A stretch of 64,000 bases of DNA from Gammaproteobacteria bacterium (lineage in GTDB: Bacteria > Pseudomonadota > Gammaproteobacteria > Nevskiales > Nevskiaceae): positions 1 through 64,000 of the forward strand of contig JAPLSA010000010.1 of assembly GCA_026398815.1 (NCBI GenBank). Reading direction: 5' to 3'. Of this stretch, positions 1 to 64,000 are shown in pieces (positions within the stretch are counted from its first letter, which is position 1; each line of letters starts with the position of its first letter). The translations under genes were made by a program, and so were the position numbers. The notes beneath the pieces are model-generated. The model worked only from the letters and a program-made list of their open reading frames with translations. It made no database searches and had not been told where the DNA came from.

Positions 1-1
1 C

Positions 2-967
<966 letters not shown>

Positions 968-1008
968 TCAGGCGCGCCTGATCCGTACCGAAGGCAACCG
1001 AGCAAGCT

Positions 1009-1428
1009 ATGGCAACCATCGAAATCGACATCGTTTCCGCAGAAGGCCAGATCCATCATGGCCAGGCGTCGATGGTGTTCGCGCCGGCCGAGCTGGGCGA
1101 AGTCGGCATCGCGCCGCGCCACGCCCCGCTGCTGGCCCGCCTGAAGCCGGGCGCGGTCCGCGTCAAGGGCACGGACGGCGTGGAGCAGGCGTTCTTCGTC
1201 GGCGGCGGCATCCTTGAGGTGCAGCCGCACCTGGTCACCGTGCTGGCCGACACCGCGATCCGCGCCAAGGATTGCGACGAGGCGCTGGCCACGGAGGCCA
1301 AGCGCCGCGCCGAGGAAAAGCTGTCGAACGCCAAGTCCGACGTCGATCTCGCCAAGGCCCAGGCGGAGCTGATGCAGGCCGCGGCGCTGGCCGAGTTCCT
1401 GACCAAGATCAAGAAGTCGACGCACTGA
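1009..1428 (+). CDS. atpC: ATP synthase F1 subunit epsilon
   Basis: Central-stalk epsilon subunit, which couples rotation to catalysis and can inhibit ATP hydrolysis. The 139-residue length is typical. The N-terminal beta sandwich (residues 1 to about 85, opening with [15 protein letters not shown] and containing the [20 protein letters not shown] block) is followed by the two C-terminal regulatory helices, here rich in Ala, Lys and Glu. It is the last gene of the atp operon, 41 bases behind atpD and followed by a strong terminator hairpin at 1451-1479. Confidence 0.97.
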
Positions 1429-1450
1429 CGCACACGCCATCCTGGCCGTT

Positions 1451-1479
1451 GAAAACGCCGACCTCGTGTCGGCGTTTTC
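1451..1479 (+). terminator. Rho-independent terminator of the atp operon
   Basis: A perfect 12-bp inverted repeat (gaaaacgccgac / gtcggcgttttc) with a 5-base loop, 22 bases after the atpC stop. The T-rich side of the stem supplies the U-tract on the + strand, and the A-rich side would do the same on the minus strand. Confidence 0.9.
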
Positions 1480-1730
1480 ATGTCCGGGCCTGGCTGTCCC
1501 GCAGCGCGATCGCACCGGCGTCGGTGCCGCCCCGGTGTCCAGATGTCGCCAGGCTGAAACCGCAGCGAGATTAAGCTTGGAACGAATGTCAGCCGTCTGG
1601 CGCTTTTGCAGCGCCGTTGACGAATCCTTGCCATTTGTCGCCCGCGCTTCGCGTAGAGTCGAAGACGGTGCACTTTTTGCTCAAGCTGCTGTCACTGGCA
1701 GACCACAACCGAGACCTTCCTCAAGCTCCC
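1480..1730. other. Intergenic spacer between atp terminator and next gene
   Basis: With the terminator, the gap from 1429 to 1730 is about 300 bases. I see no convincing gene in it. A TTGCCA (1628-1633) and a TAGAGT (1654-1659) could form a poor promoter, but the 20-base spacer is too long to be confident. An in-frame upward extension of the next gene reaches 1617, but its protein sequence looks non-coding. Confidence 0.4.
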
Positions 1731-2159
1731 ATGTCGCTGTTCGCTCACATCCGACGACTGGCCACCGCACGCTGGGCGCGTGTCGTGGCGCTGTTCATGG
1801 TCGTGATGTGCTCGGTGACCTGGGTGGCGCAGGCGGTGTCGTCGGTGCAGGACAGCAAGGTGCTGGTGACGCTGGCGGCCATTGCCGATGCGCTGCCGCC
1901 GGCACCGGACACGCTGCCGGATGCGCAGCCGGCCGATTGCCCCGAAGAAGCCGAGTGCGAATCCGTGCCGCTGGTGGCGCTGGACGAGACGCACGACGTC
2001 AAGCTGTTCTTCCTGCGCGAATTCACCCATCTGTTCCAGCCGGTCGTTGCCCGCATGGCCCGTAACCGGGACCTCGCGGCGATCCTCCGCATGTCGTCGG
2101 AAACCTTCCGCCCGCCCGATCAGCAGAACGGCTTCATCGGGCGTTCGCTCGCGTCCTGA
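1731..2159 (+). CDS. Hypothetical single-pass membrane protein
   Basis: 142 residues with no family that I recognise. A short basic N-terminus (residues 1-16, several Arg) precedes one hydrophobic segment at about residues 17-37 (ARVVALFMVVMCSVTWVAQAV region), which is either a signal anchor or an uncleaved signal peptide. The remainder is polar, with an acidic, Pro-rich and two-Cys linker (about 60-80) and a more helical C-terminal half. I start it at the ATG at 1731. An earlier ATG at 1617 would add 38 residues of unlikely composition in front of the basic membrane-targeting start. It stands alone between the atp operon and the carbonic anhydrase. Confidence 0.6.
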   Translation: MSLFAHIRRLATARWARVVALFMVVMCSVTWVAQAVSSVQDSKVLVTLAAIADALPPAPDTLPDAQPADCPEEAECESVPLVALDETHDVKLFFLREFTHLFQPVVARMARNRDLAAILRMSSETFRPPDQQNGFIGRSLAS

Positions 2160-2335
2160 TTCGACGTTGCCGCCGGCACCACCGGCGGTCCCGTCAGCCG
2201 GCGCGATCTCTCGCAAGCACCTCGGACTCTAGGTCCGAGTGCGCGCGATCCAGCAGGTTTTCCCATTTCCCGTTGCAGCGCCGCTGACGTCCTGTCGACG
2301 CCGGCGCTGTGGCCACACGACATTCGAGGTATCCC

Positions 2336-3064
2336 GTGGAAAAGCTCATCGAAGGTTTCGCCCAGTTCCGCAAGGTCACCTATCCGACCAAGCAGCGGCT
2401 GTTCAAGAAGCTGGCCAGTGGCCAGGCCCCGCACACCCTGATCATCACCTGCGCCGATTCGCGTGTGGTGCCGGAGTACTTCACCTCGTCCGACCCGGGC
2501 GAGATCTTCGTGGTCCGCAATGTCGGCAACATCGTCCCGCCGTACGCGCAGTTCGTCGGCGGCGTGTCGGCGGCGATCGAGTACGCAGTGGTGGTGCTCG
2601 GGGTCAAGGACATCGTGGTCTGCGGGCATTCCGACTGCGGCGCGATGAAGGCAACGCTCAAGCCCGGCAGCACCGAGGGCATGCCGGCCGTCACCGCCTG
2701 GCTGCAGCACGCGCAGATCGCTCGCCATGTGCTCGAGGAGAACTTCGACGAGGGCGGCGATCGCTCCCGGCTGCTGGCGCTGACCGAGGAGAACGTCATC
2801 GCCCAGCTGAACCATCTGCGCACCCATCCGTCGGTGGCGGCGCGGCTGGCGTCGAACCGGCTGCGCATCCACGGCTGGGTGTTCGACATCGAATCGGCGG
2901 ACATCCACGTCTTCGATGCCGAGCAGCGCTGCTTCCGGACCATCGAGGTCGAGGAAGGCAGCGAAAATGCCGACGACGAACTGGCGCCGGTGGCCAGCCG
3001 TCCGGCTTCGGCACCGCGTGCGGGTGCGCTGCAGGCGCCGATCCGCAAGGGTGACGTGCGATGA
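2336..3064 (+). CDS. can: Beta-class carbonic anhydrase
   Basis: Interconverts CO2 and bicarbonate with a zinc ion. The beta-class zinc ligands and dyad are visible, numbering from the GTG start: Cys39-x-Asp41-x-Arg43 (CADSRV) and His98-x-x-Cys101 (GHSDCG). The VVRNVGNIVPP block after the first motif is also typical. The 242-residue product carries a C-terminal tail of about 30 residues beyond the catalytic domain. I prefer the GTG at 2336, which has a gagg-type ribosome site just upstream and gives the usual N-terminus. An ATG at 2309 would add nine residues. Its stop overlaps the SulP start as ATGA, so the two are coupled and probably form a bicarbonate uptake and interconversion pair. Confidence 0.93.
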   Translation: MEKLIEGFAQFRKVTYPTKQRLFKKLASGQAPHTLIITCADSRVVPEYFTSSDPGEIFVVRNVGNIVPPYAQFVGGVSAAIEYAVVVLGVKDIVVCGHSDCGAMKATLKPGSTEGMPAVTAWLQHAQIARHVLEENFDEGGDRSRLLALTEENVIAQLNHLRTHPSVAARLASNRLRIHGWVFDIESADIHVFDAEQRCFRTIEVEEGSENADDELAPVASRPASAPRAGALQAPIRKGDVR

Positions 3065-4623
3065 GCGCCGCAGCCTCGCAGCCGACGATGGCGGCCGAGG
3101 CGCCCGCCCGTCAGAACCTGATGGCGGACGTCCTGGCCTCGATCGTCGTGTTCCTGGTGGCCGTGCCGCTGTGCATGGGCATCGCGATCGCCTCCGGCGT
3201 GCCGCCGGCGGCCGGCCTGATCACCGGCATCATCGGCGGCATCGTGGTCGGCAGCATCTCCGGCAGCCCGTTGCTGGTCAGCGGTCCGGCTGCCGGGCTT
3301 GCGGTGCTGGTGTTCGAGCTGGTGCAGGCGCACGGCATCATCGCCCTCGGGCCGGTGGTGCTGATGTCCGGCCTGATCCAGGTGGTGGCCGGCGTGACCG
3401 GCCTCGGCATGTGGTTCCGGATGGTGTCGCCGGCCGTGGTCAACGGCATGCTGGCCGGCATCGGCGTGCTGATCATCGCGTCGCAGTTCCACGTGATGTT
3501 CGACGCCAAGCCGCTGCCGACCGGCTTCCTGAACTTCTTCGCCGCACCGAAGCTGATCTTCAACGCGCTCACCAATGGTGCCGGCGCGCAGGCTGCGGCG
3601 CTGGGCCTGGCGACGATCGCGATGATCGTCGCCTGGGAGAAGTTCCGGCCGGCGCGGGTCAAGCTGCTGCCGGGCGTGCTGATCGCGATCATCCTGGCCA
3701 CGGTGATCGCCGAATCGTTGCAGCTCGGCGTCAACCGCGTGACCTTGCCGGACAACCTGATCGCCGGCATCGAATGGGTGACACCGTCGAAGCTGCTGGG
3801 CCTGTTCACGACACCGGCGCTGCTGGTGTCGGCGGCGGCGTTCGCGTTCATCGCCAGCGCTGAAACGCTGCTGTCGGCGGCGGCGGTCGACCGCATGCAC
3901 GACGGTGCGCGCACCCAGTACAACCGCGAACTGACGGCGCAGGGCGTCGGCAATGCGCTGTGCGGGCTGATGGGCGCGCTGCCGATGACCGGCGTGATCG
4001 TGCGTTCGGCGGCCAATGTCCAGGCCGGTGCCAAGACGCGGCTGTCGACGATCCTGCACGGCACCTGGATTCTCGCCTTCGTGCTGCTGCTGCCATGGCT
4101 GCTGCGGATGGCGCCGGTGTCGGCGCTGGCCGGCATCCTGGTCTACACCGGCTTCAAGATGGTCAAGCCGTCGCAGATCCGCGAACTGGCCGAGTTCGGC
4201 CGCGGCAACGTGTCGGTCTATGCGGTCACCGCGCTGACCATCATCGCCACCGATCTGCTGATGGGCGTCATGGTCGGCATCGGCTTCGCGCTGCTGCGGC
4301 TGGCGCTGCGCTCGGCGCGCCTGCACCTGCACCTGAAGAAGGGCGACGAAGCGAATGCCCGGACGCTGCGCCTGGTCGGCTTCGCGACGTTCCTGAACAT
4401 CCCGTGGATCGCCAAGATCCTCGACGAGATTCCGCCGGGCACCCAGCTGACGCTCGACATCGAGCGGCTGCGCCACGTCGACTACGCCGTGCTGGTGCTG
4501 CTGCAGGACTGGGCGCGCATGGCGCCGGTGACCGGCTCGGCGCTGATCGTCGACTGGGCCGTGCTCAAGAGCCGTTCCGAAGGCGGCAACGAACGTCGCG
4601 AGCTGGTCCAGGTCACCACCTGA
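3061..4623 (+). CDS. SulP-family anion (probably bicarbonate) transporter
   Basis: 520-residue inner-membrane transporter of the SulP/SLC26 family. About ten to twelve hydrophobic segments run from residue 20 to about 430. The family signatures are present: the VAVPLCMGIAIASGVPPAAG block near the N-terminus and the SGSPLLVSGPAAGLAVLV block. The C-terminal 75 residues look like a short STAS-type domain (LDIERLRHVDYAVLVLLQDW). SulP proteins carry sulfate, bicarbonate or other anions. Translational coupling to a beta carbonic anhydrase argues for bicarbonate, but that is inference. It is followed by a strong terminator. Confidence 0.9.
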   Translation: MSAAASQPTMAAEAPARQNLMADVLASIVVFLVAVPLCMGIAIASGVPPAAGLITGIIGGIVVGSISGSPLLVSGPAAGLAVLVFELVQAHGIIALGPVVLMSGLIQVVAGVTGLGMWFRMVSPAVVNGMLAGIGVLIIASQFHVMFDAKPLPTGFLNFFAAPKLIFNALTNGAGAQAAALGLATIAMIVAWEKFRPARVKLLPGVLIAIILATVIAESLQLGVNRVTLPDNLIAGIEWVTPSKLLGLFTTPALLVSAAAFAFIASAETLLSAAAVDRMHDGARTQYNRELTAQGVGNALCGLMGALPMTGVIVRSAANVQAGAKTRLSTILHGTWILAFVLLLPWLLRMAPVSALAGILVYTGFKMVKPSQIRELAEFGRGNVSVYAVTALTIIATDLLMGVMVGIGFALLRLALRSARLHLHLKKGDEANARTLRLVGFATFLNIPWIAKILDEIPPGTQLTLDIERLRHVDYAVLVLLQDWARMAPVTGSALIVDWAVLKSRSEGGNERRELVQVTT

Positions 4624-4684
4624 GTGCCGCAATCGCCTGGGCCTGCGCCGTGACGCGCGCAGGCCCGGCGGCCGCGCTGTCCTG

Positions 4685-4716
4685 AAGGCCCGCCGGCCCA
4701 CCCCGGCGGGCCTTTT
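4685..4716 (+). terminator. Rho-independent terminator after carbonic anhydrase/SulP operon
   Basis: A 12-bp perfect stem (aaggcccgccgg / ccggcgggcctt) with a 6-base loop, ending in TTTT, about 60 bases after the SulP stop and upstream of glmU. Confidence 0.9.
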
Positions 4717-4765
4717 CGCAGGCGGCGGGCCTTATCATCGGCGTCCGCCCGCTGCCGCCGAAACC

Positions 4766-6142
4766 ATGCCCGACCGCGTTCACGCCATCATCCTTGCCGC
4801 CGGGCAGGGCACGCGCATGAAGAGCGCCCGGCCGAAGGTGCTGCATGCCGTGGGCGGCAAGCCGATGCTCGGCCATGTGCTCGATGCCGCGACCGACGCC
4901 GGCATCGGCCAGTCGCATCTGGTGCTCGGCCATGGCGCCGAGCAGGTGCGCGCCTGGCTTGAAACGCGGCCCGGCGCCGTGCCGCAGGCGGTGATCCAGG
5001 CGCAGCAGCTCGGCACCGCGCATGCGGTCGGCCAGGCGCTGCCGGCGGTGCCGGACACCGCGCTCGTGGTGGTCCTGTACGGCGATGTGCCGCTGATCAG
5101 CGCCGCTACCGTGCAGGCGCTGATCGAAGCGGCGCAGGACGGCCTGGCGCTGCTGACCGTGACGCTCGACGAACCGCGCGGCTACGGCCGCATCCTGCGC
5201 GACACGGCCGGGCGGGTGACCGGCATCGTCGAGGAAAAGGACGCCAGCGACGCGCAGCGGCAGATCCGCGAGGTCAACACCGGCCTGATCGCCGCGCCGG
5301 CGCGCCGGCTGCGCCGCTGGCTGGCCCACGTCGGCAACGACAACGCCAACCGCGAGTACTACCTCACCGATGTCGTCGGCCTTGCCGCCCGCGACGGCGT
5401 CGCCATCCGCACGCTGCAGGCGGCGAGCGCGGCCGAGGTGGAAGGGGTCAACGATCCGCTGCAGCTGGCCCGCGCCGAGCGCCTGTACCAGCGCCGGCAG
5501 ACCGAGCGCCTGCAGCGCGATGGCCTGTACCTGGCCGATCCGGCGCGCTTCGACCTGCGCGGCCAGCTCCACATCGGCCGCGACGTGCAGATCGACATCG
5601 GCTGCGTCATCGAAGGCACGGTCACGCTCGGCGACAACGTGCGGATCGGGCCGTACTGCATCCTGCGCGATGTCGAGGTGGCGGCCGGCACCCGCATCGA
5701 AGCCCATTCGCTGCTCGATGACTGCCGCGTCGGCCCCGGTTGCGTGATCGGCCCGTACGCGCGGCTGCGGCCGGGCACGGAGCTGGGCCGGGACGTGCAC
5801 ATCGGCAATTTCGTGGAGCTGAAGAAGACCACGGTCGGCGACGGCTCCAAGGCCAACCATCTGGCCTACCTCGGCGATGCGGTGATCGGCGCGCGGGTCA
5901 ACGTCGGCGCCGGCGTGATCACCTGCAACTACGACGGCGCACACAAGTTCACCACCACCATCGGCGACGATGCCTTCATCGGCACCGACAGCCAGCTGGT
6001 GGCGCCGGTCAGCATCGGTCGCGGGGCCTACATCGCCGCCGGTTCGACGATCGCCAAGGACGCGCCGGACGATCAGCTGACCATCAACCGCGCCCGCGAC
6101 CAGCGCTCGCTGCCGGGTTGGAAGCGGCCCCGCAAGACCTAG
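4766..6142 (+). CDS. glmU: Bifunctional UDP-N-acetylglucosamine pyrophosphorylase / glucosamine-1-phosphate acetyltransferase
   Basis: Cytosolic enzyme making UDP-GlcNAc for peptidoglycan and lipopolysaccharide. The 458 residues match the usual length. The N-terminal uridyltransferase domain (1 to about 230) opens with the nucleotide-binding AAGQGTRMKS motif and contains the LYGDVPLI metal site. The C-terminal left-handed beta-helix acetyltransferase domain (about 250-458) shows hexapeptide repeats and the signature HIGNFVELKKTTVG, followed by NHLAYLGD and CNYDG. Finding glmU shortly downstream of atpC is common in gammaproteobacteria. Here a hypothetical gene and the carbonic anhydrase/SulP operon are inserted between them. 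Confidence 0.98.
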   Translation: MPDRVHAIILAAGQGTRMKSARPKVLHAVGGKPMLGHVLDAATDAGIGQSHLVLGHGAEQVRAWLETRPGAVPQAVIQAQQLGTAHAVGQALPAVPDTALVVVLYGDVPLISAATVQALIEAAQDGLALLTVTLDEPRGYGRILRDTAGRVTGIVEEKDASDAQRQIREVNTGLIAAPARRLRRWLAHVGNDNANREYYLTDVVGLAARDGVAIRTLQAASAAEVEGVNDPLQLARAERLYQRRQTERLQRDGLYLADPARFDLRGQLHIGRDVQIDIGCVIEGTVTLGDNVRIGPYCILRDVEVAAGTRIEAHSLLDDCRVGPGCVIGPYARLRPGTELGRDVHIGNFVELKKTTVGDGSKANHLAYLGDAVIGARVNVGAGVITCNYDGAHKFTTTIGDDAFIGTDSQLVAPVSIGRGAYIAAGSTIAKDAPDDQLTINRARDQRSLPGWKRPRKT

Positions 6143-6156
6143 CCGCTGGCGCTAGC

Positions 6157-6657
6157 TCAGCCAGCTGCCGGTGGCAGGGTCGGCGTGAACGGCGCTGTGT
6201 CGCCACCGATCAGGCCGTGCTTGCGCAGCCAGCCGATGGCGTCGTCGCTGTCGCCGGCGAACCAGGCCGCCGCCGAGCCGAGGATGAACGTGTAGCCCCA
6301 GGCATCCATGTCGGCGAACGCCTGCGCGCGCGAGTAGCCGGCCAGCTGCCCGGCCAGCAGGCATTGCAGGTAGCAGACGGCGTTTTCTTCGGTGTCGGTG
6401 CCGCCGGCATCGGTGTGCAGGCCGGCGCGGCGAGCCTCGTCCATGCACAGCCAGTGACAGGCTTCATGCAGCGCCGAATGCACCGGCGTGTCGGGGCGGA
6501 CGTACAGCCGCCGCCCGACCAGCCCGGCTTCCGGCTCGCCCCAGTAGCTGCCCGGAATCGCATCGGCCTCGGCGAGCCAGACCAGTTCCAGCCCGGACCG
6601 GCCGAGCAGGGCAGCCAGCGCGCCATCGGGCAGGGCATCGCAGCGGGTGACGTTCAT
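6157..6657 (-). CDS. Conserved hypothetical protein with HEXXH zinc-metalloprotease-like motif
   Basis: 166 residues, no signal peptide. The centre holds HSALHEACHWLCMDEARR: an HEXXH zinc-ligand motif (HEACH), followed about 15 residues later by an acidic DTEENAVCYLQ helix that could supply a third ligand. The second half is helical with many Trp and Ala. I start at the ATG at 6657. Upstream sequence in frame looks non-coding. It converges on glmU with only 14 bases between stops. The fold resembles short zincin-like proteins, but I see no evidence of substrate, and metal binding without proteolysis is equally possible. Confidence 0.75.
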   Translation of the reverse strand: MNVTRCDALPDGALAALLGRSGLELVWLAEADAIPGSYWGEPEAGLVGRRLYVRPDTPVHSALHEACHWLCMDEARRAGLHTDAGGTDTEENAVCYLQCLLAGQLAGYSRAQAFADMDAWGYTFILGSAAAWFAGDSDDAIGWLRKHGLIGGDTAPFTPTLPPAAG

Positions 6658-6819
6658 CCGGGTCAGGCGAAATAGCGGAGCCGGAGGGTAAGCGCGGCCC
6701 GGCGATGGAGCAATCATTGCCAGTGCGCCAAGCGCTTGGCGATGGCCGGCATCGGCTACATTCCGGGTCCTATACCAGCGCGCCGCCGACGTCGCGGCCC
6801 GCCTTCGAGGAGAGCGAAG

Positions 6820-9800
6820 ATGACCCGGTCGAACCCCTGGCGCCGCAGTGCGCGCCCGCTGTGGCTGTGCGCTGCCAGCCTGATGCTCGCGGCCTGCGGC
6901 AGTTCCGGATCGCCGGACGGCGGCGGGACTTCCGGCGGCACCACGGGCGGTACGACCGGCGGCAGCACCGGCGGCAACGTGCAGCAGCCCGGCGCCGACC
7001 TGTTCCTGAACGTGCTGCCGCCCGGCTCCAACGGCAATTCCGCCGGCGGGCTCGGCGCGCCGGTGCCCGGGCTGCCGGTGCTGCGCTATCCCGACAACTT
7101 CGTCGACCAGCTGTCGCTGTACGGCGACCTGAGCTACGCCCGGCCGAACCTGCAGGCCACGCCGTGCAATCCGCCGCTGGCCATCGACGCCCACGCCACG
7201 TCGTCGAACCTCGCCTGCAACTACTTCAAGGCGGAAGGGCTGGAGCCGGCCGACGGCAGCGTGGTGTCGAGCCTGAACCTCAGCGCGCCGGCCGGCGGCA
7301 ACGTCAGCCTGCGCCGCGACCGCTGGGGCGTGCCGTTCATCGTTGGCGACACCCGCCAGGCGGCGATGTACGGCTTCGGCTACGCCTCCGCGCAGGACCG
7401 TCTGTGGCTGCATGACGTGCTGCGCTCGATCGGTCGCGGCACGTTTTCCGAGTTCCTTGGCCCGGCCGCCGACACCTTCGATTTCGACGGCAACATCGCC
7501 GTGGTCGCCGGCTACACCGAAGACGAGCTGACCGCGATGGTCGAGCTGGCCCGCACCCGCTTCGGCGCGCTCGGCGAACTGGCGATCGCCGATCTCGACA
7601 GCATGGTCGCCGGCATCAATGCCTACATCGCCACGCTCAGCGGGCCGGCGCTGCTGCAGCGGCCGCCGGAATACGTGAGCCTGCGGCTGCCGGGGCTCGG
7701 CGACGGTGTGCTGCCGTTCCCGCCACGGCCCTGGACACGCAACGACATCGTCGCCTCGGCGATCCTGATCCAGTCGATCTTCGCGGTCGGCGGTGGCAAC
7801 GAGGCCACCTCCGAACTGCTGCTGCAGCGGCTCGATCCGTCGTTCACCGCCGGCGCCACGAGCATCCCGCGCGCCGCCTGCGAGTTCTGGCGCGACGTGC
7901 GCCACGCCAGCGATCCGGATACCCACCGGACGATCGCGGCGAACTTCGCCACCCAGTTCCCGGGCTCGGTGAACGAAGCCTGCCCGCAGGCGCTGCCGGC
8001 CGGTGCGGCGATCTGGGACGTCGGCAGCGTGCAGCCGCGCGTGGTGCTGACCGCCGGCAACGAGCCGATCGCCAACCCGGCGCTGCCGCTGCCGTTCCCG
8101 GTGACCACGCCGGTGCTGACGCCGCTCGACCGGCTGCGGATGATCCCGTCGCTGTTCGGCCTGGCACCGACGCGCACCGCGAGCCTCGCGGTGGTGCCGC
8201 TGCGGGCCGACCTGCCGGCGCCGGCGAAGCGCACCGTGTTCGCCGATCTTTCGCCCGGCAAGGCCGCGCGGCTGGCGCTGGCGGCGGCCGGCATCCCGCT
8301 GCCGGAGCGGATGTCGAACTTCATCGCGGTCAATGGCAGCGAGACTGCCAGCGGTCATCCGATCGCCGTGATGGGCCCGCAGGCCAGCTACTTCGTGCCG
8401 CAGCTGCTGTGGGAAGTCGCGATCCGCTCCAACGGCGGCACGCCGCAGGACTTCGCTGGCCGCGGCATCGTGTTCGCCGATCTGCCGTACATCAACATCG
8501 GTCGCGGCGTCGATTTCGCATGGAGCGCGACCTCGGGTTCGTCGGATCTGATCGACACCCGGGTGTCGCGGATGTGCAACCTCGACGGCCGCCCGGCCTC
8601 GCGTGACGACGCCGACGGCGACGGCTTCCCCGATGCCGACGGCTATCTCTACGACCGTGGCGACGGCGCCGGCATGGTCTGCCGCCGGTTCCTGAAGCGG
8701 GTCGATGAATGGCGCGCCCGGCCGACCGTCGCCAGCCTTGCGCTCGGCGGGCCGCTGCTGCCGCAGGACGTGCGCCGCTACGTGCTGCGCACCCATTACG
8801 GCCCGGTATTCGCGACCGCCACCGTCAGCGGCCAGCCGGTGGTGATCAGCCAGCAGCGCAGCACTTTCTTCGACGAGATCGGCACCATCGCGCCGTTCGC
8901 GCTGGCCTCGACCCGCGTGGTCCATGACGCGACCAGCTTCCAGCAGCTGTTCAACGGCGTCACCGGCAGCTTCAACTGGCTGTATGTCGACAAGGACGAC
9001 GTCGGCTACATCCACTCCGGTCTCTATCCGCAGCGCGCCGCCGAAGCGCATCCGGAGCTGCCGGTCTGGGGCGATGGCCGCTACGAGTGGGCCAGCCACC
9101 GCAGCCTGCCTGCCGACTACTTCACGCGTTTCGAATCGGGCGCGGCGTATTCCACCAGCCGCTCGGTGCCGGTGGTGCGCGGCAGCGGCGATCCGCTGCA
9201 GGGCTTCTTCGAATGGCCGGATTTCATGTCGTTCGCCGGCCATCCGAACGCCATCAATCCGCCCGGCGGCCTGATCACCAGCTGGAACAATTCGCCGGCC
9301 GGCGGCTGGTGGGCCGCCGACTTCGACGGCAGCTACGGCCCGACCCATCGCGTCGATCTGCTGGCCGAGCGTTTGAAGGCCTTCCAGGCCAGCGGCCGCC
9401 GCTTCGATTTCGCCAACATGGTCGAGATCATGGGCGACGCCGCCTATGCCGATCTCCGGGGCCAGGAAGTGCTGCCGGAACTGCTGGCGCTGATGCAGAC
9501 CGGGCCGCTGAACGACACCCAGCAGCGCGTCGTCACCCTGATGCAGGGCTGGCTGAACGGCCAGGACTCGCGCGACTGGATCGGCCCGGCCGCCAACGGC
9601 AGCCGCTATCCGCTGGCGCTCGGCGCACTGCGCCGCGACCGCAACAACGATGGTCGCTACGACTTCCGCCCGGCGGTGGTGCTGATGGACGCCTGGTATC
9701 CGTACCTGATCGATACCGTGCTGCCACAGCTGGTCGCCCACGACGGCTTCGTCGCCCAGGGTCGCTACGACGCGCCGCGCGCCCAGGGATCGGCCTACAT

Positions 9801-10164
9801 CTCCGGCTGGTACGAGCACCTGAAGCGGGTGCTCGACACCGCGCTGGCGGTGCCGGGCACCACGCCCTACCGGCAGCTGCAGTGCGCCGGCGGCGGCGAT
9901 GCGGCAGCCTGCCGCGCGGCGGTGCTGGCGGCGCTCGATTCGGCACTTGCGCGGCTTGGCGGCATCGACAACCTCGCCAACTGGGATGGCACCACGCTCG
10001 GCGTCTACAGCGCGGTCAGCAGCGATCCGGCGGCCGACCAGACGGTGGAGGACTACGACGCCACCCGCCACATCGGCCTGAGCCTGCTGCCGGTGCCGGC
10101 GATCCGCTGGATCAACCGGCCGACCTTCCAGCAGGTGGTGGAGATTCGCAACCGCCGGCCCTGA
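6820..10164 (+). CDS. Penicillin-acylase-family lipoprotein (Ntn hydrolase)
   Basis: 1114 residues, far longer than typical penicillin or AHL acylases (about 750-850). A signal peptide ends in the lipobox LAAC, then a Gly/Ser/Thr-rich linker (about 30-60). The N-terminal acylase block RDRWGVPF(I) and the AQDRLWLHDVLRSIGRG helix are followed by an insertion. The expected nucleophile is Ser499 in RMSNFIAVNGSETASGHP, corresponding to the Ser-Asn at the N-terminus of the mature beta chain, so the precursor should self-cleave before it. Asp-rich loops at about 596-612 (DADGDGFPDADG) and DRNNDGRYD look like calcium sites. The start has a gaggagag ribosome site. The substrate (beta-lactam, N-acyl-amino acid or acyl-homoserine lactone) cannot be told. 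Confidence 0.9.
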   Translation: MTRSNPWRRSARPLWLCAASLMLAACGSSGSPDGGGTSGGTTGGTTGGSTGGNVQQPGADLFLNVLPPGSNGNSAGGLGAPVPGLPVLRYPDNFVDQLSLYGDLSYARPNLQATPCNPPLAIDAHATSSNLACNYFKAEGLEPADGSVVSSLNLSAPAGGNVSLRRDRWGVPFIVGDTRQAAMYGFGYASAQDRLWLHDVLRSIGRGTFSEFLGPAADTFDFDGNIAVVAGYTEDELTAMVELARTRFGALGELAIADLDSMVAGINAYIATLSGPALLQRPPEYVSLRLPGLGDGVLPFPPRPWTRNDIVASAILIQSIFAVGGGNEATSELLLQRLDPSFTAGATSIPRAACEFWRDVRHASDPDTHRTIAANFATQFPGSVNEACPQALPAGAAIWDVGSVQPRVVLTAGNEPIANPALPLPFPVTTPVLTPLDRLRMIPSLFGLAPTRTASLAVVPLRADLPAPAKRTVFADLSPGKAARLALAAAGIPLPERMSNFIAVNGSETASGHPIAVMGPQASYFVPQLLWEVAIRSNGGTPQDFAGRGIVFADLPYINIGRGVDFAWSATSGSSDLIDTRVSRMCNLDGRPASRDDADGDGFPDADGYLYDRGDGAGMVCRRFLKRVDEWRARPTVASLALGGPLLPQDVRRYVLRTHYGPVFATATVSGQPVVISQQRSTFFDEIGTIAPFALASTRVVHDATSFQQLFNGVTGSFNWLYVDKDDVGYIHSGLYPQRAAEAHPELPVWGDGRYEWASHRSLPADYFTRFESGAAYSTSRSVPVVRGSGDPLQGFFEWPDFMSFAGHPNAINPPGGLITSWNNSPAGGWWAADFDGSYGPTHRVDLLAERLKAFQASGRRFDFANMVEIMGDAAYADLRGQEVLPELLALMQTGPLNDTQQRVVTLMQGWLNGQDSRDWIGPAANGSRYPLALGALRRDRNNDGRYDFRPAVVLMDAWYPYLIDTVLPQLVAHDGFVAQGRYDAPRAQGSAYISGWYEHLKRVLDTALAVPGTTPYRQLQCAGGGDAAACRAAVLAALDSALARLGGIDNLANWDGTTLGVYSAVSSDPAADQTVEDYDATRHIGLSLLPVPAIRWINRPTFQQVVEIRNRRP

Positions 10165-10189
10165 TCGCCGGCGGCCGCCGGCCGCGCCG

Positions 10190-10597
10190 CTACCAGCAGG
10201 CGCTGGCTGCCGCGCCGTCGCCATCCAGCGCCGCGCGCACGCCGAGGCTGTCGAGCGTCAGCGAGGCACAGGCCCGGTCGGCGGCCTGCACGCCGGCTGC
10301 ATCGGCGCGCAGCCGGTAGCTGCCGGCGTCGACCCGCAGGCTGATCGTGTAATAGCCGTCGGCGCTGGCGAAGCTGGCCGCGACCGGGCAGGCCGGGTCG
10401 TCATAGCGGCCGAACTGGGTCTGGCAGCGCTCCAAGGTCTGTGCGGTTTCGGTCAGCGCGATCCGGGCATCGCTGCGCCGCGCCTTGCGGACGCTGCCCT
10501 GGTAGGCGGGCAGGGCGATCGCCGCCAGGATGCCGACGATCACCAGCACTACCATCAGCTCGACCAGGGTCACGCCGCGCTGGGTCCTGTAGTTCAT
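10190..10597 (-). CDS. pilE: Type IV pilin PilE-like minor pilin
   Basis: 135-residue pilin with a type III (prepilin) signal: a short leader ending RG, then VTLVELMVVLVIVGILAAIA, with Glu at +5 of the mature protein and the long hydrophobic N-terminal helix that packs in the pilus core. The C-terminal region has the paired cysteines of a disulfide-bounded D-region, ending in SACW. The start at 10597 overlaps the pilY1 stop as ATGA. An alternative start at 10612 would add five residues. It is the last gene of the minor pilin operon. Confidence 0.93.
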   Translation of the reverse strand: MNYRTQRGVTLVELMVVLVIVGILAAIALPAYQGSVRKARRSDARIALTETAQTLERCQTQFGRYDDPACPVAASFASADGYYTISLRVDAGSYRLRADAAGVQAADRACASLTLDSLGVRAALDGDGAAASACW

Positions 10598-13500
10598 CGG
10601 ATCTGCCGCCATGACAGGCGCCCTCCGGGCTCGACACCGGGCGGCGGCTCGATGGTGGTGTCGATGCCGCCGGTGGTGCCGGAGGCCAGCTTCACCTCGA
10701 AGGCGCCGGCCGCGATGATCGCCGGCGTCTTGATGATCCCTTCCTTCGACTGCCGCCCGCTGACCACGTAGCGCACGCCGCCGACCAACACTTCGTCCTC
10801 GCTGTTGAAGGCGGTGTCGCGGTTCAGGTCGAACGGCGTGGTGGCGCGCCGCGAACCGCTGATCGCGTCGATCTCCATCAGGAAGCTGTCGCCGCCGAAG
10901 CCGCAGGCGGCGGTGTTCGGGATCAGGGTGGTGAAGATGATTGCGCCGCCTCTGAGGATCGGCGTCGACACCTGGCGTTCGCCAGACGAGGGCAGGTCCA
11001 GGTACCAGCCGAGATCGCCGGTCGTGCGCGCGTTGTTGCTGGTCACGCGGACCTTCTCGGTGCGGCTGCCGAAATCCTGCTGCAGCTCGGCGATCACGGT
11101 CTGCCGCAGCAGGCTGTTGCGGCTGCTCGGCCGGGTGCTGCCGTCGTCGCGGTCGACGATCGCGTAGAAGCTGTTGCCGATCGTGCCGGCGGTGTTATCG
11201 GTCGCCGTGAAATAGGAGCCGGTGCCGAAATAGACCATGTAGCCGCCGTCCGGCGCGATGCCCACTTCCGGCCGCGCAGTAATCGGCTGGCGGTTGCTCG
11301 CCGAGCAGGGCGCGGCGCTGCAGGCGGTGAACAGCGGCAAGGGTACTGCGGCGGTGCCGAAGTCGAAGGCCCAGTTGGCGGCATTGGCGTCGCGCACGTC
11401 GATCTTCCAGAGATTGCCCTTGAGGTCGCCGGCGTAGATCAGGTCGGTGATCCGGTCGCCGTCGGTGTCGACCGGGATCGGCGAGGACATGCCGTTGTCG
11501 CCGGCCACGAAGGTGTCGAACTTGCGGATGACAGTGCCGTTGTCGAGATCGACGACGTACAGCACGGCCTTGCCGGCAGTGGAGTTGTAGCCGTTGCCGA
11601 TCAGCGCCACCCACTTGCCGTTGGCCATCCGGGCGATCGATGCCTGCGGGTAGGAGTAGCCGATGTCGGCATCGGTGCTCGGCGTGAATTCCCACAGCAC
11701 TTGGCTGGTGCCGAAGTTGGCCGGGTCGGTGACGTCGAGCGCGAACACGCCCTTGCCGCCGCCGCCCAGCGTGCCGAGCAGCACGGTTTTCCAGTTGCCG
11801 TCGATGCGCGCGTCGAGCACCCGCACCGCGCCGTCGACCAGGTAGCGGTGGTTGGTGTTGTAGGTCTGCGCGGTCAGCGGGCTCAGGCCGGCGAAGACCG
11901 CGTTCGGCACATAGGCCAGCAGCTCGTCGCCGTTGGCGGCCTTGAAGCCGTGCAGCATGCCGTCGTTGGCGCCGACGTAGAGCATCGGCGGCCGGCTCAG
12001 GTAGTTGCTGGTGGCGCGGAACGCGGTGTAGCTGCCGCCCTCGCTGCCGGGCAGGCGGCCGAAGCCGTAGTCCTGGTTGCCGGCGAACGCCGGATCGGAA
12101 TTGACGATGTCGCCCAGCACCGTGGTGGCGCTGCGCTTGCGGAAATTGCCGGCCGCTTCGCCTTCGTTGCTGCGGTCGCCTCTGAGCCAGGCCAGCCGCG
12201 TGCTGCCCAGGTTGTCGACGACGCCGTTGCCGTCCTGGTTCAGCGCCGCCTGCTGGCTGCTGTTGAGCTGCGACCACGCGAAGCTGCGGCCGCGGCTGCG
12301 CGAGGCCAGGTTCGGGTCGTAGGTCAGGATGTTGCGGCTGCCGGGCACCGGGATGCGGTTCGCCGCATCCCACAGCGGCGTGCCGACGCTGCCGTCGAGG
12401 TTGACCGGCAGCGCCAGCAGCTGGCCGCTCCAGTCGCCGGTCGCGAAGCGCGCCTGGTAGATCGAGGTGTCGGCGGTCAGCCGCGTGGAGTTGGTGGCGA
12501 TCGACGCCGCCGCGCTGGTGCGCGAGGCGATGTCGTTCAGCGCCGCCTGCAGCGCGCTCTGCAGCTGCGCGGCGTTGTTGGCGGTGTACGACTTGCCGGC
12601 GCCGTACTCGGCGGCGTCCTGCAGCATCTGGTTGTTGATCGCCAGCCCGATCGAATAGGTCTGGATACGCTGGATCTTGAAGTTGGCATCCTGGTAGCTG
12701 GTGCCGGTCAGGTCGTTGCCGGAAGTCTTGAGATCGGTGTCGTAGCCGAACTTGGCGAGGTCGTCGAGATACAGCGACCAGGCTTCCATCGCCTCGGTGG
12801 TGCCGCTCTGGCCGCGAAAGCCGTCGGAGTAGCGCGGAAAGAACGGGTAGGTCGAGGCGGTGGTCGACGGCGCCTTGGCGTCCCAGTTCGGCAGCGCCAC
12901 GAAGCCGTTGGCGAGATCGTCCGGGTCGTTGGTCGGGAAGCTCGAGTCGTAGGTCGGAAAGCCGTCGGTGACCACGATCACGAAGTTCTTCTGGCAGCGG
13001 TACTGCACCGGGCTCGTGTAGCTGGTGCCGCTGTTGTAGTACGAACTCAGGCCCCGGAAGTAGCGGGTGATCTCGTAGAAGGTCTCCGCCAGCGGCGTGT
13101 TGCTGTCGGCATCCAGCCCGCTGATTGCATTGGTCACCGTAGTCTGGCTGCTGCCGCAGGCGGCCACCACCTTGCCGCCCGGTCCCTGGTCGCCGCTGGA
13201 GATCGGCGGGTTGAAGCGGGCCAGGCCCCAGCGCAGGCTCGGATTGGCGGTGACGATGTTGGTCGCCACCGTCTTGGCGGCGGCCAGCCGGGTCACGGTC
13301 GGGATCGCGCCGGTGGTCAGGTTGCTGTTGGTCGCGTAGGTCTGGAACAGGTAGTTCAGGTAGTTGCCGGTGTAGCGGGTGCTGGTGCCCTCCGGCGTCG
13401 GTAGCAGCAAGCATTTGGTGGTGCCGCCGCCGTTCAGGCGGCCGGCGCGGCGGCTGTTCGAGCAGCTGCCGGTTTCGATGCTGTCCATGCCGACATTGCC

Positions 13501-13779
13501 GTCGGTCGGCAGCCAGCAGCGGGTGCTGTTGTTGTTGCCGCAGGTCCGCGGACTCCAATCCGGATAGGTGGTCGACGGCTCGTAACCATCGGCCCAGGTC
13601 ATGTTCAGCGTGCTGCCGGAGTTGTCGAACAGCAGCATCACGTTCGGCGCCACCGAGGTCGACAGGAACAGCGGCTGGGTGGAGGTGGTGATCGCCGCCT
13701 GCGCGCTGCCGGCCAGCAGGCTGGAAACGGCGAGACTGCGGACGAGCAGGCGCATGGTCGGCTTCCGGGCGGGGCGCAT
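10594..13779 (-). CDS. pilY1: Type IV pilus tip adhesin/assembly protein PilY1
   Basis: 1061-residue exported protein thought to sit at the pilus tip and to prime assembly with the minor pilins. It has a cleavable signal (MRPARKPT... to AQA). A von Willebrand A-like domain opens with MLLFDNSGSTLN (about residues 40-55). The C-terminal half is the PilY1 beta-propeller, with a calcium-binding loop DTDGDRITDL near residues 770-780. An RGD triplet lies at about 533-535, within the family-conserved WLRGDRSNEG stretch. The start overlaps the pilX stop as TGATG. Length and domain order agree with PilY1 of Pseudomonas. Confidence 0.96.
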   Translation of the reverse strand: MRPARKPTMRLLVRSLAVSSLLAGSAQAAITTSTQPLFLSTSVAPNVMLLFDNSGSTLNMTWADGYEPSTTYPDWSPRTCGNNNSTRCWLPTDGNVGMDSIETGSCSNSRRAGRLNGGGTTKCLLLPTPEGTSTRYTGNYLNYLFQTYATNSNLTTGAIPTVTRLAAAKTVATNIVTANPSLRWGLARFNPPISSGDQGPGGKVVAACGSSQTTVTNAISGLDADSNTPLAETFYEITRYFRGLSSYYNSGTSYTSPVQYRCQKNFVIVVTDGFPTYDSSFPTNDPDDLANGFVALPNWDAKAPSTTASTYPFFPRYSDGFRGQSGTTEAMEAWSLYLDDLAKFGYDTDLKTSGNDLTGTSYQDANFKIQRIQTYSIGLAINNQMLQDAAEYGAGKSYTANNAAQLQSALQAALNDIASRTSAAASIATNSTRLTADTSIYQARFATGDWSGQLLALPVNLDGSVGTPLWDAANRIPVPGSRNILTYDPNLASRSRGRSFAWSQLNSSQQAALNQDGNGVVDNLGSTRLAWLRGDRSNEGEAAGNFRKRSATTVLGDIVNSDPAFAGNQDYGFGRLPGSEGGSYTAFRATSNYLSRPPMLYVGANDGMLHGFKAANGDELLAYVPNAVFAGLSPLTAQTYNTNHRYLVDGAVRVLDARIDGNWKTVLLGTLGGGGKGVFALDVTDPANFGTSQVLWEFTPSTDADIGYSYPQASIARMANGKWVALIGNGYNSTAGKAVLYVVDLDNGTVIRKFDTFVAGDNGMSSPIPVDTDGDRITDLIYAGDLKGNLWKIDVRDANAANWAFDFGTAAVPLPLFTACSAAPCSASNRQPITARPEVGIAPDGGYMVYFGTGSYFTATDNTAGTIGNSFYAIVDRDDGSTRPSSRNSLLRQTVIAELQQDFGSRTEKVRVTSNNARTTGDLGWYLDLPSSGERQVSTPILRGGAIIFTTLIPNTAACGFGGDSFLMEIDAISGSRRATTPFDLNRDTAFNSEDEVLVGGVRYVVSGRQSKEGIIKTPAIIAAGAFEVKLASGTTGGIDTTIEPPPGVEPGGRLSWRQIR

Positions 13780-14363
13780 CAGCGCTTGAAGGTGGATTGC
13801 AGCAGCACCGCTGGAGCCGCCTGGTCGGCGGTCGCTGCGCCCCAGGCGCGGGCGGTGATCCGGTAGATGATCCGTTCGCGGCGGTCCTCGGCCGAATCGG
13901 CCTGCAGGCTTTCGCCGGGCGAGGCTTCCTCGTCGCTGTCGAGCTGTTCGATCAGGTATTCGCCGCGCGCCCGATCGATCGGCGGCGGCGGCGCATCGGC
14001 GGTCACCGTGGCGCTGCGCCAGACCGGATTGCGGGTGTCGGCGGCGGTGCGCAGCCACAGCGGGCGGTAGCGGCTGGCCGCTGCGCTGCTGTCCGGCGGA
14101 TCGGCCAGATAGAAGCCGGCGGCGCCGGTGCTGCCGACGGCGACGAACGCCGGCAGCATCGGCTGGCCGAGAATCGCCTCGGCCTCGCGCAGCGCCGCCT
14201 CGGCGACCTGGAAGGCGATCTGCTGATCCTGGCTGTTGCCGGTCATCCGCTCTTCCAGCGTCGTCGAGCGGATCGAGCCGAGCGCCAGCAGCGACAGCAC
14301 CAGCAGCACCACCAGGCCGACCAGCAGCACCACGCCCCGCTGGCGTTGCGGCCGGCAGCTCAT
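13779..14363 (-). CDS. pilX: Minor pilin assembly protein PilX
   Basis: 194 residues. The short leader ends RG and is followed by VVLLVGLVVLLVLSLLALGS, a prepilin-like hydrophobic helix that lacks Glu at +5, as is usual for PilX. The next stretch, TTLEERMTGNSQDQQIAFQVAEAALREAE, is broken here only for description (TTLEERMTGN, then AFQVAEAALREAE) and is the hallmark of the PilX N-terminal domain. It lies between pilW (ATGA overlap) and pilY1 (TGATG overlap), so translation of all three is coupled. Confidence 0.92.
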   Translation of the reverse strand: MSCRPQRQRGVVLLVGLVVLLVLSLLALGSIRSTTLEERMTGNSQDQQIAFQVAEAALREAEAILGQPMLPAFVAVGSTGAAGFYLADPPDSSAAASRYRPLWLRTAADTRNPVWRSATVTADAPPPPIDRARGEYLIEQLDSDEEASPGESLQADSAEDRRERIIYRITARAWGAATADQAAPAVLLQSTFKR

Positions 14364-15442
14364 GGCAGGCGGTTCCGCAGCGCCAGGGTCAGGGTCACGA
14401 CGCGGCGCATCCGGCCGTCGCTGAACGGCCCGACGCTGACGCCGAGCAGGTCGAAGCGGCGGCTGTCGGTGAAGCCGGCGCGATCGCGGGTGCCGGAGAA
14501 CAGCAGCGCCACCCGCACGGCGACCACGCGCCGCCAGGCGGCGGTGTCGGCGAACTGGTCGGCGCGGCGGTAGGCGTCGGCCACGCCGTCGCCATCGCTG
14601 TCCTCGCCGTAGAGCACCTGCAGGTTCTCGACGCCGGCAGCGATTTCGCGGCTGTCGCTGTCGACGCGCCGCCACAGCGCCGGCCCGCTGCCCTGGGCGC
14701 TGTCGGCGATGTAGAAGCTGACCACGCCCATGCGGAACAGCTGCGCGCCGGCGGCGAACGCGCGGTCGAGATCGTTGCTCCAGTTGCCGGGGCTGCTGCC
14801 GGTGGCCGCATGCGCCAGCGTGGCGATGCTGGCGCTGCCGCCGGACGGCAGGGCGACGCTGGTTACGCCGGTGCCGCTGATCTGGAAGATCGCCGCGCCG
14901 CCGCAGTCGCTGGCCATCACCACAGCGCCGGCCGACAGCGGCGCCGGTGTGATCAGGTTGATGCCGAGGTCGGCGCTGGTGGTGGCCATGTTGCGGACCG
15001 TGAACAGCTCGTTGTCGATCGGGCCGCGCACGGTCAGCACGTCGGTGCCGGCGCGCGGCGCCGGGAAGCCGCTCGGCAGGCCCGGCGACCAGCCGCCGCC
15101 GACCGCCTCGAAACCTTCGGCGTAGCGCTCGTAGCGGTAGCGGAAATCGGTGTGGGTGAACGCCGTGCGCGTGCCGCCGCTGGTCGCCGGGTTCGGATTC
15201 AGGGTGTTGCGCACCGCGCCGGTATCGCTGAGGCAGCCCCGGTAGCCGGCCATCCGCACGTCCTGCGCGAGGCGGGCGCTGACATAGCGGATCGCTTCCT
15301 GGCGATCGCCGAGCGCCTGCGTGGTCTGCGCGGTGCGGGCGGTCGACAGGAACACCCGGTAGATGCCGGCCAGCAGCAGCAGGCCGATGACCATCGCGAT
15401 CATCACCTCGACCAGCGAGAGGCCTGCCTGCCGGGGCGTCAC
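14360..15442 (-). CDS. pilW: Minor pilin PilW
   Basis: 360-residue pseudopilin-like protein. The leader MTPRQAG precedes LSLVEVMIAMVIGLLLLAGI, with Glu at +5 of the mature helix. The rest carries the PilW pattern: VSARLAQDVRMAGYRGC near residue 55-70 and a long beta-rich C-terminal domain with scattered Asp-rich loops (EDSDGDGVADAYRR). It initiates tip assembly together with PilV, PilX and FimT/FimU. ATGA overlaps link it to both neighbours. Confidence 0.92.
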   Translation of the reverse strand: MTPRQAGLSLVEVMIAMVIGLLLLAGIYRVFLSTARTAQTTQALGDRQEAIRYVSARLAQDVRMAGYRGCLSDTGAVRNTLNPNPATSGGTRTAFTHTDFRYRYERYAEGFEAVGGGWSPGLPSGFPAPRAGTDVLTVRGPIDNELFTVRNMATTSADLGINLITPAPLSAGAVVMASDCGGAAIFQISGTGVTSVALPSGGSASIATLAHAATGSSPGNWSNDLDRAFAAGAQLFRMGVVSFYIADSAQGSGPALWRRVDSDSREIAAGVENLQVLYGEDSDGDGVADAYRRADQFADTAAWRRVVAVRVALLFSGTRDRAGFTDSRRFDLLGVSVGPFSDGRMRRVVTLTLALRNRLP

Positions 15443-15891
15443 AGCTGGGTCCGCAGGCTGACGGTGGCCGGCGCGGCGGCATCGGCCACGCCGATGTCGC
15501 GCCAGCGCACGGTGATGGTCACCACCTGCGCCTCGACCAGCACCTGGCCGTCGCCGTCCGGCAGCGTCGCATCGAGTGCGGCCTTCCAGCTGGCCAGGTC
15601 CTGGCTGGCCAGCGTGCTGCCGCTCGGCGCCTGCGCGAACGGCAGGTTGTAGAGCCCGCCGATCGCCTGCGCGCGGTTGGCGCGCATCCGGTCGAGCAGG
15701 TCGTAGGACTGGCCGACCGCCTCGGTGCGCAGCGCGGCGCTGCTGCTGCGGCCCAGGCTCAGCGCCTGCAGCGAGGCCAGGGTCAGAAGGCCGATCGACA
15801 CCAGCACGGTGGCGACCAGTACCTCGACCAGGCTGACGCCGCGCTGGCCGAGCGCGCCACGGCGCGGCTCAGCAGTGCGCGGATTCGACAT
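15439..15891 (-). CDS. pilV: Minor pilin PilV
   Basis: 150 residues. The leader ends QRG, then VSLVEVLVATVLVSIGLLTL, with Glu at +5. The LDRMRANRAQAIGG stretch is characteristic of PilV. It overlaps the end of fimT by 23 bases and the start of pilW by ATGA. It functions in the minor pilin priming complex of the type IV pilus. Confidence 0.92.
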   Translation of the reverse strand: MSNPRTAEPRRGALGQRGVSLVEVLVATVLVSIGLLTLASLQALSLGRSSSAALRTEAVGQSYDLLDRMRANRAQAIGGLYNLPFAQAPSGSTLASQDLASWKAALDATLPDGDGQVLVEAQVVTITVRWRDIGVADAAAPATVSLRTQL

Positions 15892-16444
15892 GCGCCTGGC
15901 CCTGCAGACTCAGCGACAGGTTGCGCCGCTGGCCGGCCGCACAGGCCTGCGGGACCAGCGAGAACTGTGGGCTGCTGCCGCCATCGGCGAGAAAGCCGGT
16001 CGGCAGATAGGTGACGGTGTTGACGGTCGCGGTCAGCGCATCGCCGCTGGCCAGCGGGCCGAACACGCGCAGCACTTCGCGGCTGCCGGTGGCGTTGCCG
16101 GCCTCGTCGAGCACGCTGCGGAACACGATCCAGCCCTGGCTCCAGGTGGTGGCCGTGCTGCAGCGGTAGCGGTCGGCCGGCGCGCTGGCGGCGGCGTTCT
16201 CGAGGTAGGGACACAGCGACACCTCGCGGGCGCTGCTGACGGCCTCGCTGCGGGCGTAGTTCAGCGCGGCGACCAGTGTGTTGACCTGGCCGGCGGCGCG
16301 GTTGCTGGTGACGAAGCCGTTCAGCGCCGGCACGCCGACCGTGGTGGTCACCGCGACCACGGCGACCGTGGTCAGCATCTCGATCAGCGTGAAGCCGCGC
16401 GCACGGCGGATGGCGGCGGCGCGGCGGGCGAACGGCAGGGACAT
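15869..16444 (-). CDS. fimT: Minor pilin FimT/FimU (GspH-like)
   Basis: 191 residues. The leader has several Arg and ends RARG, then FTLIEMLTTVAVVAVTTTVG, a classical prepilin peptidase site with Glu at +5. The following VTSNRAAGQVNTLVAALNYARSEA stretch, with its Asn-Arg and ALNYARSEA helix, is the GspH/FimT signature. The C-terminal domain has paired cysteines. It is the first gene of the leftward fimT-pilV-pilW-pilX-pilY1-pilE operon. The promoter should lie in the 262 bases upstream. Confidence 0.92.
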   Translation of the reverse strand: MSLPFARRAAAIRRARGFTLIEMLTTVAVVAVTTTVGVPALNGFVTSNRAAGQVNTLVAALNYARSEAVSSAREVSLCPYLENAAASAPADRYRCSTATTWSQGWIVFRSVLDEAGNATGSREVLRVFGPLASGDALTATVNTVTYLPTGFLADGGSSPQFSLVPQACAAGQRRNLSLSLQGQAHVESAHC

Positions 16445-16706
16445 GGCGCGGGCTCCTCCGGTGACAGACCCGTCCCGCAGGCGTGGCGGGCCATCGGGAT
16501 GTCGGCACGATGCGCATTCCCTTGAGCCCGGCCGGCCCGAGACCGACAGGCGGATCGTTCCGGGGCCGCGTAAGGTCGGGCTCCGGAGCCAGTCGCTGGA
16601 TCAGCGTCAAATATCTGACGCGATTGGGAATTTTCCGCGCATCACGGGCGCGGGAAGCGGCTCCGGCGCCGGCCGCGGCGAGGCTGTCGCGGCGGCTGCG
16701 TGGCGC

Positions 16707-17108
16707 TCAGCCGGCCGCCGGGCGATCGATGCCGTGGGCGAACAGCTGTGTGCGGTCGACCCATTCCAGCGCCCGCTGGTTGGTCGCCGCCAGCACCACC
16801 GGCGGCGCCATGCCGGCATCGCAGGCTTCCTGCCAGCGCCGTGCGCAGAGGCACCACTGGTCGCCCGGCTTCAGGCCCGGGAAGTCGTATTCCGGGCGCG
16901 GCGTGCTGAGGTCGTTGCCGACCGCGCGCGAGAAGGCCAGGAACTCGGCGGTGACGCGCGCGCAGACCAGATGGCGGCCGGCATCCTGCGGCCCGGTGTG
17001 GCAGTGGCCATCGCGGTAGAAGCCGGTCATCGGGTCGGTGCAGCAGCTGGCCAGCAGGCCGCCGAGCACGTTCAGCGCGGGTTCGGGACGGGAAGCGGAG
17101 TCGGCCAT
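16707..17108 (-). CDS. DUF2237 family protein
   Basis: 133 residues. The core from about residue 14 to 125 matches the DUF2237 family: DPMTGFYRDGHCHTGPQD, VCARVTAEFLAFSRAVGNDLS, then PGLKPGDQWCLCARRWQEA, and PPVVLAATNQRALEWV near the end. These proteins are small, cytosolic and conserved, with several invariant Cys and His that suggest a redox or metal-binding role, but no reaction is established that I know of. The start at 17108 is the first ATG giving the usual N-terminus. It is monocistronic, between the pilin operon and a divergent hydrolase. Confidence 0.85.
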   Translation of the reverse strand: MADSASRPEPALNVLGGLLASCCTDPMTGFYRDGHCHTGPQDAGRHLVCARVTAEFLAFSRAVGNDLSTPRPEYDFPGLKPGDQWCLCARRWQEACDAGMAPPVVLAATNQRALEWVDRTQLFAHGIDRPAAG

Positions 17109-17237
17109 GCGGATTGCGGAAGCGGGTGGATGAAGGGCGCGGCGATGATAGCGAGCCCCGGCCCGCCGCCGCTTCCCTGCGCTGCCGCCTGCGGCGATGA
17201 TGGCGCCCCGCAACAGCCGTACACCTGCCTGATCCCG

Positions 17238-18128
17238 ATGACGCCCACCCGAATCGTTACCCGCGGCGATGTCCGCCTTGCCGTCTACGAATGGGGCTCC
17301 GCCGCCGGTGGCAAGCCCACCCTGGTGCTGGTCCACGGCTATCCGGATTCCGCGCGGGTCTGGGATGCCGTGGCGGAACGGCTGGCCGGCCAGTTCCATG
17401 TGGTGAGCTACGACGTGCGCGGCGCCGGCCAGTCGAGCGCCCCGAGCCGCGTCCGCGACTACCGCATCCTGGAACTGATGGGCGATCTCGCCGCCGTCTT
17501 CGATGCCGTCGCACCCGGCCGCAAGATTCACCTGGTCGGCCACGACTGGGGTTCGATCCAGAGCTGGGAAAGCGTCACCCTGTCGCCGATGCGCGACCGC
17601 ATCGCCAGCTACACCAGCATCAGCGGGCCGAGCCTGGACCATGTCGGCTACTGGCTGCGCGCCCACGCCCGGCCGGGCTGGAAGGGCCAGCAGCTGCTCC
17701 GGCAGTTGGCCCGCAGCTGGTACATCGCCGCCTTCCAGCTGCCGCTGTTCGCGCCGGCGGCGTGGCGGTTCGGCGTCGGCCGCTCTTGGTCGAAGCTGGT
17801 CCGGGCGATGGAAGGCACGGTCGTCGACGCCAGCCCGACGCAGACCGCCGACGGCCGCAACGGCATCAACCTGTACCGCGCCAACGTGCTGCCGCGCCTG
17901 CTGCGGCCGGAGCCGCGCCACGCGATCGCGCCGGTGCAGCTGATCATTCCGATGCGCGACCGCTTCGTCAGCCCGGAGCTGTTCGAAGGGCTGTCGCGCT
18001 GGGTGCCGGTGCTGCGCCGCCGCGCCATTGACGCTGGCCACTGGCTGCTGCTGAGCCATCCGGACAAGGTCGCCAGCTGCATCGGCGAGTGGGCCGCCGA
18101 ACACGCGGGGCGCGCACCGGGCCGCTAG
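17238..18128 (+). CDS. Alpha/beta hydrolase, epoxide-hydrolase-like
   Basis: 296 residues. The oxyanion-hole motif HGYPDS is at residues 33-38. The nucleophile elbow is GHDWGS, placing Asp103 where serine hydrolases have Ser. An Asp nucleophile is typical of epoxide hydrolases and haloalkane dehalogenases. A cap domain spans about 130-220, and the catalytic His is probably in DAGHWLLLSHP near residue 265. The exact substrate is unknown. Similar domains also occur fused to short-chain dehydrogenases, but no fusion is present here. The stop codon shares a CTAG with the stop of the convergent DUF3299 gene. Confidence 0.85.
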   Translation: MTPTRIVTRGDVRLAVYEWGSAAGGKPTLVLVHGYPDSARVWDAVAERLAGQFHVVSYDVRGAGQSSAPSRVRDYRILELMGDLAAVFDAVAPGRKIHLVGHDWGSIQSWESVTLSPMRDRIASYTSISGPSLDHVGYWLRAHARPGWKGQQLLRQLARSWYIAAFQLPLFAPAAWRFGVGRSWSKLVRAMEGTVVDASPTQTADGRNGINLYRANVLPRLLRPEPRHAIAPVQLIIPMRDRFVSPELFEGLSRWVPVLRRRAIDAGHWLLLSHPDKVASCIGEWAAEHAGRAPGR

Positions 18129-19117
18129 CCGCGCGACAGCAGCCGGGCGTTCTCGAGCCGGTAGATCAGGCCGTCGGCGCTGCGCGCGACCAGCCGCAGC
18201 CGGCCTTCGATGACCACCGCGTCAAGGCTGGTCTCGATGCCGTTGCCGGCCTGCACGTCGACCACCGATGTCGGCCCGCCGGGCGGATGGAAGAGGCAGG
18301 CCGGCGGGTTCGCGGTCAGCAGGAAGTGGCGCTGGGTCAGCGCCGATTCCAGCGGCAGCATGAAGCCGGCCAGCCGCACCGGCTTGCCTTCCATCGCCTG
18401 CAGCGCCGCCGGGAACCGCGCCGTGACGCCGTCGCGGCCGTAGTCCAGCGGCGTATCGATCAGCAGATCCCAGGGCGTGACGCCGCGCAGGTCAAGCTCG
18501 CCGAACCATTCGCGGCTCGGCGGCCGCTGCACGTCCAGCACCAGCCGCGTGCTGACGCCGGCCGCCGTGACGGTCAGCGTGTCGCGGCCGGGATGGCGCA
18601 CCAGGACGCGGAAGTCGATGTAGCCGCTGGCGTCGGTATGGTCGGTCATCACCAGCACCGGATTGCCGCGCGCCGACTGCACGCTCAGCGGCTGGCCGGC
18701 GATCGGCCGCTGCGCCTCGGTCTGCAGCTGCGCGGACAGATAGCTGACATCGCCGACATAGGCCGGCACGGTCAGCAGCCCGTCCTGCGTTTCGCCGAAC
18801 TCCGAGCTGAGCAGGATCACCGGCGGCGTGTTGTCCTCGACGAGCTTGCCGTTCCGGTAGCGGACCATCGGCCGCGCCGGGCTGGTGGCAACGCTGCTGT
18901 CGGTCGCCGCTGCGGCCGGATCGGTGTCGGGCCCGCCGTCCGGAGACGGCTGCCCGGTCTGCGGCGGCATCGCGACGTTCTCCGCCGGGTCCGTTGCAGG
19001 CGCGGCGCTGGCGGGCGTCGCGCGGTGGCGGGTGGTGCCGAACCAGAAACCGGCAGCGGCGACGGCGACCGCCGCCGCAACGGCAAGCCGACGACTCCGG
19101 GACAGTTGGCGGCTCAT
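18125..19117 (-). CDS. DUF3299-containing periplasmic protein, third gene of the zinc-locus ABC operon
   Basis: 330 residues. A basic N-terminus and one hydrophobic segment (about 9-27) form a signal anchor or signal peptide, followed by a Pro/Ala/Asp-rich linker (about 30-85). The middle looks like an Ig-like beta domain (about 90-200). The C-terminal DUF3299 domain includes GFMLPLE, then FLLTANPPACLFHPPGGP and ends near residue 325. Its start overlaps the permease stop as ATGA, so it is translated with the ABC transporter. DUF3299 genes accompany zinc-starvation ABC operons in other gammaproteobacteria (recalled, not checked). A periplasmic accessory role in zinc handling is inference. Confidence 0.85.
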   Translation of the reverse strand: MSRQLSRSRRLAVAAAVAVAAAGFWFGTTRHRATPASAAPATDPAENVAMPPQTGQPSPDGGPDTDPAAAATDSSVATSPARPMVRYRNGKLVEDNTPPVILLSSEFGETQDGLLTVPAYVGDVSYLSAQLQTEAQRPIAGQPLSVQSARGNPVLVMTDHTDASGYIDFRVLVRHPGRDTLTVTAAGVSTRLVLDVQRPPSREWFGELDLRGVTPWDLLIDTPLDYGRDGVTARFPAALQAMEGKPVRLAGFMLPLESALTQRHFLLTANPPACLFHPPGGPTSVVDVQAGNGIETSLDAVVIEGRLRLVARSADGLIYRLENARLLSRG

Positions 19118-20370
19118 CGGCTGCGGGTCCGCGCCAGCGTCGCGGCGACATCGCTGCGGTAGACCTGCCAGGCCGGGCCGAGCACCGCGAGCGTCGCCAG
19201 CAGCAGCGGCAGCGCAGCCAGCAGCGCTTCACCGGTCGCCGGCTGCAGCGGATCCAGCGCCAGCGAACTGGCCGCCTGCGAGCCGGCCGCGAGCAGGCCG
19301 AGCCCGGCGTGACCGAGCGCAAGGCCGAGGACGGTCGCCAGCAGCGCTGGCAAAGCCGCCGCCAGCCACAGCAGCCACAGGATCGCGCTGCGGCGGGCGC
19401 CGAGGCTGCGGAACAGCGCCAGGTCGTGCTGGCGTTCGTCGAGCGTCTGCACCATCGCCACCAGCAGCGACAGCGCCGAGGCCGCGAGCAGCAAGGCCGC
19501 CAGCGCCTTCAGCGCGCCGATGCCGACGCCGATCAGGCCGAGCAGCCGGGCGGTCTCGATCGCCGGCACCGCCGCCAGGTGATCGCTGCGCTCGTTGATC
19601 TCGCGCGGCAACGACAGCGCGGCGATCGGGCTGCGGTAGCGGATCAGCGCGGCGGTCACGCGATGGCTGCCGGCCGGGTCGCCGTCGTGATGGTCGTCGT
19701 GCTCGTCGTCGTCATCGGCTGCGGCAGGTGCGGCCGTCGCGGCCGGCCGGCGCATCGCCGGTGCGGCGTGCAGCGCCCAGATGCTGTCGAGGCCGGTCAG
19801 CACCAGCCGGTCGACGACGCTGCCGGTGCGCGCCAGCACGCCGACCACGCGGTACGGCGCGCCGCCGTGTGCGCGGCCGCTGCCGAGGCCGTGCACGCCG
19901 TGAAAGGCGTCGCCGATCGCGATGCCGCTGGCCGCGACATCGGCGCCGATCACCGCCTCCATCGGCGCCTGCCAGGCCCGGCCGTCGGCAAGACGCGCGC
20001 CGTAGTGGGTGATCAGCGCCGGCGTGCTGCCGACGATCCGGTAGCCGCGCAGGTTGTCGCCGAGGGCGATCGGAATCGCTTCCGCCACGCGCGGATCGCG
20101 GGCGAGACGGTCGACCTCGTCCAGCGGCAGCGTGCCGGTGGGAACGTCGAGGTGGTGGACCGCCGACAGGATCAGCTGCAGCGGGCTGCCTTTGGCGCCG
20201 ACCACGGCGTCGATGCCGCGGCTGTTGCGATCGAGCCGGTCGCCGACTTGCGCGGTGACGCCGAGCAGCACCACGAGCAGTGCCAGACCGGACGCCATCA
20301 GCAGCACGTGCAGCGCCTGCGCGTACCGGCGGTGACGCAGGTCGGCGAGCGCCAGGCCAAGCAGGGTCAT
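19114..20370 (-). CDS. FtsX/MacB-type ABC transporter permease with Asp/His-rich loop
   Basis: 418-residue inner-membrane permease. One hydrophobic helix lies at about 20-42, then a large extracytoplasmic domain (about 45-280), then three helices near 285-310, 335-360 and 380-405: the four-helix MacB/FtsX arrangement. The QTLDERQHDLALFRSLGARR motif between helices 2 and 3 is the family coupling segment. At about residues 217-230 the periplasmic domain carries an uninterrupted Asp/Glu/His run (DDDDEHDDHHDGD), which should bind Zn2+ or another divalent ion. ATGA overlaps tie it to the ATPase upstream and the DUF3299 gene downstream. Confidence 0.92.
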   Translation of the reverse strand: MTLLGLALADLRHRRYAQALHVLLMASGLALLVVLLGVTAQVGDRLDRNSRGIDAVVGAKGSPLQLILSAVHHLDVPTGTLPLDEVDRLARDPRVAEAIPIALGDNLRGYRIVGSTPALITHYGARLADGRAWQAPMEAVIGADVAASGIAIGDAFHGVHGLGSGRAHGGAPYRVVGVLARTGSVVDRLVLTGLDSIWALHAAPAMRRPAATAAPAAADDDDEHDDHHDGDPAGSHRVTAALIRYRSPIAALSLPREINERSDHLAAVPAIETARLLGLIGVGIGALKALAALLLAASALSLLVAMVQTLDERQHDLALFRSLGARRSAILWLLWLAAALPALLATVLGLALGHAGLGLLAAGSQAASSLALDPLQPATGEALLAALPLLLATLAVLGPAWQVYRSDVAATLARTRSR

Positions 20371-21026
20371 GGCTGCGCGCCGCCGAGCTTCGGCAGACGC
20401 CGCTGCCGGGCGATGCGCGCCCGTGCGCGCTGGTCGTGCGTGGCGATCAGCAGCGCCGCGTGGCAGCGCGCCGCCTGCGCGAGCAGCAGGTCGAGCACCC
20501 GGGCGGCGTTGTCGTCGTCGAGATGCGCGGTCGGCTCGTCGGCCAGGATCAGCCCCGGCCCGTTGACCACCGCCCGGGCGATGGCGACCCGCTGCGCTTC
20601 GCCGCCGCTGAGCGCGGCCGGCCGCTGGCCGGCGAGGCGGCCGAGATCAAGCGCCGCCAGCGTCGCCGCGATCGCCTGCGGATCGGGCGCCAGGCCGGCG
20701 AAATGGCGCGCGGCGCCGAGCTGTGCCGCGACGGTCAGCGACGGCACCAGATGCAGATGCTGGAACACGAAGCCGATCCGCCGGCCGCGCCAGGCGTCGC
20801 TGGCGGCCGGCGACAGCGCGGCGAGTGGCTGGCCATCGATCACGACCTCGCCGTGCTGCGGCGCCAGCAGGCCGGCGGCGATCGCCAGCAAGGTCGACTT
20901 GCCGCTGCCGGACGGGCCGAGCAGCAGGCAGGCCTCGCCGGCCGCGAGCTGCAGGGCGTCAAGCAGGATCTCGCCGGCGCCGGGCGGCCGGTGGCGGATG
21001 GCGGTCAGGGACAGGCGCAGGGTCAC
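20367..21026 (-). CDS. ABC transporter ATP-binding protein, first gene of divergent zinc operon
   Basis: 219-residue ATPase of the LolD/MacB class. Walker A is LGPSGSGKST, the Q-loop is FVFQHLHL, the signature is LSGGEAQRVAIARA, Walker B is LILADEPTAHLDDD, and the H-loop is IATHD. No ATG fits, so I use the GTG at 21026, which starts the canonical first strand (TLRLSLTAIRH). It energises the FtsX-type permease encoded next. The start lies 120 bases from a pair of Zur-like boxes, so repression by zinc is likely. This class of transporter can act mechanically or in export as well as import, so direction is not settled by sequence. Confidence 0.92.
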   Translation of the reverse strand: MTLRLSLTAIRHRPPGAGEILLDALQLAAGEACLLLGPSGSGKSTLLAIAAGLLAPQHGEVVIDGQPLAALSPAASDAWRGRRIGFVFQHLHLVPSLTVAAQLGAARHFAGLAPDPQAIAATLAALDLGRLAGQRPAALSGGEAQRVAIARAVVNGPGLILADEPTAHLDDDNAARVLDLLLAQAARCHAALLIATHDQRARARIARQRRLPKLGGAQP

Positions 21027-21146
21027 GGGCGGCGGGATGGGCGGAACGCGGGGTGGGGCGTGATATCGGCCAGCAGGTGCGGCCGTCCGGAAACGGCGGC
21101 GGACAGCGTTACGCGGATGTGGTCGGGACAACGCGGGTCGAATCGA

Positions 21147-21178
21147 TGTTACTGTATAACAGATGTTACTGTATAACA
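21147..21178. promoter_or_regulatory. Tandem Zur-type operator between divergent zinc operons
   Basis: Two identical 15-bp near-palindromes, TGTTACTGTATAACA, occupy 21147-21161 and 21164-21178, a 17-base period. Each has TGTTA and TAACA half-sites around a 5-base centre, like the core of the gammaproteobacterial Zur box. The sequence is strikingly AT-rich against its GC-rich surroundings and contains TATAAC and TATACA elements that could serve as -10 boxes in the two directions. It lies 31 bases before the COG0523 GTPase start and 120 bases from the ABC ATPase start, and a zur gene is about 1.35 kb away. Confidence 0.85.
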
Positions 21179-21209
21179 AAACCCGTCTCATCACAGGACT
21201 GCTGCCGCC

Positions 21210-22466
<1,257 letters not shown>

Positions 22467-22531
22467 GCTCTGGCAGGACGCCGCAGCGGAGGCGATGCGA
22501 CACTGCCGGCGTCCTGCCGCCATCACCTGCC

Positions 22532-23068
22532 ATGCCCAGAGCCGCGAAACCCGTCATGCCCGTCGCGCCCGCCGTCCCGACTCTCGGCCGGCTGAAGCCG
22601 GCGCGCGGGCAGGGTGCTGCAGCCCGCGCGGCGGCGGCGAACTGCTGTCCCGGCCACCCGGCCGACGCTGCGCTGCTGGCCGAGCTGCCGGACCTCGCAC
22701 GCCAGGCCTACGCCCAGCTGCTGGCGTCGCCGCAGGCGCGCACCGCGTATGAGCTGATCGAGACGCTGCAGCCGCAGGTGGCCCAGCGCATCTATCCGCA
22801 GACCATCTACCGCACGCTCGCCCAGCTCACCCAGCACGGGCTGGTGCACCGCATCGCCAGCACCAATGCCTACCGCGCCTGCAGCAGGCCGGGCACGGTT
22901 CACGACGGCATCCACTTCCTGTGCACCCGCTGCGGGGCGGTCGACGAAGCGGTGGATCCCGGCATCAACGCGCTGCTCAACCGCCACGCCGACGCGCACC
23001 GTTTCGCGATCGATCAGCGGGTGATCGAGATCAGCGGCATCTGCGCCCGCTGCAGCGCCGGCAGCTGA
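22532..23068 (+). CDS. zur: Fur-family zinc uptake regulator Zur
   Basis: 178-residue Fur-superfamily repressor. The winged-helix DNA-binding region includes LASPQARTAYELIETLQP and YPQTIYRTLAQLTQHGLVHRI. The dimerisation domain has HDGIHFLCTRCGAVDE, and two CxxC pairs (Cys131/Cys134 and Cys171/Cys174) form the structural Zn site typical of Zur. An extra N-terminal tail of about 45 residues is Pro/Ala-rich and contains a CC pair. The start at 22532 is the best-supported of two nearby ATGs (the other at 22556). It follows the GTPase gene closely and may be cotranscribed from the Zur boxes, so it could be self-regulated. Confidence 0.9.
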   Translation: MPRAAKPVMPVAPAVPTLGRLKPARGQGAAARAAAANCCPGHPADAALLAELPDLARQAYAQLLASPQARTAYELIETLQPQVAQRIYPQTIYRTLAQLTQHGLVHRIASTNAYRACSRPGTVHDGIHFLCTRCGAVDEAVDPGINALLNRHADAHRFAIDQRVIEISGICARCSAGS

Positions 23069-23127
23069 ACGGCGCTCTGGCGCGAAGCCGCCGCTACACT
23101 GCGGCCCGGCCATTTTTGACGACGCGC

Positions 23128-24039
23128 ATGCTCCGGATCGGCATCGACCTCGGCGGCACCAAGATCGAAGGCATCGTGCTGCGCGGCGCGACCGAGATCA
23201 TCGCTCGCCGGCGCATCGCCACGCCGGCCGGCGATTACCCAGCCACCGTGGCGGCGGTCGCGGCACTGGTGGCCGATCTGGAACGCGAGGTCGGCGCGCA
23301 GCGGCTGCCGGTCGGCATCGGCCATCCGGGCGCGATCTCGCCGTTCAGCGGCCTGATCAAGAACGCCAATTCCACCTGCCTCAACGAGCGGCCGCTGAAG
23401 GCCGATCTGGAAGCCGCGCTGGGGCGTGCGCTGCGGATGGCCAACGACGCCGACTGCCTGGCCCTGAGCGAGGCGCAGGACGACGGCGCGGCGGCCGGCG
23501 CGGCCTGCGTGTTCGCAGTGATCCTCGGCACCGGAGTCGGCGGCGGCATCGTCATCGACGGCCGGCTCAGAAGCGGGCCGAACGCGATTGCCGGCGAATG
23601 GGGCCACAACCCGATGCCGTGGCCGCGCGTCGACTGGCACGAGGTGCCCGGCCCGCTCGGCTGGGACGGCCGCTTGGGGGCGATCGAGGACTGGCTGTCC
23701 GGGCCGGCGCTGGCGCGCGACCATCGGGACCTGACCGGCGTGGCCTGGAGCGGCGAGCAGATCGTCGCGGCAGCAGCGGCAGGCGATGCCGCCTGCAGCG
23801 CCACGCTGGCGCGCTACCAGGAGCGGCTGGCCCGCGCGCTGGCCAGCGTCATCAACCTGCTCGATCCGGATGTCATCGTGCTCGGCGGCGGCCTGAGCCG
23901 GATCGAACGCCTTTACGAGACGGTGCCGGCGCTGTGGGCCCGCTGGGTGTTCAGCGACCAGGTCGTGACCCGGCTGCTGCCGGCCCGCCACGGCGACGCC
24001 AGCGGCGTGCGCGGCGCGGCCTGGCTGTGGCCCGGATGA
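23128..24039 (+). CDS. ROK-family sugar kinase lacking the zinc-finger cysteines
   Basis: 303 residues. It has the N-terminal phosphate motif GIDLGGTKIEG (residues 4-14), the GHPGAISPFSG and NANSTCLNERPL sugar-site blocks typical of fructokinase/Mak, DAD at the catalytic site (MANDADCLAL), and the GTGVGGGIV adenosine loop. In ROK kinases His plus three Cys (CxCGxxGCxE) hold a structural zinc. Here His160 of GEWGHN is kept, but the aligned GWDGRLGAIEDWLSG has Gly178, Asp180 and Ala185 in place of the three Cys. The neighbouring residues are fully conserved. It lies 59 bases after zur, behind a possible -10 (TACACT). The sugar substrate is probably fructose or another hexose. Confidence 0.88.
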   Translation: MLRIGIDLGGTKIEGIVLRGATEIIARRRIATPAGDYPATVAAVAALVADLEREVGAQRLPVGIGHPGAISPFSGLIKNANSTCLNERPLKADLEAALGRALRMANDADCLALSEAQDDGAAAGAACVFAVILGTGVGGGIVIDGRLRSGPNAIAGEWGHNPMPWPRVDWHEVPGPLGWDGRLGAIEDWLSGPALARDHRDLTGVAWSGEQIVAAAAAGDAACSATLARYQERLARALASVINLLDPDVIVLGGGLSRIERLYETVPALWARWVFSDQVVTRLLPARHGDASGVRGAAWLWPG

Positions 24040-24043
24040 ACGC

Positions 24044-24949
24044 TCAGCGCTGCAGCCCGCGCACGAAGGCGCCGATCGCGGCGATCGACTGATCGGCTTC
24101 CGGCATCCAGCCGGCCATCACCTGCCAGACGTGCCAGAGCCCGAGCCGATGTTCGAGCGTGACGTCGACGCCGGCCTTGCCGGCCGCTTCGGCCAGGCGC
24201 AGCGAATCGTCGAGCAGCACTTCGTCGTCGCCGACCTGGATCAGCGTCTTCGGCAGACCGTTGAGCTTCGCGAACAGCGGCGACAGGCGCGGATCGGTCA
24301 GCGGCAGGCCGCCGGCGAACTGGCGGGCGGCACGGTCGATGCCGCGCACGGTCAGCAGGCGGTCGCGTTCGGCGCGGGTGCCCATCGAGCTGCCGCTGGA
24401 CGACAGGTCGGTCCACGGCGACAGCAGCACCAGGCCGGACGGCTGCGGCAGGCCGCGATCACGCAGCGCGATCGCGGTGACCAGCGCCAGGTTGCCGCCG
24501 GCCGAATCGCCGCCGATGACCAGATCCGCAGGCCGCAGACCCTGCGCCAGCAGCGCTTGCCAGCCGGCCACGGCATCGTCGAGCGCCGCCGGGTACGGAT
24601 GCTCCGGCGCCAGCCGGTAGTCGATCGCGACGACGGTGGCCGCCGCCGCCTTGGCGATGTGCGCCAGCATGCCGCGATGGGTGCGCGGGCTGCCGCCGAG
24701 ATAGGCGCCGCCGTGCAGGTAATAGATGACCTGGGTGCCGGCGCGGTCCTTCGGCGTCAGCTTTTCGGCCGGCCGGCCCGCCAGCGTGATCGGCTCGATC
24801 GTCACGCCGCGCGGGATGCGCGTGATCAGCCCGGCGATGCGCTCCAGCTTCGGCCGCAGCTGCTCGGCCGGCGCCGCCAGCACGGGCTGCAGCAGGAACT
24901 GGGAAACGGGGCCGAACAGGCGGGCGCGCAGGCTGAGAGAGTCGGTCAT
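24044..24949 (-). CDS. HSL-family alpha/beta hydrolase (esterase/lipase)
   Basis: 301-residue cytosolic esterase of the hormone-sensitive lipase (family IV) group. The oxyanion motif HGGAYLGG lies at about residues 79-86, the nucleophile elbow GGDSAGGN contains Ser149, the DYRLAPEHPYPAALDD block sits between them, and the acid and His are probably Asp in VGDDEVLLDDS and His in LGLWHVWQ. These enzymes hydrolyse short acyl esters. It is convergent to the ROK kinase, with 4 bases between stops, and transcribed toward it. Confidence 0.92.
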   Translation of the reverse strand: MTDSLSLRARLFGPVSQFLLQPVLAAPAEQLRPKLERIAGLITRIPRGVTIEPITLAGRPAEKLTPKDRAGTQVIYYLHGGAYLGGSPRTHRGMLAHIAKAAAATVVAIDYRLAPEHPYPAALDDAVAGWQALLAQGLRPADLVIGGDSAGGNLALVTAIALRDRGLPQPSGLVLLSPWTDLSSSGSSMGTRAERDRLLTVRGIDRAARQFAGGLPLTDPRLSPLFAKLNGLPKTLIQVGDDEVLLDDSLRLAEAAGKAGVDVTLEHRLGLWHVWQVMAGWMPEADQSIAAIGAFVRGLQR

Positions 24950-25123
24950 CGGATCGGCAAACGGGGCGGGCGTCGGGGTCGCGAGCGTAGCGGAACCGCT
25001 GTGCTGACGGGCATGGCCGGCGCTGTCAGTGCTGAACTGCGGGCCGACGGAAATGTCACTGAAGGGCCGTTATGATGCCGCCGACCCGGACCCGCCGGCA
25101 CCCGCCCCGAACAGGACTCCCCG

Positions 25124-26029
25124 ATGCCCTTGCCCCGCTTCCGTTTCCTGTTGCGCGCCAGCCTGCTGCTGGCGGCTGCCGCAGCGATCACCGGCTGCAT
25201 GAATGGCCGCGATGCCTATGCCGTCACCGATAGCGGCACCTTGATCAAGTTCCAGACCGACGACCCCGGTTCGATCGAGAACGAGGTCACGATCACCGGG
25301 CTCGATAGCGGCGAATCCGTGCTGCAGATCGATTTCCGGACCGAGAACGGGCTGCTGTACGGCCTGACCAGCAGCAGCCGGATTGCCACCATCGACGCCG
25401 ATACCGGCCTCGCGACCCTGGTCAGCGCAACGCCGTTCCTGACCGCGCCGGCAGTGCTGAACCAGCCGGTGATGGATATCAATCCGGCGCAGGATTTCAT
25501 CCGGGTGATCGATTACCAGCCGGGCGGCAGCAGCACCGACACCAACATTCTCAGGATCAATCCGGACACCGGTGCGCTGATCCAGAGCGACGGCACGGTC
25601 CTGCGCTACAACGACAGCGATACCAATGACGGCGAGATTCCCCAGCTCGCAGCGGTCGCGCATTCCAACAACGATGTCGATGCCACCACGACCACGCTGT
25701 ACGGGCTCGACTTCACGACCCAGAGTCTGGTGCGGGTCACCAATGCCGGCGTGCTGACCTCGCTCGGCGTGCTGGATCGCCAGTTCGTGTCGGCCGCCGG
25801 ATTCGACATCGTTCGGGAGCGCGGCGACCAGCCGGAAGATCTGGGCATCGCCTATGTCGCGATCGCCGAGCGCAACAACACGGCGCGCTTCTACGAGATC
25901 GATCTCGCCGACGGCAATACCTCGGACGCCGCCTCGAACAACGGAGGCTCCACGATTGGCGGCGATCGCCAGATCCGTTCGCTGGCGGTGTCGCCGTCGC
26001 CGCCGAAGCGCAACGGCTTCCTGTACTGA
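25124..26029 (+). CDS. DUF4394 lipoprotein
   Basis: 301 residues with a signal peptide ending in the lipobox ITGC at about residues 22-25. The mature part is a run of short beta strands with the YAVTDSGTLIKFQTD and GLLYGLTSSSRIATIDADTG patterns that define DUF4394, probably a beta-propeller-like fold. The protein is Asp/Asn/Thr-rich. Function is unknown, but the lipid anchor puts it in the outer membrane or periplasm. It ends before a clear terminator pair. Confidence 0.88.
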   Translation: MPLPRFRFLLRASLLLAAAAAITGCMNGRDAYAVTDSGTLIKFQTDDPGSIENEVTITGLDSGESVLQIDFRTENGLLYGLTSSSRIATIDADTGLATLVSATPFLTAPAVLNQPVMDINPAQDFIRVIDYQPGGSSTDTNILRINPDTGALIQSDGTVLRYNDSDTNDGEIPQLAAVAHSNNDVDATTTTLYGLDFTTQSLVRVTNAGVLTSLGVLDRQFVSAAGFDIVRERGDQPEDLGIAYVAIAERNNTARFYEIDLADGNTSDAASNNGGSTIGGDRQIRSLAVSPSPPKRNGFLY

Positions 26030-26065
26030 TCACGCCCGCCGCACCGGCGTTGAAGTCGCCTGAAG

Positions 26066-26089
26066 GCCCGCCGCAAGGCGGGCTTTTTT
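26066..26089 (+). terminator. Rho-independent terminator of the DUF4394 gene
   Basis: A 7-bp GC stem (gcccgcc / ggcgggc) closed by a GCAA tetraloop and followed by six T, 36 bases after the stop. Confidence 0.92.
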
Positions 26090-26123
26090 CATGGCGTCGG
26101 CAGCGATCGGCGGGCCACCAAAG

Positions 26124-26154
26124 AAAAAGCCCGCCGGCTTGCGCCGACGGGCTT
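26124..26154 (-). terminator. Rho-independent terminator of phoX
   Basis: Read on the minus strand, AAGCCCGTCGGC and GCCGGCGGGCTT flank a GCAA loop. Pairing is complete with one T-G wobble, and a T-run follows. It lies 33 bases after the phoX stop and back to back with the DUF4394 terminator. Confidence 0.9.
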
Positions 26155-26187
26155 ATCCGCGTGCTTCCGCCGCGGGGCAGACCTGCC

Positions 26188-28386
26188 TTACAGGCCGACG
26201 ATGCCGAAGTCGTCCTTGACGATCGCCAGCGTCGCCGAACGCGGACGGCTCAGGCCGCCGTCCGGGAAGTGGCTTTCGTAGGCTTCCGGATTGCCGATCT
26301 GCGCCGCCGGCGTGTTCTCGCCCGGGTGCTGGATGTTGACGAACAGCACGCGGCCATCGGGCGTGGTGTCGAGGCCGGTCAGTTCGCAGCCCTTCGGGCC
26401 GACCAGGAAGCGGCGCAGCCGCGATTCGCTGGCCTTGGCGCCGACGAAGGTCTGCTGGCCGTTGATCGTCACCGCGCCGCCGTCACCGACCTTGCCCGGC
26501 ACCGCCGCCAGCAGCATGCAGTTGGTGACATCGGTGTAGGCGCCGTCGTCGGTCTGGATCCACAGCAGGCCGTTGGAGTCGTTGGTATCGCGGCCGAACC
26601 ACAGGCCGTCCGGGCTGGAGAAGTCGTTGACGTCGGTCAGGCCGGACAGGTTGACGGTGGCCGGATCGCTGCCCGCCTCGGCGCCGAAGCCGAAGATGTC
26701 CCAGCGGAACGAGGTCGCCGACGAATTGTTGCCGGCCTCGCGGAACCTGATGATGTGACCGTTGACGTTGCCGCGCTGGGTGACCGCGCCCTTCTGGTCG
26801 GCATACGAACGCGGGTTCGCCGCGTCCACCGCCGGGCCGGTGCCGACGCCGCGCTGCGAGTTGTTGGTCAGCGTGAAATAGACCTCGCCATTGGTGCGGT
26901 TCACCGCACCCCATTCCGGACGATCCATCTTGGTCGCGCCGACCGAATCGGCCGCCAGGCGGGCGTGCAGCAGCACGTCGGCCTGCGAGCGGAACGGGTA
27001 GATCGCGTTGTTCGGGTCCAGGCCGTTGCTGCCGAACAGCAGCGGAATCCAGCTGCCGGTGCCGGTGGCGTCGAAGCGGGCGACATACAGCGTGCCGCGG
27101 TCGAGGTACTTGTCGCCGACCGCGAGACGGTCGCCGCGCGCGAAGTCACGCGGGTCGAGCAGTGCTTCGGAGACGTACTTGTAGATGTACTCGCCGCGCG
27201 AATCGCAGCCCATGTAATAGACCAGCGGACGGCCCGGCACGAAGTTCGCCGGCCAGGCGCCTTCATGGAAGAAGCGCGCCATCGCGGTGCGCTTGCGCGG
27301 CGTCGACTGCGGATCGTACGGATCGATCTCGACGATCCAGCCGAAGGTGTTCGGCGCGTTGCGGAAGTCGTCGGCCGCCGTGGCGCCGCTGACGGTGGCG
27401 TCCCAGCGCGAGAAGCGGGTGTCGTTCGGGTCCTGCGGGGCAACCGTGGTCCAGCCGTAGTTGCCGGCCGCGCCCTGGGTCAGGCCGTAGCGGTTCAGCG
27501 CGACGACTTCGGCAGCGCTGCGGCTGGCGTTGTCGGTGGCCGAGCGGCGGAAGTAGAACGCCCAGTTTTCCTCGCAGGTCAGATAGGTGCCCCAGGGCGT
27601 GAAGCCGTTGGCGCAGTTGTTGACCGTGCCGCGCGTGCGGGTGCCGTTCGGCGAGTAGCGGGTGACCAGCTGCGCATCGCCGGCCACCGGGCCGCTGATG
27701 ACCATGTCGGTCAGCGAGGTGATGCGGCGGTTGAAGCGCGAGTTGCGGTTGAACGCGACCGGCGTGGCGCGCGACGGGCCCGGCACCAGTTCGGTGATGC
27801 TGACGCCGTGGGCGTTCATTTCCTTGACCACTTCATCGGCGACCGTGCGCACGCCGCCGACCACGGTGGCGCCGTTCGGATGCAGGAACGGCTGGGTGAT
27901 GTTCTCGTGGTTCACGCACAGCAGGCCACGGCGCGAGTTGCGCGGGTCCGGGCGGCTGCCGTCGGCGCTCAGGCCGAAGTAGTACATGCCGTCGTGGTGG
28001 TCGCCGGAGCGGAAGGCGTAGGAATCGCCGGTTTCGCTGCCGTCGCCGACATTGGCCGGCGTCGACGGCGTCAGCGCTTCGCCGGTCGGCGTCAGCACGG
28101 TGACGCTGTAGCCCGCCGGCACGCTGACCACGTCGGCCAGGCTCTTGGCCACCGGGTTGAAGCTCAAGCTGAAGCCGGCCGGCAGCGCCTTGGCGTCCGC
28201 GCTGGCCAGCAGGCCGGCGCTGCCGGCGGTGAAGGCGGCGGCGGCGCCGAGGCCGCCGACCAGCATCTCGCGGCGCGACAGCCGCGCGTTGACCATGCTT
28301 TCGAGCGTCGGGTTGTTCGATTCGTTGGTGCAGATGTCATCGTCGTGACGATGGGCGGTTCGCTCGCTGCTGTCGCTGTCGTGCAT
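26188..28386 (-). CDS. phoX: PhoX-family alkaline phosphatase, Tat-exported
   Basis: 732 residues, monomeric iron/calcium-type phosphatase that frees phosphate from organic esters in the periplasm. A twin-arginine signal occurs unusually far in, SRREMLVGGLGAAAAFTAG at about residues 37-55, after a hydrophilic His/Asp-rich leader. The PhoX domain fills the rest: GLLCVNHENITQPF, WGTYLTCEENWAFYF and DSRGEYIYKYVS carry the acidic and Cys/His residues of the metal site. The start at 28386 leaves the Tat leader intact. It is monocistronic with its own terminator. Confidence 0.92.
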   Translation of the reverse strand: MHDSDSSERTAHRHDDDICTNESNNPTLESMVNARLSRREMLVGGLGAAAAFTAGSAGLLASADAKALPAGFSLSFNPVAKSLADVVSVPAGYSVTVLTPTGEALTPSTPANVGDGSETGDSYAFRSGDHHDGMYYFGLSADGSRPDPRNSRRGLLCVNHENITQPFLHPNGATVVGGVRTVADEVVKEMNAHGVSITELVPGPSRATPVAFNRNSRFNRRITSLTDMVISGPVAGDAQLVTRYSPNGTRTRGTVNNCANGFTPWGTYLTCEENWAFYFRRSATDNASRSAAEVVALNRYGLTQGAAGNYGWTTVAPQDPNDTRFSRWDATVSGATAADDFRNAPNTFGWIVEIDPYDPQSTPRKRTAMARFFHEGAWPANFVPGRPLVYYMGCDSRGEYIYKYVSEALLDPRDFARGDRLAVGDKYLDRGTLYVARFDATGTGSWIPLLFGSNGLDPNNAIYPFRSQADVLLHARLAADSVGATKMDRPEWGAVNRTNGEVYFTLTNNSQRGVGTGPAVDAANPRSYADQKGAVTQRGNVNGHIIRFREAGNNSSATSFRWDIFGFGAEAGSDPATVNLSGLTDVNDFSSPDGLWFGRDTNDSNGLLWIQTDDGAYTDVTNCMLLAAVPGKVGDGGAVTINGQQTFVGAKASESRLRRFLVGPKGCELTGLDTTPDGRVLFVNIQHPGENTPAAQIGNPEAYESHFPDGGLSRPRSATLAIVKDDFGIVGL

Positions 28387-28583
28387 GGCTGGCTCCTGGG
28401 CTGACCGGATGGAAAGGCGCGTGGTTGTCGCGCGCTGAAACGTCAAGAGCCCCGGAGGCTAGCCAGCCGATGTTTCGTTTCCTTGTCAGTTTGAGGACAG
28501 TTCTCCAGCGCGCCGGCAGCCCGGCCCGCAGCGGCCGGCGCTACCATCACGCATCCCCGCCGCCGGTTTCTCGCGAGCCCGTC

Positions 28584-30362
28584 TTGTCCACCATCCGTTA
28601 CCAGGTCAGCGCCGATCCTGCGGCGCACCGCTACCACGTCACCGTGCAGTTCGACTGCCCCGGAACCGCGCCGCTGTTGCGGCTGCCGAACTGGATTCGC
28701 GGCAGCTACCTGGTGCGCGATTTCGCCAAGCACGTGCAGGGGCTGAAGGCGTTTGTCGACGACCGGCCGGCGGCGATCACCCGGCTCGACAAGGGCCGCT
28801 TCCGGGTCGAAGGGCAGGGCCGCATCCGCCTGGAATACGCGGTGCACGCGCTCGACAACTCGGTGCGCAAGGCCTGGCTCGACACCCGGCGCGGCTTCTT
28901 CAACGGCAGCTCGCTGTTCTACTGCCCGGCCGGTGCCGAGACCGCAGGCTTCGAGCTGCAGATCGAACGCCCGGACTCAGCCCTCTGCCCCGGCTGGAAG
29001 CTGGCCACGGCACTGGCGCCGGTGGACGTTGCCGACGACGGTTTCGGCGTCTACCGCGCCGACAGCTACGAAGAACTGATCGACTGCCCGGTGGAGATGG
29101 CGGCCTACCAGAGCATCGTCTTCGACGTTGACGGCATTCCGCACAGCCTGATCCTGTCCGGCCGCTGCGAGCCGGACCTGCCGAGGCTGGCCGCCGACAT
29201 CGCCAAGGTCTGCCATGTGCAGCGCGAACTGTTCGGACAACAGCCGCACATGGCCCAGTACCTGTTCCTGACCCAGGTCACCGGCAATGGCTATGGCGGC
29301 CTGGAACACCGCACGTCCACGGCGCTGGTCACCGCCCGTGATGCGCTGCCGCGCCCGGGGCAGAGCGGCCTGCGCAAGGGCTATCGCGGCTTCCTCGGCC
29401 TGGTCAGCCACGAGTACTTCCACCTCTGGAACGTCAAGCGGATCACCGCCGCCCGCTTCGCCGACAACGACCTGTCCGCCGAGGCCTACAGCGAGGATCT
29501 CTGGGCCTACGAGGGTGTCACCTCCTACTACGACGACCTGATGCTGTTGCGTGCCGGGCTGATCGACGCACCGGTCTATCTCGACCTGCTGGCCGAAGCC
29601 GCCACCCGCCTGCAGCGCACGCCGGGCCGCACGGTCCAGACGCTGGCCGAGGCCAGCTTCGAAACCTGGATCAAGCACTACCAGCCAGACGAGCAGACGC
29701 CGAACGCGGCGGTGAACTACTACGTCAAGGGCGCGCTGGCCACGCTGTGCCTCGACCTGTGGCTGCGCCTGCATTCCAGCGTGACGATGGACGACGTGAT
29801 GCGAGCGCTGTGGACGCGCTACGGCGCGCAGGACATCGGCGTGCCCGAAGGCGGCCTGGAAGCGGTCGCGGCCGAGATTTCCGGGCTCGATCTCAAGCCG
29901 CAGTTCGATGCCTGGCTGCGCGGCACCACCGAGCTGCCGCTGGCCGAACTGCTGGCGGCGTTCGGCATCACCGCCAGCCTGCGGCCGAGCGCGGGCGCCA
30001 GCGACGAAGGCGGCCGCAGCGATGCGCGCAGCAGCCCGGCAACGACGCTGGGCCTGAGCCTGCGTGCCGGTGACGTGACCATCGCCACGGTGTTCAGCGG
30101 CTCGCCGGCCGAAGCCGCCGGGCTGGCCGGCGGCGACCAGCTGGTCGCCATCGACGGCCTGAAGATCACCGCCGGCAACTGGGCGCTGCGCCTCGAAGCG
30201 CTGCATCCCGGCGCGCCGGTATCGCTGAGCTGGTTCCGTGGCGACGAACTGATGAGCGCGCCGATCACGCCGGCCGTGCCCGCCGCCGACACCTGGACCC
30301 TGACCCTGGCCGATGTCGACGGCGAGCCGCTGGCGCGACGCCAGGCCTGGCTGGGCGCCTGA
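28584..30362 (+). CDS. M61-family glycyl aminopeptidase
   Basis: 592-residue metallopeptidase of the M61 family. The N-terminal domain (1 to about 250) is beta-rich. The catalytic zinc motif is His276-Glu277-Tyr278-Phe279-His280 (SHEYFHLWNVKRI), with the third ligand region at WAYEGVTSYYDD. A PDZ domain is at about 480-570 (GLSLRAGDVTIATVFSGSPA). I choose the TTG at 28584, because it gives the family-standard N-terminus (STIRYQVSAD) and lies downstream of a possible -10 (TACCAT near 28539). ATGs at 28425 or 28470 would add leader-like sequence of uncertain reality. It is followed after 2 bases by plsY. Confidence 0.9.
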   Translation: MSTIRYQVSADPAAHRYHVTVQFDCPGTAPLLRLPNWIRGSYLVRDFAKHVQGLKAFVDDRPAAITRLDKGRFRVEGQGRIRLEYAVHALDNSVRKAWLDTRRGFFNGSSLFYCPAGAETAGFELQIERPDSALCPGWKLATALAPVDVADDGFGVYRADSYEELIDCPVEMAAYQSIVFDVDGIPHSLILSGRCEPDLPRLAADIAKVCHVQRELFGQQPHMAQYLFLTQVTGNGYGGLEHRTSTALVTARDALPRPGQSGLRKGYRGFLGLVSHEYFHLWNVKRITAARFADNDLSAEAYSEDLWAYEGVTSYYDDLMLLRAGLIDAPVYLDLLAEAATRLQRTPGRTVQTLAEASFETWIKHYQPDEQTPNAAVNYYVKGALATLCLDLWLRLHSSVTMDDVMRALWTRYGAQDIGVPEGGLEAVAAEISGLDLKPQFDAWLRGTTELPLAELLAAFGITASLRPSAGASDEGGRSDARSSPATTLGLSLRAGDVTIATVFSGSPAEAAGLAGGDQLVAIDGLKITAGNWALRLEALHPGAPVSLSWFRGDELMSAPITPAVPAADTWTLTLADVDGEPLARRQAWLGA

Positions 30363-30364
30363 CG

Positions 30365-31024
30365 ATGGCGGAGCTGATCGCGAAATTCCTGCTCGCCTAC
30401 CTGCTCGGCGGCGTCATGGGCGGCGATGTCATGCGCCGGCTGGCCGGCGGCAGCGACCTGCGCGCCAGCGGTTCCGGCAATGTCGGCGCCACCAATGCGC
30501 TGCGCACCCGGGGTGCCAAGTTCGCGCTCGGCGTGCTGGCCATCGACATCGGCAAGGGTGTGCTCGCCGCACTGGTGCTGCCCGGCCTGCCGTGGCCGCT
30601 GCCGGGCGCGGCGGCCGATCCGGCGATGCTGCCCTACCTCTGCGGCGTCGGCGCCGCTCTCGGCCATTGCTATCCGGTGTTCCAGAAGTTCAAGGGCGGC
30701 AAGGGCGTGGCGACCCTGGCCGGCGTGTTCATCGCGCTGCTGCCGAATGCCGCGCCGTGGCTGATCGCCGCGTTCGCGCTGGTGGTGATGCTGAGCGGCT
30801 ATGTCAGCCTCGCCTCGATCAGCGCCGGTGTCGTCGCGCTGTTCTACGTCGCCTGCTTCGGGGACGGCGCGTTGAGTCTGAAAGGCGCGTTCACCGCAGC
30901 CATGCTGGCGCTGATCCTGTTCAAGCACCGGCAGAACATCGTGCGCCTGTTCCAGGGCCGCGAATCGCGCTTCGAGAAGGCCCGCGTGCTCGGCCGGCTG
31001 TTCGACGGCAAGCGCCGCTCGTGA
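30365..31024 (+). CDS. plsY: Acyl-phosphate:glycerol-3-phosphate acyltransferase
   Basis: 219-residue inner-membrane enzyme that makes lysophosphatidate for phospholipid synthesis from acyl phosphate. Five hydrophobic segments are visible. The catalytic and substrate motifs are SGSGNVGATNALR (residues about 36-48), GHCYPVFQKFKGGKGVAT and, in the third motif area, LVVMLSGYVSLASI. The stop overlaps the GTG of birA as GTGA, and it follows the M61 peptidase by 2 bases, forming a peptidase-plsY-birA-coaX run. Confidence 0.96.
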   Translation: MAELIAKFLLAYLLGGVMGGDVMRRLAGGSDLRASGSGNVGATNALRTRGAKFALGVLAIDIGKGVLAALVLPGLPWPLPGAAADPAMLPYLCGVGAALGHCYPVFQKFKGGKGVATLAGVFIALLPNAAPWLIAAFALVVMLSGYVSLASISAGVVALFYVACFGDGALSLKGAFTAAMLALILFKHRQNIVRLFQGRESRFEKARVLGRLFDGKRRS

Positions 31025-32013
31025 CCCGCGCGCTCGACGACGAAGCGCTGCTGCCGCTGGTCGACGCGCTGGCGTCCGGCGACTGGCTGTCCGGCGAAGC
31101 GCTGGCCCAGGCGGCCGGCGTCACCCGCGCGGCGCTGGCCAAGCGGATCAGCCAGATCGAGGCCTGGGGGCTCGACATCGAGGCGCGGCCCGGCCTCGGC
31201 TATCGCCTGAGCGTGCCGCTGGAACGGCTCGATGCCGCGCGCATCGGCCTACCGCCGCCGCTGCGCAAGGTCACGGTCGCTCTGCGGGTCGACTCGACCA
31301 ACCAGCGGCTGATCGAAGCGCCGTCCGCCGATGATCCGCAGGCGCTGTTCGCCGAAGCGCAGACCGCCGGCCGTGGCCGGCGCGGGCGCGACTGGCGTTC
31401 GCCGTTCGGCGCCAACCTGTACCTGTCGCTGGCCTGGAGCTTCGCCGGCTGGCCGCCGAAGCTCGGCTGCCTGCCGCTGGCGGTCGGCGTGGCCGTGACG
31501 CGCGCGCTGTCGGCTGCCGGGCTTGATGGCGTGCAATTGAAATGGCCGAACGATCTGCGCATCGGTGACGCCAAGCTCGGCGGCATCCTGATCGAAAGCC
31601 GCAGCGAGATTGGCGGTAGCTGCCGAGTGATCATCGGCCTCGGCCTGAACCTGTCGATGACCGCCGCCCAGGCCGCCGACCTCGGCCAGCCGTGGATCAG
31701 CGTGCATGCCGCCCAGGACGCCGCCGACCGTCCGCGCGCCACCCGCAACGCGCTCGCTGCCCAGCTGCTGGTGGCGCTGGCCGCCGCGCTGCGCGACTTC
31801 GAGGCGAGCGGCTTCGCCGGCTTCCTCGATGACTGGAACCGGCTCGATCTCGCTGCCGGCCGGCCGGTGCGGATCATCGGCGCCGGCAGCAGCGAGATCG
31901 ACGGCGTCGCCTGCGGCATCGACGACGATGGCGCGCTGATCGTCGAGACGCCGGACGGCCGCCGCCAGCACCTGCATGCCGGCGAGGTCAGTGTCCGGCT
32001 GGGGCCGGGATGA
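31021..32013 (+). CDS. birA: Biotin--[acetyl-CoA-carboxylase] ligase and biotin repressor
   Basis: 330 residues. The N-terminal winged helix (1 to about 65) includes a Leu-rich helix and GVTRAALAKRISQIEAWG. The catalytic core follows, with the biotinyl-AMP loop AGRGRRGRDW at about 116-125 (RGRKW in many homologues), KWPNDL, and KLGGILIES. The C-terminal SH3-like domain ends the protein. It attaches biotin to AccB and, with the HTH, represses biotin synthesis genes. GTG start overlapping plsY, and ATGA overlap with coaX. Confidence 0.96.
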   Translation: MTRALDDEALLPLVDALASGDWLSGEALAQAAGVTRAALAKRISQIEAWGLDIEARPGLGYRLSVPLERLDAARIGLPPPLRKVTVALRVDSTNQRLIEAPSADDPQALFAEAQTAGRGRRGRDWRSPFGANLYLSLAWSFAGWPPKLGCLPLAVGVAVTRALSAAGLDGVQLKWPNDLRIGDAKLGGILIESRSEIGGSCRVIIGLGLNLSMTAAQAADLGQPWISVHAAQDAADRPRATRNALAAQLLVALAAALRDFEASGFAGFLDDWNRLDLAAGRPVRIIGAGSSEIDGVACGIDDDGALIVETPDGRRQHLHAGEVSVRLGPG

Positions 32014-32744
32014 CCGCGCGGCTGCTGATCGATGTCGGCAACACCCGGCTGAAGTGGACCGTGGCGGCTGGTGACGGCGGGTTGGCGCCGGTGCAGGCGC
32101 TGGCCCACGGCGGTGATCCGGCGGCCTTGGTCGAATGGCTGCCGCTGCCGGACGGCCTGCACGAGGCCTGGATCGCCAATGTCACCGGCGACGCGGCCGG
32201 CGAGCGGCTGGCAGCGGCACTCGGCGTGCGCCACCGGCTGCCCACGCGGTTCGCGCGGCCGGTCGATGGACTGGCCGGCCTGCGCCTGGCGTATGAGGAC
32301 GCCACGCGGCTCGGTGTCGACCGCTGGCTGGCGCTGCTGGCGATCTGGGGCCGTGAGCGCGCAGCAAGCTGCGTCGCCAGTGCCGGCACCGCACTGACCT
32401 TCGATGCCGTGGACGCACGCGGCCAGCATCTCGGCGGCGTGATCGCGCCGGGTCTGGTCACGGCCCAGACCGCCGTGCTCGGCGCGACCCGGTTCGCGGC
32501 ATCGGGTCCGTCGCAGCAGTTCACCGCCGGGCTCGGCCGCGATACCGATGCCTGCGTGCGGCAGGGTGCGCTGCACGCCTGCGCCGGCCTGCTCGACCGG
32601 CTGGCCGCGCGCCATCCGGGGCCGCGTTACCTGATCGGCGGCGATGCCGAAACGCTGGCGCCGCATCTCGACGGTGGCTGGCAGCTGCGGCCGGACCTGG
32701 TGCTCGAAGGGCTGGCGGCGCTGGCGGCGGCCGGGCCGGCCTGA
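32010..32744 (+). CDS. coaX: Type III pantothenate kinase
   Basis: 244 residues. It has the ASKHA-fold phosphate-1 motif LLIDVGNTRLKW (residues 5-16), the GVDRWLALLAIWG block, GTALTFDAVDA (phosphate-2) and GGVIAPGL. It catalyses the first step of coenzyme A synthesis, using ATP without feedback by CoA. The birA-coaX coupling is common in proteobacteria. The start overlaps birA by ATGA, and it converges on the cupin gene 10 bases after the stop. Confidence 0.96.
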   Translation: MTARLLIDVGNTRLKWTVAAGDGGLAPVQALAHGGDPAALVEWLPLPDGLHEAWIANVTGDAAGERLAAALGVRHRLPTRFARPVDGLAGLRLAYEDATRLGVDRWLALLAIWGRERAASCVASAGTALTFDAVDARGQHLGGVIAPGLVTAQTAVLGATRFAASGPSQQFTAGLGRDTDACVRQGALHACAGLLDRLAARHPGPRYLIGGDAETLAPHLDGGWQLRPDLVLEGLAALAAAGPA

Positions 32745-32754
32745 AGCCGCCGGC

Positions 32755-33195
32755 TCAGCGCTTGACCGGCACGGTGCCGGTCGGTGCGATGCCGTTTTCC
32801 TGATAGAGCACCGGCCCCTCCTTGGCCCACAGGAAGTGCGGCATCTCGGCCGGCGCGACATAGACCGCGCCTTCCGGAATCGCCACCAGCGCCGCGTCAT
32901 CCGCCGCTTCGCCGAAGCCGACGTACAGCGTGCCGCGCAGCACGGTGGTGGCCCGGGTGTCCGGGTGGCGGTGCGCGAAGATCCGCGTGCCGGCGGCCAG
33001 TTCGACGCGCATCAGGTACGGGCCGTTGCCCTGCTCGGTGCCGATCAGCCAGGCCGACTGCAGGCCGGGAATCAGCTTCGACGCCGTCCAGTTCAGTTCG
33101 GCCGGCAGGATCGGCTGCGGACGCGGCGCGTCGGCGGCCCCGGCCAGCAGCGGCAGCGCGAGGAGCGCGACGGCGGCAATTCGCGAGCCGCTCAT
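32755..33195 (-). CDS. Secreted cupin-domain protein
   Basis: 146 residues with a cleavable signal peptide (about 1-21, ending AGAADA). A single beta-barrel cupin domain carries FAHRHPDTRATTVLRGTLYVGFG near residues 72-95 (two His near the start of the motif) and a second motif region around GAVYVAPAEMPHFLW. It probably binds one divalent metal in the periplasm. Function is not predictable. It overlaps the upstream DUF1272 gene by ATGA, and the pair forms a leftward unit. Confidence 0.87.
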   Translation of the reverse strand: MSGSRIAAVALLALPLLAGAADAPRPQPILPAELNWTASKLIPGLQSAWLIGTEQGNGPYLMRVELAAGTRIFAHRHPDTRATTVLRGTLYVGFGEAADDAALVAIPEGAVYVAPAEMPHFLWAKEGPVLYQENGIAPTGTVPVKR

Positions 33196-33458
33196 TGCTG
33201 CGCGCCCGATGCGGCTGCGGCGGCGCAGCCGGCCGGCTTGAAGACCCGCTCGGTCGACGCAGGCCAGCGCGCCAGCCGATCGGCCGGGCGACGCGGCCGG
33301 GCCAGCAGCTCGCCGCCGCAGTTCGGGCAGCGGCCCGCCAGCACCGTGGTCGCGCAATCGGCGCAGAAGGTGCACTCGAACGAGCAGATGCGGGCGTCGG
33401 CGGTGTCTGCCGGCAGGTCTCGGTCGCAGCATTCGCAGTTCGGTCTGAGGCTCAGCAT
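33192..33458 (-). CDS. DUF1272 Cys-rich zinc-binding protein
   Basis: 88 residues, small and cytosolic. Residues 1-55 carry four cysteine pairs, CECCDRDLP, CSFECTFCADC and CPNCGGELLARP. These are the DUF1272 signature and should hold two zinc ions. The remaining 30 residues are Ala-rich. It is the first gene of a two-gene operon with the cupin, and no partner or reaction is known to me. Confidence 0.88.
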   Translation of the reverse strand: MLSLRPNCECCDRDLPADTADARICSFECTFCADCATTVLAGRCPNCGGELLARPRRPADRLARWPASTERVFKPAGCAAAAASGAQQ

Positions 33459-33531
33459 GGTCGGGCTCCGGTCAGGCGCGCATCGGGTTGGCGATCATCG
33501 CAAGCGCCCGTGCGGCGCGGCAATCGGCCGC

Positions 33532-34137
33532 TCAGCCGAGCTGCGCGTACGGCCGGTGCTGAAGGTATTTCGGCCGCTGGTCCAGGCGCACATGCAGCCA
33601 GTTGACGCCGAGCCCGGCGGTGCTGAGCCAGACCGGCCCGGCGGCCAGCCGCGCCGGCAGCAGCGCGGCGATGCGCTGCCACAGCGCCTCGGCATCGGTG
33701 GCCGGCGCACGGCGCAGGAATTCCAGCAGGTGGCGGTAGTCGCTGCCATCGGCCGGCGGGCGCGGCGCGATCAGCAGCGCGTCGCCGCCGAGGTTGTCGA
33801 AGTGCGCGAACGGCGTGCCGTCGTCGATCACGAAGGCGCGCCGGAAGCTGTCGCGATCGGCCGGGCCACGCACGGCCGCCAGCTGCGGGGCATCGAGGGC
33901 CACGCACTCGAACGGCTGCGCCAGCATCGCCGGCTGCAGCGCCGGCAGTTCCAGAAAGCAGGCCCGGTACGGCAGGGCCCGCAGCGTGTCGGTCCAGCAG
34001 CGGCGCAGGCCGTCATCGTCGGCGGCGCACCAGTGCGCCAACACGGCGTCGATGCTCAGCGGCCGGCCGTGGTCATCGACGATGCGCAGGTGGACGCCGG
34101 GCATAGCGGGCAGCGGCTGGTGGAGAACGGCGGGCAT
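33532..34137 (-). CDS. Conserved hypothetical protein (DUF6940-like)
   Basis: 201 residues, no signal or membrane segment. Two stretches look family-defining: FDNLGGDALLIAPRPP in the middle and, near the end, NWLHVRLDQRPKYLQHRPYA. The latter is what leads me to the DUF6940 label, recalled without search. A second start at 34104 would shorten it by 11 residues. It lies leftward, facing away from the divergent limonene-epoxide-hydrolase-like gene at 34275. Confidence 0.75.
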   Translation of the reverse strand: MPAVLHQPLPAMPGVHLRIVDDHGRPLSIDAVLAHWCAADDDGLRRCWTDTLRALPYRACFLELPALQPAMLAQPFECVALDAPQLAAVRGPADRDSFRRAFVIDDGTPFAHFDNLGGDALLIAPRPPADGSDYRHLLEFLRRAPATDAEALWQRIAALLPARLAAGPVWLSTAGLGVNWLHVRLDQRPKYLQHRPYAQLG

Positions 34138-34274
34138 CGGTCGCAGCGGGCAGGGAAGGCGAGGGCCGCGATGATCGCATCCGCCTGCGGGTGCTGGCCC
34201 GTCTGGCTGCCGGTGTGGCGGGCTCGCTACGATCGCTGCGCCAGCCCGGCAGACCGCTCAAGAGATTCCGCGCC

Positions 34275-34652
34275 ATGACCCCGACCGAGATCGTCACCGC
34301 CTTCATCGCCGAATGGCAGCAGCCCGACACCTTCAAGACCTGCGTGCATCGCTGGTTCACCGCCGACTGCGCCTACGAAAACGTCGGCATGTCGAAGACC
34401 ACCGGGCCGGACGAGGCGGTGGCGTTCTTCGCGGCGATGGGCAGCCAGATGGACCTGGCGACCATCGGTGTCGACATGCTCGGCGTCGTCGCTCACGGCG
34501 ATACGGTGATGACCGAGCGCATCGACTACCTGAAGAACTCGGCCGGCGTCACCCTGTTCACGATCCCGCTGATGGGCGTGTTCAAGATCCGTGACGGCAA
34601 GATCGCCGAGTGGCGCGACTACTTCGATGTCACGCCGTTCCGGGGCGGTTGA
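34275..34652 (+). CDS. Limonene-1,2-epoxide hydrolase-like (SnoaL fold) protein
   Basis: 125 residues. The NTF2-like fold is suggested by the IVTAFIAEWQQPD start and the Y/N/D/R pattern of LEH enzymes: Tyr and Asn in CAYENVGMSKTTGP, Arg and Asp in MTERIDYLKNSAG, and Asp in IAEWRDYFDV. These match the Asp-Arg-Asp triad of limonene epoxide hydrolase. The substrate is unknown. The start at 34275 was preferred over an extension to 34191. The last 34 bases overlap the end of the convergent membrane gene. Confidence 0.85.
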   Translation: MTPTEIVTAFIAEWQQPDTFKTCVHRWFTADCAYENVGMSKTTGPDEAVAFFAAMGSQMDLATIGVDMLGVVAHGDTVMTERIDYLKNSAGVTLFTIPLMGVFKIRDGKIAEWRDYFDVTPFRGG

Positions 34653-35053
34653 GCCAGCCGCAGCGCCAGCCAGCCGAGATAGACGCCGATCGCGACATCG
34701 ACGCTGGCGCAGTACAGCGGATACCAGGACGGCACGCCGGGGTTGACGAACCACTGCGGGTGGATCGCGTCATAGCCGCCGTGCAGCAGCCACAGCGCGG
34801 CGACCAGCGCTGTCACCGCGACCGGATGCCGCCGGCCGAGCAGCGCCAGCACCACCCCGCCAAGCAGATATGGCAGGCCGACGCGTAGCTCGTGAACAGC
34901 GATGTCCGGTGCATCCGCCAGCAGCGCGAAGCCGGCGTACAGCGCCGGCAGCACCAGCAGGCTCAGCGCGTACAGCCAGCGTTCGGCGCGCAGCGCGCGG
35001 CTGATCGCGATCAGAGCTGCGGCCGACAGCAGGCCGGCGATGACGGCGATCAT
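34619..35053 (-). CDS. Small membrane protein, four predicted helices
   Basis: 144 residues with hydrophobic segments near 2-20, 28-48, 62-95 and 115-138. No family recognised with confidence. A conserved-looking loop HPQWFVNPGVPSWYPLYC lies before the last helix. It is the last gene of a leftward set of GST, membrane protein, CWC protein and this one, and overlaps the CWC gene by ATGA. Its 3' end runs 34 bases into the convergent LEH gene. Confidence 0.78.
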   Translation of the reverse strand: MIAVIAGLLSAAALIAISRALRAERWLYALSLLVLPALYAGFALLADAPDIAVHELRVGLPYLLGGVVLALLGRRHPVAVTALVAALWLLHGGYDAIHPQWFVNPGVPSWYPLYCASVDVAIGVYLGWLALRLAQPPRNGVTSK

Positions 35054-35274
35054 GCGCGGGCCTCGGTCGTCGCTCCGGCGCAGGCCGCGCACAGGCAGGC
35101 GAGGCCGCGCTGGTCTTCCGGTACGCGCGCCAGCGTGGCCGGTGGAATCTGCAGGTCCGTGCACCAGCAGGCCACGTCGAAACGGCCGCAGGCGGCCGGC
35201 ACACAGCCGTTCGGCCCGCCGCACAGCGGACATTGGTGATTCGCCAGCGGTGCGCCGTGACCGGCAGTGTTCAT
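35050..35274 (-). CDS. Cysteine-rich CWC family protein
   Basis: 74 residues. It has the short zinc-binding pattern CPLCGGPNGC, then CGRFDVACWC, and CLCAACA near the C-terminus. The CWC triplet gives the family name (Cys_rich_CWC). It is probably one or two zinc knuckles. The start at 35274 overlaps the upstream membrane gene by ATGA, and the stop overlaps the downstream one in the same way. The role is unknown. Confidence 0.85.
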   Translation of the reverse strand: MNTAGHGAPLANHQCPLCGGPNGCVPAACGRFDVACWCTDLQIPPATLARVPEDQRGLACLCAACAGATTEARA

Positions 35275-35684
35275 GCCGGCCGTCTGAGCAGCGCCCGGCC
35301 CTGCGCGATGGCGCCGGCCAGTTCGGTGCCGACGAACAGCCACAGCGCCGGAATCGCGCCTTCGGCGAGCACGTAGTAGGCGATCAGCGCCGACACCAGC
35401 AGCCGGCCGACGGTGTCGATCAGCGCCAGCACGCCGACCGGATGCAGCAGCCGGGCGGCGATCCAGACCAGCACCATCACGCCGCTCAGGTTGACGAAGA
35501 ACAGCGCCAACGGGTCCAGGGACGGCGGTGTCGAGGCGCCGCCGAGCACACCGTTCAGCGCGTACAGCGCGCCCAGAAACAGCGGCGCGGTGAACGGCAG
35601 CGCCAGCGACAGCACGCCGGTGTCGAGCAGCGCCCAGAAGCGCACGGTGGCGGCCGGGACATGGCCGGTGGCGGGTAGGCGCAT
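35271..35684 (-). CDS. Hypothetical membrane protein, four helices
   Basis: 137 residues with hydrophobic segments near 18-42, 57-78, 82-105 and 110-127. No recognised family. It begins 4 bases after the glutathione S-transferase stop, so it is cotranscribed, and overlaps the CWC gene by ATGA. Confidence 0.75.
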   Translation of the reverse strand: MRLPATGHVPAATVRFWALLDTGVLSLALPFTAPLFLGALYALNGVLGGASTPPSLDPLALFFVNLSGVMVLVWIAARLLHPVGVLALIDTVGRLLVSALIAYYVLAEGAIPALWLFVGTELAGAIAQGRALLRRPA

Positions 35685-35688
35685 CGGC

Positions 35689-36303
35689 TTACTGTGCAGG
35701 TACGGTTTCGAGGCTCGACGCCCGCGCCAGCAGCTCGGCGGCCCAGCGCGCGACATTGGCCGGCACGGTCGCCGGATCGACCATCAGCGGCAAGAAATGC
35801 AGGAACGGGATGTAGGCGATGTCGGCCAGCGTGTAGCGGTCGTGGACCAGGAAATCGACGCCGTCGAGCTGGCGGTCGAGGATCGCCAGATGCCGGGCGA
35901 TGTCCGCCGAAGCCTTGCCGATCGCGTCGAGGTTCCACTTTGCTTCGGGAAGGAAACGCTTCTGGAAGATGATGGTGCCGGCCGGCGCTGCCATCTGGGC
36001 ATCGCAGAGCCGCAGGTGCATGTCGACTTCGGCGCGGCCCTTGGCGCCGGCCGGGACCAGCGCCGGCTCCGGGTACTCGTCCTCCAAGTACATCAGGATC
36101 GCCGACGACTCGTAGAGTACGAAGCCGTCTTCTTCCAGGGTCGGCACCCGGGCATACGGATTCAGCGCCAGGTATTCCGGCGTGCGCTGCTGGCGCTTGG
36201 CGAGATCGACGACAACGTCCTCGTGCGGGATGTTCTTTTCCAGCATCGCAATCTTCACCCGGCGGGCGAAGGTGGAGAACGGATGGGTATGCAGGCGGAT
36301 CAT
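35689..36303 (-). CDS. Glutathione S-transferase family protein
   Basis: 204 residues. The N-terminal thioredoxin-like domain (1-80) has the HTHPFSTFARRVKI start, with Ser10 a candidate active residue and the cis-Pro block NPYARVPTLEEDGF. The ESSAILMYLEDEYP helix holds the glutathione gamma-glutamyl contact. A helical C-terminal domain follows (85-204), with LVHDRYTLADIAYIPFLH, the N-capping box. It could conjugate or reduce electrophiles, with substrate unknown. It is the first gene of a leftward operon and divergent from tgt. Confidence 0.92.
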   Translation of the reverse strand: MIRLHTHPFSTFARRVKIAMLEKNIPHEDVVVDLAKRQQRTPEYLALNPYARVPTLEEDGFVLYESSAILMYLEDEYPEPALVPAGAKGRAEVDMHLRLCDAQMAAPAGTIIFQKRFLPEAKWNLDAIGKASADIARHLAILDRQLDGVDFLVHDRYTLADIAYIPFLHFLPLMVDPATVPANVARWAAELLARASSLETVPAQ

Positions 36304-36363
36304 CGGATGGCGTTCCAGGCGGTCAAGGAAGTGCGCGGATCATAGCCGCCGGATGCCGGATAA

Positions 36364-37584
<1,221 letters not shown>

Positions 37585-37743
37585 GCGGGCAGCCGGGCTG
37601 AACTTGCCCGCAGCATCGGGGTCGGTAACAGGTAGCCGCAGCCGCTGCCCCGCACGGGGCACGCCGGTCCGATGACCGGGCGTGGCGGCGCGGACGACCC
37701 CAACGCGGGCGCTGGAACAGGCCCGCCCTTGCGAGGACACACC

Positions 37744-38085
37744 ATGAAGATTCGCCACATCGCGCCGTTGATGGCGCTCGGCCTGTCGCTGGCCGCCGCC
37801 GCTGCCACAACGCCGGCTGCGCCCAGCGATCGGGAACTGCAGCAGTTCGTGCTGGCTTCGGTCGAAGTGAACCGGATCAACACCGCAATGCTGGCCCGCC
37901 GCGAAGCCGCGACCACGGCCGCCGAGGCCGAGAAGCTCGAGGACGAAGCGACCGACAAGATGGAAAAGGCCATCCAGGCCAAGGGCATGAGCGCCGATCG
38001 CTACGCCGAGATCTTTGCTGCGATGGAGCGCGATCCGGCCGTCAAGGCGAAGGTCGATGCGCTGGCGAAGCCGCATCGCAAGTAG
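37744..38085 (+). CDS. DUF4168-like exported protein
   Basis: 113 residues with a signal peptide (about 1-22, ending AAA). The mature part is mostly helical: LQQFVLASVEVNRINTAML, then a charged Ala/Glu/Lys helix and YAEIFAAMERDPAVKAKVD. The last resembles the DUF4168 C-terminal motif. Likely periplasmic and of unknown function. The 159 bases before it show nothing else I can name. Confidence 0.78.
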   Translation: MKIRHIAPLMALGLSLAAAAATTPAAPSDRELQQFVLASVEVNRINTAMLARREAATTAAEAEKLEDEATDKMEKAIQAKGMSADRYAEIFAAMERDPAVKAKVDALAKPHRK

Positions 38086-38103
38086 CGTTCGGCAATCGCT
38101 ACA

Positions 38104-38147
38104 GAACGCTGCGGCAGCCGGCCGGTGCCGGTTGCCGCAGCGCGTTC
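38104..38147. terminator. Probable bidirectional terminator
   Basis: A stem of 13 pairs (CTGCGGCAGCCGG against CCGGTTGCCGCAG, with one G-T wobble) has a 6-base loop and extra pairing at the GAACG/GCGTTC ends. It lies between convergent genes. No T-run follows on either strand, so its efficiency is uncertain. Confidence 0.5.
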
Positions 38148-38790
38148 AGAACACCGCGCGCTCGATGAGGAAGTACGACACCACCAGCGCGCCGGTATAG
38201 AACACGCTGACCGCAGCTGCAGCGGCGATCCGCACGGCGATGCCGGAATGGCCGGTCTCGCGATAGGCGTAGGCCGCGGCGGCGCCGAGCAGCGCCTCGG
38301 GCAGCAGCACGTAGTCGGCGATGCCGTAATGGCTGCCGACATTGCGCGGCCGCCACAGATCGAAGACCGGCGCGGCCCATTCCGAGGCGCCGAACACCAG
38401 CAGCGCCAGCACGCCGGCCAGCGGCACCGAGCCGCGTGCCGCCAGCAGCACCCAGAACAGCGGAATCACCCACATGCCGGCCATGTAGGCCGGGACATGC
38501 TGGCCGATCCTCGGCGCTCCGAGATCCGGAAAGTGCAGGATGCCGACCAGCTGCGACAGCACCCAGTCCGGCACCACCTGGAACACCGACAGCGGCAGCA
38601 GAAAGGCCCACAGGCCGAACCAGTGGCCGTGGCCGCTGCTGCGCGCGAACAGCGGCAGCAGCAGGTTGTAGCCGATCACCAGCGCCAGTACCGCCAGCCC
38701 GAGCTTTGGCGTGTGCAGGTACTGGAACGCGGCCCAGCCGCCGGCGGCGAGCAGGCCGTTGAGGATCAGCGCATCGCGCAGTTCACGCAT
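38146..38790 (-). CDS. Hypothetical integral membrane protein
   Basis: 214 residues with about six hydrophobic segments. A loop containing WRPRNVGSHYGIADY separates the fourth and fifth. No family is recognised. It follows the glutathione peroxidase gene by 20 bases on the same strand and is probably cotranscribed with it. A role in redox or stress physiology would be speculation. Confidence 0.72.
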   Translation of the reverse strand: MRELRDALILNGLLAAGGWAAFQYLHTPKLGLAVLALVIGYNLLLPLFARSSGHGHWFGLWAFLLPLSVFQVVPDWVLSQLVGILHFPDLGAPRIGQHVPAYMAGMWVIPLFWVLLAARGSVPLAGVLALLVFGASEWAAPVFDLWRPRNVGSHYGIADYVLLPEALLGAAAAYAYRETGHSGIAVRIAAAAAVSVFYTGALVVSYFLIERAVF

Positions 38791-38810
38791 GGGCAGCAGC
38801 TGCGTCCGGC

Positions 38811-39296
38811 TCAGGCGGCAAGCAGCTTCTCGATGTCCTTGGCGATCGACGCCGGCGTATCGATCGAGCCGTAGCGCTTCAGCACCTCGCCGTCCTTGCC
38901 GACCAGGAACTTGGTGAAGTTCCACTTGATCGCTTCCGAACCGAGGATGCCCTTCTCCTCGCTCTTCAGGAACTTGTAGAGCGGGTGGGCGTCGTCGCCG
39001 TTGACCTTGATCTTGGCGAACATCGGGAAGCTGACGTCGTAGGTCAGCGAGCAGAACTGCTGGATTTCCTTCTCGTCGCCCGGCTCCTGATGACCGAACT
39101 GGTCGCAGGGGAAGCCGAGGATCTCGACGCCCCGGTCCTTGAGCTTGCGGTAGCTCTCTTCCAGACCCTTGTACTGCGGCGTGAAGCCGCACTTGGACGC
39201 GACGTTGACGATCAAGAGGACCTTGCCCTTGTAGGCGTCGAGCTTGACCGATCGGCCGTCGATGGTGGTGGCGCTGAAATCGTAGATCGAGGACAT
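38811..39296 (-). CDS. Glutathione peroxidase (Cys type)
   Basis: 161 residues of the BtuE/GPx family, reducing hydroperoxides with thioredoxin or glutathione. The peroxidatic residue is Cys36 in VNVASKCGFTPQY, where animal enzymes have selenocysteine. The second conserved site is GFPCDQFGHQEPG with its Gln, and the third is KWNFTKFLV with Trp and Asn. Length is standard. It lies upstream of a hypothetical membrane gene on the minus strand. Confidence 0.96.
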   Translation of the reverse strand: MSSIYDFSATTIDGRSVKLDAYKGKVLLIVNVASKCGFTPQYKGLEESYRKLKDRGVEILGFPCDQFGHQEPGDEKEIQQFCSLTYDVSFPMFAKIKVNGDDAHPLYKFLKSEEKGILGSEAIKWNFTKFLVGKDGEVLKRYGSIDTPASIAKDIEKLLAA

Positions 39297-39320
39297 CGCA
39301 GACTCCGGTGACGGGGATGC

Positions 39321-39352
39321 AACGAAAGCGGGCCGACTCGTCGTCGGCCCGC
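39321..39352 (-). terminator. Terminator of the acyl-CoA dehydrogenase gene
   Basis: A 10-bp perfect stem (gcgggccgac / gtcggcccgc on the + strand) with a 5-base loop. On the minus strand it is followed by TTTCGTT. It lies about 32 bases after the stop. Confidence 0.8.
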
Positions 39353-39383
39353 CGGGTTCATCGATGATGCCGCGCGGGCGAAC

Positions 39384-41129
39384 TCAGAAGTTGGCCGCGT
39401 CCAGCGCCATCAGCTCGCTGGCCGGCTGGCGCACGTTGGCGCACAGGCTCATCACCTGCGGCAGCATGCGGGCCGCGAAGAACTGCGCGGTGTTCAGCTT
39501 CTGGGCCTTGAAGGTCTCGTCGTTGGTGTTGATCGCGGCCTTGGCCATGCGCAGCCAGTTGTAGCCGAGATAGGTCAGGCAGAACGCGCGCTGGAAGTCG
39601 ACCGCGCCGAAGCCGGCATCGTCCGGATTGGTCTTGAACGATTCCTGCAGCCAGGCGGTGGTCTTTTCCAGCTCGTCCAGCGCTTCGCGGAGCGGCTTGG
39701 CGATGAAGCCGAGCGGCGCATCGCCGGTCGATTCCGAGCGGACCTTGGCGAAGAAGCGCTGCGCCAGCCGGCCGTTGTGCATCATCAGCTTGCGGCGCAC
39801 CAGGTCCATCGCCTGGATGCCGTTGGTGCCTTCGTAGAGGCACAGGATCTTGGCGTCGCGCATGATCTGCTCGACCCCGTGCTCGCGGATGAAGCCGTGG
39901 CCGCCGTAGACCTGCACGGCAGTCGAGCCCAGCTCCACGGCCGCATCGGTGCAGAAGCTCTTGACCAGCGGCGTGTTCAGTTCGACCCAGTCGTTGGCTT
40001 CCTCGCGGACCGCCGGGTCCGGGTGGTGGTGCGCCATGTCGACGTACATGCCGGTCTCGTAGGCCAGCACGCGGGCACCTTCGGTGGTCGCCTTCATCGT
40101 CAGCAGCATCCGGCGCACGTCCGGGTGGTCGATGATCGTCGCGCCGCCGTTGAAGGCCTTGCCCTGCTTGCGGTCCTTGGCGTAGGCGATGGCGTTCTGG
40201 GTGGCCAGCTCGCACAGGCCGAGGCCCTGCATGCCGACCAGGATGCGCGCTAGGTTCATCATCACGAACATGTTCTGGATGCCGGTGTTCTGCGCACCGA
40301 CCAGCCAGCCCTGGGCACCGTCGAACTGCAGCGAGCAGGTGCAGGAGCCGTGAATGCCCATCTTGTGCTCGATGGACGTGCAGGTGACCTTGTTGCGGGC
40401 GCCGAGCGTGCCGTCGTCATTGACCAGGAACTTCGGCACCACGAAGGTCGACAGGCCCTTCACGCCGGCCGGCGAGTCGGTCGCCCGGGCCAGCACGAAG
40501 TGGATGATGTTGTCGGCCATCTGGTGTTCGCCAGAGGTGATGAAGATCTTGCCGCCTTCCAGCGAGAACGAGCCGTCGCCGTTCGGCGTGGCCTTGGTCT
40601 TCACCGCGCCGAGGTCGGAACCGGCCTGCGGTTCGGTCAGGCACATGGTGCCGGTCCATTCGCCGGTCGCCAGCTTCGGCAGGTATTTCTGCTTGATCTC
40701 GTCCGAGCCGCTGGCGAGGATGCCCTCGAAGCAGCCGACCGTCAGGCCCGGGTACAGCGCGAAGGCGACATCCGCCGAGCACAGCATCTCGTCGATCACC
40801 TTGGCCAGCGTATACGGCAGCCCGGCGCCGCCCCATTCGCTGGGGTTGGCGATGCCGACCCAGCCGGCTTCCTGGTACTGCTTGTAGACCTCGATGAAGC
40901 CCTTCGGCACCGTCACTTCGCCGTTCGACAGCTTGCAGCCTTCGGCGTCGCCGGGCGCGTTCAGCGGCGCCACCTGGCCCTGGATGAACTTGGCCGCTTC
41001 CTCGATCAGGCCGTTCAGCGTGTCCGGCGTGGCATCGGCCAGGGCCGGCATCTCGGTCAGGGAACCGACGTTCAGGACGTCGTTGAGGACAAACTGGATT
41101 TCGCGCACGGGCGCAGCGTAGGTCGCCAT
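39384..41129 (-). CDS. Acyl-CoA dehydrogenase, DmdC-like with C-terminal extension
   Basis: 581-residue FAD enzyme of the large acyl-CoA dehydrogenase subgroup that includes DmdC (3-methylmercaptopropionyl-CoA dehydrogenase). An N-terminal extension of about 40 residues precedes the ACAD core. FAD and substrate motifs include CLTEPQAGSDLG and IFITSGEHQM. The catalytic base is expected at Glu433 in LYEGTNGIQAMDL. The C-terminal 110 residues (AcylCoA_DH_C-like) end in MALDAANF. The real substrate could be an ordinary fatty acyl-CoA. A long inverted repeat lies just upstream. Confidence 0.93.
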   Translation of the reverse strand: MATYAAPVREIQFVLNDVLNVGSLTEMPALADATPDTLNGLIEEAAKFIQGQVAPLNAPGDAEGCKLSNGEVTVPKGFIEVYKQYQEAGWVGIANPSEWGGAGLPYTLAKVIDEMLCSADVAFALYPGLTVGCFEGILASGSDEIKQKYLPKLATGEWTGTMCLTEPQAGSDLGAVKTKATPNGDGSFSLEGGKIFITSGEHQMADNIIHFVLARATDSPAGVKGLSTFVVPKFLVNDDGTLGARNKVTCTSIEHKMGIHGSCTCSLQFDGAQGWLVGAQNTGIQNMFVMMNLARILVGMQGLGLCELATQNAIAYAKDRKQGKAFNGGATIIDHPDVRRMLLTMKATTEGARVLAYETGMYVDMAHHHPDPAVREEANDWVELNTPLVKSFCTDAAVELGSTAVQVYGGHGFIREHGVEQIMRDAKILCLYEGTNGIQAMDLVRRKLMMHNGRLAQRFFAKVRSESTGDAPLGFIAKPLREALDELEKTTAWLQESFKTNPDDAGFGAVDFQRAFCLTYLGYNWLRMAKAAINTNDETFKAQKLNTAQFFAARMLPQVMSLCANVRQPASELMALDAANF

Positions 41130-41160
41130 GACTAAAGCAACTCCGGTTCAGGATGGAATG

Positions 41161-41215
41161 GGTTTATCGGCGCCGCCTCGCGCCTGGGCACCTGACAAGG
41201 CGGCGCGGATAAACC
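41161..41215. repeat. Long inverted repeat upstream of the acyl-CoA dehydrogenase
   Basis: Two 17-base arms, 41161-41177 (ggtttatcggcgccgcc) and 41199-41215 (ggcggcgcggataaacc), are inverted copies with a single mismatch, separated by 21 bases. The repeat begins 31 bases upstream of the gene's start. The AT-rich ends (TTTATC/GATAAA) stand out from the GC-rich background. A transcript across it would form a stable hairpin in the 5' leader, and as DNA it could be a regulator site. No T-tract supports termination. Confidence 0.7.
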
Positions 41216-41324
41216 GGTCGTTCAGGTGAAAGGCTAGCACGAAGGCCTCCGGCATCGGCCGGCGCTGCGTCATCTGCGGGACAGCCCGGTGCTGGGGATG
41301 TCCCGAACTTTCGACGACCGGGGC

Positions 41325-41855
41325 CTACAGCGGCGTGCTCGCTTCCGGGTAGGCGACGAAGCGGAGTTCCACGCCGGCGGCGCGGGCCGCGCTCGCCACT
41401 TCAGCGCGGTGCTGGTCCGGGCCGAGGTAGATCAGGATCATGCCGCTCAGGTCCTCGCCGTGGTGGGCTTCGAGCGCCGCCAGCAGCGTGCGCCGGTTGC
41501 GCTCCGGGTCTGGCCCGGCCACGCCGAGGTAGTCGCGTTCGCGGGCGGCCGCCTGCATCTTGCTGCCGAGTTCGGCGATGTCCTGCGCTTCCGGCGCCGG
41601 CTCCAGCATCGCGAAGAAATAGAAGCTGTCGAGCTCCGGCGGCACCTGGGTGCCGGCCAGCCGCATCGCGGTATCCAGATTGAATGCGGCCGCCGGGGTT
41701 CCCGCCGGTCCGGGGGCTGGCGCGCTGGCGGCCACCACCGGCGGCGGCAGGTCCGACGGCGCACGCCAGGCCAGCGCCAGCGCGGCGGCGATGCCGACCA
41801 GGATCAGCGCGGCGGTCCGGAAATCGCGCGAGGGCAGCGGGGGCGTTGCGGTCAT
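41325..41855 (-). CDS. Hypothetical exported or membrane-anchored protein
   Basis: 176 residues. One hydrophobic segment (about 15-30) follows a basic start, then a Pro/Ala-rich linker. The rest is a compact alpha/beta domain: FNLDTAMRLAGTQVPPELDS, then a helical stretch and, near the end, GMILIYLGPDQHRAEVASAA, which looks like a nucleotide-sugar or HAD-like turn but is not diagnostic. No family recognised. The start at 41855 excludes an upstream extension with non-coding composition. It is divergent from yajC. Confidence 0.68.
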   Translation of the reverse strand: MTATPPLPSRDFRTAALILVGIAAALALAWRAPSDLPPPVVAASAPAPGPAGTPAAAFNLDTAMRLAGTQVPPELDSFYFFAMLEPAPEAQDIAELGSKMQAAARERDYLGVAGPDPERNRRTLLAALEAHHGEDLSGMILIYLGPDQHRAEVASAARAAGVELRFVAYPEASTPL

Positions 41856-41982
41856 CGGAAGGCGGGGCGAGCGGGAAACGGGTCGGCATGCTAGCACTGC
41901 CGCAGCCGGCTTCCGGCCGCGGACGACCGCCGCAAACCGCCGCTGCGGTGCGCTTCCGGCGCGGACGGTCGGCAAAAGGCCG

Positions 41983-41993
41983 TGTGGCATAAT
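41983..41993 (+). promoter_or_regulatory. Extended -10 element of the yajC-secD-secF operon
   Basis: TGTGGCATAAT, with CATAAT at 41988-41993 as the -10, lies 34 bases before the GTG of yajC. The expected -35 region is poor in sequence, so this may rely on the extended -10. It is the only TATAAT-like site in the 170-base divergent gap. Confidence 0.6.
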
Positions 41994-42027
41994 CCAGCCC
42001 CATTTGCCGCCTGCCCAGGTTTCCGAC

Positions 42028-42369
42028 GTGCTGGAATTGCTCGATCTGCTGATCCCGGTTGCCCACGCCCAGACTGCCGCGCCGCAGCCGCCGGGCCTGC
42101 TGGCCTCCATCTGGCCGCTGCTGGTGATGCTGCCGCTGTTCTACTTCCTGCTGCTGCGGCCGCAGATGAAGCGGTCCAAGGAAACCCGCGACATGCTGTC
42201 GAAGCTCGCCAAGGGCGACGAGGTGGTGTCCAGCGGTGGCCTGGCTGGCCGCATCACGGCGATCGGCGAGAACTATCTGACCGTCGAAGTCGCCGACAAG
42301 ATCGAGGTCAAGTTCCAGAAGGCCGCGATCACCACCGTGCTGCCGAAGGGCACGCTGAAGAACCTGTAG
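42028..42369 (+). CDS. yajC: Preprotein translocase accessory subunit YajC
   Basis: 113 residues. The N-terminal LIPVAHAQ segment and one membrane helix (LLASIWPLLVMLPLFYFLLL, about residues 22-44) precede the cytoplasmic RPQMKRSKETRDMLSKL helix and the small beta domain GDEVVSSGGLAGRITAIG. It binds SecDF. The start is the GTG at 42028, as no ATG precedes the Ala-Gln region. It is the first gene of yajC-secD-secF. Confidence 0.95.
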   Translation: MLELLDLLIPVAHAQTAAPQPPGLLASIWPLLVMLPLFYFLLLRPQMKRSKETRDMLSKLAKGDEVVSSGGLAGRITAIGENYLTVEVADKIEVKFQKAAITTVLPKGTLKNL

Positions 42370-42492
42370 TTCCCAGCGCCTGGCGGTTGCCCCGGCGGCC
42401 CGCCGGATCGACCGCCGCCGCTGACCGACCCGCTGACCGCGTATCCCGGCGCGCCGTCAACGCCGCCGCCCCCCGCAGCCCGACGAACCGCC

Positions 42493-44361
42493 ATGCATCA
42501 CTACCCTTTCTGGAAGCCCGTGACGCTTGTCATCGTCACGCTGCTCGGCGCGCTGTACGCGCTGCCGAATCTCTATGGCGAAGACCTCGCGGTGCAGATC
42601 AGCACCAGCTCCGGTGACCCGCTGCCGGCCAGCTTCGGCGACACCGTGGCCAAGACGCTGGACACCGAAAAGCTGAGCACCTCCGGCTCGGCGCTCGAAG
42701 GCAGCCAGTGGGTCGTGCGCTTCGGCACGCCGGAAGCGCAGCTCAAGGCCGTGGATGCGCTGAAGCGTGATCTCGATGGGCAGGGCTATGTCACCGCGCT
42801 GAATCTTGCGTCGCGGACGCCGAAGTGGCTGTCAGCGCTCGGCGGCAAGCCGATGGCGCTCGGCCTCGACCTGCGCGGCGGCGTGCACTTCCTGCTGCAG
42901 GTGGCGGTGGAAGACGTCAAGAAGGCCGCCGTCGAACGGCTGATCAACGACGTGCCCAAACTGCTGCGCGATCAGGACATCCGCTACACCGGACGGCGCA
43001 AGGCCGGCGAGGCGATCGTCATCGAATTCGCCGACGCCGACCGGCTCGACAAGGCACGCAGCGCCATCGCCAAGGAAAACCGCGACCTGACCCTGAGCAC
43101 GCCGCCGGATGCCGCCGGGCCGGCGCTGCAGGTGGCGCTGTCGGACATCGCCGCCAAGAAGCTGATCGACGACGCCGTCGACAAGAACCTGATCACGCTG
43201 CGCAACCGCGTCAACCAGTTCGGCGTTGCCGAGCCGATCGTCCAGCGCCAGGGCGCCGACCGCATCGTCGTGCAGCTGCCCGGCGTGCAGGACCCGACCC
43301 GGGTCAAGGAACTGCTTGGCGCCACCGCTACCCTCGAGTACCGGGCGGTCGACGAAAACGCCGACGCCAATGCCGCCGCCGCCAGCGGCGTGATCCCGCT
43401 CGGCGACGAGCTGTACTACGAGCGCGGCAGCCGCCGGCCGTTCCTGCTGAAGCGGGAAGCGATCGCCAGCGGTGCCGAGCTGACCAGCGCCCAGCCGACC
43501 GTCGACCATGAGTCGGGCACACCGGCGGTCAGCGTCACGCTCGACGCCAGCGGCGCCAAGCGGATGCTGGATTTCACCTCGAAGAACGTCGGCAAGCTGA
43601 TGGCCGTGGTCTATCGCGAGACCGAGATCAAGACCACCTACAACGCCCGGGGCGACGCCATCCGCGAGCGTCGCGACGTGCAGGAAGTGATTTCCGCCGC
43701 GACCATCCGCGGCGTCTTCGGCAGCCGCTTCCAGACCACGGGTCTGTCGAGCCGCGAAGCCCACGACCTCGCTGACCTGCTGAAGGCCGGCGCGCTGGTA
43801 GCGCCGATCGAGATCATCGAGGAACGCACGATCGGCCCGAGCCTCGGCGCCGACAACATTCGCCGTGGCATGTCGGCCGCACTGCTGGGCCTCGGCCTGG
43901 TGATGGTGTTCATGGTCGTCTACTACCGCGTGTTCGGCCTGTTCGCGATCGCAGCACTCACCGCCAACCTGCTGCTGCTGACCGCCGTGCTGTCGCTGTT
44001 CCAGGCCACGCTGACAATGCCCGGCATCGCCGGCATCGTGCTGCACATGGGCATCGCGGTGGACGCCAACGTGCTGATCTACGAGCGCATCCGCGAGGAG
44101 TTGCGCGCTGGGCTCAAGCCGCATCAGGCCATCGACGCCGGCTACGACCGTGCCTTCCTGACCATCGCCGACGCCAACGTCACCGTGCTGATCGGCACCC
44201 TGATCCTGTTCTTCCTCGGCGCCGGTGCGCTGAAGGGCTTCGCGATCACCCTGGCCATCGGCATCGTGACCTCGCAGTTCACCGCCATCGTCGGCAGCCG
44301 CACGCTGGCGCATTGGGTGTTCGGCAAGCGCAGCAACCTCAAAGATCTGCCGATCTGGTAA
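42493..44361 (+). CDS. secD: Protein translocase subunit SecD
   Basis: 622-residue inner-membrane protein that uses the proton gradient to pull exported proteins to the periplasm. One N-terminal helix (about 8-28) is followed by the large P1 periplasmic domain with GGKPMALGLDLRGGVHFLLQ (D1 motif region). The membrane part has the D4-type motif GIAGIVLHMGIAVDANVLIY and RIREELRAG. The length matches the E. coli protein (about 615). It is separated from secF by 15 bases. Confidence 0.97.
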   Translation: MHHYPFWKPVTLVIVTLLGALYALPNLYGEDLAVQISTSSGDPLPASFGDTVAKTLDTEKLSTSGSALEGSQWVVRFGTPEAQLKAVDALKRDLDGQGYVTALNLASRTPKWLSALGGKPMALGLDLRGGVHFLLQVAVEDVKKAAVERLINDVPKLLRDQDIRYTGRRKAGEAIVIEFADADRLDKARSAIAKENRDLTLSTPPDAAGPALQVALSDIAAKKLIDDAVDKNLITLRNRVNQFGVAEPIVQRQGADRIVVQLPGVQDPTRVKELLGATATLEYRAVDENADANAAAASGVIPLGDELYYERGSRRPFLLKREAIASGAELTSAQPTVDHESGTPAVSVTLDASGAKRMLDFTSKNVGKLMAVVYRETEIKTTYNARGDAIRERRDVQEVISAATIRGVFGSRFQTTGLSSREAHDLADLLKAGALVAPIEIIEERTIGPSLGADNIRRGMSAALLGLGLVMVFMVVYYRVFGLFAIAALTANLLLLTAVLSLFQATLTMPGIAGIVLHMGIAVDANVLIYERIREELRAGLKPHQAIDAGYDRAFLTIADANVTVLIGTLILFFLGAGALKGFAITLAIGIVTSQFTAIVGSRTLAHWVFGKRSNLKDLPIW

Positions 44362-44376
44362 CCCGGAGCTGAGCCA

Positions 44377-45342
44377 ATGAAAGTGTTCGCGAATGTTCCG
44401 AAGTTCGACTTCATGCGCCAGCGCAAGGTTGGCCTGGCGCTGTCGGCGCTGCTGACCACCGCCTCGATCTTGCTGGTGATCTTCCGGGGCCTGAACTTCG
44501 GCATCGACTTCACCGGCGGCGTGCTGGTCGAAGTGGCGTTTCCGCAGTCCGTGCAGCTCGAGAAGGTCCGCGAGGACCTCGCCAAGGGCGGCTACCAGCA
44601 CGGCGTGGTGCAGTATTTCGGCGGCTCGTCGACGGTGCTGATCCGCCTGCCGCCGAACTCGGAAACCTCGGCCAGCTTGAGCACCAAGGTGCTGGCAGCG
44701 GTCGGTGCCGGCGAGGCTGGTGTCGAGATGCGCCGTGTCGAATTCGTCGGTCCGCAGGTCGGCGAGGAGCTGAGCGAGAAAGGCTCCATCGCGATGCTGG
44801 TGGCCTTTGGCCTGATCGCCGCGTTCATCGCCTTCCGCTTCGAATGGAAGTTCGCGATCGGCGCGATCGCGGCCCTGGTCCACGACGCGGTGATGGTGCT
44901 CGGCTTCCTGTCGCTGGCCTGGGTCGAGTTCGATCTGACCACCTTGGCGGCGATCCTGGCGCTGATCGGCTATTCGAACAACGAAACCATCGTCATCTTC
45001 GACCGCGTGCGCGAGAACCTGATCAAGACCCGCAAGGCGACGGTGTTCGAAGTGGTGAACCTGTCCGTCAACCAGACCCTGCTGCGTTCGATCATCACCC
45101 ACGTCACCACCTTGCTGGTCTGCGTCGCGCTGTTCACGCTTGGCGGATCGACGGTGCACAGCTTCTCGGTGTCGATGATCGTCGGCGTGATCGTCGCGAC
45201 CTACTCGTCGATCTACGTCTCGACCGGGCTTGCGGTCGCGCTCGGCGTCACCCGCGACGACTTGCTGCCGCCGGAAGAAAAGGACGAGAAGGTCCGCGCC
45301 GAAAAGCAGGCCAAGGCCGAGAACGACGGCGCGGTGGTCTGA
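44377..45342 (+). CDS. secF: Protein translocase subunit SecF
   Basis: 321-residue partner of SecD. A first helix near 25-45 leads to GLNFGIDFTGGVLVEV. The C-terminal five helices contain FSLAWVEFDL-type membrane segments, GYSNNETIVIFDRVREN (the SecF conserved motif) and NQTLLRSIITHVTTLLV. The C-terminal tail is Lys/Glu-rich. A strong terminator closes the operon. Confidence 0.97.
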   Translation: MKVFANVPKFDFMRQRKVGLALSALLTTASILLVIFRGLNFGIDFTGGVLVEVAFPQSVQLEKVREDLAKGGYQHGVVQYFGGSSTVLIRLPPNSETSASLSTKVLAAVGAGEAGVEMRRVEFVGPQVGEELSEKGSIAMLVAFGLIAAFIAFRFEWKFAIGAIAALVHDAVMVLGFLSLAWVEFDLTTLAAILALIGYSNNETIVIFDRVRENLIKTRKATVFEVVNLSVNQTLLRSIITHVTTLLVCVALFTLGGSTVHSFSVSMIVGVIVATYSSIYVSTGLAVALGVTRDDLLPPEEKDEKVRAEKQAKAENDGAVV

Positions 45343-45368
45343 GGCGCACCGAGGTCTTTCGTTGTCCA

Positions 45369-45395
45369 CCAGGCCCCGCTACCAGCGGGGCCTGG
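45369..45395 (+). terminator. Terminator of the sec operon
   Basis: A 12-bp perfect stem (ccaggccccgct / agcggggcctgg) with a 3-base loop, extended by A-T at its base, 26 bases after the secF stop. It is followed by TCGTTTC. Confidence 0.85.
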
Positions 45396-45473
45396 TCGTT
45401 TCAGGCCTTCGCAGCGGTAGTAGCGGCGCGCGGCCGATTGCGAGGCCGGTATTGGCACTCTAGGATCAGAAAC

Positions 45474-45731
45474 ATGCGCACCGAACTCGTGACCACGCTG
45501 AAGCAGCAGACCAGCGAACTGCTGGCGGATCTGGCGCGCGATCGCCAGCCGATCCTGATCACGCAGCACGGATTGCCAAGCGCCTACCTCGTTGACACCG
45601 ACACCTTCGAAGCCCTGCAGCGCAAGCTGGACGTGCTGGAAGGTATCGCTCGTGGCGAACGCGCCATCGACGATGGCCGGGTGCTGAGCCATGAAGCTGC
45701 CGGACGCCGCCTGGGTCGATGGCTCGACTGA
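45474..45731 (+). CDS. Type II toxin-antitoxin antitoxin, Phd/YefM-like
   Basis: 85 residues. It has a small N-terminal DNA-binding module (TELVTTLKQQTSELLADLA, then PILITQHGLPSAYLVD) resembling the Phd/YefM and RelB-type antitoxins. The C-terminal part (about 45-85) should be flexible and wrap the toxin. It overlaps the toxin gene by 13 bases. Regulation by autorepression is expected from the family. The pair lies alone between the sec terminator and suhB. Confidence 0.85.
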   Translation: MRTELVTTLKQQTSELLADLARDRQPILITQHGLPSAYLVDTDTFEALQRKLDVLEGIARGERAIDDGRVLSHEAAGRRLGRWLD

Positions 45732-46021
45732 TCTGGACCGAGCCGGCAGTCGAAGATCTCGAAGCGATCGCCGATTACATCGCGCTCGACAATCCTCAGG
45801 CCGCCCGTGCGCTGGTGGCGCGGGTCTACCGGCACGCGGGACAGCTGGCGCTGCACCCGCGGAGCGGGACGCGAATTCCTGAGTTCGATAGCGAATTCCA
45901 TCGGCAGCTGATCGAGCCACCGTATCGGGTCATCTACCGGGTCGATGCCGACACCGTGTACCTGCTGCACGTGATGCGGACCGAGCGCCTGCTTCGGCCG
46001 GAACGGCTGCCGCCGACCTAG
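45719..46021 (+). CDS. Type II toxin, RelE/ParE family
   Basis: 100 residues of the RelE/ParE fold. The opening IWTEPAVEDLEAIADYI helix is followed by ALHPRSGTRIPEF, EPPYRVIYRVDADTVYLLHVMRTER in pieces (PYRVIYRVDADT; VYLLHVMRTER) with the Arg and His expected of mRNA interferases or gyrase-targeting ParE. Which of the two it is cannot be told. It is translationally coupled to its antitoxin. Confidence 0.9.
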   Translation: MARLIWTEPAVEDLEAIADYIALDNPQAARALVARVYRHAGQLALHPRSGTRIPEFDSEFHRQLIEPPYRVIYRVDADTVYLLHVMRTERLLRPERLPPT

Positions 46022-46030
46022 CTCTCGCCT

Positions 46031-46837
46031 TCAGGCTTCCGTCGCCGGCTCGATCGGCCGCGCCACGCCGCGCAGGGCTTCGGCCAGCTGGGCGTGCAAC
46101 TTGTGCGGTGCGGCCAGGATGTGGCCGCTGCTCATCACGTCGCCCCGGGCGTCGTAGAGGTCGGTGACGGTGCCGCCGGCTTCCTGCACCAGCACGATGC
46201 CGGCGGCCATGTCCCAGGGCTTGAGATCCAGTTCGAAGAAGCCGTCGAGCCGGCCGGCAGCGACATAGGCCAGATCGAGCGCGGCCGAGCCGGCGCGGCG
46301 GATGCCGGCCGAGTTGCCGGCGATGGTCTTCAGCATCGGCAGGTAGGCGTCGAGCAGTTCCGGCTTCAGCGGCACCCCGGTGCCGATCAGCGCGCTGTCG
46401 AGTTCCTTGGCGGTGCTGCCGCGGATCTTGCGGTTGTTCAAGGTGGCGCCGGAGCCCCGGGTGGCGCAGTACAGGTCTTGCGTGCAGGGCGCATAGATCA
46501 CGCCGTGCTCGAGCTTGCCGCGCACCTGGATGCCGATCGACACCGCGAAATGCGGCAGGCCGTGCAGGAAATTGGTGGTGCCGTCGAGCGGGTCGATGAT
46601 CCAGACCACTTCGTTGTTGCCACTGGCGCCGCCTTCCTCGCCGAGGATCGCGTGCTGCGGATAGGCCTTGCGGATGATCTTGACGATCTCGGCCTCGGCA
46701 CTCCTGTCGACCTGGGTCACGAAATCGTTGCGGCCCTTGCTTTCGACGGTCAGCTGATCGACCCGGTCGAGGCTGCGCATGATGAAGTTGCCGGCGGAGC
46801 GGGCAGCACTGACGGCGATGTTGACGAGCGGATGCAT
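46031..46837 (-). CDS. suhB: Inositol monophosphatase family protein SuhB
   Basis: 268 residues. Lithium-sensitive Mg2+ phosphatase motifs are present: DFVTQVDRSAEAE, ILGEEGG, IDPLDGTTNFLHGLP with the catalytic Asp cluster, and LKPWDMAAGIVLVQEAGG. SuhB also joins the rRNA antitermination complex. The start at 46837 (MHPLVNIAVSAARSAG) is the family start. An extension to 46897 would add a basic non-homologous stretch. It is divergent from trmJ, and the 87-base gap holds a perfect palindrome. Confidence 0.96.
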   Translation of the reverse strand: MHPLVNIAVSAARSAGNFIMRSLDRVDQLTVESKGRNDFVTQVDRSAEAEIVKIIRKAYPQHAILGEEGGASGNNEVVWIIDPLDGTTNFLHGLPHFAVSIGIQVRGKLEHGVIYAPCTQDLYCATRGSGATLNNRKIRGSTAKELDSALIGTGVPLKPELLDAYLPMLKTIAGNSAGIRRAGSAALDLAYVAAGRLDGFFELDLKPWDMAAGIVLVQEAGGTVTDLYDARGDVMSSGHILAAPHKLHAQLAEALRGVARPIEPATEA

Positions 46838-46894
46838 GGCGGGGAAGCGGGTCCGGTGAACGAGGCTGCGGCGCAAGACTGGCGTCCGCACGAT

Positions 46895-46918
46895 CAAAGC
46901 CGGAAACTTCCGGCTTTG
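46895..46918. promoter_or_regulatory. Perfect 24-bp palindrome between suhB and trmJ
   Basis: CAAAGCCGGAA, AC, then TTCCGGCTTTG: 11-base arms with a two-base centre. It ends 6 bases before the trmJ ATG and occupies the place where a ribosome site would be, and none is visible there. It could be a dimeric regulator operator, or in RNA a hairpin covering the translation start. There is no T-run, so it is unlikely to be a terminator. Confidence 0.7.
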
Positions 46919-46924
46919 CCGTCG

Positions 46925-47734
46925 ATGAATCAGATAGTGGAACTATTATCCCGCATCCGCGTTGTACTCGTGGCGACCCATCATCCGGGCAACATCGGCT
47001 CCGCCGCGCGCGCCATGCGCAACATGGGCCTGCGTGATCTCGCGCTGGTCACACCGCACCGCTTTCCCGATCCCGAAGCCACCGCGCTGGCGTCCGGCGC
47101 CGACGACATCCTGGCCGGCGCGACGATCCACCAAACGCTGGCTGACGCCGTCGCCGACTGCGAACACGTGATCGCCACCACGGCGCGGGTGCGCTACGTG
47201 TCGATCCCGTTTTCCGAACCGCGCGAATGCGTGGCCCGGCTGGCCGCTGGCCAGCATCCGGGGCGGATCGCGATCGTTTTCGGCCGCGAGCGGATCGGGC
47301 TGACCAACGAGGAACTCGACCACTGCCGCGAAGCGGTGGCGATCCCGACCGACCCCGAGTTCGGCTCGATGAACCTCGCCGCCGCCGTGCAGATCATGGC
47401 CTACGAGCTGCGGCTGGCCGCCGGTGCCAAGCTGCCGGAGATGCCCGAGCACCAGCCGGTGCCGCAGGGCCAGATGGAGCATCTGTACAACCATCTGGAG
47501 AAGGTGCTGATTTCGACTAGCTTCATCGACCCGGAAGCGCCGCGCTACATCATGCGGCGGATGCGCCGGATGTTCGGTCGCGCCGCACCTGACAGCCACG
47601 AGTTCAACATCGTGCGCGGCATCCTGACCTCGATCGAGGAAGCGCTGGGCCTTAAACCGACCAACAAGCGTTTCCCGCATCTGCCGCAGGAGCCGAAGTA
47701 CCGTCCGCCCGAGGCCGTCGAGCCGCAGCCGTGA
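46925..47734 (+). CDS. trmJ: tRNA (Cm32/Um32) methyltransferase
   Basis: 269 residues of the SPOUT superfamily. The N-terminal domain (about 1-170) has RIRVVLVATHHPGNIGSAARA in parts (VLVATHHPGNIGSAARAM), then AIVFGRERIGLTNEELD and PTDPEFGSMNLAAAVQIM, which form the trefoil-knot SAM site. The C-terminal extension typical of TrmJ has a conserved helical region. It 2'-O-methylates position 32 of several tRNAs. Its stop overlaps the GTG of the next gene. Confidence 0.95.
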   Translation: MNQIVELLSRIRVVLVATHHPGNIGSAARAMRNMGLRDLALVTPHRFPDPEATALASGADDILAGATIHQTLADAVADCEHVIATTARVRYVSIPFSEPRECVARLAAGQHPGRIAIVFGRERIGLTNEELDHCREAVAIPTDPEFGSMNLAAAVQIMAYELRLAAGAKLPEMPEHQPVPQGQMEHLYNHLEKVLISTSFIDPEAPRYIMRRMRRMFGRAAPDSHEFNIVRGILTSIEEALGLKPTNKRFPHLPQEPKYRPPEAVEPQP

Positions 47735-48663
47735 GCGGCGTCCCGACGCTCGATTTCCGGCGCTGGCAGCATGACCGTGCCGCCTTCGTCGCCGAACTGG
47801 GCGCGGCCTATCGCGAGTACGGCTTCTGCGGCGTCCGCCATCACGGCATCGCGCCGGCGCTGATCGACGCGGCTTACCGGGTGTTCCAGCAGTTCTTCGC
47901 GCTGCCGGAAGAGATCAAGCGCCGCTACGCCGCCGGCCCCGGCGGCACCCGCGGGCTGACGCCGTTCAAGATCGAGACCGCCAAGGGCGCCTCGCTGCCG
48001 GACCTGAAGGAGTTCTGGCACATCGGCCGCGAGATCCCGCGCGATTCGCGCTACGCGGCGATCATGGCGCCGAACCTGTGGCCGGCCGAAGTGCCGGACT
48101 TCCAGGCCCGCGGCTACGCGCTGTACGAGGCACTGGGCGAACTGGGCCGGCAGGTGCTGGCGGCGCTGGCGCTGAATCTCGGCCTTGACGAGCACTGGTT
48201 CGACGACAGGATCGACCACGGCAATTCGATCCTGCGGGCGATCCACTATCCGCCGATCACCTCGGATGACATTCCCAACGTGCGCGCCGGCGCCCACGAG
48301 GACATCAACCTGATCACCCTGCTGGTCGGCGCCAGCGAGGGCGGGCTGGAAGTGCTGAGCCGGCGTGGCGAGTGGCTGCCGATCACTACCGAAGGCGACA
48401 CCATCGTCGTCAACATCGGCGACATGCTGCAAAGGCTGAGCAACCACGTGTATCCGTCGACGACCCATCGGGTGGTCAATCCGCAAGGCGCTGCGGCTCG
48501 TCGGGCGCGGTTCTCGGTGCCGTATTTCCTGCACCCGAATCCGGATTTCCTGATCGACGTGCTGCCGTCCTGCATCACGCCGGACAACCCGAGCCGCTAC
48601 CCGGTGCCGATCACCGCCAACGACTACCTCTGGGAGCGGCTGCGGGAGATCAAGCTGGGCTGA
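47731..48663 (+). CDS. Isopenicillin N synthase-family 2-oxoglutarate/Fe(II) oxygenase
   Basis: 310 residues of the DIOX/IPNS-like family. The jelly-roll core carries His189-Glu-Asp191 (HEDIN) and His246 in STTHRVVNP as the iron facial triad, with Arg in ARFSVPYFLHP for 2-oxoglutarate or substrate carboxylate. The N-terminal DIOX_N region (AYREYGFCGVRHHG) is intact. Substrate unknown. It overlaps trmJ by GTGA and precedes the cysteine desulfurase genes by 16 bases. Confidence 0.92.
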   Translation: MSGVPTLDFRRWQHDRAAFVAELGAAYREYGFCGVRHHGIAPALIDAAYRVFQQFFALPEEIKRRYAAGPGGTRGLTPFKIETAKGASLPDLKEFWHIGREIPRDSRYAAIMAPNLWPAEVPDFQARGYALYEALGELGRQVLAALALNLGLDEHWFDDRIDHGNSILRAIHYPPITSDDIPNVRAGAHEDINLITLLVGASEGGLEVLSRRGEWLPITTEGDTIVVNIGDMLQRLSNHVYPSTTHRVVNPQGAAARRARFSVPYFLHPNPDFLIDVLPSCITPDNPSRYPVPITANDYLWERLREIKLG

Positions 48664-48679
48664 GCGGTAAACTTCGCCC

Positions 48680-49813
48680 ATGCCGATCTACCTCGATCAC
48701 AACGCCACCACGCCGCTGGACCCGCGGGTGCTGGAGACGATGTTGCCGTACCTGTCCGGGCCGTATGGCAACGCCTCCAGCGTCCACCGCTACGGCCGTG
48801 CGGCGCGCGACGCGATCGAGGCGGCACGCGTGCAGGTGGCTGCACTGGCAGGCGCCGAAGCCTCGGAAGTCACCTTCACCAGCGGCGCGACGGAATCCAA
48901 CAATCTGGCGCTGAAAGGCCTGACCGAAGGCCGCGTGCCGAGCTGCGTGCTGTACGGCGCGACCGAGCATCCGGCGATTCTCGAAGCCGCCGAATCGTTG
49001 CGACCGCACGGCTGGCAGGTCGAGACGATCGCCATCGACCGCGCCGGCCTCGTCGACTGGCCAGCCTTCGAAGCGCAGCTGGCGCGCGGCCCGGTGCAGG
49101 TCGCGGCATTGATGCTGGCCAACAACGAGACCGGCGTGATCCAGGACTGCGCGCGTGCCGCGCGGCTGGTGCACGACGCGGGCGGCCTGTTCCATGTCGA
49201 TGCCGTGCAGGCCGGCGGCAAGCTGGCCTTTTCGTTCGCCGATACCGGTGCTGATCTGATGTGCCTGTCGGCGCACAAGCTGTACGGGCCGAAGGGCGTC
49301 GGCGCGCTGCTGGTGCGCTCGCACGTCGAGCTGCTGACCCAGCTGCACGGCGGCGGCCAGGAGCGCGGCCTGCGCGGCGGCACCGAAAACCTCGCGGCGA
49401 TCGTCGGCTTCGGCGCAGCCTGCGAACTGGCCGCCGCGGAAGTCGGACAACGCGTCGCCCGCTGGACCGAGTTGAAGGCGCGCCTCGAAGCCGGCCTGCG
49501 GGCGCTGTCCGGCATCACGATCTTCGGCAACGGCAGCCCGCGGTTGGCCAACACCGTGCAGTGCGGCGTCGCTGGCTGGGAAGGCGAAGCGCTGCTGATG
49601 GCGCTCGACCGCAAGGGCATCGCGGTGTCGAGCGGATCGGCCTGCGCGGCCGGCACCGGCGAGCCCAGCCATGTGCTGATCGGCATGGGCTGGGAGCGCG
49701 ACATCGCCTTTTCCGCGATCCGCATCAGCCTGGGCGTGGCAACTACCGAAGCCGAGATCGACCGCTTCCTGGCGGTGCTGGCTGAGCTGCGCGCGCAGGC
49801 GGTGGCGGCATGA
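48680..49813 (+). CDS. Cysteine desulfurase, first of a tandem pair
   Basis: 377-residue PLP enzyme of the NifS/IscS class. The PLP lysine is Lys200 in CLSAHKLYGPKG. The catalytic Cys322 sits in SSGSACAAGTGEPSHVL, a loop of the NifS/IscS type. N-terminal YLDHNATTPLDP and TSGATESNNLALKG are normal. It would supply persulfide sulfur to Fe-S assembly or another acceptor. The next gene is a second desulfurase that overlaps it by ATGA. Confidence 0.95.
   Translation: MPIYLDHNATTPLDPRVLETMLPYLSGPYGNASSVHRYGRAARDAIEAARVQVAALAGAEASEVTFTSGATESNNLALKGLTEGRVPSCVLYGATEHPAILEAAESLRPHGWQVETIAIDRAGLVDWPAFEAQLARGPVQVAALMLANNETGVIQDCARAARLVHDAGGLFHVDAVQAGGKLAFSFADTGADLMCLSAHKLYGPKGVGALLVRSHVELLTQLHGGGQERGLRGGTENLAAIVGFGAACELAAAEVGQRVARWTELKARLEAGLRALSGITIFGNGSPRLANTVQCGVAGWEGEALLMALDRKGIAVSSGSACAAGTGEPSHVLIGMGWERDIAFSAIRISLGVATTEAEIDRFLAVLAELRAQAVAA
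49263..49309 (+). repeat. 47-bp exact direct repeat, copy 1
   Basis: The bases coding for LSAHKLYGPKGVGAL are identical, without a single synonymous difference, to 50411-50457 in the second cysteine desulfurase. It covers the PLP lysine region. Confidence 0.9.
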
Positions 49814-51000
49814 TCTACCTCGACTACGCGGCCACCACGCCGCTGGACGCCGCCGTATTCGAGGCGATGCTGCCGTACCTGGCGCCGGGCGGCCTGCACG
49901 GCAATCCGGCATCGACCCACGGTCCCGGCTTCAAGGCCCGCGCGGCGGTGGAGCGGGCGCGCCAGCAGGTTGCGGCGCTGATTGGTGCCGAGCCCGGCGA
50001 GATCATCTGGACTTCCGGCGCCACCGAATCGAACAACCTGGCGATCAAGGGCACGCTGGAGTTCCGCGGCTTTCCGAAGAACGGCAAGCCGGTGCACATC
50101 GTCACCTCGAAGACCGAGCACAAGTGCGTGCTCGACACTTGCCGCCACCTGGAAACGCTGGGCGCTCGGGTCAGCTATCTGAAGCCGGACGGGCAGGGGC
50201 GGGTGACGCCGGAAGCGGTGCTGGCGGCGATCACGCCGGACACCGCGCTGGTGTCGCTGATGTGGGTTAACAACGAGATCGGCGCGGTCAACGACATCGA
50301 GCGGCTGGCGCCAAGCCTGCGCGAGCGCGGCGTGATGCTGCATGTCGATGCCGCCCAGGCCGCCGGCAAGCTGGCGATCGACCTGCAGGCGGTACCGGTC
50401 GATCTGCTGAGCCTGTCGGCGCACAAGCTGTACGGGCCGAAGGGCGTCGGCGCGCTGTATGTCCGCCGCCGGCCGCGCGCGCGGCTGGCGCCGCAGATGC
50501 ATGGCGGCGGCCACGAGCAGGGCATGCGCTCCGGCACGCTTTCGACCCACCAGGTGGTCGGCATGGGCGCGGCCTGCCAGCGGGCGGCCGAACGGCTCGA
50601 TGCTGATGCCGCCCATTGCAGCGGCCTGCGCGACGCGCTGTGGGCGCGGCTGCGCGGCATTCCCGGCGTGCTGCGCAACGGTCCGACCGGCGATTCGGCG
50701 GGCGGTGAGCGCGCCGCGCCGCATCTGCTGAACCTGAGCTTTCCCGGTGTCGAAGGCGAAGCGCTGCGTGCGGCGCTGCCCGGCCTCGCGGTATCGAGCG
50801 GCTCGGCCTGCTCGTCGGCCACTGCCGAGCCCTCGTATGTGCTGCGGGCGCTGGGTCGTGACGATGAAACGGCCAATGCGTCCTTGCGCTTCTCGTTCGG
50901 CCGGCCGACGACGATGACCGAGATCGGACAGGCCGCCGCCACCGTGATCGCCCAGGTCGCATGGCTGCGCGCCTTGTCGCCGCTGCCCGGGAGCAGGTGA
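49810..51000 (+). CDS. iscS: Cysteine desulfurase, second of a tandem pair (IscS-like)
   Basis: 396 residues. PLP lysine Lys206 in SLSAHKLYGPKG, and catalytic Cys334 in SSGSACSSATAEPSYVLRALG, which is closer to the IscS loop than its neighbour. YLDYAATTPLD and TSGATESNNLAIKG are standard. Both copies keep active residues, so neither is an obvious pseudogene. It overlaps the scaffold-like gene as TGATG, which suggests a dedicated partner relationship. Confidence 0.94.
   Translation: MIYLDYAATTPLDAAVFEAMLPYLAPGGLHGNPASTHGPGFKARAAVERARQQVAALIGAEPGEIIWTSGATESNNLAIKGTLEFRGFPKNGKPVHIVTSKTEHKCVLDTCRHLETLGARVSYLKPDGQGRVTPEAVLAAITPDTALVSLMWVNNEIGAVNDIERLAPSLRERGVMLHVDAAQAAGKLAIDLQAVPVDLLSLSAHKLYGPKGVGALYVRRRPRARLAPQMHGGGHEQGMRSGTLSTHQVVGMGAACQRAAERLDADAAHCSGLRDALWARLRGIPGVLRNGPTGDSAGGERAAPHLLNLSFPGVEGEALRAALPGLAVSSGSACSSATAEPSYVLRALGRDDETANASLRFSFGRPTTMTEIGQAAATVIAQVAWLRALSPLPGSR
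50411..50457 (+). repeat. 47-bp exact direct repeat, copy 2
   Basis: Identical to 49263-49309 in the preceding desulfurase gene. It lies at the homologous position of the protein. Confidence 0.9.
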
Positions 51001-51404
51001 TGAACGAGATCGACGACGACAACCCCTACGGCTACGCCCCGGCGATCTGGCGGCTGTTCCGCGGCGCGCCGAACGCCGGCGTGTTTGCCGACGGCACGGC
51101 CGGCGTGATCAGCGCCGAAGCTGGCACGCCGGCGGCGCGCTCGGTGCTGCGGCTGGCGTTGCGCATCGACGGCGACCGGGTTGCCGAAGGGCGCTTCCAG
51201 GCTTACGGCTGCCCGACGACCATCGCCGTCGGCGCCTGGATCGCCGGCTGGTGTGCCGGCCGCACGATCGATGAACTGCGCCGCCTGAAAGCGGCGGATC
51301 TTCGCGAAGCGCTTGAAATCCCGGAGGATCGTGCACACTGTGCGCTGCTGGGGGAAGATGCGCTGAAAGCGCTGCTGACCCGGTTTCAGGAGCAACGAGC
51401 ATGA
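51000..51404 (+). CDS. Degenerate IscU/NifU-like Fe-S scaffold protein
   Basis: 134 residues aligning over the whole IscU core. Cys71 in [12 protein letters not shown] and His113-Cys114 in [14 protein letters not shown] match E. coli Cys63 and His105-Cys106. The first motif, GAPACGDV in IscU, is GTPAARSV here, so Ala46 replaces Cys37 and Ser48 replaces Asp39. YGCG is also YGCP. It is a normal reading frame with good codon use, not a pseudogene by eye. It could hold a cluster differently or act as a sulfur acceptor. TGATG and ATGA overlaps bind it to its neighbours. Confidence 0.85.
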
Positions 51405-51727
51405 GCATCGAACTGACGGCAAGCGCGGCACAACGCATCCAGACGCAGATCGCCAAGCGCGGCAAGGGCTATGGCCTGCGCATCGGCGTCAAGAAATCCG
51501 GCTGCTCCGGCTATGCCTACGTGCTTGATTACGCCGACGCCCCGGGTGTTGACGACGAGGTGTTCGATGTCCACGGTGCCAAGGTGGTGGTGGCCAGGGA
51601 GCACCTGTCGTTCCTCGACGGCCTGACCCTCGACTTCCAGCGCGAAGGCCTCAACGAAGCGTTCAAGTTCCGCAACCCGAACGTCACCGGCGAGTGCGGC
51701 TGCGGCGAGAGCTTCGCGGTCGGCTAA
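51401..51727 (+). CDS. iscA: A-type Fe-S carrier protein (IscA/ErpA family)
   Basis: 108 residues. The three conserved cysteines are present: Cys35 in [15 protein letters not shown], and Cys99 and Cys101 in GECGCGESF. The N-terminal [15 protein letters not shown] helix and the [17 protein letters not shown] region are normal. It carries iron or a preformed cluster to target enzymes. It starts at the stop of the scaffold gene by ATGA and ends the apparent Fe-S operon. Confidence 0.94.
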
Positions 51728-51869
51728 AGCCGCCGCTGCGGTCCGACGGCCCGCTTGCTGCAGCGCCGCAGATTGCCGGGCCTGCGCGCAACCCGTTAAC
51801 ATTCCGTGTTTTTCCGCCCCGGATGCTGTTTGCGGGGCGTCGTCTACATCCACACACGGAAACATCATC

Positions 51870-52301
51870 ATGGCGGTTGAACGCACCCTTTCGATCATCA
51901 AGCCCGACGCCGTTGCCAAGAACGTCATCGGCGGCATCTATTCGCGCTTTGAAGCAGCCGGCCTGCGCATCGTCGCCGCCCGCATGCAGCACCTGTCGCG
52001 CGAAGAGGCCGAGGGCTTCTACGCGGTGCACAGCGCCCGTCCGTTCTTCAAGGATCTGGTCAGCTTCATGATCTCCGGCCCGGTCATCATCCAGGTGCTG
52101 GAAGGCGAAGACGCGGTTGCCAAGCACCGCGACATCATGGGCGCCACCGACCCGAAGAAGGCCGCCCCGGGCACGATCCGTGCGGACTTCGCCGACTCGA
52201 TCGACGAGAACGCCGTCCACGGTTCGGACAGCCTGGAAAACGCCGCCCGCGAAATCAGCTACTTCTTCCGCACCACCGAACTCGCGCCGCGCACGCGCTG
52301 A
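51870..52301 (+). CDS. ndk: Nucleoside diphosphate kinase
   Basis: 143 residues. [18 protein letters not shown] at the start, the [10 protein letters not shown]-like segment, and the active-site His in [16 protein letters not shown] are all intact. It makes NTPs and dNTPs by a phosphohistidine intermediate. Length is standard. It opens the conserved ndk-rlmN-pilF-rodZ-hisS-yfgM-bamB-der order. Confidence 0.98.
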
Positions 52302-52326
52302 GCCGGTTGCGGCCCACAGGTGACGC

Positions 52327-53523
52327 GTGACCGCTGAACAGCCCGCCCCGATGACCCTGCCGACGGACGCCGAGCCGCGCCCGGCGGCAGTGGTTGCGGC
52401 GGGCGCGCGCGTCAACCTGTTCGGACTCGACCGCGCCGCCTTGCGCGCCGAGTTCGAAAAGATGGGCGAGTCCGGCTACCGCGCCGACCAGATCATGCTG
52501 TGGATCTATCGGCGCGGGGTCGTCGACTTCGCGTTGATGAGCAATGTCGGCAAGGCCTTGCGCGCAAGGCTCGAGCAGCATTTCGTGATCCGGCCGCCGG
52601 AACTGGTCACCGAGCAGGTCTCGACCGATGGCACCCGCAAGTGGGTGCTGAAGCTGGAGGAACGCGAAGGCCGTCCGGAAACGATGATCGAGACGGTCTA
52701 CATCCCGGAAGCCAATCGCGGCACCCTGTGCATCTCCTCGCAGGCCGGCTGCGCGATGGACTGCTCGTTCTGTTCGACGGCGCAGGGCGGGTTTTCCCGC
52801 AACATGACCACGGCCGAAATCGTTGCCCAAGTGTATTTCGCCGGGAAAGCGCTCGGCGGCGACTTCCAGAACGAGAAGGTGATCTCCAACGTCGTCTTCA
52901 TGGGCATGGGCGAGCCGCTGGCCAACTACAACGCGGTGCTGCCGGCGATCCGCATCCTGCTCGACGACTTCGGCTTCGGCCTGTCCAAGCGCCGGGTGAC
53001 GATTTCCACCTCCGGCCTGGTGCCGTTCATCGACCGGCTGGCCAGCGATGTCGACACCGCGCTGGCGATCTCGCTGCACGCGCCGAACGACGCGCTGCGC
53101 GACGAGCTGGTGCCGATCAACAAGAAGTACCCGATTTCCGAATTGATGGACGCCTGCCGCCGCTATCTGGCCGGCAAGGACCGCAAGGCCCACATCGTCT
53201 ACGAGTACGTGATGCTCGACGGCGTCAACGACCAGCCGGAGCACGCGCGCGAACTCGCCCGCCTGCTGAACGCCACGCATGGCAGCCAGGCATCGGCCAA
53301 GGTCAACCTGATTCCGTTCAACCCGTTTCCCAACGCGCGCTACAAGCGCTCGAAGCCGGAAGCGATCAACCGCTTCTCCGAAATCCTGCGCGCCAAGGGC
53401 CTGCTGACGATGACTCGTCGCACCCGTGGCGACGATATCGACGCGGCCTGCGGGCAGTTGGTCGGCAAGGTGCAGTCGAAGCAGAAGAAGCGCCTGGGTG
53501 ACATACCGGTGCGCGTGCAGTGA
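52327..53523 (+). CDS. rlmN: 23S rRNA (A2503-C2) and tRNA (A37-C2) methyltransferase
   Basis: 398-residue radical SAM enzyme. The cluster cysteines are Cys142-x3-Cys146-x2-Cys149 in AGCAMDCSFCSTAQGG. GMGEPLANYNAV, STSGLVPFIDRLA, and the C-terminal GLLTMTRRTRGDDIDAACGQ with the resolving Cys complete the signature. I use the GTG at 52327, as an ATG at 52351 would cut part of a non-conserved N-terminal tail. The stop overlaps the pilF GTG. Confidence 0.97.
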   Translation: MTAEQPAPMTLPTDAEPRPAAVVAAGARVNLFGLDRAALRAEFEKMGESGYRADQIMLWIYRRGVVDFALMSNVGKALRARLEQHFVIRPPELVTEQVSTDGTRKWVLKLEEREGRPETMIETVYIPEANRGTLCISSQAGCAMDCSFCSTAQGGFSRNMTTAEIVAQVYFAGKALGGDFQNEKVISNVVFMGMGEPLANYNAVLPAIRILLDDFGFGLSKRRVTISTSGLVPFIDRLASDVDTALAISLHAPNDALRDELVPINKKYPISELMDACRRYLAGKDRKAHIVYEYVMLDGVNDQPEHARELARLLNATHGSQASAKVNLIPFNPFPNARYKRSKPEAINRFSEILRAKGLLTMTRRTRGDDIDAACGQLVGKVQSKQKKRLGDIPVRVQ

Positions 53524-54287
53524 TCCGCAGCGCGGCGGCCCTTGTGCTGATGGCGCTTGCGCTGACCGCCTGCGTCACCGAAACCAGTGGCGAGCTGCGG
53601 CCGCAGTCGCCGCCGGATCTGGAGGAGGCGGCGCGGATCAACACCCAGCTCGGCGTCGACTACGCCCGCCAGGGGCAGTTCGAGGTGGCCGAGGAAAAGC
53701 TGCGCAAGGCGGTCGAGCAGAACGATCGCTACGCCCAGGCGCATGGCGTGCTGGCTTTCGTGCTGACGCAGCGGGGCGACCGCGAGGGCGCCGAGCGCGA
53801 GTACCGCCGCGCGCTGGCGCTGGCGCCGGACGACGCCGCCACCCACAACAACTTCGGCGTGCTGCTCTGCGAACTCGGCAAGGTCAAGGAAGCCGACCGG
53901 GCGTTCCAGGCCGCGCTGGCCAACCGCAACTACGCCACCCCGGAAGCGGCGTGGACCAATGCCGGCATCTGTCAGCGGCAGGCGAGCGATCCGCGCGCCG
54001 AGACCAGCTTCCGCGAAGCCTTGAAGATCAATCCGGAATACCGCGCGGCGCTGGCGCAGATTGCCCAGCTGACCTACGCCGCCGGCGACTGGGCGCGCAC
54101 CGATGCCTTTCTGAAGCGCTACGAAAAGCTCGGCAGCCTGCCGCCGGACCTGCTGCTGATCGCCGCCTCCACCCAGCGCAAGCTCGGTGACCGGGCGGCG
54201 GCGCGCCGCTACGAACAGACCCTGATCAGCGGATTCCCGGAATCTGACCAGGCTGTGCAACTGCTGAAGAACCCGCCTGCACCATGA
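53520..54287 (+). CDS. pilF: Type IV pilus biogenesis lipoprotein PilF/PilW
   Basis: 255 residues. A signal with the lipobox LTAC (about 16-19) is followed by four to six TPR-like repeats: LGVDYARQGQFEVAEEKL, AHGVLAFVLTQRGDREGAER and NNFGVLLCELGKVKEADRA. As the outer-membrane pilotin it assembles the secretin PilQ. A GTG start overlaps rlmN. Its presence here fits the pilus genes at 10190-16444. Confidence 0.93.
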   Translation: MIRSAAALVLMALALTACVTETSGELRPQSPPDLEEAARINTQLGVDYARQGQFEVAEEKLRKAVEQNDRYAQAHGVLAFVLTQRGDREGAEREYRRALALAPDDAATHNNFGVLLCELGKVKEADRAFQAALANRNYATPEAAWTNAGICQRQASDPRAETSFREALKINPEYRAALAQIAQLTYAAGDWARTDAFLKRYEKLGSLPPDLLLIAASTQRKLGDRAAARRYEQTLISGFPESDQAVQLLKNPPAP

Positions 54288-55309
54288 CCTCCGATCCGAC
54301 CGCTCCGAACCTGCGCGACCCGTCCGACAACCCGGACGCCCCGCTGTCCCCCGCCACGGCTGGTCCCGGCCAGGCGATACGCCAGGCGCGCGAACGCGCC
54401 AAGCTCGGCATCGAGGAGCTGGCGACGCTGACCCGGCTGGCGCGCGGCACGCTCGAGGCGCTGGAGCGCAACGACTTCAGCACGCTGACCGAAGCGGTCT
54501 ACGTGCGCGGCTATTACCGCAAGTGCGCCAAGGTGCTGAATCTGCCGGAAGCCGAGCTGATCGCCGCCTACGACAAGCTCTACGCGCCGAAAAGCGCGCC
54601 GCTGCCGACCAAGATGCTGCTCGGCAACAGCGGTTCGACGATGGGCTCCGGCCGGCCCAGCAGCGGCAGCGGCTCCGGCTGGATCATCGTGCTGGTGATC
54701 GCCGCGCTGGTGGGCGCCGGCCTGTGGTTCATCAACCAGGATGCGGCCGATGGCGCCGCCGCACCGACGCCGGCCGGCGCGGCCAGCCCGGCCACCGGTC
54801 CGGCGATCCCGGCCAGCGCGCTGGCCACCCCGGAAACCGCGCCGGCCCCGGCGGAAGTCGCGCCTGCCGCTGGCGGCGATGCCGCGAATGGCGCAGCTCC
54901 TGCGCCGGCCCCCGGCGCCGCGTCGTCGTCGACCGGATCCGGCCTGGCGCTGATGGCGGCAACCACGCTGTCGTCGCTGCCGGCATCCGCCGATGCTGCG
55001 ACCGGCGCCGCCGCCACGGCCGTCGATCCGGCGGCGGTGGTCAGCTCGGCGGGCGGCGCGTTGCTGCTCGATTTCAAGTCGGCGTCGTGGGTGCGCATCG
55101 AGGATGCCGATGGCCGCACCCTGCTGTCCGGCACCATTCCGTCCGGCGATCGCCAGCTGCTGCGCGGCCGGCCGCCGTATGCGCTGTTCATCGGCTACGC
55201 GCCGGGCGTGCGGGTGGAGTTCGACGGCAAGCCGTTCGACCTGACGCCGCACCTGCGCCAGAACTCGACCGTGCGCATCAACCTGCCGTACGTCCCTGCC
55301 GCCCAGTAA
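54284..55309 (+). CDS. rodZ: Cytoskeletal cell-shape protein RodZ
   Basis: 341 residues. The cytoplasmic helix-turn-helix domain (about 28-95) has GPGQAIRQARERAKLGIEEL and NDFSTLTEAVYVRGYYRKC. One membrane helix (about 125-147) leads to a Pro/Ala-rich linker, and the C-terminal periplasmic DUF4115 domain (about 250-335) has DFKSASWVRIEDADGRTL. It links MreB to the cell wall machinery. ATGA overlap with pilF. Confidence 0.95.
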   Translation: MTSDPTAPNLRDPSDNPDAPLSPATAGPGQAIRQARERAKLGIEELATLTRLARGTLEALERNDFSTLTEAVYVRGYYRKCAKVLNLPEAELIAAYDKLYAPKSAPLPTKMLLGNSGSTMGSGRPSSGSGSGWIIVLVIAALVGAGLWFINQDAADGAAAPTPAGAASPATGPAIPASALATPETAPAPAEVAPAAGGDAANGAAPAPAPGAASSSTGSGLALMAATTLSSLPASADAATGAAATAVDPAAVVSSAGGALLLDFKSASWVRIEDADGRTLLSGTIPSGDRQLLRGRPPYALFIGYAPGVRVEFDGKPFDLTPHLRQNSTVRINLPYVPAAQ

Positions 55310-55346
55310 GCCGGCCACCGGCCGTCACTCTCGTCCCGCCCGCCTC

Positions 55347-56615
55347 ATGAAGATCCAGTCCGTTCGCGGCATGAACGATGTCCTGCCGGCCGATTCCGCC
55401 GCCTGGCAGCACGTCCACGCCGTCGCTGCGCAAGTCTTTGCCGCCTATGGCTATGGCGAGCTGCGCCTGCCGGTGGTCGAGCGCACCGAGCTGTTCAAGC
55501 GCGCGGTCGGCGAAGTGACCGACGTGGTCGAGAAGGAGATGTACTCGTTCGAAGATCGCGGCGGCGAAGCGCTGTCCCTGCGTCCCGAGCTGACCGCCGG
55601 CGTGGTTCGCGCCGGCATCGAGCACGGCATCCTGTTCAACCAGCAGCAGCGCGTCTGGTGCACCGGCCCGGTGTTCCGTTATGAGCGCCCGCAGGCCGGT
55701 CGCTACCGGCAGTTCCACCAGCTGGATGTCGAAGCCTTCGGCATCGCCACGCCGGATGCCGATGTCGAAGTCATCGCCATCGCCGCGCAGCTGTGGAAGC
55801 GGCTTGGCCTGTCCGGCTTCGAGCTGCAGATCAATACCCTGGGCACGCCGGCCTGCCGCGCCACGCACCGGGCGGCGCTGATCGCCTATCTCGAACAGCA
55901 CGAGGCGGCGCTCGATGAAGATGCCCGCCGCCGTCTGCACAGCAATCCGCTGCGGGTGCTCGATTCCAAGGTGCCGGCCACGCAGGCGATCGTCGCCGGT
56001 GCGCCGCGCCTGCTCGACCATCTCGACGATGCCTCGATCGCGCACTTCGACGCGGTCAAGGCCGGGCTCGATGCGCTCGGCATCGCCTACACGGTCAATC
56101 CGCGGCTGGTGCGCGGCCTCGACTACTACACGCACACGGTGTTCGAGTGGGTCACCGACCAGCTCGGCGCCCAGGGCACGGTCTGCGCCGGTGGCCGCTA
56201 CGACGGCCTGGTCGAACAGCTCGGCGGGCCGAAGACCACCGGCGTCGGCTTCGGCCTCGGCATCGAACGGCTGATCCTGCTGATGGGCGTGCAGAAGGTG
56301 GCGATCACCTCGAACAGCCCGCAGGTCTATGTCTGCCGCTTCGGCGCCGAAGCCGAACGCCAGGCGCTGCAGCTGGCTGAAGCGCTGCGCGACCGTTACC
56401 CGGGCCTGCGGCTGGTGCTCAATGCCGGCGGCGGCGGGCTGAAGTCGCAGCTCAAGCGCGCCGACCAGTCCGGTGCCCGCTACGCGCTGGTGATCGGCGA
56501 CGACGAAGCGGCTGCCGGCACCGTTCAAGTAAAATCCCTGCGCGGCGAAGGCGACGCCTACCTGTGTCGCCAAACGGAGCTGGCTGCGGAACTCGGCAGC
56601 CGACTTGCGCTCTGA
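55347..56615 (+). CDS. hisS: Histidyl-tRNA synthetase
   Basis: 422 residues, class II aminoacyl-tRNA synthetase. Motif 1 and the N-terminal RGMNDVLP are present. Motif 2 is FRYERPQAGRYRQFHQLDVE in its usual place. The histidine-specific LVRGLDYYTHTVFEW follows, and motif 3 is GVGFGLGIERLILLM. A C-terminal anticodon-binding domain completes it. In many relatives ispG lies between rodZ and hisS. It is absent here. Confidence 0.98.
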   Translation: MKIQSVRGMNDVLPADSAAWQHVHAVAAQVFAAYGYGELRLPVVERTELFKRAVGEVTDVVEKEMYSFEDRGGEALSLRPELTAGVVRAGIEHGILFNQQQRVWCTGPVFRYERPQAGRYRQFHQLDVEAFGIATPDADVEVIAIAAQLWKRLGLSGFELQINTLGTPACRATHRAALIAYLEQHEAALDEDARRRLHSNPLRVLDSKVPATQAIVAGAPRLLDHLDDASIAHFDAVKAGLDALGIAYTVNPRLVRGLDYYTHTVFEWVTDQLGAQGTVCAGGRYDGLVEQLGGPKTTGVGFGLGIERLILLMGVQKVAITSNSPQVYVCRFGAEAERQALQLAEALRDRYPGLRLVLNAGGGGLKSQLKRADQSGARYALVIGDDEAAAGTVQVKSLRGEGDAYLCRQTELAAELGSRLAL

Positions 56616-56684
56616 TTCGCGCCCTCCCATCAGCCGACTGACCACCCGAACGGGCGACGCCCCGTCGCCACGCGAGAACGAGAC

Positions 56685-57347
56685 ATGAGCACCCATTACG
56701 ACGACGAAGCCCAAGTCGAAGACCTGCGCCGCTGGTGGAAGGAAAACTGGCTGGCGCTGGCGGTCGGCCTCGGCCTCGGCCTCGGCGCGATCTTCGGCTG
56801 GGAGTACTACCAGAACCGGAAGAACCAGACCCGCGCCGAAGCCTCGCAGCTGTTCGAGGAACTCAAGAAGGCGGTGTCGGCGAAGAAGTTCGACGAGGCC
56901 GGCCGCATGGGCGATCGCCTGGTCGCCGAATTCGAGTCGACGCCGTATGCCGTGGCCGGCGCGATGAAGCTGGCGCAGGCGGCGGTCGAAGAATCCAAGC
57001 TCGATGCCGCGCGCAGCCGTCTCGAATGGGCGGGCGCCCACGCCGATGACGCTGCGCTGAAGCCGCTGATCCAGCTGCGGCTGGCGCGCGTGCTCTGGCA
57101 GCAGGGCAAGCCGGGCGACGCGATGAAGCTGCTCGACGCCGAAGCCGGCAGCTATGTGGTGCTCTACGAAGAACTGCGCGGCGACATCAAGCTCGCCGAA
57201 GGCGACCGCCCAGCTGCGCTCGCGGCCTACACCAAGGCGGTGGCCAGCCTCGGCGACGCCACCACTGGCACCGCCAATGCGCCGATCGCAGACGCGCTGC
57301 AGAAGAAGATCGACGATCTCGCCGACGTCGCGGCGGTGAAATCGTGA
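56685..57347 (+). CDS. yfgM: YfgM family tetratricopeptide-like membrane protein
   Basis: 220 residues. The N-terminal STHYDDEAQVEDLRRWWKEN block precedes a Gly-rich single membrane helix (about 24-44). The periplasmic domain has TPR-like helices, VAGAMKLAQAAVEESKLDAA and LLDAEAGSYVVLYEELRGD. YfgM works with SecYEG and chaperones such as PpiD at the translocon. ATGA-like GTG overlap with bamB. Confidence 0.94.
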   Translation: MSTHYDDEAQVEDLRRWWKENWLALAVGLGLGLGAIFGWEYYQNRKNQTRAEASQLFEELKKAVSAKKFDEAGRMGDRLVAEFESTPYAVAGAMKLAQAAVEESKLDAARSRLEWAGAHADDAALKPLIQLRLARVLWQQGKPGDAMKLLDAEAGSYVVLYEELRGDIKLAEGDRPAALAAYTKAVASLGDATTGTANAPIADALQKKIDDLADVAAVKS

Positions 57348-58498
57348 CATCGCGGTTTGCCCTGCTGCTGGTCGCGGCGGCGCTGGCCGTCAGCGCCTGC
57401 TCGTCGAAGCCGAAGGTTCGCGAGCCGACCGAACTGGTCGCCATCAAGCAGCCTGAAATCCGGCTCAAGGAAGTCTGGTCGCGCTCGGCCGGCAACGGCA
57501 GCAAGACGCTGTACTCCGGTCTGCGCCTGGCGCTGGAAGCCGATGCGCTGTACACCGCCTCGATCGACGGTCAGGTGTTCGCGCTGACGCCAGCCACCGG
57601 CGCCACCATCTGGCGCGCCGCGACCAAGGCCCGGATCATCGCCGGCCCGACGGTGTCCGGCGACCTGGTGCTGGTCGGCACGCTCGATGGCGAAGTCATC
57701 GCGCTGAAGCGCGCCAGTGGCGCCGAAAGCTGGCGCGCCTCGCTGCCGAGCGAAGTGCTGGCACCGCTGGCCGCCAGCGGCGACATCGTTGTCGCGCGCG
57801 CAGCGGACGGCCGCGAGTTCGGCCTGTCGGTCACCGACGGCAGCCGGATCTGGAGCTTCGACCGCACCATTCCGAACCTGACCCTGCGTGGCCTTTCCAA
57901 GCCGCTGATCCTCGGCAACCGCGTCTACACCGGGCTCGACAACGGCAAGCTGGTGGCGCTGAACCTCGCCGACGGCGTGCCGGCCTGGGAGCAGAACGTG
58001 TCGGTGCCGACCGGCCGTTCGGAACTGGAGCGGCTGACCGATATCGACGCCGACCTGCTGGCTGCCGACAACGGCATCTACGCGGTGACCTACGGCAACG
58101 ACATCGCGCTGATCGATCCGACGCGCGGTGAAAGCCGCTGGCGGCGCAGCATCAAGAGCTACTCGGGCATGACGGCCACCGACAAGGCGCTCTATGTCAC
58201 CGACAACGACGGCGTGCTGTGGGCGCTCGACCCGGACACCGGCGCGGTGTCGTGGAAGCAGGAGTCGCTGAAGTTCCGTCGCCTGTCGCCGCCGGGCATG
58301 CTGGCGAACTACGTGATCGCCGCCGACTTCCAGGGCTATGTGCATTTCTTCGACCCGGGCGATGGCCACGCGGTGGCGCGTGTCAACCTGGGTGGCGATC
58401 CGGTGATCAGCGCGCCGGTCAGCGATGGCGAGCGCGTCTACCTGCTCGACACCACCGGCGACATCGCCGCCTACCGGATCGAGACGCCGAAGCCGTAA
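57344..58498 (+). CDS. bamB: Outer membrane assembly lipoprotein BamB
   Basis: 384 residues. The signal peptide ends in the lipobox SACSS (about 19-21). The mature protein is an eight-bladed beta-propeller with repeated PQQ-like motifs (VFALTPATGATIWRA; VIALKRASGAESWRA; LVALNLADGVPAWEQ). It is part of the BAM complex that inserts outer membrane proteins. A GTG start overlaps yfgM, and a terminator follows. Confidence 0.96.
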   Translation: MTSRFALLLVAAALAVSACSSKPKVREPTELVAIKQPEIRLKEVWSRSAGNGSKTLYSGLRLALEADALYTASIDGQVFALTPATGATIWRAATKARIIAGPTVSGDLVLVGTLDGEVIALKRASGAESWRASLPSEVLAPLAASGDIVVARAADGREFGLSVTDGSRIWSFDRTIPNLTLRGLSKPLILGNRVYTGLDNGKLVALNLADGVPAWEQNVSVPTGRSELERLTDIDADLLAADNGIYAVTYGNDIALIDPTRGESRWRRSIKSYSGMTATDKALYVTDNDGVLWALDPDTGAVSWKQESLKFRRLSPPGMLANYVIAADFQGYVHFFDPGDGHAVARVNLGGDPVISAPVSDGERVYLLDTTGDIAAYRIETPKP

Positions 58499-58522
58499 GG
58501 CCAGGCGGTGTCTGCGGTTTCC

Positions 58523-58551
58523 GCCCCGGGCGCACTGCGCTCGGGGCTTTT
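58523..58551 (+). terminator. Hairpin terminator between bamB and der
   Basis: GCCCCGGGCGCAC then TGCGCTCGGGGC pairs as GCCCCG/CGGGGC and GCGCA/TGCGC, separated by one-base bulges, and TTTT follows. It lies 25 bases after the bamB stop. Confidence 0.75.
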
Positions 58552-58614
58552 GTCGTCTTGGCGTCAGGCCGCGTAGGCTGCCGCCAGCGATGGTTTTCCA
58601 GATGGTCGAGAATC

Positions 58615-60081
58615 ATGAGCAGCATCCCTGAAGTGCCCCCTGCCGAAGCCTCCGACGCTGATGTGCCCGCCGTGGCGGAACCGAAGATGCTGCCGGTCAT
58701 CGCCCTGGTCGGTCGGCCCAACGTCGGCAAGTCGACCCTGTTCAACCGCTTCACCAACAGCCGTGACGCGCTGGTCGCCGACTACGCCGGCCTGACCCGC
58801 GACCGCCAGTACGGGCAGGGCACGTTCGAGGGCAAGCGCTTCATCGTCGTCGACACCGGCGGGCTGATGCCGGAATCCTCCGATGCGCTCGCCGCGCTGG
58901 CCGAGGCACAGGCGCGCATCGCCATCGAGGATGCCGACCACGTGCTGTTCCTGGTCGACGCCAAGGCCGGGCTGGTGGGCAGCGACCTCGAGATCGCCCG
59001 CGCACTGCGCAAGCTCGGCAAGCCGGTGCGGCTGCTGGCCAACAAGTCGGAAGGCATGGCCGCGTCGCTGGTCGCCGATTTCTACAAGCTCGGGCTCGGC
59101 GACCCGACGGTGATTTCCGCCGAGTTCGGCGACGGTGTCGGCGGCCTGCTGCGCGGCCTGCTGGCCGACACGCCGGTGACGGCCATCGATCCGGAGTTCG
59201 ACGACGGCACGATTCGGGTGGCGATCGTCGGCCGCCCGAACGCCGGCAAGTCGACCCTGCTGAACCGCCTGATCGGCGAAGACCGGGTGCTGGCCTCGAA
59301 CGAGCCGGGCACCACGCGCGATTCGATCACCGTGCCGTTCGAGTGGGGCGGCCGGAAATTCCAGCTGATCGACACCGCCGGCATCCGGCGCAAGTCGCGG
59401 GTCACCGAGGTGATCGAGAAGTTCTCGATCGTCAAAACCCTGCAGGCCATCGACCGTGCCCATGTGGTGATCTCGATGGTCGACGCCCATGACGAGATCG
59501 GCACCCACGATGCGCGGGTGATGGGCCTGGTCGCCCACCACGGCCGGGCGATGGTGCTGGCGGTCAACAAGTGGGACGGGCTCGACGCCGACAAGCGCAA
59601 GTGGGTGCGCGAGATGGTCGAGTTCAAGCTGCCGTTCCTCGACTACGTGCCGGTCGATTTCATCTCCGCGCTGCACGGCTCCGGCCTGCGCGAGCTGATG
59701 GAACACGTGATCGCCGGCTACGAGGCAACCACCCGCGAAATGGCCACACCTGAGCTGAACCGGGTGCTGATCGCGGCGGTGGAAAAGCACGCGCCGCACG
59801 CCGTGCTCGGCCGCCGCATCAAGCTGCGCTACTGCCACCAGAGCGGCCGCAATCCGCCGGCGATCATGATTCACGGCAACCAGACCGACAAACTCAAGGA
59901 CAGCTACGTCGCCTACCTCGCCAACACCTTCCGCGCCGCGTTCAAGCTGCAGGGCGTGCCGCTGAAGCTCGAATTCAAGACCGGCGATAACCCGTTCAAG
60001 AACAAGAAGAGCGACCTGTCGCCGGCGATGCAGATGAAGGCCAAGCGGCTGGCGGCGCAGTCGGCGCGGACCAAGAAGTAG
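58615..60081 (+). CDS. der: Ribosome biogenesis GTPase Der (EngA)
   Basis: 488 residues with two tandem G domains: GRPNVGKST at 33-41 and GRPNAGKST in the second half. DTGGLMPE and DTAGIRRKSRVTE are the switch regions, and NKWDGLDADK is the second NKxD. The C-terminal KH-like domain carries the RIKLRYCHQSGRNPPAIMIHGN signature in parts. A Pro/Glu/Ala-rich N-terminal extension of about 25 residues is unusual. It is needed for 50S assembly. Confidence 0.97.
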   Translation: MSSIPEVPPAEASDADVPAVAEPKMLPVIALVGRPNVGKSTLFNRFTNSRDALVADYAGLTRDRQYGQGTFEGKRFIVVDTGGLMPESSDALAALAEAQARIAIEDADHVLFLVDAKAGLVGSDLEIARALRKLGKPVRLLANKSEGMAASLVADFYKLGLGDPTVISAEFGDGVGGLLRGLLADTPVTAIDPEFDDGTIRVAIVGRPNAGKSTLLNRLIGEDRVLASNEPGTTRDSITVPFEWGGRKFQLIDTAGIRRKSRVTEVIEKFSIVKTLQAIDRAHVVISMVDAHDEIGTHDARVMGLVAHHGRAMVLAVNKWDGLDADKRKWVREMVEFKLPFLDYVPVDFISALHGSGLRELMEHVIAGYEATTREMATPELNRVLIAAVEKHAPHAVLGRRIKLRYCHQSGRNPPAIMIHGNQTDKLKDSYVAYLANTFRAAFKLQGVPLKLEFKTGDNPFKNKKSDLSPAMQMKAKRLAAQSARTKK

Positions 60082-60143
60082 GTGCCGGTGGTGCTTGGCG
60101 CCAGACGGAGAAAGAAGGCCTTGAGTCGTCAGCCGGGCTGGCC

Positions 60144-61337
60144 ATGAACCGCCGCCGCATCGCCGTGACCCTCGCCGGTGTCGCGGCCTTCATCAACCTG
60201 TATGCGCCGCAGTCGCTGCTGCCGCTGCTGCGCGAGTGGATCGGCCAGGACGCGGCCCGCGCCGGCATGATCGTCTCGGCCGGCACTTTCGGAGTGGCAC
60301 TGGCGGCGCCGTTCGCCGGCCTGCTGGCGGACCGCTTCGGCCGTCGTCGGGTCATCGTCTTCGCGGCCTTCCTGGCGGTGCTGCCGGGCCTGCTGTCGGG
60401 TCTTGCGCCGACACCCGAATGGCTGATGCTGATCCGCCTCGCCCAGGGTCTGTGCCTGCCGGGCATCTTCGCGGTGACGGTGGCCTACATCGCCGAGGAA
60501 TGGCCGGCCAGCGAAGCGCGCGGCGTCACCGCTGTGTATGTCGCCGGCACCATCGGTGGCGGCTTCTGCGGGCGGCTGATGTCCGGCGTGGTCGCCGAGT
60601 TCTTCGGCTGGCGCTGGGGCTTCGTCGCGCTGGCCGCACTGCAGCTGCTGATCGCGCTGCTGATCCGCGCCTGGCTGCCGCCTGGGCGGGATGTGCCGAA
60701 GACGCGCGGCAGCGCGCGCACGCCGTTGCTGCCGCTGCTGATCCGGCCCGGACTGCGCGGCGCGTTCGCCACCGGCTTCCTGATGCTGTTCAGCCTGGTT
60801 GGCGGCTTCACCTACATGACCCTGCACCTCAGCGCGCCGCCGTTCTCGCTCGGCCCGGCCGCGCTGTCGATGATCTTCGCTGTCTACCTCGCAGGTGTCG
60901 TGGTGACGCCGTACTCCGGCCGGCTGCTGAACGCCTTCGGCCACGCCCGCGTGCTGGTGATGGCCTGGGGGCTGGGTTTCGCAGGCCTGCTGCTGACCCT
61001 GTGGCCGGCGCTGCTGCCGGTGGCTTTGGGCCTGTGCCTGTTCTCGGTCGGCCTGTTCATCGCCCAGACCGCCACCACCAGCTTCGTCGGCGAGATCGCC
61101 GGAGCCGAGCGCGGCCCGGCTGTCGGCCTGTACGTCACCTGCTACTACTTCGGCGGCAGTGTCGGCGGCGTGTTGCCGTCCGTGGTCTGGCACTGGGCTG
61201 GCTGGCCCGGCGTGGTCGGCCTGCTGTGCGTTGCCGGCGCGCTGGCCTCGGTGATCGGCTGGAAAAGCTACCGCTTCCCGAAGGACGAGCCGCATCCGGT
61301 CACCGATGCACTGCCGGAGTGTGGCGGCGAGGCTTGA
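60144..61337 (+). CDS. MFS transporter, YnfM-like
   Basis: 397 residues with twelve hydrophobic segments. The loop 2-3 motif A is GLLADRFGRRRVI (about 58-70). The half-repeat near 250 (AGVVVTPYSGRLLNAFGHAR) is the second copy. It is an inner-membrane drug or solute exporter, substrate unknown. YnfM-type proteins are the closest I recall. It stands 62 bases after der and may share transcription. Confidence 0.88.
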   Translation: MNRRRIAVTLAGVAAFINLYAPQSLLPLLREWIGQDAARAGMIVSAGTFGVALAAPFAGLLADRFGRRRVIVFAAFLAVLPGLLSGLAPTPEWLMLIRLAQGLCLPGIFAVTVAYIAEEWPASEARGVTAVYVAGTIGGGFCGRLMSGVVAEFFGWRWGFVALAALQLLIALLIRAWLPPGRDVPKTRGSARTPLLPLLIRPGLRGAFATGFLMLFSLVGGFTYMTLHLSAPPFSLGPAALSMIFAVYLAGVVVTPYSGRLLNAFGHARVLVMAWGLGFAGLLLTLWPALLPVALGLCLFSVGLFIAQTATTSFVGEIAGAERGPAVGLYVTCYYFGGSVGGVLPSVVWHWAGWPGVVGLLCVAGALASVIGWKSYRFPKDEPHPVTDALPECGGEA

Positions 61338-61376
61338 GGCGCGGCTCGCCATCAAAGGCCGTACCGGAGTTGACGC

Positions 61377-62159
61377 TCAGCCGGTTGGCGCGGCTCCGAA
61401 GAGATCGCGCCAGGCGAAGTAGGACGACATGGCCATCACCATCGCCCAACAGAACATCAGTGCGATGCCGAGCACCATGATTGCTGGGGTATTGACGAAG
61501 AATCCGACCGCGATCGGGATCAGCAGTGGCAGCAGGATCAACAGCGACTGCAGCAACCAGACCAGCAGCGGAGCCCAATTGGGAAGGAACGCCATGGCAC
61601 TGAGCGGGATGGCGCGAAGCACATTGCACCGATCCAGCTGGATCAGCTGAACGCAGAAGGCCATCGCCACCGGGAAGCTCACGAGGCATGCCACAGCCAG
61701 GCCGCGAAGGACACCGAATGACTCGCCTGGAGCAAGGCCGGCTTCAGCCGCTTCTCCAGTGACCGGACTCGGCCCAGGCAGAGAAGTCGCAACGCCCAGC
61801 GCCTCGGTGACCAAGGCGTTGACGATGCCCAGCGCGAGCAGGTGATCGAAACGCAGTCGTTTGAACGCCGCCACGACCCCGCTCGCCCGGGGCGGCTCGC
61901 CTTTGACGGCGGCATCGACGAGTTGCATGGACACCGCCGAGCCCAGCACACCCAGCAGTGCAGCGAGATGCATGCCCACCATTGGAATCCGGGAGAGGGC
62001 GAGCAGCGGCAGCATCACCACTGCAAAGATCAGCGACCAGCGCAGTGGTGCGGCGCGAAACAGTTGCCAGCCCGACTCGATCCAGTCGCTGCCGGCTCCA
62101 GCGCGGATGCCACGCTGCACGATGGGGACATTGTCGAGTGGCGGCACGGGGTTGCTCAT
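61377..62159 (-). CDS. Hypothetical membrane protein, BPSS1780-like
   Basis: 260 residues with about six hydrophobic segments. The N-terminal RAGAGSDWIESGWQLFRAAP before the first helix, and LALGIVNALV in the middle, recall the BPSS1780-type family, which is uncharacterised. The start at 62159 is the ATG that gives the usual polar N-terminus (MSNPVPPLDNVPIVQRG). Sequence upstream in the same frame (to 62282) looks like chance coding. It is convergent with the MFS gene. Confidence 0.75.
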   Translation of the reverse strand: MSNPVPPLDNVPIVQRGIRAGAGSDWIESGWQLFRAAPLRWSLIFAVVMLPLLALSRIPMVGMHLAALLGVLGSAVSMQLVDAAVKGEPPRASGVVAAFKRLRFDHLLALGIVNALVTEALGVATSLPGPSPVTGEAAEAGLAPGESFGVLRGLAVACLVSFPVAMAFCVQLIQLDRCNVLRAIPLSAMAFLPNWAPLLVWLLQSLLILLPLLIPIAVGFFVNTPAIMVLGIALMFCWAMVMAMSSYFAWRDLFGAAPTG

Positions 62160-62396
62160 CTCATTCCATTGGATGGGAAGGTGCCATTCCTCAGCGACCC
62201 GTCGAAACGCGAGGGCCGCGTTGGTGCACCGGCAATTGCTGTGTGCGGGTCGATCCGACCTCAACCCGCCGATAGTGTCCACGCCGGCGGATCACCATGC
62301 AATCGCGCCCGCTCTGCCACAGCAGTGTTGAAGGCGTTCCCCGGCAGCGAGCGCGGTTCCCGCAAGGCCCTACCCCGGGCAGCAGGTCGCCGAATG

Positions 62397-62433
62397 AAAA
62401 ACGGCGCGCCGGGCGGCGAGGCCCGACGCGCCG
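62397..62433 (-). terminator. Rho-independent terminator of the second acyl-CoA dehydrogenase
   Basis: On the minus strand CGGCGCGTCGGGC pairs with GCCCGGCGCGCCG (one T-G wobble), 6-base loop, then TTTTT. It begins 16 bases after the stop. Confidence 0.88.
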
Positions 62434-62448
62434 CGCGATCACCGTGGT

Positions 62449-63624
62449 TCAGCGGCCGACGAGGCTGCGCGCAATCACTTCCTTCATGATTTCGCTGGTG
62501 CCGCCGTAGATGCGCTGGATGCGGGCATCGGCCCAGTAGCGGCTGATCGGGTATTCGGTCATGTAGCCGTAGCCGCCGAACAGCTGCAGGCAGGCGTCGG
62601 TGACCCGGCCTTCCATTTCGGTGGTAGCCAGCTTGACCATCGCGGCGGTTGGCACGTCGAGCTTGCCGACGGCGTACTGGGCGTTGCACTTCTCGACAAA
62701 GGCGCGGTGCACCTCGATGTCGGTCTTGCACTTGGCCAGTTCGAAGCGGGTGTTCTGGAAGCTGGCGATCGGATTGCCGAAGGCCTTGCGTTCCATCGTG
62801 TAGGCGATGGTCTTCTCCAGCGCGCCCTGGGCGTGGCCGACGGCGGTCACCGCCAGCGCCAGACGCTCGCGCGGCAGTTCGTCGACCAGATGGCCGAAGC
62901 CGCCGCCCACCCGGCCCAGCACTTCATCGGCCGAAATCTTCACGTTGTCGAAGAACAGCTCGCTGGTGTCGGCCGAGTGCAGGCCGATCTTGTCGAGGTT
63001 GCGGCCGCGCTTGAAGCCGGGCAGCGAGGTGTCGAAGGTGAACAGCGTGGTGCCCCTGGCACCGGCCTTCGGATCGGTCTTGGTGGCCAGCACCACGACG
63101 CCGGCATGCTGGCCATTGGTGATGAAGGTCTTCGAGCCGTTGATGACATAGCCGCCGTTGCCGTCCGGCAGCGCGCTGGTCTTGATGCCCTGCAGGTCGG
63201 AACCGGCGCCCGGCTCGGACATGCCGATGGCGCCGATGCATTCGCCGGTCACCATCTTCGGCAGGTATTTCTGGCGCTGGTAGTCGCTGCCCAGGTGAAG
63301 GATGTAAGGCGCGGCGATGTCGGAATGCACCGACAGGTTCGAGGCCAGCGCCAGGAAGCCCATCCGCGCGGCTTCCTCGAGCACCACCATCGAGAACTCG
63401 AACGGCGCTCCGGCACCGCCGTACTCCTCCGGAAGATCGACGCAGAGCAGGCCGTTGGCGCCCATCTCCAGGTACAGCGAGGCCGGGAACTTGCCGTCCT
63501 TCTCCCACTTCTCGTAGTGCGGCTCGACGTGTTCGGCGAAGAAGCGGCGAACCGTGTCGCGGAACAGCTCGAGTTCTGCGGCGTCGACAGCGGGCGCAGC
63601 GCCGGCAGCAAGGACAGCGTTCAT
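62449..63624 (-). CDS. Acyl-CoA dehydrogenase, long-chain-like
   Basis: 391 residues, FAD enzyme of beta-oxidation. SEPGAGSDLQGI and FITNGQHAGVVVLATK hold the flavin and substrate. The position of the medium-chain base (YEGT) reads IYGGTSEIMKEVIA here, so Gly replaces Glu. As in the long-chain and isovaleryl groups the base should lie on another helix, and HAQGALEKTIAYTMERKAFG offers a Glu there. The length and the NAVLAAG-type N-terminal tail are normal. It has its own terminator. Confidence 0.92.
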   Translation of the reverse strand: MNAVLAAGAAPAVDAAELELFRDTVRRFFAEHVEPHYEKWEKDGKFPASLYLEMGANGLLCVDLPEEYGGAGAPFEFSMVVLEEAARMGFLALASNLSVHSDIAAPYILHLGSDYQRQKYLPKMVTGECIGAIGMSEPGAGSDLQGIKTSALPDGNGGYVINGSKTFITNGQHAGVVVLATKTDPKAGARGTTLFTFDTSLPGFKRGRNLDKIGLHSADTSELFFDNVKISADEVLGRVGGGFGHLVDELPRERLALAVTAVGHAQGALEKTIAYTMERKAFGNPIASFQNTRFELAKCKTDIEVHRAFVEKCNAQYAVGKLDVPTAAMVKLATTEMEGRVTDACLQLFGGYGYMTEYPISRYWADARIQRIYGGTSEIMKEVIARSLVGR

Positions 63625-63791
63625 CGGGGGATCACTCCGGTCGGAAATTCGGGACGGCGAGGATACCGCCGCTGCCGCAGCGCGGGAAACAAGCGTTCGC
63701 TAGTCGACCGCGCACCTGCGTCAGGGTCGCCGTCGTGAAGCCGTTCGCGTTCGGGACGACAGCAGATGGTCCCGGCGCGCGATTTGCGTGA

Positions 63792-63860
63792 ATGGACCGA
63801 AACACTCACTGGAAGCCGGTCGTGGAACTGGATTTAATGAACATGAACGAGGTTCCATGA
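63792..63860 (+). CDS. Candidate mini-ORF, 22 codons
   Basis: An ATG-initiated open frame reads MDRNTHWKPVVELDLMNMN and then EVP before TGA. An in-frame stop precedes it at 63789. It overlaps the following mini-ORF by ATGA at 63857-63860. It may be a leader peptide or a chance frame. It is included because three such overlaps occur in a row. Confidence 0.3.
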   Translation: MDRNTHWKPVVELDLMNMNEVP

Positions 63861-63916
63861 CCGCGGATAGCGAGTCCCACCGGTACGGCAGCAGCGACGA
63901 CCCCAGCGCGCGATGA
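63857..63916 (+). CDS. Candidate mini-ORF, 19 codons
   Basis: Reads MTADSESHRYGSSDDPSAR and stops at the TGA that overlaps the ATG of the next gene (ATGA at 63913-63916). A GAGG lies 5-6 bases before its start. It could be a translationally coupled leader or short gene. Confidence 0.35.
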   Translation: MTADSESHRYGSSDDPSAR

Positions 63917-64000
63917 TCGGCAAGAACACGCTCGTCACGGCCTTCGCGGAGCAGGTCGACAAACGCTACCAGCCCGGTCAGCCGGCCAGCTTCTGGGACT
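63913..64000 (+). CDS. Unidentified gene, 3'-truncated by window edge
   Basis: An open frame of 29 codons starts MIGKNTLVTAFAEQVDKR and runs off the end. An in-frame stop at 63868 and the lack of other start codons after it make 63913 the likely start. Too little is visible for a family assignment. It overlaps the preceding mini-ORF by ATGA. Confidence 0.5.
   Translation, partial: MIGKNTLVTAFAEQVDKRYQPGQPASFWD

What the first reader, a model, noticed from the sequence alone, without database searches (positions are those of the whole stretch)
18125..24039. Zur-controlled zinc locus built around divergent ABC/DUF3299 and GTPase-Zur-ROK operons
Seen: two identical Zur-like boxes lie between a leftward ATPase-permease-DUF3299 operon with ATGA overlaps and a rightward COG0523 GTPase, Zur and ROK kinase. 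From memory, a similar ABC/DUF3299 set is induced by low zinc in Pseudomonas (PA4063-PA4066) and described as ZrgABCDE in Vibrio. The arrangement here lacks a recognisable DUF2796 (ZrgA-type) binding protein. Inference: this may be a reduced version of that system in which the permease's own Asp/His loop captures zinc.
Basis: partly seen in the sequence, partly recalled or inferred. Interest (0 to 1): 0.72.

Follow-up and report, generated by a model that had tools for sequence, protein, structure and literature searches.

The report
Zinc-starvation transport locus without ZrgA
This stretch of DNA looks like a zinc-starvation gene cluster whose membrane pump belongs to a known family, but to a widespread branch that lacks the family's usual zinc-catching protein and often carries a metal-binding-looking loop on the pump itself.

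Summary
Two identical 15-bp palindromes lie between a leftward ATPase/permease/DUF3299 operon and a rightward ZigA GTPase and Zur; they are the only perfect copies found in the 4.30-Mb genome. In 10 relatives, 16 of 21 perfect copies precede this operon, zigA, zur, a ZIP gene, a zinc-type ABC ATPase or a ZnuD-like receptor. They are very probably Zur operators.

ZrgA (DUF2796) was not found in the genome, nor ZnuA, ZnuB or ZIP with the models used. It is not an isolated reduced system: none of the 80 best-scoring named relatives shows ZrgA nearby. In a class sample, 7 of 10 permeases from genomes without ZrgA have a loop with 3 or more His; 0 of 25 with ZrgA do. Here DUF3299 also carries an invasin-type Ig-like region.

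The permease fold is MacB/LolE/HrtB-like, so direction stays open. ROK is not conserved. 11 of 18 congeners show no match to DUF3299, ZnuB or ZIP, so importer arguments from absence are weak.

The parts
18125..19117 (-). Ig-like/DUF3299 periplasmic protein (330 aa), N-terminally anchored by one predicted helix; many relatives have a lipobox-like Cys by eye
   Evidence: Pfam DUF3299 E 1.6e-9; profile matches PA4066 structure 4hsp E 1.1e-5 and invasin 1cwv E 8.5e-5; fold match 4hsp E 8.7e-5
18179..18403 (-). DUF3299 domain (residues 239-313), with the motif ACLFHPPGGP
18530..18769 (-). Ig-like (Big_1/invasin-type) region, about residues 117-196
   Evidence: Big_1 below cut-off for this protein (E 0.0059) but matched at E <= 0.01 in 12 of 15 family members; profile to invasin/intimin
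19114..20370 (-). MacB-type ABC permease (418 aa, four transmembrane helices in the model)
   Evidence: MacB_PCD + FtsX; model pLDDT 86.5; best fold match MacB 5gko E 1.9e-15
19660..19767 (-). Asp/His-rich loop of the permease (residues 202-237; 4 His and 9 Asp/Glu counted in the aligned segment)
   Evidence: disordered in the model, residues 204-230 pLDDT < 50
20367..21026 (-). ABC ATPase; start GTG 21026 is my choice, the open frame runs further up
   Evidence: ABC_tran E 7.6e-31; LolD/FtsE-like below cut-off; ATGA overlap
21147..21161 (.). Zur box 1
21164..21178 (.). Zur box 2, 17 bp from box 1
21210..22466 (+). ZigA-type COG0523 GTPase
   Evidence: NCBIfam NF038288 607.6 bits, cut-off 600
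22532..23068 (+). Zur (Fur family)
   Evidence: FUR E 8.2e-11; 4mtd E 7.5e-17, with the aligned His, Cys, His, Glu and the two C-x2-C pairs present in the alignment
23128..24039 (+). ROK-family sugar kinase, probably a passenger
   Evidence: ROK E 2.4e-66; not matched in 14 relative stretches

Best explanation
A Zur-repressed zinc-starvation locus. With zinc scarce, Zur leaves the two boxes and frees two divergent operons: ZigA plus Zur (metallochaperone GTPase and autoregulation), and a MacB-fold ABC machine with an Ig-like/DUF3299 periplasmic partner. This machine belongs to the ZrgBC-E / PA4064-4066 kind but to its ZrgA-less branch. I infer that the Asp/His loop of the permease's periplasmic domain, perhaps with the DUF3299 partner held close by the Ig-like region, binds zinc (or a mis-bound metal) in the periplasm, in place of a free ZrgA, and that ATP hydrolysis moves the periplasmic domain to pass the metal on. 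Shown by computation: genes, boxes, conservation, absence of ZrgA, loop contrast, fold type. Inferred: binding of Zur, zinc as substrate, the loop's role, and transport direction. My odds: Zur-controlled zinc locus 0.93; loop as the metal-binding part in place of ZrgA 0.5; net help to zinc import 0.5, export of a metal or chelate 0.3, other mechanical work 0.2.
For: Boxes unique in the genome. Boxes in front of the ATPase: perfect in 6 of 17 loci, 11 or more of 12 positions in 9 of 17; in front of zigA: perfect in 4 of 6; in front of zur: perfect in 3 of 4. In 10 relatives, 16 of 21 perfect boxes precede zinc-type genes: 10 at this cluster, 2 at other zigA genes, 1 at ZIP, 1 at an AztA/ZnuC-like ATPase beside an ABC-3 permease, 2 in tandem at a ZnuD-like receptor. 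C. crescentus Zur sites shown by reporter and gel shift include TGTTACTTTATAACA, one base from this box (PMC4176598, passages). Loop: 12 of 13 family permeases have 3 or more His; 0 of 16 permeases beside ZrgA do; class sample 7 of 10 without ZrgA against 0 of 25 with it, Fisher p 1.8e-5, not corrected for kinship. One permease inside the ZrgA-type clade whose genome shows no ZrgA (G144, L198) has 9 His in its loop. Vibrio zrg and PA4063-4066 are zinc/Zur-controlled (PMC9817125, PMC11481552; passages).
Against: Loop contrast lies mostly between two clades. 35 of 80 named ZrgA-less loops have fewer than 3 His, 6 have none; L026 of the same family has none; G206, a one-contig genome, has neither ZrgA nor a His loop. 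G144's gene starts at a contig end, so ZrgA may be missing only from the assembly. All top fold matches are MacB/LolE/HrtB-type, none an importer. PA4063-4066 has been argued to export pyochelin-cobalt (PMC11481552). ZnuB/ABC-3 matches occur in 5 of 14 family genomes with DUF3299 and 18 of 44 without, so no complementary pattern. 11 of 18 genomes of the genus match none of DUF3299, ABC-3, ZIP. 5 of 17 ATPase upstreams score only 8 of 12, and G028 has no perfect box at all. The reversed pattern gives 10 places against 21 in the ten genomes: placement, not number, is the evidence.
Confidence: 0.6

Rival explanations
1. The ABC machine is an exporter or extractor (MacB/LolCDE/HrtBA-like) made under zinc starvation that removes a chelate, cobalt or another wrongly taken-up metal, or handles a lipoprotein; the loop senses or strips metal rather than feeding zinc to the cell.
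For: Fold matches: MacB 5gko E 1.9e-15, LolE, HrtB, FtsX, BceAB. PA4065 deletion raised zinc demand and cobalt content, read as export (PMC11481552, abstract, passages and first third of the Discussion). No metallophore genes were looked for here.
Against: V. cholerae zrgABC and zrgA mutants grow worse under zinc limitation in a znu mutant, read as import (PMC9820375, passages). No ZnuABC or ZIP was matched in this genome, so some other zinc entry route is needed.
Confidence: 0.3
2. The Asp/His loop has no special role: acidic, low-complexity insertions are a drifting trait of this permease clade, and ZrgA is an addition of one gammaproteobacterial lineage.
For: Within the ZrgA-less branch the label '3 or more His' changes often (12 changes over 77 rows) and several loops have none. 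Loops are disordered in the model.
Against: Loops of ZrgA-less permeases are consistently Asp/Glu-rich (means 11.9 and 10.9 against 3.8 beside ZrgA); 12 changes is far below the shuffled mean of 26.0; one likely gain of a 9-His loop inside the ZrgA-type clade.
Confidence: 0.3
3. The boxes serve only the zigA-zur operon; the ABC operon is constitutive or under another control.
For: Boxes sit 48 bp from zigA but about 100-120 bp from the ATPase start; 8 of 17 ATPase upstreams score below 11 of 12.
Against: Where the ATPase operon is not divergent from zigA, boxes still lie right before it, for example L025, L031, L026, L028, L029.
Confidence: 0.07

Closest known systems
Vibrio ZrgABCDE (V. cholerae, V. 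parahaemolyticus)
   Same: Split ATPase and MacB-like permease, DUF3299 protein (ZrgE), Zur control (PMC9817125, PMC9820375; passages)
   Different: No ZrgA found in the genome; permease of another clade with an Asp/His loop; Ig-like region on the DUF3299 protein; no ZrgD (DUF2607) seen in the window, though two same-genus relatives have a small DUF2946-like gene in that place
Pseudomonas aeruginosa PA4063-PA4066
   Same: Same pair of ABC genes and DUF3299 protein; PA4066 (4hsp) is the best solved match of the DUF3299 domain; zinc-repressed (PMC11481552)
   Different: PA4063 (ZrgA-type) missing here; DUF3299 motif is CLFHPPGGP here and CIHxPPPPxN in the ZrgA-type loci examined
ZrgA-less ATPase/permease/DUF3299 loci in Bacteroidota, Betaproteobacteria, Caulobacteraceae and others (loci L086-L165; no published name known to me)
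   Same: No ZrgA in 0 of 80 held stretches, DUF3299-type gene in 76 of 80, COG0523 gene in 21 of 80, often Asp/Glu/His-rich loop
   Different: DUF3299 proteins there are mostly 144-219 aa without an Ig-like region; only L128 (Big_1 E 0.0015) and L159 (by eye) resemble the fused form
C. crescentus znuGHI Zur target
   Same: Zur-repressed ABC transporter genes with the same operator sequence (PMC4176598, passages)
   Different: Described there as ABC-2 type; homology to this system was not tested here

Membership tests
Zur regulon locus | Zur-type palindrome at the promoter | tested here: met
Zur regulon locus | Zur protein binds it and zinc represses transcription | not testable with these tools
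   Needs gel shift and expression assay
Zur regulon locus | Zur protein of the right family encoded | tested here: met
   Best solved relatives are Zur 4mtd and 7dh7; two FUR-family genes in the genome, the other scoring as a typical Fur-family member
ZrgABCDE / PA4063-4066 system | Separate ABC ATPase and MacB-like permease | tested here: met
ZrgABCDE / PA4063-4066 system | DUF3299 protein (ZrgE/PA4066) | tested here: met
ZrgABCDE / PA4063-4066 system | ZrgA (DUF2796, PF10986) zinc-binding protein | tested here: not met
   0 matches in the genome; the model scores over cut-off in 31 of 274 class genomes
ZrgABCDE / PA4063-4066 system | Contributes to growth under zinc limitation | not testable with these tools
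   Phenotype needed
ZnuABC | ABC-3 permease (PF00950) and ZnuA (PF01297) | tested here: not met
   0 matches in the genome; controls matched in 13 and 11 of 14
ZigA COG0523 GTPase | NCBIfam NF038288 over cut-off | tested here: met
   607.6 against 600 bits
MacAB-TolC tripartite pump | MacB fused to its ATPase, MacA partner | tested here: not met
   ATPase and permease are separate genes; no MacA-like gene among the six genes scanned. A MacA elsewhere in the genome was not sought

The most novel reading that the evidence does not exclude
A MacB-fold ABC machine that works in zinc acquisition without any free binding protein: the metal-catching element is built into the permease as an Asp/His loop and is backed by a tethered Ig-like/DUF3299 partner. 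ZrgA and the loop are two alternative solutions to the same step, and the loop solution is the widespread one across phyla.
Probability: 0.33. Interest if true: 0.72.

Novelty: new variant of a known kind. Interest (0 to 1): 0.5.

Why it matters
Whether Zrg/PA4063-4066 systems import zinc or export something is disputed, and ZrgA has been taken as the core zinc-binding part. A branch that has the ABC pair and DUF3299 protein without ZrgA, often with a metal-binding-looking loop on the permease, makes a direct test possible: delete the loop, graft it onto a ZrgA-dependent permease in a laboratory strain, and ask whether ZrgA becomes dispensable. It also points to many uncharacterised zinc-starvation candidates in Bacteroidota and Proteobacteria that are now annotated only as FtsX-like permease and DUF3299.

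Tried and rejected
Mutual exclusion with ZnuABC was tried as evidence for import and rejected: ABC-3 matches at E <= 0.001 in 5 of 14 family genomes with DUF3299 and 18 of 44 without. 'The only importer of the genome' was considered and given little weight: 11 of 18 genomes of the genus show no match at E <= 0.001 to DUF3299, ABC-3 or ZIP. ROK as a functional part was rejected. A ZrgA substitute in the gap before the ATPase was looked for: L022 and L023 have a small DUF2946-like gene (weak), L201 a 118-aa His-rich frame with 30 His; the window has no room for one. A consensus promoter over the boxes was not found. znuGHI of Caulobacter as the same system was considered and left open. The weak box at C24:4402 in the own genome was read: neighbours are not zinc genes by eye; C29:94955 was not read. 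The home-made ZrgA model rests on 8 rows, at least one of which seems to be an antisense reading; it still matched 20 of 20 ZrgA stretches (8 of them from training genomes) and nothing at E <= 10 in the window and 14 family stretches; its best score in five further stretches was E 0.06 in L203. In the class sample 5 of 31 genomes with ZrgA over cut-off had no permease match at E <= 1e-20, which I did not follow up; the loop of one of 26 ZrgA-bearing permease genomes (G067) was not measured.
Full report
Observation. The six genes and the two boxes are present at the stated places. The boxes are identical, 17 bp apart, and with up to 3 mismatches nothing else in the window resembles them; 0 of 100 shuffles had two. 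In the whole genome (4,303,171 bases, 32 contigs, completeness 95.6) only these two fit the palindrome perfectly. Both gene joints in the leftward operon are ATGA.

Are the boxes Zur operators? Three lines say yes. (1) Zur is encoded two genes away; its best solved relatives are E. coli Zur 4mtd (E 7.5e-17) and 7dh7 (E 3.2e-14), with matching His, Cys, His and Glu positions in the printed alignment; that these are the regulatory zinc ligands is recalled, not from a call. (2) Phylogenetic footprinting: in 250 bp before the ATPase, a perfect palindrome occurs in 6 of 17 loci and 11 or more of 12 positions in 9 of 17; before zigA 4 of 6 are perfect; before zur 3 of 4. Eight of 17 ATPase upstreams score below 11; some of those operons may start further up (for example L022, box at 2341; L030 and L032, box at zigA). 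(3) I scanned 10 of the 13 relatives with DUF3299 for perfect palindromes: 21 distinct places in 9 genomes, none in G028. Ten lie at this cluster, two before other zigA genes, one before a ZIP gene, one before an AztA/ZnuC-like ATPase, two in tandem before a ZnuD-like receptor; two precede small membrane proteins without a family match, and three precede an MMPL protein, an S10 peptidase and nothing clear. The reversed control pattern has 10 places in the same genomes, so the position next to zinc genes, not the number, carries the argument. A published Caulobacter Zur site, TGTTACTTTATAACA, differs by one base (PMC4176598, passages).

No ZrgA. PF10986 has no match in the genome. The 14 control genomes of that tool hold none either, so I tested the model on 274 genomes of the class, where 31 pass the cut-off. 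Genes of ZnuA, the ABC-3 permease and ZIP were also not matched in this genome; the ZIP model may miss distant members.

Relatives. In the bacterial family, 14 of 58 genomes have DUF3299, 3 of 18 in the genus. I took 14 stretches from the 13 other genomes: 12 show the ATPase and 13 the permease; L024 is cut by the contig end and L035 has DUF3299 alone; Zur lies near in 8. All 15 DUF3299 proteins aligned have a long N-terminal part; Big_1 matches 12 of 15 at E <= 0.01 and DUF3299 15 of 15. The profile of the 15 matches PA4066 (4hsp, E 1.1e-5) and invasin (1cwv, E 8.5e-5) in separate regions. The model of the window protein is good in the DUF3299 part, moderate in the Ig-like part, poor before it (mean pLDDT 70.1), and its best fold match is 4hsp.

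Across bacteria. ZrgA was found in 0 of 80 held stretches, a DUF3299-type gene in 76, a COG0523 gene in 21. Being the best 80 for a ZrgA-less query, they are not an unbiased sample. In the even sample of the class, 36 of 274 genomes have the permease: 6 of the window's type, none with ZrgA in the genome, and 30 of the other type, 26 with ZrgA. Of the 4 exceptions, 3 sit at contig ends; the fourth, G206, is a one-contig genome with a divergent permease.

The loop. Aligned to window permease residues 202-237, the loop has 3 or more His in 12 of 13 family permeases, 0 of 16 beside ZrgA, and 45 of 80 named ZrgA-less ones; Asp plus Glu average 11.9, 3.8 and 10.9. In the class sample, 7 of 10 genomes without ZrgA and 0 of 25 measured genomes with ZrgA reach 3 His, Fisher p 1.8e-5 without correction for kinship. 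On a tree of 77 permeases (33 of the 80 named ones used, loop columns removed) the ZrgA-type permeases group together; the label needs 12 changes against 26.0 in shuffles, and L198 (G144, no ZrgA matched, 9 His) lies inside the ZrgA-type group. The tool warned of long branches. So loop and ZrgA are anti-associated, but mainly between two clades, with one possible independent case that a contig end leaves unsure.

Mechanism. The permease model (pLDDT 86.5) matches MacB best (5gko, E 1.9e-15), then other MacB-superfamily members such as LolE, HrtB, FtsX. The loop lies in the periplasmic domain and is disordered in the model. From established knowledge (recalled), that superfamily does extrusion or mechanotransmission. 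The published Vibrio work reads the system as import with ZrgA as binding protein (PMC9820375, passages); the Pseudomonas work reads it as export of pyochelin-cobalt and says homologues of PA4063 and PA4066 are invariably with the ABC pair (PMC11481552; abstract, passages, first third of the Discussion). My data do not contradict that sentence but show the reverse is not true: the ABC pair and DUF3299 protein are common without ZrgA. I favour a zinc-binding loop working in periplasmic zinc handling, with direction open.

Novelty. Searches for DUF3299 with zinc, PA4063/PA4066, znuGHI, Zur regulon with FtsX/COG0523, and zrgA/zrgB (open-licence library only) listed no paper on ZrgA-less systems, the loop or an Ig-like/DUF3299 fusion that I could see from titles, abstract beginnings and the passages opened. 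I call it a new variant of a known kind.

Noticed in passing
L198:1-990 (G144): Permease of the ZrgA-type clade with a 63-residue loop holding 9 His, beside a plain DUF3299 gene, in a genome with no ZrgA match; the gene starts at a contig end.
   Followed up: partly
L022:2412-2741, L023:1682-1966: Small His/Cys-containing gene, weakly DUF2946-like, between the box region and the ATPase, in the place where Vibrio has zrgD.
   Followed up: partly
L201:5142-5897: ArsR-type regulator and a 118-aa frame with 30 His just before the ATPase gene.
   Followed up: partly
L026:1-1893: Two consecutive Ig-like/DUF3299 genes and the one family permease without a His loop.
   Followed up: no
L222:3077-5234 (G031): ZnuD-like TonB receptor gene behind two tandem Zur-type boxes 16 bp apart, similar in layout to the window's pair.
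   Followed up: partly
L223:3155-3853 (G031), L226:3064-3693 (G032): Small membrane proteins behind Zur-type boxes with HSLPIG and HALADGA motifs, ZIP-like by eye, yet with no Pfam or NCBIfam match; possible distant zinc transporters.
   Followed up: partly
L220, L221 (G021): Two further zigA genes, each behind a box and divergent from a large TolB/tricorn-like protease gene (by eye).
   Followed up: no
G206 (L196:6731-9075): One-contig genome with a very divergent permease, ATPase and DUF3299-like gene in another order, and no ZrgA match.
   Followed up: partly
window 15439-16444: Type IV prepilin-like genes (by eye from the N-terminal GxSLVE/GFTLIE motifs), leftward.
   Followed up: no
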